Positions 1-33,453 of a DNA stretch of 33,453 bases are shown in pieces (the first letter of the stretch is position 1; the number at the start of each line of letters is the position of its first letter). The DNA comes from Candidatus Dadabacteria bacterium (GTDB taxonomy: Bacteria; Desulfobacterota_D; UBA1144; Nemesobacterales; Nemesobacteraceae): NCBI GenBank assembly GCA_022826905.1, contig JAJDUA010000059.1, positions 1 to 33,453 on the forward strand, written 5' to 3'. The position numbers were made by a program, and so were the translations under genes. Under the pieces are notes generated by a model. That model saw only the letters and a program-made list of their open reading frames with translations. It searched no databases and had not been told where the DNA came from.

Positions 1-168
1 GGTCATATTCTCCTCCGCGAGATGATGGATTTGAGACTTAGCCACCCACCTTCTCAGAGTAGAATGATCAATGCCGAAGCTTTGCGCAACGGAATTGAAA
101 GAAACATCAGGTCCTCGGCTCAGAACTTTCTCCACTGCCTGTGCCTTGAATTCGTAACTGTACTGCAT
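1..168 (-). CDS. Transposase-type helix-turn-helix protein, N-terminal part (cut by window edge)
   Basis: Only the first 56 codons are inside the window, and the frame runs off the left edge. The protein starts MQYSYEFKAQAVEKVL and continues with a helix-turn-helix pattern (SVAQSFGIDHSTLRRWV, about residues 30-46). This is typical of the small DNA-binding OrfA subunit of IS3/IS911-like transposases (HTH_Tnp_1/Tnp_8 style). The ATG at 168-166 has a perfect AGGAGG Shine-Dalgarno at 178-183. A perfect 40-bp palindrome lies immediately upstream. In the IS3 family this subunit binds the element's terminal repeats and an OrfB integrase should follow, but that part is outside the window. It could instead be a domesticated HTH regulator. 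The family assignment comes from recognising the pattern, not from a search. Confidence 0.65.
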   Translation of the reverse strand, partial: MQYSYEFKAQAVEKVLSRGPDVSFNSVAQSFGIDHSTLRRWVAKSQIHHLAEENMT

Positions 169-184
169 AGAAGTTGTCCTCCTT

Positions 185-224
185 TTTTCAAGTTTCAAAA
201 AATTAATTTTTTGAAACTTGAAAA
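185..224. repeat. Perfect 40-bp palindrome upstream of the transposase-type gene
   Basis: The left arm (185-204) and right arm (205-224) are exact reverse complements with no spacer. The arm core is CAAGTTTCAAAAAATT. A further copy of the half-site word AAGTTTCAA lies at 279-287. The palindrome ends one base before the AGGAGG ribosome-binding site of the minus-strand HTH gene, so it would lie in that gene's promoter or leader. It could be an operator, abutted terminal inverted repeats of an insertion element, or a hairpin in the mRNA leader. It is not a canonical terminator for either flanking gene, because on the minus strand it runs straight into a ribosome-binding site. Confidence 0.8.
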
Positions 225-295
225 CTCAAAAATCGCGACAACTCCCCTGACATATAGGGCATTCACAAAAAACCCATAAAGTTTCAATTCTCTTG

Positions 296-937
296 TCAAA
301 CTCCCCTTCTCTCTCCCCAGAATATCTTGTGAAGCTGCGGAAGCACTCTTACGTTTTCCATGCCGTCGCGAAGAATTCTCTCGGCTATCCAGTCGGCCTT
401 CGTGCCGTAGACGGGCTGGAATATTACTGAAGCCCTGATTCGGCGCTCCACGAGAACGTTTCTTGCGTATTCGTAGTCGGCATCATCCGCTATCACGAAC
501 TTGAGCTGATCCTTTTCCTCAAGGGAATCGTAGAGCGAAAAATTCATCCTGGACTCCATGCCTGAACCCGGGCACTTGCAGTCCATGCTAACAACCGAGC
601 TGGGGTGGGAGAAGATTCCGGGAGGCTTCTTGTTCCCGCTCGTTTCAAGCACCACCACAAAATCCCTCTCAATCAGGGATTCCGCCACCTCTTCCACCGC
701 CTCCCGCTGTATAAGAGGCTCCCCTCCGGTTATGCAGACGCGTGAACAGCCGTACTCAAGAATACCGCCGATCACCTCCGCGGTTTCCATCTCTCTGAAA
801 TCCGTTCCCTCCACCGCATACATGGTATCGCACCAGACACACCTGAGATCACACGCGAAAAGCCTGAGAAAAACGGTCGGCAGCCCGATATGGATTCCCT
901 CGCCCTGTATTGAAAAGAAAATCTCATTTACCTTCAT
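296..937 (-). CDS. queE: 7-carboxy-7-deazaguanine synthase QueE (radical SAM)
   Basis: QueE converts 6-carboxytetrahydropterin to 7-carboxy-7-deazaguanine in the queuosine/7-deazaguanine pathway. The 213-residue protein opens with NEIFFSIQGEG, the family signature. It then has the cluster-binding pattern C29-x3-C33-x2-C36, close to the CxxxCxxC of radical SAM enzymes, and CITGGEPL near residue 70, which contacts S-adenosylmethionine. The chosen ATG at 937 overlaps the queC stop as TAATG and sits 10 nt after a GAGG ribosome-binding site. An ATG three codons earlier (946) is the alternative, but it lies only about 1 nt from that site. Length is normal for QueE. It is translationally coupled to queC, which supplies the next enzyme. 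No queD or queF is visible nearby. Confidence 0.93.
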   Translation of the reverse strand: MKVNEIFFSIQGEGIHIGLPTVFLRLFACDLRCVWCDTMYAVEGTDFREMETAEVIGGILEYGCSRVCITGGEPLIQREAVEEVAESLIERDFVVVLETSGNKKPPGIFSHPSSVVSMDCKCPGSGMESRMNFSLYDSLEEKDQLKFVIADDADYEYARNVLVERRIRASVIFQPVYGTKADWIAERILRDGMENVRVLPQLHKIFWGERRGV

Positions 938-1617
938 TACGCCCATACCTCATACTCTGTCGGATCATCCACCCCCGCTTCCCGAAAAGCCCTTCTTCTC
1001 TCCCTGCATGAACTGCAGGTGCCGCAGTGCATGCGGGAACCCACGTAGCATGACCACGTGTCTTTGAAAGGAACCCCGAGGCGAGCGCCCATCTTTACTA
1101 TTTCCGACTTGTCCATGTCCACAAACGGGGCCACTATCGCGAGTCTTTCATTGCCCGTCGCGAGTCTTTCGGCTTCCTCAAAAGCCGATACGAACTCCGC
1201 GCGGCAGTCTGGATACACGCCCCTGTCTGAATGATGCGCGCCGTAGAACACAGTGTCGCAGCCGATGCTCTGCGAATAGGCGACCGCCAGGGAAAGAAAA
1301 ACGGCGTTTCGGTTCGGGACGACAGTGTCGGAGAGGGTTTCGTAGTTAGAGGCTTCCGCCGGAACCCTCGGGATCTCAACACTGCGGTCGGTGAGCGCAC
1401 AGGCGCCGAAAAGATCTCTCGCCGCAGAAAGATCGACTATGTTCGGAACAAGTCCCAGGCGGCGGCATATACGCTCTGAAGAGCAGACCTCCTTTTCGTG
1501 TTTCTGTCCGTAGATGAAGGTAAGGGGAAAGACTTCGCAGCCTTCCCGCACCGCCTTGTAGCAGAGAGTGGAACTGTCCACGCCTCCCGAGACCATGACA
1601 ACCGCTTTACGAGACAC
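937..1617 (-). CDS. queC: 7-cyano-7-deazaguanine synthase QueC
   Basis: QueC converts 7-carboxy-7-deazaguanine to preQ0 using ATP and ammonia in the cytosol. The N-terminus carries the PP-loop ATP pyrophosphatase motif SGGVDSST. The C-terminus has the zinc site C-x8-C-x2-C-x2-C within WSCYVGSRMHCGTCSSCRE. The frame is open upstream to an ATG at 1827, but I chose the GTG at 1617. It gives MSRKAVVMVSGG, which matches the start of known QueC proteins, and a normal 226 residues. The longer version would add 70 unrelated residues and overlap the divergent mutA gene. The ribosome-binding site is poor: an AAGGGA run abuts the GTG. The gene overlaps queE by one base at its end. Confidence 0.93.
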   Translation of the reverse strand: MSRKAVVMVSGGVDSSTLCYKAVREGCEVFPLTFIYGQKHEKEVCSSERICRRLGLVPNIVDLSAARDLFGACALTDRSVEIPRVPAEASNYETLSDTVVPNRNAVFLSLAVAYSQSIGCDTVFYGAHHSDRGVYPDCRAEFVSAFEEAERLATGNERLAIVAPFVDMDKSEIVKMGARLGVPFKDTWSCYVGSRMHCGTCSSCRERRRAFREAGVDDPTEYEVWA

Positions 1618-1649
1618 TCCCTTAATATAAAGTCGGAAAAAACAAATAA

Positions 1650-1772
1650 CAATTCCTCCGGGCCGGGCGCAGGCAAGGAAAACCGAATCCCAGACGGTCC
1701 CAGCATGTTGGCAGAAGCGAATGGGAATTATATACTTATTCACCCGAGAGTCAGACGAACAAGGGCACTCCC
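1650..1772 (+). promoter_or_regulatory. Possible degenerate cobalamin-riboswitch-like leader of the methylmalonyl-CoA mutase operon
   Basis: This GC-rich leader between queC and mutA contains AATCCCAGACGGTCCC (1686-1701) followed by AGCATGTT. It resembles the conserved cobalamin-riboswitch core, which runs roughly AATCC, a spacer, then GGTCCCGCCACTGT. An AGGAAAACCG segment lies just before it, where GGGAA..GGTG would be expected. GAGTCAGACGAAC at 1748-1760 partly resembles the 3' B12 box (AGYCMGGAGACC). The canonical GGTG is missing and the element is short, so it is either degenerate or a chance resemblance. The downstream operon encodes a B12-dependent enzyme, which raises the prior. The mutA ribosome-binding site AAGGG is at 1761-1765. 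Confidence 0.3.
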
Positions 1773-3674
1773 ATGAGTAAAACAGCAAAAGAACATGAAC
1801 CGGCGATTCTTTTCGGTGATTTTCCAAGGGTCTCCAAGGAAGACTGGAAAAAAGAGGTCGAAAAGAGAAGTTCCTACGAGGACCTCATATGGCGCACCGA
1901 AGACGGCATAGGAGTTGAGCCCCTCTACACAGAAGAGGAGGTCCGGCAGTTTCTCCCGGGAAAAGATACGCTTCCCGGGGAATTTCCGTTCGCAAGAGGA
2001 ACCGGGAAAAAAGACAACAGCTGGCTCCTTGCAGAGCAGATAAGGCTGGGCGACCCGCAGGAGGCGGCGCGCGGAGCTCTTGGGGCAGTGGAGAGCGGAG
2101 CGGATTCGCTTATCTTCATCGCGCAGACGGAAATAAAATCGGGGACCATCAAAACCCTGATAAAGGATATAGACCCCCTGCGCTTTTCCGTGAACTTCGC
2201 CCTGAGAGGGAACCCGGAGCGGGTCTGCAGGCTTTTTATCTCTTCCTGCGCGGAAGAGGGGATAGACACGCAGAAACTCGGCGGCGCCCTGTTCTTTGAT
2301 CCTCTCTCGGATATGCTCGCGCGCGGGTCTATTGCGACGCCGATTGATGAGAACATTGAAAAAATCGCCGAATCCATCGGGTATCTCTCGGACACGGCGC
2401 CCGGTTACGGAGCGTTTTCCGCAAAAGGCGCGACATTCAGAAATTCAGGCGCAACCATAACCCAGGAACTCGCCTTCACAATCGCCGCGGCGGCAGAATA
2501 TCTGGTCATGCTCGGCCAAGAGGGTGTCAGCGCAGAGGACGCCTGCCGTCACCTGGTCTTCTCCTTTTCGACAGGATCAAGTTATTTCGCAGAAATCGCC
2601 AAGCTTCGGGCGGCAAGGATTATCTGGGCCAGGGTTGCGGAACAGTTCTCCTCCGTCCGCTCCGAAACCGCGAAAATGAGGATTCACTGCCACACCGCAA
2701 CTTTTAACAAAACCATTTACGATTCTCACGTAAACATAGCGCGCGCTACGCTTGAGGCCATGGCTTCGGTAATCGGAGGAACAGACTCTCTTGCCGTGGC
2801 CCCCTTTGACGCTCACTACAGGAAACCCGGCAGGTTCTCAAGGAGAGTGGCGAGAAACATCCAGCTCCTCCTTAGGAACGAATCCCATCTGGGCGATGTC
2901 GCTGATCCAGGGGGCGGCTCCCATCACCTAGAGAAACTGACGTGGTCCATTTGCGAAAAATCCCTTGAACTGTTCCAGCAAGTGGAGAAAAAAGGCGGCT
3001 ACCTTGAATGCGTCAGAAACGGGTTCATACAGGACTCGGTAGAGAACAGCGGAAAGAAAGCACTGCGGGAAATATCCCGAGGAGAAAGAACGCTAGTCGG
3101 AACAAACGAGTTTCCCAACCTGGATGAACGTATGGCTGGAGAGATAGAGAAAGCACTCACCGAAGAGACGCGCAGACTGCCTGTGAACGCTGCGCCCCTT
3201 GCGCCGTCAAGGGCCGCCATGGAATTTGAGAGAACAAGGCTTTTTAACGAAAAATACGCCGAAAAAACGGGGGAAGCTCCGAAAGTCTTTCTGCTTCACC
3301 TGAGCAGTTCCCCGCAGGCAGCCGCAAGATCGACACTCTCGAAGAACCTTTTAAGATGCGGAGGTTTCGCGGTAGCTGACGGAGCAAAGAACCCGGGAGC
3401 AGAAGAGGGAGCCGCGGCGGCGATTGCCGAGAATCCGCTCGCGGTGGTTATCTGCGGCTCCGACGAAGACTGCGAACAGATCTCAAGCGAAGCCATCGCA
3501 AAACTGAAAGACTCAGCGCCCGGCATGTTCATCATCGTCTGCGTGACCCCGGGCGATCTCGCTACGGATCTTCTGCGGGCGGGAGCGTCTGACCTGATCT
3601 ATGAGAATTGCGATATCGCTCGCACATTTGAACAATGTCTGGAGCTTTTGAACGGGGAAGACCATGAGGCCTGA
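1773..3674 (+). CDS. mutA: Methylmalonyl-CoA mutase small (beta) subunit
   Basis: This is the non-catalytic partner of the heterodimeric B12-dependent mutase that interconverts (R)-methylmalonyl-CoA and succinyl-CoA. The 633-residue protein has the MCM TIM-barrel domain over about residues 40-480, including [19 protein letters not shown] and [13 protein letters not shown] segments. It ends in a cobalamin-binding-like Rossmann domain. The DxHxxG cobalt-ligating motif is absent from that domain, as expected for MutA-type subunits, so it should not bind B12 directly. Length matches the Propionibacterium-type small subunit (about 640). The ATG at 1773 has AAGGG 7 nt upstream. The stop overlaps the mutB start by 11 bp, which argues for coupled translation and a stoichiometric complex. 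Confidence 0.92.
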
Positions 3675-5805
3675 TTTCTCAAAAATAAAGCTCGACTATG
3701 CGGCGGAGGAAGAAGGCGGCGGCACTCCTTTTGCCGCGGAGGTCATACGGGAATCGCCCGAGAACATAGACATAAAGACGTTCTACGCGCGCGAGGATCT
3801 GGACAACGCAGAACACCTGGGATTCGTTTCGGGAATTCCGCCCTATCTTCGCGGACCGTATCCGACCATGTACGTCTCAAGGCCATGGACCATAAGGCAG
3901 TACGCCGGGTTCTCCACCGCGGAGGAATCAAACGCGTTTTACAGAAAGAATCTCGCCGCGGGGCAGAAGGGACTTTCAATAGCTTTCGATCTTCCGACCC
4001 ACAGGGGATACGACTCGGACCACCCGAGGGTTTCGGGAGATGTCGGAAAGGCGGGCGTGGCGATAGACTCGATACTCGACATGGAAATTCTTCTTGACCG
4101 GATACCACTTGACCGGATATCGGTTTCCATGACCATGAACGGGGCGGTGCTGCCGATCATGGCTTTCTACATAGTCGTCGCCGAGCGCCAGGGAGTGGGG
4201 CCGGAGAGACTGAGCGGAACGATCCAGAATGACATACTCAAGGAGTTCATGGTAAGGAACACTTACATTTACCCACCTGAATTCTCAATGAAGATAGTCT
4301 CGGACATCTTCGAATACACATCGAAGAACATGCCGAAGTTCAACTCCATAAGCGTAAGCGGCTATCATATGGAAGAAGCCGGCGCAACCTCCGACATAGA
4401 GCTTGCCTACACGCTCGCAGACGGCCTTGAGTATTTAAGGGCGGGCGTCGGTGCGGGGCTTGATATTGACGATTTCGCCCCCAGGATCTCTTTTTTCTGG
4501 GGAATAGGGATGGACCATTTCATGGAAATCGCGAAAATGAGGGCCGCGAGAATGCTCTGGGCCAAGGTCGTGAAGCAGTTCGAGCCCAAAAAACCGGGAT
4601 CGCTCATGCTGAGAACCCACTGCCAGACCTCGGGATGGAGCCTCACGGAACAGTACCCGTTCAACAACGTGACCAGAACCTGTGTTGAAGCCCTGAGCGC
4701 CGTGCTCGGCGGTACCCAGTCGCTTCACACAAACGCCCTTGACGAGGCCATCGCCCTTCCCACCGATTTTTCCGCCAGGATAGCGAGAAACACTCAGCTT
4801 TTCCTCCAGAAGGAAACCGATATATGCAGACTGATCGATCCCTGGGCGGGGTCCTATTATGTCGAGTGCCTGACTCACAGTCTGGCGCAAAAGGCCTGGG
4901 AGCTCATAACGGAAATAGAGGAACTGGGGGGAATGTCCAAAGCCATAGAAACCGGTCTGCCGAAAATGAGAATCGAGGAAGCCGCGGCGCGCAAACAGGC
5001 GAGGATAGATTCCGGGAAGGACATAATAATAGGAGTTAACAGCTATAATTCGGACGCGGAGGAAGAATTCGATATACTGGAAGTTGACAACCGCAAGGTG
5101 AGACAAAACCAGATCAAGAGGCTGGAGAAGCTGAAAAAAGAAAGAGACTCCGAGGCGGTAGAACGGGCGCTTCGAAAAATCACTGAATGCGCGGAGACGG
5201 GACGGGGCAACCTTCTCTCGCTGGCCGTTGAGGCCGCGAGGGAAAACGCCACTCTCGGAGAGATATCGGACGCGTGCGAAGAGGCGTGGGGAAGGTATCA
5301 GCCCGGGTGGCGCACGATCTCCGGGGTATATTCCTCGGAAATATCGAAAGACTCAGGATTTGCGAAGGCGAAGGAGCTTGCCGACCGTTTCGCCGCGGCA
5401 GAAGGAAGAAGGCCCAGGATGCTTGTCGCGAAAATGGGACAGGACGGTCACGACCGCGGGGCGAAGATAATAGCGACGGGATTTGCCGATCTGGGTTTTG
5501 ACGTTGACATAGGACCGCTTTTTCAGACCCCTGAAGAGGCCGCGAGGCAGGCGATCGAAAACGATGTGCACATAATCGGAATATCGAGCCTGGCCGCCGG
5601 CCACAAGACCCTCATTCCCGAACTGATAGAAAAACTCGCCGAGGAGGGAGGAAGCCATATAATGGTAGTGGCGGGAGGAGTGATCCCGAAACGCGATTAC
5701 GACTACCTGCGCGAAGCCGGGGTTTCGCAGATATTCGGCCCGGGAACCGTGCTCTCAGAAGCGGCGGAAGCCATATTGCTGTCCCTCTCGCAGACCAAGA
5801 CATGA
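3664..5805 (+). CDS. mutB: Methylmalonyl-CoA mutase large (alpha) subunit, B12-binding
   Basis: This is the catalytic subunit of adenosylcobalamin-dependent methylmalonyl-CoA mutase. The N-terminal TIM barrel shows the family blocks [20 protein letters not shown] (about residues 67-86), [19 protein letters not shown] and [14 protein letters not shown]. The C-terminal B12 domain carries DGHDRG at 594-599; this is the DxHxxG motif, and H596 is the predicted lower axial ligand of cobalt. GISSLAAGH and VVAGGVIP follow, which line the cofactor nucleotide loop. Length (713) is normal. The gene begins inside the end of mutA and its stop overlaps the meaB start as ATGA. The three genes therefore form one tight translational unit for propionyl-CoA/succinyl-CoA interconversion. 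Confidence 0.96.
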
Positions 5806-6818
5806 CGCCACAGGGAAGAACAGAAGCGGAGACCTACCGCCGGGGAATAGCCAACGGGGAAATACCCGCTCTCAGCAGAGCCATAACCCTCGCGGAGAGC
5901 ACACTGCCCGAGCACAGAGAGCTTGCGCGGGAAATAATCACGTGGTGTCTTCCGCACTCGGGGAAGTCCGTAAGGGTGGGGATTACGGGCATACCGGGAG
6001 TCGGAAAGAGCAGCCTCATAGAATCTCTGGGACTCTATCTCGCGCGCGAGCGCGGAAAAAAGATAGCAGTGCTCGCGATTGATCCCACAAGCAGCGAAAC
6101 CGGAGGAAGCGTTCTTGGAGACAAGATCCGAATGCAGGAGCTTTCCCGGCACAAAAACGTATACATAAGACCCTCACCGTCGTCAGGCTCCCTGGGGGGA
6201 GTCGCGAAAAAGACAAGCGACGCCGTGATTCTCTGCGAGGCGGCGGGGTTTGACACGATTCTCATAGAAACCGTGGGAGTCGGACAGTCCGAAATCACCT
6301 GCCACTCCATGGTCGACTTTTTCATGCTTCTAATGATTACGGGGGCGGGAGATGACATTCAGGGAATAAAAAGGGGGATAATCGAGCGCGCCGATGCCGT
6401 GGTGATAACCAAGGCGGACGGGGAAAACAGGAAAAATGCCGAACTCATGAGACAGGAGATGGAGGAGGCGCTCAGATTTCAAAGACCTCCCGAATCCGGA
6501 TGGATTCCCAGGGTTCATGCCTGCTCCTCCGTCACCGGCTACGGGATAAGCGAGGTCTGGCAGTGCGTCGCGGAGTATGAGAAACTCTGCGGAGAAAACG
6601 GATACTTTGCGGAGAAAAGAAGAAGGCAGGCAAAATACCGCCTGCATGAAACGCTCGCCCAGAATCTTGAGGACAGCTTTTACGGAAACAAGTTTGTAAA
6701 AAAAACGATCGGGAAGGTGGAAAAAGAGGTAGTGGAAGGAAGGACCGACCCCTACACGGGAGCCGCCAACCTGCTCGATCTTTATCTTGAAAAGCTTCGT
6801 CTGCCCTCACAGACGTAA
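5802..6818 (+). CDS. meaB: MeaB/ArgK-type G3E P-loop GTPase, chaperone of methylmalonyl-CoA mutase
   Basis: MeaB gates adenosylcobalamin delivery to methylmalonyl-CoA mutase and protects it from inactivation. The 338-residue protein has the Walker A loop GIPGVGKS at 63-70 and the family block [18 protein letters not shown] at about 94-111. ETVGVGQSE follows at 156-164 (switch/Walker B region), and the base-recognition motif appears as TKAD at 203-206. ATGA overlap with mutB supports direct coupling to its client enzyme. The older name ArgK (arginine transport kinase) is a misnomer for this family. I see no missing catalytic residues. Confidence 0.95.
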
Positions 6819-6823
6819 TCAAA

Positions 6824-7297
6824 ATGATCATAAGATCCGTTTCGCCGAAATACATAAACGAGATCGTGAAAATCGAAAACGACTCCTTTATCTCTCCCTG
6901 GCCGAAACAGGTGTTGGCGGATTACTTCAAGAAATCCGGATTTTTCTGCAATGTCGCAGTAGACGGACACGACGAAGAGGTCGCGGGCTACTCGATATCC
7001 ACCCTTGTTTACGATGAAATTCACGTATTCAAAATCGCCGTTTCAAGCTGTCACAGAAGAAAGGGAGTGGCAAGAGAACTGCTCTCCGATACATTTAACT
7101 TTTATGAGAAGATGGGCGCCCTTTCCGTTATCCTTGAGGTAAGAACGACAAACGTTCCCGCAATTGCGCTTTACGAAAAGCTCGGTTTTGAAATCATAAG
7201 AACGCGCAGGAATTACTACGGCAGGGGAAAGGGAGACGCTTACGTAATGGGTCTTGCGCTTGACCGCTACTATCAGAAACTTCTCTCAGCCACGTAG
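6824..7297 (+). CDS. rimI: GNAT N-acetyltransferase, RimI-like (ribosomal protein S18 alanine acetyltransferase)
   Basis: This 157-residue GNAT protein has the acetyl-CoA binding loop CHRRKGVAREL (R/Q-x-x-G-x-A). It also has the RimI signature run EVRTTNVPAIALYEKLGFEIIRTRRNYY in pieces: LEVRTTNVPAIALYEKLGF, then RRNYYG. RimI acetylates the N-terminal alanine of ribosomal protein S18. It starts 5 bp after the meaB stop on the same strand, so it is probably the last gene of the mutase operon although its job is unrelated. Its 3' end overlaps the convergent polyprenyl synthase gene by 25 bp. Close relatives in the GNAT superfamily with other substrates cannot be excluded. Confidence 0.85.
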   Translation: MIIRSVSPKYINEIVKIENDSFISPWPKQVLADYFKKSGFFCNVAVDGHDEEVAGYSISTLVYDEIHVFKIAVSSCHRRKGVARELLSDTFNFYEKMGALSVILEVRTTNVPAIALYEKLGFEIIRTRRNYYGRGKGDAYVMGLALDRYYQKLLSAT

Positions 7298-8256
7298 TCT
7301 GCAAGCTGGTCAAGGGATTCCTTGTAATCGCTGTTGGCTATACCATCCAGGGATTTTTTCGCTTCGCTCACAAACTCTCTTGCCCGCTCTCTGGTGAGAT
7401 CAACCCCGCGGTAGTGGCTTACGATCTGCGTTATCTCCGTTATGTCGGAGATGTCGAGTTCCTCTTCCCTCTCAAGCGTTTCTATTACCTTGCGCTTTAT
7501 GTCTCCGGGAGCGTTCTCAATGGAGTAGTAAAGAGGAAGAGTCATCTTGCGCTCAGCCAAGTCCTGTCCGGTCTTTTTTCCGAACTTGTTCTCTTCAGAA
7601 CAGTAATCAAGCGCGTCGTCTACAAGCTGAAACGCCATCCCTATGTTATGTCCATAGTGCGAGAGGGCTCGAACCGCTCCGTTTGAGGTGGCAGCCAGAA
7701 GCGCCCCGGTCTCGGTTGAGCACTCAATAAGCGCCGCCGTCTTGTGATTGATCACGGAAAAACAGAATTCCTCCGACATTTCAACCATCTTTCTCTCACT
7801 CATAATCTCGAGCACATGACCCTCGGCAAGACGCGAAGAGGCTCTGGAGACCACCCTCAGGAGTTCAAGACTGCCGCAGCTGTATATCAGTTCAAGTCCC
7901 CGCGCCAGCATGAAGTCCCCCACCAGAACGGTAGGCTTGTTTCCCCAGACCATATTGGAAGAGGCGTTTCCCCTTCTGAATTCCGCCTGGTCTACCACGT
8001 CGTCGTGAAAAAGGGTGCCAGCGTGGAAAAGCTCGATGCCCGCGGCGGCCGCGATCCGGCTCTCTCCATCGGTAAGCCCGCAGGCGGCACTTGAGAGGAG
8101 AACAAGAGAGGGTCGGATTCTCTTTCCTCCCCCGCCAAGCAGGTATCCCGCTATTTCGTAAACCAAGGGAACGTCGGATTTTATGAATTCATTGATTTTC
8201 CTCTCGGTTTCCGCGAGGCTCGGGTGAATTATCTCAATTATGTCTGAGAACTCCAT
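7273..8256 (-). CDS. ispB: Trans-polyprenyl diphosphate synthase (octaprenyl/heptaprenyl type)
   Basis: The enzyme condenses isopentenyl diphosphate units onto an allylic primer to make long-chain prenyl diphosphates for quinones. The 327-residue protein shows GGKRIRP at 43-49, the first Asp-rich motif DDVVD at 85-89 (LFHDDVVDQAEFRRG) and the second Asp-rich motif DDALD at 213-217. KKTGQDLAERKMTLPLYY follows. The first motif is DDxxD, without the two-residue insertion typical of bacterial FPP synthases. This and the overall length favour a medium/long-chain synthase; chain length itself cannot be read reliably. The ATG at 8256 has no strong ribosome-binding site. The gene converges on rimI, overlapping it by 25 bp, and diverges from the cvpA-like gene. 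Confidence 0.9.
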   Translation of the reverse strand: MEFSDIIEIIHPSLAETERKINEFIKSDVPLVYEIAGYLLGGGGKRIRPSLVLLSSAACGLTDGESRIAAAAGIELFHAGTLFHDDVVDQAEFRRGNASSNMVWGNKPTVLVGDFMLARGLELIYSCGSLELLRVVSRASSRLAEGHVLEIMSERKMVEMSEEFCFSVINHKTAALIECSTETGALLAATSNGAVRALSHYGHNIGMAFQLVDDALDYCSEENKFGKKTGQDLAERKMTLPLYYSIENAPGDIKRKVIETLEREEELDISDITEITQIVSHYRGVDLTRERAREFVSEAKKSLDGIANSDYKESLDQLADYVAERSF

Positions 8257-8386
8257 GGAACGGTTAGGCTATATGAACGAACCCGACAAGTCAAAGACTG
8301 GACAGTGCTGGAAACCTGATGTAAGTTTCTTTTTTCAAATGAAATTTTTCGTGTAGCACTCCTAAGGAACACAGCGGTAAACCGAC

Positions 8387-8923
8387 TTGAACTACTTTGA
8401 TATTTTGCTCCTGTGCTTGATTCTGATCTGTTTCGCGGTGGGGCTCAGATCAGGAATCATAAAGCAGGTCTTTTCCCTCGCCTCGATACTGGGCGGGTTG
8501 GTGCTCGGCTTTCTTTTTTACGGATCGCTGGGGGCCGTCCTGCTTGAAAAAAACATTGTCGCCGAACCGAAAATCGCGGATATTCTGGGATTCGTGATAG
8601 CGGGCTCGCTTGCATACATGTTAATAAACTATCTCTCACGTCTCCTGACAGAACTTATGGAAAAAATCAATATGGGCTGGTTTAACCACCTGCTCGGGGG
8701 AGCTATGGGAGTTGTAATCGGTCTGCTGCTCTGCTATCTGCTGGTAGTAGGAGTTAGGCAATTTGTGGATGAGAACGCCCCTTTCGTAAGAAACTCCATC
8801 CTCGCGCCCAAGGTTGTCACCGGATACCACATGCTCAGGGAACAGGCACCGGACAATCTTGACGAAAGTCTTGAGAAGCTGCGGGAACTGCGGGAAGAAA
8901 GAGAGAAGTCAGATTTCGAGTGA
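8387..8923 (+). CDS. cvpA: CvpA family inner-membrane protein
   Basis: This 178-residue integral membrane protein has about four hydrophobic helices (roughly residues 3-24, 29-50, 61-83 and 100-122) and a charged C-terminal tail rich in Glu and Arg. The opening (NYFDILLLCLILICFAVGLRSGIIKQVFSLAS) has the CvpA-family pattern of a short acidic start, a helix, and a conserved R-G segment followed by helix 2. CvpA is linked to colicin V production and to envelope homeostasis in Enterobacteria; the molecular function is not settled. The start is a TTG at 8387. The AAGGA upstream is rather distant, so initiation is probably weak. The gene is divergent from the polyprenyl synthase across 130 bp. Confidence 0.8.
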   Translation: MNYFDILLLCLILICFAVGLRSGIIKQVFSLASILGGLVLGFLFYGSLGAVLLEKNIVAEPKIADILGFVIAGSLAYMLINYLSRLLTELMEKINMGWFNHLLGGAMGVVIGLLLCYLLVVGVRQFVDENAPFVRNSILAPKVVTGYHMLREQAPDNLDESLEKLRELREEREKSDFE

Positions 8924-9094
8924 ACGTGGATAAACTACGTTAGAGTTGAAATGTTACGTTAACCCTGCTGACCAACTTTTACTACTGACCATCAAAAAAA
9001 TCAGAACTCCGACATTTCTTAGGTGCACCGATTCAGTTAGACTTCTACCGGAAAGACATTTATTGCGTGGCCTTTCTCCAGAACAACTCGCAGC

Positions 9095-10114
9095 ATGGTT
9101 TCGATAACTACTCTTGACGAATTCATCATAAGGAATCAGTATGAATTCCCCTACTCCACAGGGGAGCTCTCAAGGCTGCTTCGGGATATAGGATTCGCGG
9201 CGAAAATAGTTCACAGGGAAGTAAACAAAGCCGGTCTGGTCGCAGACATTATGGGCAAGACAGGCCAGATAAACATCCAGGGAGAAGAGGTGAGAAAGCT
9301 CGACTCCTACGCGAACGAAAGATTTCTGACCGCTCTTGAACATGGCGGAGAATGCGCCGGAGTGGCGTCTGAGGAAAATGAGGACTTCATAGCATTTTCC
9401 GACGAGAACTCAAGAAACTCAAAATACGTCATAGCCATCGATCCACTTGACGGATCATCCAACATAGACGTGAACGTATCGGTCGGAACCATATTTTCCG
9501 TATACAGAAGAACATCAAAGATGTTCTCTCCGTGTCTCAAGGAGGACTTTCTTCAGCCGGGCAAGACCCAGACAGCAGCCGGATACATAATATACGGTTC
9601 TTCAACCATGCTGGTATACACTACCGGTCACGGAGTAAACGGGTTTACCCTTGACCCGTCGATAGGAGAATTCTGTCTCTCCCATCCCAACATAAAGATT
9701 CCGAGCCACGGCAATATCTTCTCGGTCAACTACTATAACTACTCGAAATTCCCAGACAGGGTAAAGGCGTATCTAGATCACTGCAGGGGCGGGGAGAACA
9801 ATTCCAGCCTTTCTCTTAGATACGTCGGATCCATGGTAGCAGACATACACAGGAACCTGCTCAGGGGAGGAATATTTCTTTATCCGCGGACCTCGGATTC
9901 TCCCAACGGAAAACTAAGGCTTCTCTATGAGTGCAACCCGATGGCCCTTATCGTGGAACAGGCCGGAGGAGCATCGTCAAGCGGAACGGAGAGAACTCTT
10001 GACATCCAGCCGACGGAACTTCACCAGAGAAGCCCCATATACATAGGTTCCTACAACATGGTAAGCAAGTTCCTAAACTTCTTGAAAGACACCGGAGAAG
10101 CTGAGGAGGAATAA
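9095..10114 (+). CDS. fbp: Fructose-1,6-bisphosphatase class I
   Basis: This enzyme hydrolyses fructose 1,6-bisphosphate to fructose 6-phosphate, the committed step of gluconeogenesis. The 339-residue protein contains the metal and catalytic motif [19 protein letters not shown] starting at residue 116. The acidic pair at about 93-94 (ASEENE) is a second metal-ligand region. [20 protein letters not shown], near residue 270 onward, is the class I C-terminal signature. The ATG at 9095 has no clear ribosome-binding site, but the protein start ([11 protein letters not shown]) aligns with known class I enzymes. It is followed after 2 bp by the LLM oxidoreductase, so the two are probably co-transcribed. 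The gap-pgk-fba cluster lies a few kb away on the other strand. Confidence 0.95.
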
Positions 10115-10116
10115 AA

Positions 10117-11163
10117 ATGGGTGAAAAAATAAGTTTCGGGCTTACCGCTCCCCTGCCGGGAAAACCGGTTACGGAACTCGTGGACTTCGCCGTCCACTGC
10201 GAGGAGGCCGGTTTTGACGCCGTGTGGTTTCCAGACCACATACTGTTCATGGCTAAAAAACTGACTCCCGAAGTATGGTCGGTAATCACGGCCGCGGCGG
10301 TAAAAACGGACAAAATCCGCCTTGGAGCCATAGGTGACCCTCACAGATCCCATCCCGCGATGTTCGCCCACAGACTAGCGACCATAGATAACCTCTCCGG
10401 GGGAAGAGTGTTCAGCTGCCTTGGGTACGGGGAAAAAATGAATCTTGATTACTACGGCATAAGCTGGAACAGGCCTCTTGCGCGTCTTCGGGAATCCGTG
10501 CCGCTTATGAGGCGGCTTTGGGCCGGGGAAACGGTAACTTTCGAGGGGGAATTCTTCTCTCTAAGCGAAGCCGAAGTAAGGGTAAGCCCAGTTAACGGAA
10601 AAGATGTTCCCGTATACATAGCCGCTACCGGACCGAAGGCCCTGGGGGTCGCAGGCGCACTCGGAGATGGCTGGGTAACAAACGCAATGCCCACATGGGT
10701 TTTTTCGAGCAAACTCGCCGAAGTGGAAAAATCCATGGGTGAGAACGCCGCTCCGGCAGAGAACTTTGAGAAGTGCATATATATCTTCGTATCCATTGCC
10801 AAGGACAGGGACACGGCTTACGAGACTCTTGACAGAATAAAGCACGCGATAATCTGGCCCGACGTGATCGAGGAAGCCGGGTACGATCTAAAAATAGACC
10901 CTAGGTACAAGGGGCTTTCCTACACAAGCATAATGCCAAACGACCAAGACATGCTGACCAGATTCCGCCAGATGGGAGAAACGTACTATACCCAAGAAAT
11001 ACTGTCTGATTTCGTGATTTACGGAACCGCCAGCGACGCGATAAAAAGGTTTGAGGAATACATAAAAGCAGGTGTCACCCACTTCATAATCAGGGACTTC
11101 AGTCCCGACCTTGAATACTCATTCGATATGCTCGCAGGGGAAGTGACTGGTTACTTCAGGTGA
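10117..11163 (+). CDS. LLM-class (luciferase-like) F420- or flavin-dependent oxidoreductase
   Basis: This 348-residue TIM-barrel protein of the bacterial luciferase-like superfamily starts KISFGLTAPLPGKP. It carries AGFDAVWFPDHI near residue 32, DNLSGGRVFSCLGYGEKMN near residue 92 and VPVYIAATGPKALGVAGALGDGWVTN near residue 165. These blocks match the F420-dependent subgroup (methylene-H4MPT reductase and F420-dependent glucose-6-phosphate dehydrogenase relatives). The substrate cannot be told from sequence. It starts 2 bp after fbp, with GAGGAA inside the fbp end as ribosome-binding site. A sugar-phosphate or C1 substrate would fit the neighbourhood, but that is inference. cofE at 22426-23202 supports the presence of F420 in the cell. 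FMN use is the alternative. Confidence 0.85.
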   Translation: MGEKISFGLTAPLPGKPVTELVDFAVHCEEAGFDAVWFPDHILFMAKKLTPEVWSVITAAAVKTDKIRLGAIGDPHRSHPAMFAHRLATIDNLSGGRVFSCLGYGEKMNLDYYGISWNRPLARLRESVPLMRRLWAGETVTFEGEFFSLSEAEVRVSPVNGKDVPVYIAATGPKALGVAGALGDGWVTNAMPTWVFSSKLAEVEKSMGENAAPAENFEKCIYIFVSIAKDRDTAYETLDRIKHAIIWPDVIEEAGYDLKIDPRYKGLSYTSIMPNDQDMLTRFRQMGETYYTQEILSDFVIYGTASDAIKRFEEYIKAGVTHFIIRDFSPDLEYSFDMLAGEVTGYFR

Positions 11164-11482
11164 GCCCCGCAACTTCTCTTCTCCTCTGTAGCACAACATA
11201 TTTTCGCTTTATATTTTCTCTGAAATCCTCAGGAAGACTTTCCCATTCCATCACATCAACAGAGAACAGAAGATCGCTTTCTTCAAGAGCTTCTCTGAAA
11301 TCCTCAGTACTATGCGAATCACAATCAAAAACAACAAGGTCCAGATCGGAAAACGCTTCCGCCTTCCGAGTTAGACGGGAACCATAGGCCCATATCTCCT
11401 TTCCAGGAACATGCCGATTGATAATCTTCCTGAGGATTTCCATCTGATCTTTTTCCACATCTATCAGGTTGTCCATACTCAC
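11156..11482 (-). CDS. mntA: MntA-type nucleotidyltransferase antitoxin
   Basis: This 108-residue minimal nucleotidyltransferase has the exact motif GS-x10-D-x-D: G34 S35, then D46 and D48 in YGSRLTRKAEAFSDLDL. In characterised type VII systems MntA transfers AMP onto a tyrosine of the HEPN toxin HepT and so neutralises it. The GTG start at 11482 overlaps the hepT stop (GTGA); an ATG at 11476 is a possible alternative. The gene converges on the LLM gene and overlaps its end by 8 bp. It is too short, and lacks the extra domain, to be an aminoglycoside nucleotidyltransferase. The composition looks more AT-rich than the flanking metabolic genes, consistent with acquisition. Confidence 0.88.
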   Translation of the reverse strand: MSMDNLIDVEKDQMEILRKIINRHVPGKEIWAYGSRLTRKAEAFSDLDLVVFDCDSHSTEDFREALEESDLLFSVDVMEWESLPEDFRENIKRKYVVLQRRREVAGLT

Positions 11483-11901
11483 TCTTCTTCGGTCATGGCT
11501 CTATACATTTCGGAAGCATCCTGAGAAAAGTTTCCTATATACTCGGATACTTTCTCCGCTTTCATTTCGCTGTAATCATGGGAAACCGAACCTCTTAACC
11601 TATTGTAATTCATAAGATGTTCAAGCATCTCCTTGTCTATGAGTCCGGCTTCATGCGCCCTGCGGAAGATGCCTCGGGGTGAATTCGGAATATCAGCTAG
11701 GTTTTCTTCTTCCTGAAGAAATTTCTTCATATGTTTCCATAACGTATCGTAGCAGACTGTAAAACACAATATTACTGAATTCCTCGTCGATTTTCTTTCT
11801 ACTTCGGTAATTTTCTGTTGTTCTTTCGTAAGAAAATATCTATATTGCTCTATAAGGTTATCAATGGATTTTTTCAGTTTCTCGTAGTCAGTCCTGCTCA
11901 T
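11479..11901 (-). CDS. hepT: HepT-like HEPN toxin (HI0074 family)
   Basis: This 140-residue all-helical HEPN protein has the diagnostic R-x4-H-x-Y motif near the C-terminus: R103, H108 and Y110 in RGSVSHDY. In the HepT family R and H form the RNase site, and the tyrosine is the residue AMPylated by MntA. A family relative, HI0074, was first described as a nucleotidyltransferase substrate-binding protein. The ATG at 11901 has a good AAGGGG ribosome-binding site. The toxin gene precedes and overlaps the antitoxin gene, the order known from the Shewanella pair. A 14-bp perfect palindrome about 100 bp upstream (11998-12011) could be an operator. Confidence 0.86.
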   Translation of the reverse strand: MSRTDYEKLKKSIDNLIEQYRYFLTKEQQKITEVERKSTRNSVILCFTVCYDTLWKHMKKFLQEEENLADIPNSPRGIFRRAHEAGLIDKEMLEHLMNYNRLRGSVSHDYSEMKAEKVSEYIGNFSQDASEMYRAMTEEE

Positions 11902-12264
11902 TTCTGAATTCCCCTTATCTTCAAGCAGTTCTTATGAACCTTCCAAGGCCATAAACCCTGGGACTAAAATCTCCAGATTCTCTGAATACAGCCTTCCGAT
12001 ACAATTGTATCTTAATTGCTTGTTCTTCAAAACCTGTCGATGAAACCATGTGTTGTCGGCGTACCCAAATAAACTGACTGAACAGATGGATGAGGAGTTT
12101 TTACTCTGTATCAGAGAGCGCATATGCCAACACCACATACAGACTTCCTCCAAAACTCGGATTTCGGTCACCTTGTTTCAGCAGATACAACTCTCCAGTG
12201 CATTGATCAGGGAGGCTGATTGAGGGACAGGCTGTAAGTCGTTTCAAGAAAATCCGGAGACCGC
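11902..12264. other. About 360-bp region without a convincing gene, between hepT and the aldolase gene
   Basis: The stretch is AT-richer than its neighbours. Short minus-strand frames exist (for example 11932-12171), but none has a ribosome-binding site or a recognisable domain. Two other short minus-strand frames, reading TGELYLLKQGDRNPSFGGSL and FEEQAIKIQLYRKAVF, look protein-like but are broken by stops and frame shifts. That could mean a decayed gene. The region also holds the perfect palindrome GATACAATTGTATC at 11998-12011. I see no RNA gene and no terminator with a T-tract. Confidence 0.4.
11998..12011. promoter_or_regulatory. 14-bp palindrome GATACAATTGTATC upstream of hepT-mntA (possible operator)
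   Basis: The sequence is a perfect 14-bp dyad. Read on the minus strand it contains a -10-like TACAAT. A -35-like TTGAAG lies 15 bp further upstream, so the dyad could overlap the promoter of hepT-mntA. Toxin-antitoxin operons are commonly autoregulated at such sites, but no regulator binding this site is known to me, and the site lies about 97 bp from the start codon. Confidence 0.3.
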
Positions 12265-13338
12265 TCAGGCAATCGTGATTTCCCGCTCCAGATAGATATT
12301 CTGAATGCTTCTTAGAAGCGCGACTCCTTCCTTCATCGGTTTCTGGAAAGACTTTCTTCCGCTTATGAGCCCCATTCCTCCGGCCCTTTTGTTCACAATG
12401 GCAGTTCTCACGGCGTCTCCAAGATCGTCTGAGCCCGAGGCGCCCCCGGAATTTATGAGCCCAACTCTTCCCATGTAGCAATTGGCAAGCTGGTAGCGGG
12501 TAAGGTCTATGGGGTGGGCGGAAGTCAGTTTTGAATAAACGCGCTCGTGTGTCTTTCCAAAGGAGAGGGCCGTGAAGCCACCGTTGTTTTCCGGAAGCTT
12601 CTGCTTGACTATATCGGCTCCCACGCTCACCGACAGGTGGTTGGCCTGCCCCGTGAGATCAGCCGAAACATGATAATCCACCTCTTCCTGCTTGAAGGCC
12701 GGATTTCTCAAATAGGCCCAGAGTATGGTCGCAAGTCCCAGTGAATGGGCGTGGCTGAAAACCTCTGATATCTCCTCAATCTGCCGGGAACTCTCCTCGG
12801 AACCGAAATATATCGTCGCTCCAACGGCGACGGCACCCATCTGAAAGGCCTGGTCCACATTTCCGAAAAGAATCTGATCGTAAGTATTGGGATAGCTCAG
12901 CAGTTCGTTATGATTAACTTTTGCTATGAAAGGAATTTTATGCGCGTATTTCCTTGAAACTGAAGCCAGTGCTCCCAGAGTTGAGGCCACGGCGTTACAG
13001 CCACCTTCAATGGCAAGCTTAACTATGTTCTCAGGGTCGAAATAAAGCGGATTAACTGCGAAAGACGCTCCCGCCGAATGTTCAATACCCTGGTCTACCG
13101 GAAGAATCGATACGTATCCGGTTCCCCCGAGACGGCCGTGATCAAGTATGGTCTGCAGGTTTCTTATCACCGCGGGTGAGCGGTCGTTCTGGACGAACAC
13201 CTCGTCTACGTAACCCGGCCCCGGAAGATAGAGATTTTTTTTATTTATAGTCTCGCACTTATGGCCGAGCAGGTATTCCGAGTCCCTTCCCAGCACCGCC
13301 TCTATCTTATCGATTCCCTTAAGTTCTTTTATGGCCAT
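12265..13338 (-). CDS. fbaB: Class I fructose-bisphosphate aldolase (DhnA/FbaB archaeal type)
   Basis: This enzyme cleaves fructose 1,6-bisphosphate to two triose phosphates through a Schiff base and needs no metal. The 357-residue protein contains [18 protein letters not shown] at about 76-93, which is the DhnA-family signature. It also has [16 protein letters not shown] and [13 protein letters not shown]; lysines in this barrel are candidates for the Schiff base, but I did not assign one. [20 protein letters not shown] is the phosphate-binding end of the barrel. The ATG at 13338 follows GGGAG with good spacing. It lies 56 bp behind pgk on the same strand, giving the order gap-pgk-fba. It is unrelated in fold detail to the zinc class II enzyme. 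Confidence 0.92.
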
Positions 13339-13394
13339 GAATTCTCCCTTGAAAAATCTTAAGATCCTACTGAAAATAGATACCTGATCGGGAC

Positions 13395-14594
13395 CTAGCT
13401 GTCACTGAGAATGGATATCCCTGGAAGGTCGGATCCTCCGAGGAATTCAAAACAGGCCCCGCCCCCGGTTGACACGTGGGTTGCCTCAGAGAACTTGACC
13501 CCGGACTTTTTAAGCGACGCCACACTGTCTCCTCCTCCGAGAACCGTGGTGGCCCCCCTCCATGTGGCAAGCGCAAACGATCTGGCGATGGCGCTTGTGC
13601 CGTTTGAAAAATCGTCCACCTCGAAAAATCCCATGGGACCGTTCCAGAAAACCGTGCCTTCCCCCTTTATATGCGAGGTGAATTTCTCAACCGTCTTCGG
13701 CCCTATGTCAAAAGCCGTCATGTCGTCGGGAATCTCCGCGCCCGTAACCACTACACGCATTTTTCTGCCGCCGGCAACCTCGGCCATTACGTGGTCAACG
13801 GGCAGGAGGATTTTTTCCTTGTAGGTTTCAAGAGCCTCGCGGGCCCAGGGAAGCATCTCCTCCTCAACAGAACACTTTCCGACGCTAATCCCGCGCGCCG
13901 CGAGAAAAGTATAGGCCACTCCACCGCCCACAAGAACCCTGTCCGCCTTTTTTATTATGTTCCGAAGCGCCCCTATCTTGTCCTTTATCTTCATTCCCCC
14001 GACGATGACCACATAGGGTTTTTTGGGGCTTTTTATGAGGCGGCTAAGAAACTTCATTTCATTTCCCACCATGAGGCCTGCGAACTTTTTCTCGAAGTGA
14101 GCGGTCATTCCGTAAGTGGATGCGTGGGCCCTGTGCGAGGTACCGAAAGCTTCATTCACGTAGATGTCGGCCAGAGAGGCCAGTTTCTGGGAGAAATTCG
14201 CATCGTTTTCGGTTTCCTCATGGTGATATCTTAGGTTCTCAAGGAGCATTACTTCGCCGTTTTTGAGTTTCTTAGAGGCGTTTTCGACTTTCCTGCCGAC
14301 AACCGCCCCCGGAAAACGAACCTTGATTCCCAGGAATTCGTTAAGTCTCCCGGCCACCGGAGCCATTGAAAAATCTTCTATCCTGCGTCCTTTCGGTCTT
14401 CCCATGTGGGAAGCCAGGATTACCCGGGCGCCGCATCTGGTAAGGTAATCGATCGTGGGAATAGCGCGCCTTATCCTGTAGTCTTCTGTTATCTTCCCGC
14501 CGTTTACGGGAACGTTGAAATCAACCCTTACGAAAACTCTTTTCCCCTCGTATTCCGAGCAGGGAAGGTCAGTTACAAGAAGCTTTTTCTTCAA
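13395..14594 (-). CDS. pgk: Phosphoglycerate kinase
   Basis: The kinase interconverts 1,3-bisphosphoglycerate plus ADP with 3-phosphoglycerate plus ATP. The 399-residue protein has the N-terminal signature [18 protein letters not shown] at about 18-35 and [10 protein letters not shown] for 3-phosphoglycerate binding. It also has [14 protein letters not shown], and a C-terminal nucleotide-binding GGGDSVA with [11 protein letters not shown]. Length is normal. Its ATG overlaps the stop of gap by 4 bp, so the two are translationally coupled. A short 56-bp gap separates it from the aldolase gene downstream. No anomalies are seen. Confidence 0.97.
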
Positions 14595-15598
14595 AGCTTC
14601 CTCCCGACAAGCTCTACAAGATCAACTACCCTGGAGGTGTATCCGTACTCGTTATCGTACCAGGCAACGACCTTGACCAGATTATCCTCCACCACCGAAG
14701 TCAGCATCGAGTCAAAAGAGGAGGAATGGGTATCTCCCACAAGATCGGAAGAAACGATTTCGTCCTCGACGTAAGCGAGATAACCGCTAAGCGTTCCTTC
14801 AGCCGCTTCCCTGAACTTGGCGTTTACCTCCTCCGCGGAAGTTCCTTTTTCCACCTCGCAGGTAAAATCCACAAGCGAGACGTTGGGCGTAGGCACCCGT
14901 ACGGCCACCGCGGAGAGTTTCCCTTTGAGTTCGGGAAAAACGATCTGTATGGCGTTTGCGGCCCCCGTACTGGTGGGGATAATGGAGAGGGCTGCCGCTC
15001 TCGCCCTTCTTTTATCCTTATGCGGAGTGTCGAGTATTCTCTGATCGTTCGTATAGGAGTGTATCGTGGTCATCTCCCCCCGCCTGATCGAGAAATTTTC
15101 GTGGAGAACCTTGACCAGCAGCCCGAAGCAGTTGGTGGTGCAGGATGCGTTTGAAATCACGTCGTGACCTTCAGGCTCGTAGTCGCGATCATTTATGCCC
15201 ATTACCGTGGTGAAATCCACCTTGCCGCTTGCCGGCGCGGTAATTATTACCTTCTTCACGGTCTCGCCCATGTGTGCCGCGGCGGCCTCGCGGGTTCTGA
15301 AAATGCCGCTTGCCTCCGCCACTATCTGCGCTCCCGTATCGGCCCAAGGAATATTCGCAGGGTCTCTCTCCGAGAACACCCTTATGAACTTTCCATCAAC
15401 TGTTATCCCCTCACCGTCGCACTTTACCTCCCCCGGGTAGCGGCCGAACACCGAATCGTACTTGAAAAGATGGGCCAGGGTTTCGGTGTCTGTAATATCG
15501 TTTATTCCCACGAACTCAAGGCCTTCTCTGCTAAGACCGATTCTTAGCACGTGCCTCCCTATTCTTCCGAAACCGTTTATTCCAACCCTGATAGACAT
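14591..15598 (-). CDS. gap: Glyceraldehyde-3-phosphate dehydrogenase, type I
   Basis: The enzyme converts glyceraldehyde 3-phosphate to 1,3-bisphosphoglycerate. The start chosen is the ATG at 15598, preceded by GGAGG at 7 nt, giving MSIRVGINGFGRIGRHVL. A further in-frame ATG lies 12 codons upstream but has no support. The catalytic Cys153 sits in SNASCTTNC and His180 in IHSYTNDQ. The acidic D34 in GINDITD at the end of the second beta strand suggests a preference for NAD over NADP. The protein has 335 residues, normal for the family. It is first in the gap-pgk-fba operon, with a promoter visible about 50-75 bp upstream. Confidence 0.96.
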   Translation of the reverse strand: MSIRVGINGFGRIGRHVLRIGLSREGLEFVGINDITDTETLAHLFKYDSVFGRYPGEVKCDGEGITVDGKFIRVFSERDPANIPWADTGAQIVAEASGIFRTREAAAAHMGETVKKVIITAPASGKVDFTTVMGINDRDYEPEGHDVISNASCTTNCFGLLVKVLHENFSIRRGEMTTIHSYTNDQRILDTPHKDKRRARAAALSIIPTSTGAANAIQIVFPELKGKLSAVAVRVPTPNVSLVDFTCEVEKGTSAEEVNAKFREAAEGTLSGYLAYVEDEIVSSDLVGDTHSSSFDSMLTSVVEDNLVKVVAWYDNEYGYTSRVVDLVELVGRKL

Positions 15599-15646
15599 CT
15601 CAAAACCTCCGAAACTTAACTTTGAACTCCGCAAAAACTATAGGGA

Positions 15647-15673
15647 ATTATACATTCACCCTTCTCTAGTCAA
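15647..15673 (-). promoter_or_regulatory. Predicted sigma-70-type promoter of gap-pgk-fba
   Basis: On the minus strand a -35 box TTGACT (15668-15673) is followed after 15 bp by a perfect -10 box TATAAT (15647-15652), about 48 bp before the gap start codon. The spacer is shorter than the usual 17 bp. A dyad GCATA-AA-TATGC at 15704-15715 lies upstream of the -35 box and could be an operator. Confidence 0.55.
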
Positions 15674-15763
15674 TAGGAAAATCAATCATCGGCGCATTTT
15701 GTCGCATAAATATGCACACAAGATCAGCCCAATGTTCGACCACACCAATTTTTTATCTGATTC

Positions 15764-15826
15764 TTTCCACCCGGTCTCCAGTAAAGCAAGCCCAGAAAAA
15801 CATTTGCGTAATTGTACCGGATAATC
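15764..15826 (-). repeat. Interspersed repeat copy A, downstream of the RND gene
   Basis: The block begins TTTCCACCCGGTCT (15764-15777) and, after exactly 30 bp, ends GTAATTGTACCGGATAAT (from 15808). The same two end blocks with the same 30-bp spacing occur at 19087-19148. The ends match at 31 of 32 positions, while the 30-bp centres match at only about 12. It lies just beyond the 3' end of the RND transporter gene. I do not recognise the family; the arrangement resembles a short non-autonomous or REP-like dispersed element. Confidence 0.55.
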
Positions 15827-15831
15827 CGATG

Positions 15832-18800
15832 CTAGCCAGTTTGCGGGGAACCGTCAGCCGACACCCATGCTCCTGTCCGTCTGAAATACCGCAACTGCCT
15901 GCCAATATCGTCAAGAACCAGATAAAGACAGGGCACAAGGTAAAGTATGACGAAGGTCGAAAAAACAAGTCCGAATCCCAGGGAAGCCGCCATCGGAGCG
16001 AGAATGCCCGCCTGGCCCTTGTAAACGAACATCAGGGAGAAAAGCCCCGAGAAGGTCGTAAGCGTGGTGAGAACGATAGGGCGGAAACGATACCTGGCGG
16101 AAAATACTATCGCTACCACCTTGCTCGGCATCTTTTTTGCCCTTCGGTTGATAAAATTCAGCAGCAGCAAGCTGTCGTTGACCACTATTCCCAGAAGCGC
16201 GACCATTCCTATTATGGCGGGAAGCGTCATAGGTTCGCCGCGCAGCAGAATCGCTATGACCACTCCCGTAATGCAAAAAGGCAGCACACTCATTATTATA
16301 AGGGGTTGAAAGGTGGAGCGCAGTATGCTTGCGAGGATGAGATAAATGAGAAGTAAAGCCAAAAGCGACGCCTTTTTTATGTCGCTTATAGCCTGAGTAT
16401 ACTGCTCCTCCTCCCCTGCGAACCGAAACGAGTAGCCCGGGTAGTTCTCCAGAAGACTGTCGAGGTGACGCGAAAGATTCGCGGTTACCTCCCTTGAAGT
16501 AGTCGTCTGGTTGTCCACTTCGGCTGTTACGGTGACTGTTCTCCGGAGCTTCTCCCTTCTTATCTCAAGCAGCGTCTTGGACTCCGTTATCTCCGCCACG
16601 GTGCCGATAGGAACCCGCTTCCCGAGAGGGGTCGGGATCTGGTGCGATTTCACCGAGAAAGCACTGGACTCTCCTCTTCCGTATCGCAGATTTATCTCAG
16701 CCTCTTCCTCACCCACTCTGGTCTTCGCGACTGTGAGACCGTCTCCGAGAGCCTTGATTTCCCGCGACACGCTCCACTTGTCAATACCGAACACCCCGGC
16801 TTTTCTCTCGTCTATTTGAACTCTCGCCTCGGGTTTTCCGTAAACAAGATTGCTAGTCGTGGCACTCACCCCCGGCTGACTGCCCAGATACTCCCGGACC
16901 CGGGAAGCTATTTCCATCAGCACCGGTATGTCGTTCCCGCTTATTTTGACGTCCACCGGTTTCCCGATAGGGGGACCCGTTGTCTCGAGGAAATTAACCT
17001 GCTTGGGTCCCGTAACCGTTTCCCCTACCCTGTTTTCCGCAACCCTAGAGAGTTCAACCGCGTTTTCTCTCCTAGCAGAGTAATCCTCGTATTCAACCAG
17101 AACCGTTGCCATGTTGTCTCCCATTGAAAACATATTGTCAGGATCAGACATATCGAGGCCAATCATGGACAACGTGTTCTTCAGGACATGAGGGGGGACG
17201 CTGCGGCGCACGGCTTCCTCCACCCGGGCTACCGAAGCGGCTGTATGCTCCAGACTGGATGAGGGAGGATTCTCAACCCTTACCATTACCTCCTCGATAT
17301 CATGAAGGTAGAACATTACGTTGGGAATCCGGATAAACACAAAGACCGAAACAGCAAAAATAACCGTGAAACATCCTATTACCGCATAGCGGTTTCTAAG
17401 GGCAAACAGAAGCCCCCGCAGATACAGGCCTCTTACGCGCAGAAGCGGCGCGTTTCCGCGAGGAGATCTCGTTGTGCCGTTTGCCGGAAGCCAGTCAGCG
17501 CAGTGAGATGGCATGATCAGCAAGGCTTCGAAAAGTGAGAAGCAAAGAGCGAAGATCGCGACTTTGGGAATTACGGAAAGAAACTGTCCGATGAGCCCCG
17601 TGGCAAGAAGAAGGGGAGTAAACGCCGCGATATTGGTAAGCACAGTCGCAACCACTGGCCAGGCGACTTCTTTTGTCCCTACCACCGCCGCCCTAAGCGG
17701 CTCCATTCCCCTTGATATATACCTCTGGACGTTCTCAACAACGATTATGGCGTCATCCACTACCATTCCCAGCATCATTATAAGACCGAACATGGAGAGG
17801 ACATTCAGCGTTGTGCCGGTCATCTTCATTAATATCGCGGCCCCCAGGAAGGAAACAGGAATCCCCAAGGCGGCTATAAAGGCCGCTTTGCGATCAAGAA
17901 AAAGAGTGAGAAGAATTACTACCAGAACAAACCCCAGACCCCCGCTTTTAAGCATGGTCCGAAGACGACTTTTCACCCAGTGCGACCTGTCAAACGCCAA
18001 GGTTATCTCCACATCTTCGGGAAGCCGGGTTTCGTATTTTTCGGTAAGCTCCCTTATGCGGTCGACGGTATCGAGGATATCAACGTCTTTCTGCTTCTCC
18101 ACCCAGAAAGTAATCGCAGGACGGCCGTTTATCCTCGACCTCAGGTTCTCCCGCTGTTCCCCGAGAGTGACCGTCGCCACATCGCGGAGCAGGACATGTT
18201 TACCCTCAACGCTCCTGGCAACCGGAATATTGAGAAGATCTTCCACAGATCTTATCTTTCCCTCGGTTCTAAGCAGAAAATCAGCACTGCTTCCAGTAAA
18301 ATTCGCCCCGGGAATATCCAGATTTCTCGCGTTGATGGCATTTGAAATCTCCTCAATCCCCAGTCCGAACTGCACCATCTTCGGGTAATCCAGATAGACC
18401 CATATTGCCGGGTCAGGCAGTCCAACTGAAGTCACGTTGTCAATGCCGTCTAAAAGCGCAAGTTTATCCCGCAGTCTTCTGGCGCTACTATAGAGGATAT
18501 CTCTTGATATATCCCCTGAGACCGAAACGCTCACCAGCGGAAAACTCGCCTTTTGCTCTTCCGTTACAGGTTCTTCTGTGTCCTCGGGAAGATCGTCTGC
18601 TATCAGATTGATCTTGGAATCAATCTCCCAGGCGACCCTTCTGGTGTCTTCACCTGGGTAAACCTCAGCCGTAACGCGTGAGAACCCTTCGGAAGAAACG
18701 GATTTTACGATCTTGATGCCGGAGACGTTCTTTATCTGCTGCTCAATTGGAACGCTTACAAGATTCTCAACGTCTTCAGCGGAGGAACCCGGAAAAGACG

Positions 18801-18945
18801 TGGTTACTGTCACCATTTCGAGTTTTACCGACGGGAACAGTTCAAGGGGAAGAGAGAATGAAAACAGAAGCCCTATAAGTATTATGGCTCCCATCAGCAG
18901 GTTCACGAAAAAGGAGTTTCTTACTGAAAAATCGGCGATGTGCAT
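15832..18945 (-). CDS. RND efflux transporter, AcrB/MexB-like inner-membrane pump (HAE family)
   Basis: This 1037-residue proton-driven pump of the resistance-nodulation-division superfamily normally works as a trimer with a periplasmic adaptor and an outer-membrane channel. It shows the standard plan: helix 1 near residues 10-32, a large periplasmic domain, a six-helix bundle, a second periplasmic domain, then a final helix bundle. GMVVDDAIIVVENV (around residues 390-410) carries the paired aspartates used for proton relay. FPGSSAEDVENLVSVPIEQ in the first pore domain is typical. The gene stands alone with no adaptor or TolC gene beside it; an adaptor gene occurs about 6 kb away. The ATG at 18945 has no clear ribosome-binding site. 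The substrate is unknown. Confidence 0.93.
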   Translation of the reverse strand: MHIADFSVRNSFFVNLLMGAIILIGLLFSFSLPLELFPSVKLEMVTVTTSFPGSSAEDVENLVSVPIEQQIKNVSGIKIVKSVSSEGFSRVTAEVYPGEDTRRVAWEIDSKINLIADDLPEDTEEPVTEEQKASFPLVSVSVSGDISRDILYSSARRLRDKLALLDGIDNVTSVGLPDPAIWVYLDYPKMVQFGLGIEEISNAINARNLDIPGANFTGSSADFLLRTEGKIRSVEDLLNIPVARSVEGKHVLLRDVATVTLGEQRENLRSRINGRPAITFWVEKQKDVDILDTVDRIRELTEKYETRLPEDVEITLAFDRSHWVKSRLRTMLKSGGLGFVLVVILLTLFLDRKAAFIAALGIPVSFLGAAILMKMTGTTLNVLSMFGLIMMLGMVVDDAIIVVENVQRYISRGMEPLRAAVVGTKEVAWPVVATVLTNIAAFTPLLLATGLIGQFLSVIPKVAIFALCFSLFEALLIMPSHCADWLPANGTTRSPRGNAPLLRVRGLYLRGLLFALRNRYAVIGCFTVIFAVSVFVFIRIPNVMFYLHDIEEVMVRVENPPSSSLEHTAASVARVEEAVRRSVPPHVLKNTLSMIGLDMSDPDNMFSMGDNMATVLVEYEDYSARRENAVELSRVAENRVGETVTGPKQVNFLETTGPPIGKPVDVKISGNDIPVLMEIASRVREYLGSQPGVSATTSNLVYGKPEARVQIDERKAGVFGIDKWSVSREIKALGDGLTVAKTRVGEEEAEINLRYGRGESSAFSVKSHQIPTPLGKRVPIGTVAEITESKTLLEIRREKLRRTVTVTAEVDNQTTTSREVTANLSRHLDSLLENYPGYSFRFAGEEEQYTQAISDIKKASLLALLLIYLILASILRSTFQPLIIMSVLPFCITGVVIAILLRGEPMTLPAIIGMVALLGIVVNDSLLLLNFINRRAKKMPSKVVAIVFSARYRFRPIVLTTLTTFSGLFSLMFVYKGQAGILAPMAASLGFGLVFSTFVILYLVPCLYLVLDDIGRQLRYFRRTGAWVSADGSPQTG

Positions 18946-19086
18946 AGAGAATCGGTCGACAATTCCTAGTGTGCACCCGATTATGATCCCGAGTGTACGG
19001 GGACTTGATCAGGCGGTATGTCTTTTCGGTATCGGCAGGCTTTCCTCCTGCGGATTTGAAACCTTATCTTGCCTTGTTAAGCGGAG

Positions 19087-19148
19087 TTTCCACCCGGTCT
19101 GCGGCAAACCGCAGCCTCAAAACGCCTCCAGTAATTGTACCAGATAAT
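19087..19148 (-). repeat. Interspersed repeat copy B, upstream of the RND gene
   Basis: TTTCCACCCGGTCT (19087-19100), a 30-bp centre, then GTAATTGTACCAGATAAT. Orientation is the same as copy A at 15764-15826, so the two copies are direct repeats bracketing the RND gene. The centre of this copy holds a six-pair hairpin (19099-19114) that copy A lacks. Confidence 0.55.
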
Positions 19149-19224
19149 AAAACGCCGCCTAATTCTTTGAAGAAACCTCCGAAATTCCGGAACGGATACC
19201 GAGAATTTAAGGTTGCCCATCCCA

Positions 19225-19255
19225 CCCCCAGGACAAATGTCTGAATTGCCGGGGG
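19225..19255 (+). promoter_or_regulatory. Nested inverted repeat in the argC leader
   Basis: An outer stem CCCCC (19225-19229) pairs with GGGGG (19251-19255). Inside it a smaller dyad GACA-AA-TGTC sits at 19232-19241. It lies about 45 bp before the argC start. It could be a leader hairpin or a regulator site (ArgR boxes look different, being AT-rich), and no T-tract follows, so it is not an obvious terminator. Function unknown. Confidence 0.3.
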
Positions 19256-19297
19256 CGGATTGAGTTTTTCCGATTCCCGTAGTATCGTTTCACCGTG

Positions 19298-20338
19298 ATG
19301 AAAAAGCTTAACGTATGTATTCTGGGAGCAAGCGGCTACACGGGAGCAGAACTCATAAGGCTCCTCAGTGGACACCCCCGGGCCAGCATTTCGCATCTGA
19401 CGGCGTCAAAGCACGCGGGTCGCGCTCTGGCCGAGGTGTTTCCGCACCTTGGAGAAATAGCCGATCTCGAACTCAGCAGTTCGGACCCCTCGCTCATCCC
19501 GGACGATACCGACGTGGTATTCGCCGCGCTTCCTCACGGGGCATCGGCCGAACTCATAGAAGAAATTTATGGGAGAGACGTAAGGATAATTGATCTCGGG
19601 GCGGATTTCCGTCTCAGGGAAGGCACCTACAGGGACTGGTACGGGGATCATCCGTGCGCCCGTCTTCTCGAGGACGCCGTCTACGGAATCCCTGAACTGC
19701 ACGCGGAACGGATATCGGAAACAAAACTGGTGGCAAACCCCGGGTGCTATCCCACCTCTTCGATCCTTCCGCTCGCGCCGCTTCTTGAAAACGGCATGGT
19801 AGAGACAGAAGGAATCATTATTGATTCGAAATCCGGGGCTTCGGGAGCAGGAAGGAACCCTTCGCTTGACCTTCATTTCTGCGAGGTCTCCGAAGGAATG
19901 AAAGCCTACAAGGTGGGCGAACACCGCCATGCCCCTGAAATAGAGCAGGGACTCTCGGATTTTCTGGGCAGCAATGTGGAAGTCGCTTTCACACCGCACC
20001 TTGTACCGATAAACAGGGGGATACTCTCGACAATATACGTAAATCTCTCGGGCAGCCATGAAACCGGAGAACTGCTCGACGCTCTCGGGGAATTCTACAA
20101 GAACTCGCCCTTCCTCAGGATTCTTCCCGAGGGAGCCTTTCCGAACACCTCCTGCGTCAGGGGTTCAAACTTCTGTGACATAGGCGTAAGGTCTAACCCA
20201 GAGAAAAAAACCGCGATAATTGTCTGTGCCATAGACAATCTGGTAAAGGGAGCCTCCGGCCAAGCAATACAGAACATGAACATCATGCTTGACCTTCCCG
20301 AGAGCTTGGGACTTGACTCCGTCCCGCTTTATCCCTAA
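19298..20338 (+). CDS. argC: N-acetyl-gamma-glutamyl-phosphate reductase
   Basis: ArgC reduces N-acetylglutamyl phosphate to the semialdehyde in arginine synthesis, using NADPH. The 346-residue protein opens with the nucleotide-binding LGASGYTGAELIRLL. It has the catalytic Cys150 in ANPGCYPTS, then DSKSGASGAGR and the C-terminal HLVPINRGILSTIYV. A GTG codon immediately precedes the ATG at 19298; I chose the ATG, giving MKKLNVCILGASG. No strong ribosome-binding site is seen. No other arginine gene is nearby, so argC is scattered in this genome. Confidence 0.94.
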   Translation: MKKLNVCILGASGYTGAELIRLLSGHPRASISHLTASKHAGRALAEVFPHLGEIADLELSSSDPSLIPDDTDVVFAALPHGASAELIEEIYGRDVRIIDLGADFRLREGTYRDWYGDHPCARLLEDAVYGIPELHAERISETKLVANPGCYPTSSILPLAPLLENGMVETEGIIIDSKSGASGAGRNPSLDLHFCEVSEGMKAYKVGEHRHAPEIEQGLSDFLGSNVEVAFTPHLVPINRGILSTIYVNLSGSHETGELLDALGEFYKNSPFLRILPEGAFPNTSCVRGSNFCDIGVRSNPEKKTAIIVCAIDNLVKGASGQAIQNMNIMLDLPESLGLDSVPLYP

Positions 20339-20378
20339 TTCGAGCGGCAAATAATACTGCTCGCCGATATACAGGACT

Positions 20379-20394
20379 CGGCAAGCGATTGCCG
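20379..20394. other. Short hairpin between argC and the first cysteine desulfurase gene
   Basis: CGGCAA-GCGA-TTGCCG is a perfect six-pair stem with a four-base loop in the 65-bp gap between two convergent genes. No run of T follows on either strand, so a rho-independent terminator is not supported, although the position would suit one. Confidence 0.35.
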
Positions 20395-20403
20395 GACATC
20401 CCG

Positions 20404-21570
20404 TCAGAAATCCCGAAGCGTCCTTATTCTCTTGACTATGGAGGGAAGAAGCTCGATCACCCTGTCGATTTCCTGCGAACTGGTAAAACGGCCGAAGCTG
20501 AACCTGACCGAGCAGAGCGCTTCCTGTTCTTCAAGCCCCATGGCGATTAATACGTGGGAAGGATCGACGTTTCCCTCGGAGCAGGCGGAGCCAGTTGAAA
20601 CCGCCACTCCGGCGGTATCAAGATTCATCACCACCGAATCACCCGGAGTGCCTGGAAAACCAACATTAAGGGTATTAGTGACTCTCGCGTCGGGATGTCC
20701 GTTCAGGTAAACATCCTCTACTTCCCGGGAAAGCTCTTTAAAAAGCCGGCCGCGCAGCCTCCCCAGTCTTTCGTTCTCCGCCTCAAGCTCCCCGAGCAGA
20801 AGCTCGCACGCGCAGCCGAATCCGAAGACGGCCGCTACGTTCTCCGTTCCCGATCTTTTCCCCCTCTCCTGTCCCCCGCCGTGCACGAAAGGCTCAAGGC
20901 CGACCCCTTTTCTTAGGTAAAGAGCTCCCGCCCCCTTGGGACCGCATATCTTGTGGGCGGAAAAAGACGCCATGTCAACCGGCAGACCTCCAAGGTCGAT
21001 TTCCATCTTTCCCAGAGCCTGAACCGCGTCCGTATGGAAAACCACCCCTCTCTCGCGGGCAATCTCCCCTATATCTCGAATCGGATTTATAACTCCGGTC
21101 TCGTTATTCACGTACATGCAGGAAACGAGAATCGTGCGCTCGGTAATCGCTTCCCGGAACTGTTCGGGGAAGACTCGTCCGAAGGAATCCACGGGAAGAT
21201 AAGTGACCTCGAAACCACTGCGTTCAAGAAACCTGAACGTCTCAAGACATGAGGCGTGCTCGACTGCGGTCGTAACCAGGTGGTTTCCCTTATCGGAAAG
21301 AGCGTAGGCCAGTCCTTTTATGGCGAAATTGTTGCTTTCGCTTCCCCCGGAGGTAAAAACTATTTCTCCCGGCCTCGCCCCGAGATAACCCGATACTCTC
21401 TCGCGGGCACAATCAACCGCCGCGCGCGCAACGCTTCCGGGAGAATGAATGCTTGAAGGATTCCCATAATCTACGACAAGATAGGGAGTCATCTCTTCTA
21501 GGACGCGCGGGTCAAGAGGCGTAGTCGCGTTATAGTCAAGATATATGGAATGTCCGTGATCGGGCGGCAT
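20404..21570 (-). CDS. nifS: Cysteine desulfurase, IscS/NifS family (copy 1)
   Basis: This PLP enzyme releases sulfur from cysteine as a persulfide for Fe-S clusters or thio-modified tRNA. With the ATG at 21570 (GGTGAG just upstream) the protein has 388 residues and starts near IYLDYNATTPLD, as is usual. His105 is in VEHAS, the PLP lysine K207 in SAHKICGPKGAG and the catalytic Cys330 in STGSACSEGNVDPSHV. An in-frame extension of 25 codons upstream has no family match and was dropped. No iscU, iscR or sufB is adjacent, so the sulfur acceptor cannot be told. A second family member lies 2 kb away. Confidence 0.93.
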   Translation of the reverse strand: MPPDHGHSIYLDYNATTPLDPRVLEEMTPYLVVDYGNPSSIHSPGSVARAAVDCARERVSGYLGARPGEIVFTSGGSESNNFAIKGLAYALSDKGNHLVTTAVEHASCLETFRFLERSGFEVTYLPVDSFGRVFPEQFREAITERTILVSCMYVNNETGVINPIRDIGEIARERGVVFHTDAVQALGKMEIDLGGLPVDMASFSAHKICGPKGAGALYLRKGVGLEPFVHGGGQERGKRSGTENVAAVFGFGCACELLLGELEAENERLGRLRGRLFKELSREVEDVYLNGHPDARVTNTLNVGFPGTPGDSVVMNLDTAGVAVSTGSACSEGNVDPSHVLIAMGLEEQEALCSVRFSFGRFTSSQEIDRVIELLPSIVKRIRTLRDF

Positions 21571-21727
21571 TTTCTCACCATCGCTCAAACAGCTTGCATA
21601 ACAGCGAATAATAACCGATCGGCCGCGTAAATCACGGAGGCACATGGCGGCGTAAGCACTCCGGATTCAAGTTATTTCAGCGGGTTAACGTCCCGGGGCA
21701 AGATCAGGCGTATCGGCAAACACAGCT

Positions 21728-22411
21728 TCAGATCAGGTCAGGCTTATCGGTGATAATCCCGTTAACCCCCGCCCCGGCCAGCTTTTCGCCTCGTTTCGGA
21801 TCGTTAATCGTCCAGCAGCACACAAAAAGGCCTCTTCTTCGGGCTTCCGAAGCGAGGCGGCGCGTCATAAAACGGTGATTTGTGGCGACTACCCGGCAGC
21901 CGAGGGAAAGAGCCTTATTCACGCACCCGAAGCCGAAAACGGTAATGAGTCCCGTAGCAACGGAGCGATCAAGCTCCCTTACCGCGCGAAGACAATCCTC
22001 GCGGAAAGAAACCACAGCTACATCCTTTATAAGACCATGAGCTTTTATAAGCGAGACCGTTTCTTTTTCCGTGCCTTTTTCCTTAAGTTCAACCACAAGT
22101 CCGCAACGCCCAGCGAAATTCTCAAAGACCTCCCCAAGAGTCGGTATCCGCTCCCCGAAACCGGCGTCAAGAGACCTGAGCTGAGAAAGCGTCTTCCCCG
22201 AAACGGCTCCCCTGCCATCCGTGGTCCTGTCCACCGTCCGGTCGTGAATGACGACCAGACGGCCGTCAAGACTCCTCCTCACGTCAAACTCTATCACCGA
22301 AGCCCCCATGTCAAGAGCCCTGCGGAAAGAGCGAAGAGTATTTTCCGGTTCGTAATGACTCGCGCCGCGGTGAGAGATAAGGAGGAAATCTTTTTCGAAA
22401 AAACCTTTCAT
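21728..22411 (-). CDS. ugpQ: Glycerophosphodiester phosphodiesterase, cytosolic UgpQ-like
   Basis: The enzyme hydrolyses deacylated phospholipid headgroup esters to glycerol 3-phosphate and an alcohol. The 227-residue TIM barrel has the HRG and PENT elements (H14-R15-G16, then PENT at 22-25). EFDVRRSLDGRLVVIHD carries the metal-binding Glu/Asp and second His. VELKEKGTE follows, and NDPKRGEKLAGAGVNGIITDKP closes the barrel. No signal peptide is visible, so it is cytoplasmic. It starts 14 bp after the cofE stop on the same strand, and the two are probably one transcript although their roles look unrelated. Confidence 0.92.
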   Translation of the reverse strand: MKGFFEKDFLLISHRGASHYEPENTLRSFRRALDMGASVIEFDVRRSLDGRLVVIHDRTVDRTTDGRGAVSGKTLSQLRSLDAGFGERIPTLGEVFENFAGRCGLVVELKEKGTEKETVSLIKAHGLIKDVAVVSFREDCLRAVRELDRSVATGLITVFGFGCVNKALSLGCRVVATNHRFMTRRLASEARRRGLFVCCWTINDPKRGEKLAGAGVNGIITDKPDLI

Positions 22412-22425
22412 GGAATTTGGGGGAA

Positions 22426-23202
22426 TTACCTGAACAGGTCATGGGCCGGATCTCTGATCAGCTCGTCCGAACTTCCTTTCCCCCGGATGTACTCAACCCC
22501 TCGCGCTATCACAACGGGCAGAGCCGCGGTTTTCTCCATGAGCAAGCCCGCGGCACACGCCACCTGGTCCGCGGTCGCCATCTCGGTTGCCGTAAGCAGA
22601 AGACCTTTGCTGTCGGTCTCTCCCCTGCGGTCAGAAAGCGGCTTCATGCCGCTACAGCCAATGGCGATGTCGGTAAGCCCTTCCCGCCAGGGACGTCCCA
22701 CGGTATCGCTTATTATGACGGCTACGTACTTCCCGGTTTCCTGTTCTATATGTTTTCTTATAACTCCGGCGGAGCGATCGGAATCAAGCGGAAGAAGTGT
22801 GACATCCTCGCCCCCGGAAACGTTCGACGCATCAACTCCGGCGTTTGCCAGCACAAGCCCTCCGACTGTCTCAATTATAAGTCTTCCCTTGCCGCTTTCT
22901 CTCTCGTCCATTTTTACTATTCGCCTGGTTTCCCCGAGAATCACCTCCACCAGCCTCGGGTCCTTTGAAACTTCCTCGGAGACCGTAACCGCGAAATCCG
23001 AAGGTTCCACCTGAGAGAGATTAACGACCCTGCCTTCGGCCTTTGAAACCACCTTCTGCGCAACTACAACTATATCCCCGTCGAGAAAAGAAAATCCCTC
23101 GCGGGCGGCGGCGCGCAGAATCATCTCCCCAAGGCTGTCACCATCCTTCACTTCTGGAATTCTCCTCAAGGGAACAAATCTTATCTCTCCAATCTTGTCC
23201 AT
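22426..23202 (-). CDS. cofE: Coenzyme F420-0:L-glutamate ligase CofE
   Basis: CofE adds gamma-linked glutamates to F420-0 in a GTP-dependent reaction, the last stage of F420 synthesis. The 258-residue protein has FSFLDGDIVVVAQKVVSKAEGRVVNL near the N-terminus, in pieces: GDIVVVAQKVVSKAEGR, then ETGKYVAVIISDTVGRPWREG and TDIAIGCSGMKPLSDRRG. These are all strong family blocks. It is the short stand-alone form seen in archaea and some bacteria, without the C-terminal nitroreductase-like domain of the actinobacterial FbiB. Its presence implies the cell makes F420, which fits the LLM oxidoreductase at 10117-11163. It is first of a two-gene unit with the phosphodiesterase gene. Confidence 0.92.
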   Translation of the reverse strand: MDKIGEIRFVPLRRIPEVKDGDSLGEMILRAAAREGFSFLDGDIVVVAQKVVSKAEGRVVNLSQVEPSDFAVTVSEEVSKDPRLVEVILGETRRIVKMDERESGKGRLIIETVGGLVLANAGVDASNVSGGEDVTLLPLDSDRSAGVIRKHIEQETGKYVAVIISDTVGRPWREGLTDIAIGCSGMKPLSDRRGETDSKGLLLTATEMATADQVACAAGLLMEKTAALPVVIARGVEYIRGKGSSDELIRDPAHDLFR

Positions 23203-23289
23203 GCGGAAACTCTCCCGATGCCGCGGCGGCGTTTTGTATATGCCAGCTAAACCATCTAGTATATATTACCGATATCAGGGGGGAGAGAA

Positions 23290-23682
23290 ATGGAAAAATT
23301 CTATCTGGAAAGAGAGGACGACCTCGAGCTTGAAAAGCAGTTCGACGTGTCCGCCGTGGCGAGGGAATCAGGCCTCATGATCCGCATGTTTGTGACCTCC
23401 TCGCTTAAAAAGGAAATGATGGAACCCGATTCCGAGGCCTCGGCCCGCGGCGAGGATGAGAACACTAGGCTAAAAGAGATTCTTTCCCCGCTAGTGTCGT
23501 CCATAAGGTCGACCAGGAAAACGAAGAGAACCAACGTGATCAATTTCACCGCTTCGGTTACCAAAGACGGAAAAGGCAGGGAGTTTCAGGTTATTTCCTA
23601 CTTGGGACCGGTAACGAAAGACTCCGAGGAACCCTGCATAACCCTTCTTCTGCCCGAAGACCTGCCGGAAGAAACACCTTAG
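23290..23682 (+). CDS. Small hypothetical protein, possibly DUF6573-like
   Basis: This 130-residue soluble protein has a very strong ribosome-binding site (GGGGGGAG, 6 bp before the ATG). A plausible promoter lies upstream: TTGTAT at 23234-23239, 17 bp, then TAGTAT at 23257-23262. Near the N-terminus it reads FDVSAVARESGLMIRMFVTS. The middle is charged (EDENTRLKEIL), then comes a basic stretch RSTRKTKRTNVINFTA. The C-terminus, FQVISYLGPVTKDSEEPCI then TLLLPEDLPEE, looks like a beta strand-rich end. The overall layout reminds me of DUF6573 proteins (toxin- and plasmid-associated genomes), but this is from memory and weak. It precedes cysteine desulfurase copy 2 by 29 bp and may be co-transcribed. 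Confidence 0.75.
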   Translation: MEKFYLEREDDLELEKQFDVSAVARESGLMIRMFVTSSLKKEMMEPDSEASARGEDENTRLKEILSPLVSSIRSTRKTKRTNVINFTASVTKDGKGREFQVISYLGPVTKDSEEPCITLLLPEDLPEETP

Positions 23683-23711
23683 CCGCAAAATCGTGTATTA
23701 TTAGCTTTACA

Positions 23712-24875
23712 ATGGGGTGTACAGAGGACATTTCCGGCGAAATCTACTTTGACAACAACGCAACCACAAAACCACTCCCCGAAGTAACAGAGGCCATGCA
23801 TGAAGCCATGGGCAAGAGCTTCGGCAATCCCTCAAGCGCCCATTCGGCTGGAGAGCGAGCGAGGGGCTGCATGGACCTTGCCCGCAAACGGACCTCCGAT
23901 CTTTTGGGATGCTCCCCCGAAGACCTCGTATTCACAAGTTCCGGCACGGAATCAAACAACATGGTTTTTTATTCCTGCACGAGGAAAAAAAAGAAGCCGC
24001 GCGTTGTCACAACCCAGGTAGAGCACTCCTCGATAATGAAGATGTGCAGTTTCCTCGAACTAAACGACGTGCACATCGAAATGCTCGAGGTGGACAGACA
24101 GGGGATTCTTGACATCCGAAGACTCGAGAACGCGATCTCCGAGAAAACCGACCTAGTTTCCGTGCAGTGGGTTAACAACGAGACCGGGGTTATACAGGAT
24201 ATGGCGAGCATTTCCGAGGTCTGCAGAAAAAACGGAGTGCTTCTCCACACCGACGCTGCCCAAGCCGTAGGCAAGCTCAAGATTGACCTTGCGAAGCTTC
24301 ACGTGGATTTTCTCTCTTTCACAGCCCATAAAATCAGCGGTCCTCAGGGAACAGCGGTTCTCTACGCAAAAGACAGGCTGCTTGTGAATCCTTTCCTTTT
24401 CGGAGGATTCCAGGAAGAGGGGTTTCGTCCCGGGACTGAGAACCTCCCGGGCATAGCAGGCTTTGGGACCGCCTGCGAGATAAGACGCACAAGGCTTGAG
24501 CAAGTCATAGGAAAGATGAAGGATCTTCGCGACCGGTTCGAGAAAACGATAACCGAATCCATCCCGGACACCTCGGTTAACGGTGGCGTAGGGGAAAGAA
24601 TATGCAACACCACTAATATCCATTTCGGCGGAACTGACGGAAGAGAACTGGTCTCCCTTCTTGACGGGGCTGGAATAAGATGTTCTCAGAGTTCTGCGTG
24701 CACGAATTTCGACGTCACGCCATCCTACGTTCTGACCGCAATGGGGCTGGATGAACAGCATGCGTATTCAAGCATAAGGTTCAGCTTCTGCCCGGAAAAC
24801 ACCTTTGAGGAGATACAAAGAGCGACAGAGATTATCCGGGAAAAATGCGAATTTCTCAGAAACCACCCCCGCTGA
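23712..24875 (+). CDS. Cysteine desulfurase, IscS/NifS family (copy 2)
   Basis: A second PLP-dependent cysteine desulfurase of 387 residues starts IYFDNNATTKPLPE near residue 11. The PLP lysine K207 is in TAHKISGPQGT and the catalytic Cys330 in SQSSACTNFDVTPSYV. Both fall at the same positions as in copy 1, but the surrounding loops differ (QSSACTNFD against TGSACSEGN). It lacks a good ribosome-binding site, so it may be translated by coupling to the small gene before it. The two copies are not recent duplicates by eye. The different loop suggests a different sulfur acceptor, but this is inference. The gene converges on the adaptor gene. Confidence 0.92.
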   Translation: MGCTEDISGEIYFDNNATTKPLPEVTEAMHEAMGKSFGNPSSAHSAGERARGCMDLARKRTSDLLGCSPEDLVFTSSGTESNNMVFYSCTRKKKKPRVVTTQVEHSSIMKMCSFLELNDVHIEMLEVDRQGILDIRRLENAISEKTDLVSVQWVNNETGVIQDMASISEVCRKNGVLLHTDAAQAVGKLKIDLAKLHVDFLSFTAHKISGPQGTAVLYAKDRLLVNPFLFGGFQEEGFRPGTENLPGIAGFGTACEIRRTRLEQVIGKMKDLRDRFEKTITESIPDTSVNGGVGERICNTTNIHFGGTDGRELVSLLDGAGIRCSQSSACTNFDVTPSYVLTAMGLDEQHAYSSIRFSFCPENTFEEIQRATEIIREKCEFLRNHPR

Positions 24876-24902
24876 ACCCGGACACCTAGGAGAGAGGGAA
24901 GA

Positions 24903-26042
24903 TCAGTCGACAACCTTTACCGGCTGACCGGGAAGGAGGCCGAAGTTTCCCTCGGTTATGATTCTTGAAGCCGGGGGAAGCGAATCAAAGGATATATAGG
25001 CCGAATTATCGTCTACCCACATCGGCACCACTTTAGCCTTGAGAACTTCTCCGTTTTTTTCAACCAGCACGAAAGAGAAGTTTCCCCCGCTGTCGGACAA
25101 AACAGCCGTCTTGGGAATTCTGACGACATTATCAAGCGTCTGCACAGGTATTTTCACGGAAACCATTTCCCCGGGCCACCATTTTACCGAGGGATCGGAT
25201 ATGGCAATCTCGATATCGTAGGTGCCCGAGAAATCATCGGAGCCCGGACTCACGCCGTCAACTTCGCCCACGACGGTTTCCACCGTTCCGTCTCTTGTGA
25301 GTGATACTTCCAGAACATCCCCCCGCTTGACGCTTCTGGCAACGGACACATCCACACCGGCTATGACTTTCCTGCCGCTTAGATTAACGACCTTGGCTAC
25401 CACATCCCCGTTTCTTGTCTCCTGTCCGATGTCGGGAACGATTTCAACAATCTGACCTTGGATAGGGGAGCGGATTTTGAGGTTTTCATAATTCCATTTG
25501 GCCCTTTTGTAAGAAGCTTCAAGGGCCTTTGCGCCGGCCGAGGCGGTTTCAAGAAGGTTTCGCGACGCATCGGTCTCATCCTCAGAGACTATTCCCTTCT
25601 CAAAAAGAGCCACGTTCCTGCGGTATACCCTTTCAGCCTCGGCAAGCTTCCCTTTGGCGGACTCTAAATTGTACTTCGCCTCGTCAAGACGCGTTTCCAC
25701 GCGGTAATCGTAGAGTTCGAGGATAATTCCGTCCTTTTCGATTTCCTGACCTCGGCCGGAATCTATCCGCTTTACCCATCCCGAAACGGTCGTTCGGACC
25801 AAGACGGTCTGCTTGCCACGGACTCTTCCGAGAACTTCGGTGTAGACTGAACCTGAGGACGCAACAGGCGTCATCACCTTTATGGGCCTGTAAACATTAT
25901 CTTGAGAGTGCTTCTGCACGCTCGATTCCCTTTCTTGAAGAAACCTAGCGTACAGAAGAAAAAGAACCAAAAGGAAACCAAGAAATATTAAAACCAGAGT
26001 TAACCAGCCCTTCATTCTTCTTTCCCTGAACCAAGATCTCAT
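24903..26042 (-). CDS. RND efflux periplasmic adaptor (membrane fusion protein, HlyD/AcrA type)
   Basis: This adaptor joins an RND pump to an outer-membrane channel. The chosen ATG at 26042 follows GGTGG at 8 nt and yields a charged N-terminus. One strong signal/anchor helix follows (WLTLVLIFLGFLLVLFLLYARF, about residues 12-33). A lipoyl-like barrel comes next (VLVRTTVSGWVKRIDSGRGQEIEKD), then an alpha-hairpin coiled coil (ETRLDEAKYNLESAKGKLAE and on, about 115-175). The second lipoyl half IRSPIQGQIVEIVPDIGQ and beta-barrel strands follow. Upstream ATG 26081 and downstream ATG 26015 (with AGGGA) are alternatives. There is no lipobox cysteine. No pump gene is adjacent; the RND gene at 15832-18945 is a candidate partner. 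Confidence 0.88.
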   Translation of the reverse strand: MRSWFRERRMKGWLTLVLIFLGFLLVLFLLYARFLQERESSVQKHSQDNVYRPIKVMTPVASSGSVYTEVLGRVRGKQTVLVRTTVSGWVKRIDSGRGQEIEKDGIILELYDYRVETRLDEAKYNLESAKGKLAEAERVYRRNVALFEKGIVSEDETDASRNLLETASAGAKALEASYKRAKWNYENLKIRSPIQGQIVEIVPDIGQETRNGDVVAKVVNLSGRKVIAGVDVSVARSVKRGDVLEVSLTRDGTVETVVGEVDGVSPGSDDFSGTYDIEIAISDPSVKWWPGEMVSVKIPVQTLDNVVRIPKTAVLSDSGGNFSFVLVEKNGEVLKAKVVPMWVDDNSAYISFDSLPPASRIITEGNFGLLPGQPVKVVD

Positions 26043-26117
26043 CTGTTTTTCCACCCACAAAAGCTTCAATAAAAAAGACATTCATAACAATATTGAGAAT
26101 CTGAGGATTTAGCAACA

Positions 26118-26131
26118 ACCGGCAAACCGGT
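26118..26131. promoter_or_regulatory. Inverted repeat ACCGG-CAAA-CCGGT upstream of the HU gene promoter
   Basis: A five-pair dyad with a 4-base loop lies between the adaptor start and the -35 box of the HU-like gene, about 9 bp upstream of that box. Its position would suit a regulator site. It has no T-tract. Confidence 0.3.
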
Positions 26132-26139
26132 AGAACAGA

Positions 26140-26168
26140 TTGACTTTTGGCCAGAATACCCCGATAAT
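26140..26168 (+). promoter_or_regulatory. Predicted sigma-70-type promoter of the HU-like gene
   Basis: TTGACT at 26140-26145, a 17-bp spacer, then GATAAT at 26163-26168: five of six bases match consensus in each box, with ideal spacing. The start codon follows about 28 bp later. This is one of the best promoters in the window, fitting a highly expressed nucleoid protein. Confidence 0.7.
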
Positions 26169-26195
26169 TATTAAGAGATTTTAAGGAGGATGTTA

Positions 26196-26486
26196 GTGAA
26201 CGGAAAACCTTTAACAAAGTCCCAGCTTTCAAGCAGCTTGGCAGAGAAGGCGGGAATAACCAAGGCGACAGCCAAAACCGTTATTGATGCTATAGCGTCA
26301 ATTGCATGTGAAGAGGTAAAGGAAAAAGGAGAATTCACGATTCCTGGAATCGGCAAACTGGTTATCAGCAATCGCAGTGCCAGAATGGGGAGAAATCCCG
26401 CCACCGGTGAAGAGATCAGCATACCTGCAAGAAAGGTCCTGAAGTTCCGCGTGGCGAAAGCCTGCAAGGATTCTGTGCTAGGTTAG
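26196..26486 (+). CDS. hup: HU/IHF-family DNA-binding protein
   Basis: This is a nucleoid-associated histone-like protein. The start chosen is GTG at 26196, because AAGGAGG then sits 6 nt upstream. The ATG at 26190 would overlap that ribosome-binding site. The protein (about 96 residues) reads LTKSQLSSSLAEKAGITKAT, has a helical N-terminal half, and then GIGKLVISNRSARMGRNPATGEEI, the HU beta-arm signature in which RNP(A/Q)TG inserts into the DNA minor groove. It ends FRVAKACKDSVLG, as in HU. It has its own promoter and is divergent from the adaptor gene. Whether it is HU or an IHF-type subunit cannot be decided by eye. Confidence 0.93.
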   Translation: MNGKPLTKSQLSSSLAEKAGITKATAKTVIDAIASIACEEVKEKGEFTIPGIGKLVISNRSARMGRNPATGEEISIPARKVLKFRVAKACKDSVLG

Positions 26487-26505
26487 AGCTGTCTCCACAC
26501 TCTAC

Positions 26506-27801
26506 CTAGTTGATGCCGCCTCTTAGCGACCAGTTGAGAATTTCTACTGGATGCACAACTTTGGTTTTGGAATCTGAACCGAGCAGTCCCTTGCGGATCT
26601 GTATCATGCATCCGGGATTACCGACGGCCAGATAATCGGCTCCGGTTTTCCCTATTTCGCTTACTTTACCTGAAAGAAGTTTGGCGGACATTTCCGTCTG
26701 CACGATATTGTATATCCCGGCGCTTCCGCAGCAGTGATCCGACCGCTGCATTTCGATAAATTCCAGTCCCGGGATGCTTCTAAGAAGTTCTCTCGGAGCA
26801 GACCGTATACCCTGTCCATGAACAATATGGCACGCGTCCTGGTAAGTGATCTTTACATCAAGAGGGTGCAGCGCCGCCCCTATTTCCGTATCCGAAAGAA
26901 ATTCCATGACGTCCACGGTTTTCGCTGAAAGCTGCGCCGCGGCTTCGGAGTAAACCGGATCCCCGCGCAGGATTTCGGCGTATTCCTTCATAGTGGAACC
27001 GCATCCGGCAGAATTAACAACTACGGCATCTACTTTTAAGGTAGTGAAAAGGGCCACCAGTTTTCTTGCGAACTCCCTTCCCTCCTCAAGCCTTCCCGAG
27101 TGAACAGAAAGGGCCCCGCAACACCCTTGGTTCTTGGGAACAAAAACTTCGCAACCGCTTGCGCGAAGCACTTCGACCGTTGCCCTGTTTATTTCCGGGA
27201 AGAAGACCCCCTGAACGCACCCGCTCAGAAGGGCAACTTTCTTTTTCCTCTCTCCAATTGCCGGATAAAAAGCCGAAAGAGTCTCCCCGAAAGCGGAACT
27301 TACCTCGGGCAGCATGTGGAACATGGAAGAAGCCGAGAGACTTATTCTGTTAAGAAGCCACGGCGGGAAAACCCTCTTCAGGCCAAGTGTTTTTATCAGG
27401 TAGATAAACGGCAGAAGAAGCCTCAACTTTCGCGGATAGGGGAAAATTTTGAAAATGAAAGCCCTGAGGATCTTATCCCCCAGTCCCCTCTTGAACCTCC
27501 TTTCGATCTGTCCCCTCGACATCTCTATCAGGCTTCCATACTTGACTCCAGAGGGACACGCGGTCTCGCAGGCAAGACACCCTAGACACAGGTCAAGATG
27601 CTTTACAAGCGACTCGCCCATCGGGATTCTTCCCTCCTCCGCGGCTTTTATCAGATGGATTCTTCCCCTCGGAGAATCAAGCTCGTTTCCGGTCGCCAGG
27701 TAGGTAGGGCAGGATGAAAGGCAAAAACCGCAATGAACGCAGTCCTGTATTATCTTCCTGCTCGGCCGGTCCGTATTGTCAAAAGCTGTCTCAAGCGACA
27801 T
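26506..27801 (-). CDS. glcF: Glycolate oxidase iron-sulfur subunit
   Basis: GlcF carries electrons from the GlcD/GlcE flavoproteins to the quinone pool. The ATG at 27801 follows GGAGGG and gives 431 residues; an in-frame extension of 42 codons upstream would overlap the preceding gene and has no family match. The first ferredoxin-type cluster ligands are C21, C24, C27 and C31 (CVHCGFCLSSCP) and the second C72, C75, C78 and C82 (CLGCLACETACPSG). Two CCG cysteine-rich blocks follow (NQGCCGALSVHSG and SDHCCGSAGIYN), typical of heterodisulfide reductase B-like domains. It is the last gene of the operon. Its start overlaps the DUF3891 gene end by 11 bp. Confidence 0.93.
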   Translation of the reverse strand: MSLETAFDNTDRPSRKIIQDCVHCGFCLSSCPTYLATGNELDSPRGRIHLIKAAEEGRIPMGESLVKHLDLCLGCLACETACPSGVKYGSLIEMSRGQIERRFKRGLGDKILRAFIFKIFPYPRKLRLLLPFIYLIKTLGLKRVFPPWLLNRISLSASSMFHMLPEVSSAFGETLSAFYPAIGERKKKVALLSGCVQGVFFPEINRATVEVLRASGCEVFVPKNQGCCGALSVHSGRLEEGREFARKLVALFTTLKVDAVVVNSAGCGSTMKEYAEILRGDPVYSEAAAQLSAKTVDVMEFLSDTEIGAALHPLDVKITYQDACHIVHGQGIRSAPRELLRSIPGLEFIEMQRSDHCCGSAGIYNIVQTEMSAKLLSGKVSEIGKTGADYLAVGNPGCMIQIRKGLLGSDSKTKVVHPVEILNWSLRGGIN

Positions 27802-28585
27802 TGCGTCCCTCCGCTCCCGAAGAAATCGAAAAATCAAAAGTCTCAAAACCCGCACTATGGAAAGCTTCTTTGAGCTCCGCTTGGGCACCAAACGATTTTC
27901 CCACAAGTTTTCTGCCGGATATATCAAAGTGAAGAGAGTCCCGAGAAAAAGGATTTGGGCAGACCGTATAGTTAAGCCCGTCTTCCGATGACAGGGCTAT
28001 CTCCACCGTGTCTCCAAGGTAATTAATCGGAACGTTCGGAATAGTGACTGATTTTGATCCGCGGCAAAGAGCGAGAGATATCATGTCGCCCACCTGAAGA
28101 AACCTGAGGTTAGTCCGGATATCAGCGGAAAGGCGCTCGTCTGGACTCCCTTCCCCTGCCCCGACCCCGAGGCTCCGGTGCAGTAATTCCCTGATTTTCT
28201 CTCTAAGCGAAACGGCCGCCTTGTTGTCCGGATCTCTGGATATAGTCCTCTCATTAAGCTCGGAGAAGTGAAGCGCTATTAAAGCGCAGGCATATGGATG
28301 CTCGCCGACATGTTTTTCGAAACACTCAGACCAGATCTCAAGCTGGCTTTCAGGTCGCATCTCCATGAAATTTCTCGGATAGCCGTTTTTCGGGTTCAGA
28401 TCGGCTGCGGAGTCCGTTTTCTCCCATCCGCAGTCATGTTCCTTTATCGCCAGCATCACTTCGTCTGTGGGAGTGATAGTCTCGAAATCCTCATTGCCCC
28501 AGAAATTCATTATCTTCGAAGAAAGAAAAGCGTGGCTTGGCTGCGTTATGAGAGTCCATCCCTCACCAGATTCCCTTCTTATCAT
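27791..28585 (-). CDS. DUF3891 family protein
   Basis: This 264-residue protein of unknown function opens MIRRESGEGWTLITQPSHA, matching the DUF3891 signature. It continues with AIKEHDCGWEKTD, where the invariant His-Asp lies, and then ACALIALHFSEL. The conserved His/Asp residues suggest a metal site, but no activity has been shown to my knowledge. It starts 11 bp after glcE and overlaps glcF by 11 bp, so it is translated as part of the glycolate oxidase operon. That is unusual, since glcD, glcE and glcF are normally contiguous. A role in glycolate metabolism is inference from context only. Confidence 0.8.
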   Translation of the reverse strand: MIRRESGEGWTLITQPSHAFLSSKIMNFWGNEDFETITPTDEVMLAIKEHDCGWEKTDSAADLNPKNGYPRNFMEMRPESQLEIWSECFEKHVGEHPYACALIALHFSELNERTISRDPDNKAAVSLREKIRELLHRSLGVGAGEGSPDERLSADIRTNLRFLQVGDMISLALCRGSKSVTIPNVPINYLGDTVEIALSSEDGLNYTVCPNPFSRDSLHFDISGRKLVGKSFGAQAELKEAFHSAGFETFDFSISSGAEGRNVA

Positions 28586-28596
28586 GATCCTTATCC

Positions 28597-29943
28597 TCAG
28601 TCTGCATCGAATATTTTTTCGCCGGGCAGAATGTTTCCCGGATCAAAACGCCGTTTGATGTTCTTCATAAGAAAAAGCGCATCCCCGAAATCCCCCCACG
28701 CTTTTACCTTCTCCCTGAGTTCGCAACGGACATCGGAGAACATGATACGGCCCCCGAGCGAATCGGCAAGATTTTCAAGAAAACCCGCCGCTATGACCGC
28801 CTCTTCACCCTCACCGCTTACCGAAACAAGCGCAACCCCCCTGGCGGGCCTTGCAAGACTGCGCACTGTGACTCCCGAGAGCGCTGGATCGCTCTCAATA
28901 TCGGAGAGAATCTCGATTGAAGCAGTTACGGGCAGAGTCAGCTTCGAGGAAAAACTTGCCGCGGAAGAAAACGGGAATTCCCTTGCTGAATCCCATAACT
29001 CCCGTGAATCCTCATCGCCCATCTCAACGAAAGAGGCAGGTTTTCCAGAGGTTATCTCCCTCACCTGTTTTATCTGCTCGACCACCGCCTCTTCGAAGCT
29101 GTCGAACCTGAGCAGGATGCTTCTTTTAGCCCCCGGTGCGACTGAAAATTCCGAAGAGAGTCTCTCGTCAAGTATTTCAAAACATGTGGGAACTACATCC
29201 GCAGCAAGTATCGCCCTAGCCGCGCGGGAACAGGAAACATGGTCGTCAAAACCCAGAACCAGGGTTCTTGAGAAGGGTTGGCGGGGGTATAACCTGAAAG
29301 TCGCTTCTACCAAGACGCACAGGGTTCCGAGCGAACCTGTCATAAGCTTGGGAATATCATAACCCGCTACGTTTTTAACTACTTTTCCTCCCAAGTTTAT
29401 GATCTCACCGTCAGCTCTCACGGCCCTGACTCCCAGGACAAGCTCTCTGCACGTACCGTATCTGGTACTCATTGGACCGCAAAGATTTGTCGACACAAGT
29501 CCTCCCACGGTGGCCCCGGAGCTAAGACCCGGCGGATCCACGGGAAAAAGCTGGTTTTCACGCCCGACCGCATTCTGGAACTCCCTTACCTCCATCCCGC
29601 ATTGGACCGTGGAAACCATGTCGGAAGGCTCGTGAAACAGGAGCTTGTCAAGACGCTTGAGCGAGAGCGCCGCACCCGCCGCACGGACCGGGCTGCCGAG
29701 TGAAAGCTTGGTGCCCCCCGCAAAAGGAAAAACACGAATGCCTTTCTGCGAAGCGAACCCGAGGACCCGGGATATCTCCTCGACGGTTTCGGGATAGAGA
29801 ATTACTTCTGGAGAGAATCCGAATTCCGGAACACTCGAGTCCGTACCACCGGAACCGGGAACATGGAAATTTGAAACCATTCTGGAAAGTTCTGCTATGT
29901 GAGACATTTGTTTTAAACGGTCGGATCTTAGGGCCCTGAACAC
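28597..29943 (-). CDS. glcE: Glycolate oxidase FAD-binding subunit
   Basis: GlcE is the second flavin-domain subunit of glycolate oxidase. The 448-residue protein has the PCMH-type FAD domain: PFAGGTKLSLGSPVR near residue 73, SSGATVGGLVSTNLCGP near residue 143, and VVKNVAGYDIPKLMTGSLGTL near residue 186. The C-terminus RRFDPGNILPGEKI is the family end. The GTG at 29943 is the longest start; ATG 29907 is an alternative, and neither has a clear ribosome-binding site. It lies 12 bp behind glcD, so coupling is likely. At 448 residues it is longer than E. coli GlcE (about 350). Confidence 0.88.
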   Translation of the reverse strand: MFRALRSDRLKQMSHIAELSRMVSNFHVPGSGGTDSSVPEFGFSPEVILYPETVEEISRVLGFASQKGIRVFPFAGGTKLSLGSPVRAAGAALSLKRLDKLLFHEPSDMVSTVQCGMEVREFQNAVGRENQLFPVDPPGLSSGATVGGLVSTNLCGPMSTRYGTCRELVLGVRAVRADGEIINLGGKVVKNVAGYDIPKLMTGSLGTLCVLVEATFRLYPRQPFSRTLVLGFDDHVSCSRAARAILAADVVPTCFEILDERLSSEFSVAPGAKRSILLRFDSFEEAVVEQIKQVREITSGKPASFVEMGDEDSRELWDSAREFPFSSAASFSSKLTLPVTASIEILSDIESDPALSGVTVRSLARPARGVALVSVSGEGEEAVIAAGFLENLADSLGGRIMFSDVRCELREKVKAWGDFGDALFLMKNIKRRFDPGNILPGEKIFDAD

Positions 29944-29955
29944 GGCCCGGCTTCG

Positions 29956-31443
29956 CTAGAAAAGCTCTCCCATTCCCTTTGGCGCGTGATTATGGGAACC
30001 ATGTTTTCCCATCCCGGGCTCAACGCACGTCCTAGGAGTCGGGAACACCTTGCCGGGATTGCAGAGTCCTTCTTCGTCAAAAGCGCACCGCACCAGATTC
30101 ATCGTGTCTATTTCCTGTTCGCTGAACATAAGCGAAAGAAACCTTTTCTTGTCAAACCCAACACCGTGCTCTCCCGTAATGCTGCCGCCGACGTCAACGC
30201 ATACCCTGAGAATTTCCCCGGAAAGTTCCTCGGCTTTCTCGGATTCTCCCTCAACTTCGGGATCATAAAGCACCAGCGGATGAAGATTCCCGTCCCCCGC
30301 ATGAAAGACGTTTGCAACCCGAAGACCGTACCTTCTGCCGAGCTCCCCTATCTCTCCAAGCACCCTGGCCAAGCTGCTCCTGGGAATCACACCATCCTGA
30401 ACATAGTATCCGGGACTTATCTTCCCCATGGCGGCAAACGCACTTTTACGCCCCTTCCAGAAAAGCTGTCTCTCGTTTTCATCCGCCGCCAGCTTTATTT
30501 CAATCGCGCCGTTTTCCCTAAGTATCCGGCTTACGGCAGGAACCTGCGCGGTAACCTCCGCGCCGGGTCCATCAAGCTCCACGAGAAGAATAGCTCCCGC
30601 GTCCCTAGGATATCCGGCGCCCACAGTGGTTTCCACAGCGTTTATGCTGAGATTGTCCATGATTTCCATTCCCGCGGGGATAACCCCGGAAGAAATGATT
30701 GCGGAAACCGACGCCCCGGCGTCTTCAATTCTCTCAAAGGAAGCGAGAAGAGTCTTAACCATCTGAGGTTTTTTTATTATTCTCAAAAAGACCTTGGTCA
30801 CTATGCCCAAAAGCCCCTCGCTTCCGACCACAAGCGAAAGAAGATCATATCCTAGACTCTCCGGGGAAGGACCCCCAAGCATGACCACTGCTCCGTCGGG
30901 CAGAACCATCTCCACTCCGAGCACATGGTTGGTCGTGACTCCATACTTAAGACAATGAACTCCACCTGAATTCTCGGCGACATTGCCTCCTATTGTGCAC
31001 ACGATCTGGCTTGAAGGATCGGGGGCGTAGTAAAATCCCTCGGCGCTCACGGCATCGGTTACGGAAATATTGACCACTCCGGGCTCGACCACAACGACGC
31101 GGTTCGGGATATCCACTTCAAGAATCCTGTTCATCCTCGAAAGCGATATGACTATTCCCTCGCGACTGGGAAGAGCGCCTCCGGACAGCCCGGTTCCCGC
31201 CCCTCTCGGAACAAAAGGAATTTTCTCGCGATTGCAAAGCCCTACGACTTGGGAAACCTCCTCCGCAGTTGAAGGCAGAACAACGAAAAGAGGCTTTACC
31301 CTGTATCCCGTAAGCCCGTCGCTTTCATAAGCGATCAGCTCATCCTCGGCTGATATAACCGCCCCGGCACCTAGGATTCCCACAAGCTCCGAGGCGATAC
31401 GGGATTTCCATCTGCCGGTTCTTTTTACAGCTTGCGTGTCCAT
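29956..31443 (-). CDS. glcD: Glycolate oxidase catalytic FAD subunit
   Basis: GlcD oxidises glycolate (or D-lactate-like 2-hydroxy acids) to glyoxylate using FAD. The 495-residue protein has the FAD-binding type 4 domain with PFVPRGAGTGLSGGALP near residue 75 and CTIGGNVAENSGGVHCLKYG near residue 148. The C-terminal substrate domain has VANVFHAGDGNLHPLVLYD and GGSITGEHGVG. It leads the operon glcD-glcE-DUF3891-glcF and is divergent from the tsaC gene across 42 bp, where a TATACT on the minus strand may be its -10 box. The exact hydroxy-acid substrate is not decided by sequence; D-lactate dehydrogenases share these motifs. Confidence 0.92.
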   Translation of the reverse strand: MDTQAVKRTGRWKSRIASELVGILGAGAVISAEDELIAYESDGLTGYRVKPLFVVLPSTAEEVSQVVGLCNREKIPFVPRGAGTGLSGGALPSREGIVISLSRMNRILEVDIPNRVVVVEPGVVNISVTDAVSAEGFYYAPDPSSQIVCTIGGNVAENSGGVHCLKYGVTTNHVLGVEMVLPDGAVVMLGGPSPESLGYDLLSLVVGSEGLLGIVTKVFLRIIKKPQMVKTLLASFERIEDAGASVSAIISSGVIPAGMEIMDNLSINAVETTVGAGYPRDAGAILLVELDGPGAEVTAQVPAVSRILRENGAIEIKLAADENERQLFWKGRKSAFAAMGKISPGYYVQDGVIPRSSLARVLGEIGELGRRYGLRVANVFHAGDGNLHPLVLYDPEVEGESEKAEELSGEILRVCVDVGGSITGEHGVGFDKKRFLSLMFSEQEIDTMNLVRCAFDEEGLCNPGKVFPTPRTCVEPGMGKHGSHNHAPKGMGELF

Positions 31444-31485
31444 CGTTAAACTTATAGTATATCGGAACCCGGGGAACGCGAAAAA

Positions 31486-32103
31486 TTGACTGAGATTATC
31501 AAAGAAACCGATCCGCTCGTATTCGATAAGCTATCCGAATGCCTTACGGGCGGAGGGGTCATCTTATACCCGACCGAAACTCTCTACGGGATCGGCTGTC
31601 TTGCGTTTAACCAAGAGTCCTGCCGTAGAATAGTAAGGATAAAACAAAGATCCGGAGGCAAGGGACTTATAGTCCTCGTAACTGATGAGGAAATGTTTGA
31701 CCGCCACTTCCATGTTCCCGGCGACCTTCTCGCAAGATACTCACGGAGCCAAAAACCCCTTACACTCATACTGCATCCGAAATCCGTTTTCCCCCAAGAG
31801 GTCTCGGGAGGAAGGGACTCGGTCGCGGCAAGAATCTCCACCTCACCTTTCGCAAAAGAGATTCTCCGTCGCGTGGGAGAACCAATAACCTCTACGAGCG
31901 CAAACATAAGCGGCAGGGGCAACTCAAACCGGTTCGACGATATCCGCAGGGATTTTCCGAGCGGGATTGATGTTATCGTTGATTCTGGTAACCTTCCACC
32001 CTCAACAGGTTCAGCGATAGTGAACCTGACGGCCACGTCACCCGAGATTATCAGAGAGGGCGATCTTTCCGTAACCGAAATAGAGAAAATTCTTCATGGC
32101 TGA
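31486..32103 (+). CDS. tsaC: Threonylcarbamoyl-AMP synthase (Sua5/YrdC/TsaC family)
   Basis: The enzyme makes threonylcarbamoyl-AMP from threonine, bicarbonate and ATP for the t6A modification of tRNA. The 205-residue single-domain protein shows GVILYPTETLYGIGCLAF near residue 25, the KxR motif in IVRIKQRSGGKGLIVLV, and TSTSANISGRGN near residue 138. The start is TTG at 31486, since no ATG or GTG fits the family N-terminus. A GGGGA sits 10 nt upstream. Its end overlaps the DUF1015 gene by 8 bp, so the two are coupled. Family members of the YciO type cannot be fully excluded. Confidence 0.9.
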   Translation: MTEIIKETDPLVFDKLSECLTGGGVILYPTETLYGIGCLAFNQESCRRIVRIKQRSGGKGLIVLVTDEEMFDRHFHVPGDLLARYSRSQKPLTLILHPKSVFPQEVSGGRDSVAARISTSPFAKEILRRVGEPITSTSANISGRGNSNRFDDIRRDFPSGIDVIVDSGNLPPSTGSAIVNLTATSPEIIREGDLSVTEIEKILHG

Positions 32104-33307
32104 AATAGAACCTTTCAGAGGTATACGATACAGCAAGGAAGCCGTCGAGGACTTCGCGAAAGTCATCGCTCCTCCCTACGACGTAATAAGTCCTCGGCAA
32201 CGCGAAGAACTCTGCGCCAAAAGTCCCTTTAACGCCGTCAGAATTGAACTGCCCGGCGGAGAAGGCAACCAGCGTTATCAAAACGCGAAGGAAATCTATT
32301 CGAAGTGGCTCCGCGACAAAGTGCTCATAAGGGACGATGAGCCTTCAATCTATCCTTACTACCAGGATTTTGAGTTCGAAGGACAACGCTACACAAGGAA
32401 AGGGTTCATAGCGAACCTAAAGGTCGAGGACCTCGACAAAAAAATCGTCCTGCCGCATGAACAGACTTTCAGAAAACACAAGGAAGACCGACTGGCGCTC
32501 ACAATCGCATGCAACTCCAACCTGAGCCAGATTTTCTGCGTCTATCCCGACACCTCGGGAGAGATCGAGGAGGATGTAGATAAAAATATCGGAGAACCGC
32601 TTGTGGACGTCACATTTGAAGAAGGAATAAGAAATACTCTCTGGAAGGTATCCGATCCAAAAATCATAGAACGCGTAAAAAGCCACCTCGCAGACAGATC
32701 GATTCTGATCGCAGACGGTCACCACCGTTACGAAACCTCGATAAACTTCAGAAACCTTAAAAGGGAAGAAACGGGGAAGAATTCAGGAAAGATGCCCTGG
32801 GATTATGTAATGACCTACCTCTCGCGCGGAGAAGGCCAGGGACTTATAATTAATCCCACTCACAGGATAGCAAGAAAAGTCGGGGATAAACTGATCGACA
32901 ATCTGCGGGAAGATTTCGAAGTCGAGAGAATTGCGCTTGAGCATTCGCTTGATCTCGGCCCGGACCAGATATCCGTTGTAACCAGGGATCCCGGGAGAAC
33001 CTTCAGGCTTACTCCCAAGACGAAGAATGAAAAAGACTACGAGAACCTCGCCGTGATAATTCTTCACAGTCGGGTGTTTGAAGCACTGATAGAAGAAGAC
33101 AAGGCAGGCGTACGATACTCCAAGTTCCCGGAAGAAGTATTCGAAAATGTGCACAACGGGGAGTTTGAGGCCGGGTTTCTTCTTCCCAAGCTAAAATCAG
33201 AGGACATATTCAAAGTGGTTCTCGACGGAACCAAGATGCCTCACAAGACCACCTATTTCTATCCGAAAATCCTCTCCGGACTAGTATTCAACCCTCTCTG
33301 GCGTTAA
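32096..33307 (+). CDS. DUF1015 family protein
   Basis: This 403-residue protein matches the DUF1015 family. It opens with IEPFRGIRYSKE, then VIAPPYDVISPRQRE, and later ILIADGHHRYETSINF near residue 205. It ends KMPHKTTYFYPKILSG. These conserved His/Asp/Arg blocks recur throughout the family in bacteria and archaea. The family has no established function that I can state with confidence; it is often seen beside serine or sugar-phosphate metabolism genes. It overlaps tsaC by 8 bp, so its translation is tied to tsaC. It is soluble, with no membrane segments. It ends just before the group II intron-like element. Confidence 0.85.
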   Translation: MAEIEPFRGIRYSKEAVEDFAKVIAPPYDVISPRQREELCAKSPFNAVRIELPGGEGNQRYQNAKEIYSKWLRDKVLIRDDEPSIYPYYQDFEFEGQRYTRKGFIANLKVEDLDKKIVLPHEQTFRKHKEDRLALTIACNSNLSQIFCVYPDTSGEIEEDVDKNIGEPLVDVTFEEGIRNTLWKVSDPKIIERVKSHLADRSILIADGHHRYETSINFRNLKREETGKNSGKMPWDYVMTYLSRGEGQGLIINPTHRIARKVGDKLIDNLREDFEVERIALEHSLDLGPDQISVVTRDPGRTFRLTPKTKNEKDYENLAVIILHSRVFEALIEEDKAGVRYSKFPEEVFENVHNGEFEAGFLLPKLKSEDIFKVVLDGTKMPHKTTYFYPKILSGLVFNPLWR

Positions 33308-33312
33308 GCAGG

Positions 33313-33453
33313 ATCGGGATAGGGGGAAACCTCGCGATTTCTCCCCTCCCACACCACCACGCGTACGGGTCCGTACGTGGCGGTTCGATGGATTTAAGCT
33401 GATGAAAACCGCCGGGCGTTCGGTTTCGGCTCGCGCCACGCAGACTTCGGTCC
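33313..33453 (-). mobile_element. 3' end of a bacterial group II intron (domains V-VI), cut by the window edge
   Basis: On the minus strand, 33383-33354 folds as a domain V. The lower stem CCGCCACG pairs with CGTGGTGG, a two-base CG bulge lies on the 3' side, and an upper stem TACG/CGTA closes a four-base loop. CCGCC carries a CGC triad as in bacterial C-type introns. GGGGAGAAATCGCGAGGTTTCCCC follows as a domain VI-like hairpin, in two arms GGGGAGAAA and TTTCCCC. CTATCCCGAT then ends at 33313, resembling the usual 3' boundary with the branch-point A. A minus-strand frame entering from the right edge ends at a TAA at 33394-33396 and may be the tail of the intron's reverse transcriptase. The rest of the intron would be outside the window. 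Confidence 0.65.

Follow-up and report, generated by a model that had tools for sequence, protein, structure and literature searches.

Two copies of a 62-bp element with conserved ends flank a relocated RND transporter gene in Dadabacteria

In the 33,453-nucleotide stretch of Dadabacteria DNA analysed here (the window), an RND transporter gene stands between gap and argC, with a short direct repeat at each of its borders (Table 1). The repeats have nearly identical ends and diverged centres, an arrangement that raises the question of how the transporter gene came to lie in this place and what the two repeats have to do with it. We find that the RND gene is a newcomer between argC and gap that arrived by duplication and by loss from its own neighbourhood, with no sign of a mobile system. 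Elsewhere in the window (positions 11156-11901), a HepT-like/NTase substrate-binding protein gene (11479-11901; Pfam PF08780, E 4e-16) overlaps a 108-aa ORF (11156-11482); the two are possibly an MNT/HEPN toxin-antitoxin-like pair.

Table 1. Repeats, genes and signals at the RND locus, in window coordinates.
Feature	Position	Strand	Basis or remark
gap (GAPDH), left neighbour of RND	14591..15598	-	ATG at 15598
Promoter-like TTGACT/TATAAT of gap, between copy A and gap	15647..15673	-	Sequence and alignment; spacer 15
Copy A of the 62-bp element, between RND stop and gap	15764..15825	-	In 11 of 14 genus genomes
RND transporter gene (ACR_tran), relocated duplicate	15832..18945	-	Pfam PF00873, E 1.2e-186; relative follows MFP in sister lineages
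Putative decayed MFP 3' end in RND leader	18946..19036	-	nhmmer with MFP 3' ends and pairwise alignments
Leader between copy B and MFP relic	19037..19086	-	Sequence and alignments
Second 62-bp repeat (copy B), between RND and the divergent argC	19087..19148	-	In all 13 genus genomes with the site assembled
argC, right neighbour of RND; adjoins gap in sister lineages	19310..20338	+	
Membrane fusion protein (MFP) gene, HlyD_D23, ancestral upstream partner of RND	24903..26081	-	Now about 6 kb from RND

A repeat search of the window recovers the two direct repeats at a spacing of 3323 bp and with 71% identity overall. The left block, TTTCCACCCGGTCT, is identical between copy A and copy B at 14 of 14 positions, and the right block, GTAATTGTACC[G/A]GATAAT, at 17 of 18. 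Taken together, the end blocks agree at 31 of 32 positions, and the 30-bp centre has diverged. On the RND strand, the element reads ATTATCCGGTACAATTAC-N30-AGACCGGGTGGAAA. This is the same pair, in the same orientation, that an earlier reading made from the letters of the window (the sequence-only reading) had described as bracketing the RND gene. With up to three mismatches allowed, the right block is expected 0.01 times by chance in the window and is found twice.

The position of each copy relative to the neighbouring start codons varies little across the genus. Copy A lies just past the RND stop codon, with 6 bp in between, and 166 bp upstream of the gap ATG (164-169 bp across the genus). 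Copy B precedes the RND start by 141 bp (138-147 bp across the genus, except for 83 bp in G008). The 3' end of RND is altered in this genome and in G006: about 45 bp that separate RND from copy A in the other species are missing (window positions 15826-15880), so that the reading frame now stops right at copy A.

Within the window, a perfect central hairpin is found only in copy B (CTGCGG..CCGCAG on the RND strand), as the sequence-only reading had noted. This distinction does not extend to the genus, in which the A copies of several relatives have a central helix of their own, for example GTTTCCAG/CTGGAAAT in G013. In most genomes, moreover, the centre of A aligns with the centre of B better than shuffled sequences do (p 0.001-0.12), which indicates that the repeats derive from the duplication of a single 62-bp sequence, with ends that have remained similar. 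On these alignments, the whole 62 bp is best described as a diverged duplication with constrained ends.

To define the distribution of the element, a covariance model built from 21 copies was run on 61 genomes (14 of the genus and 47 others), with stricter filters under which some weak matches are lost. Its matches are restricted to the RND-flanking sites of the 14 genus genomes, and nothing convincing was found elsewhere in these genomes or in the 47 others; Dadabacteria outside the genus carry no copies. No third full copy was found in this genome by gapped pattern, BLAST or the covariance model. Copy B is present in every genus genome with its site assembled. Copy A was deleted in three genomes (G001, G004 and G005) with three different deletion end points, which indicates that A is dispensable. 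Further copies, on which the sequence-only reading had in part staked its case, are lacking, but the relatives that keep the RND gene in this place keep the repeats as well, B always and A mostly.

Two sets of further matches were set aside. The 13-mer CCGGTANAATTAC alone has extra matches in six genomes, apparently all at a single orthologous position; in the five genomes read, this is the stop codon of a membrane protease-like gene, and we regard these matches as a coding coincidence. Three matches on viral contigs, all in one protein-coding stretch, are likewise attributed to coincidence. In G010, the interval between copy A and gap is interrupted, about 25 bp from A, by the insertion of a 417-aa TnpB/OrfB-like gene (judged from sequence; L114:2960-4213, minus strand). 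The named relatives whose RND proteins are 76-94% identical are MAGs of Dadabacteria which, judged by their isolate names, are probably largely sponge-derived.

The order of genes around the element differs between this genus and its relatives. G014, of the sister genus, and G020, which is more distant, share the order MFP-RND-(aminotransferase, F420 ligase, GDPD, aminotransferase)-argC-gap, in which argC adjoins gap. RND also directly follows MFP in G024, G027 and G015. This genus has MFP-(aminotransferase, F420 ligase, GDPD, aminotransferase)-argC-RND-gap instead. No RND-free or reshuffled states were seen within the genus. The MFP gene itself is preceded by glcDEF-like genes, namely two for FAD-binding oxidases and one with an iron-sulphur CCG domain (window positions 24903-31443), an arrangement common to the window, G014 and G020.

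Both traces of a duplication followed by loss are present: what remains of the lost copy, at the ancestral site (G012 and G013), and a piece of the former neighbour, at the new one (the MFP tail, clear in G013). In G012, a single-contig genome, and in G013, a relic of about 100 bp from the RND 5' end stands directly after MFP, besides the intact RND gene between argC and gap. The two relics span 33 aa with 67-70% identity (E 5e-9 and 3e-8). At the new site, a profile of the MFP 3' end matches the RND leaders (nhmmer), with E 1.4e-5 in G013 and more weakly in others; in the window's own leader the match is marginal, taking in the last ~35 nt only (E 0.045). The presence of MFP tail and RND start at both places implies duplication, not cut-and-paste. 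Comparison of these relics and gene orders shows the RND gene as a duplicate in the argC-gap junction, the original at MFP having been lost.

One genome, G009, has RND sequence at both sites. A 5' part stands at MFP, and a 3' part stands with copy A at gap, both at contig ends. The 5' part has about 65% identity to the genus and the 3' part about 77%, a difference that hints at two separate genes. In the same genome, argC was found only as a 37-aa C-terminal piece (L132:1799-1909, 54% identity), about 2.3 kb from the end of the neighbouring aminotransferase gene, and it may have decayed or been lost there.

This history resembles the tandem duplication-random loss of gene order, in which a gene shifts relative to a block of neighbours and leaves, at the joins, remnants of its lost copy and of a disrupted neighbouring gene. 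It differs in that the duplication itself is not seen here, and an insertion with target duplication would look the same. The literature that we found on this model concerns mitochondrial gene order.

Since the repeats occur only at the two edges of the relocated segment, the economical view is that they were made in the relocation, from one intergenic sequence. We therefore lean towards a history in which one intergenic element was doubled as the RND gene relocated and was then retained as a bipartite cis-element. Ancestrally, a single short element would have lain in the argC-gap intergenic region, with A and B as its two descendants. On the stem of the genus, RND with an MFP tail in front was copied from the MFP-RND operon into the argC-gap junction, which would have doubled the element, and the copy at MFP was lost later. 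The simplest route would be a tandem duplication that took in everything from the MFP tail through the argC-gap region, after which the first RND and the second block were lost; the same end state would result from an insertion duplicating its target. After the doubling, both copies would have kept two conserved blocks 30 bp apart around a drifting centre, and B would most likely serve the expression of RND, cut off from its old operon, or that of argC.

Before the relocation, the element was presumably single and intergenic. Its action is presumably on transcription or as a leader hairpin. The sequence-only reading had pointed to relatives without RND in this place as those in which a single copy should be sought. 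G014 and G020 are such relatives, and their argC-gap regions hold no trace of the element, even with filters off, so the single-copy ancestor is one that we infer only. Between RND and copy A, no remnant of a second argC-side block was found.

Sequence conservation indicates that the element has been maintained. Over the genus, mean pairwise identity is 86-89% in the end blocks of B and 86% in those of A, compared with 77% at fourfold-degenerate RND sites and 60% in the centre of A. In pairs with G002, the most distant genome, the corresponding values are 79-80%, 82-88%, 54% and 53%. Copy B forms an island of conservation between poorer flanks. End blocks that are conserved above fourfold-degenerate sites indicate that selection keeps both blocks in both copies. 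Thus, selection on the end blocks, rather than an unusual mode of insertion, explains why the ends are conserved and the centre is free. The sequence-only reading had thought this pattern unlike a simple duplication; the pattern is real, but with centres that align above shuffles, selection on the ends suffices to account for it.

What is being maintained can be narrowed down in part. The element is most likely cis-regulatory, at copy B for RND or argC, and promoter, operator and RNA hairpin are not distinguishable from sequence comparison. The conservation fits either gene as the one served and either a DNA or an RNA reading.

Possibly, the element forms a hairpin in the RND transcript, with B in the 5' leader and A in the 3' tail, acting as a leader or stability element or in protein binding. 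The conserved ends would then be a basal stem (CCGGU/ACCGG), and the free centre a variable apical hairpin. The 8-bp basal stem is paired in 94% of cells on the RND strand, compared with 23-52% in slid controls, and the changes are mostly of the G-U kind, which fits the RND strand only. Apical helices are found in most copies, and those in A of G013, G002 and G009 pair with different sequences. However, covariation does not rise beyond shuffles (the score is reached by 105 of 500, with one both-sided change), folding z-scores for B reach only about -0.2 to -2.3 and those for A are mixed, the RNAalifold energy is only -1.71, and the basal stem is damaged in A of G009. The element shares with the cis-regulatory RNA motifs of Rfam a possible stem with a variable apical part in a leader, but it matches none of the 4227 Rfam families beyond weak chance matches.

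A tentative case can also be made for a promoter with an operator. The left block would be a captured promoter with a -10-like TANAAT on the RND strand, the right block would be an operator or leader site, and B would drive RND. The third base of TANAAT in B takes all four letters between invariant neighbours, and a relocated RND gene needs a new promoter. Furthermore, B was never lost in the 13 genomes examined, whereas A was. Against this, no good -35 was found, the TANAAT hexamer is not called on the RND strand by a consensus scan, and the right block, which is just as strongly conserved, is not explained by a -10. The block is present in copy A as well, although gap has a promoter-like site of its own. 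This site is also kept in the genomes in which A is deleted, and it was not called by the consensus promoter scan. On the other side of the locus, the stretch before argC (GAGTTTTTCCGATTCCCGTAGTATCGTTTCAC; window positions 19255-19310) ranks with the best-conserved segments between argC and RND and is perhaps an argC promoter or operator.

It is conceivable, if doubtful in its full extent, that the relocation doubled a genus-specific cis-element of a kind not described before, either a hairpin RNA or a bipartite operator, which wired the orphaned pump gene into argC-gap regulation, with one copy kept on each side.

We regard it as very improbable that RND moved as a cassette between two sites for site-specific recombination, with the element as such a site, attC-like or of another type. 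As in integrons, a single gene is bracketed by sites with conserved, mutually complementary ends and a variable centre, with one copy at each border of the relocated gene. Unlike integron cassettes, however, the RND locus has no integrase, no array, no variation in content and no copies elsewhere, the old RND site included. No integron integrase (TIGR02249) scored over the cut-off in the 14 genomes, most of which are incomplete assemblies, with G012 as a single contig; only two Xer-sized tyrosine recombinases are found per genome. The lack of RND-free or reshuffled states in the genus also speaks against a cassette, and part of the MFP gene travelled with RND, as expected of an ordinary duplication. 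The attC boxes at the ends of such sites are R' GTTRRRY and R'' RYYYAAC; the element ends ATTATCCGGTACAATTAC and AGACCGGGTGGAAA, compared by eye with this consensus, do not fit them. Where the sequence-only reading suspected footprints of a cassette-like insertion of the pump, it was right in part: the RND gene is a relocated duplicate, and the repeats mark its two borders. A mobile cassette finds no such backing: the integrase search gave nothing over the cut-off, no transposase was found at the repeat borders in the window, and the MFP fragment was carried along.

A chance similarity, or a neutral duplication without function, would agree with there being two copies only and with the deletion of A in three genomes, but it is hardly credible given ends that are more conserved in both copies than synonymous sites across the genus and the low chance expectation of the right block alone. 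A dispersed family of short repeats, which the sequence-only reading had also proposed, can be rejected: like REP and MITE sequences, the element is short, partly palindromic and intergenic, but such families need many copies at unrelated places, and the element occupies two positions only, both at RND and orthologous within the genus.

The RND gene thus provides a well-resolved case, in an uncultured phylum, of an efflux gene that was duplicated out of its operon and then lost there, and relics mark both the old and the new site. Selection has kept a short element at the joins of the relocated segment. The case illustrates that no mobile element is needed to bring a transporter under new control, and the 14 genomes offer a compact natural series in which such a change in the control of a transporter may be tested.
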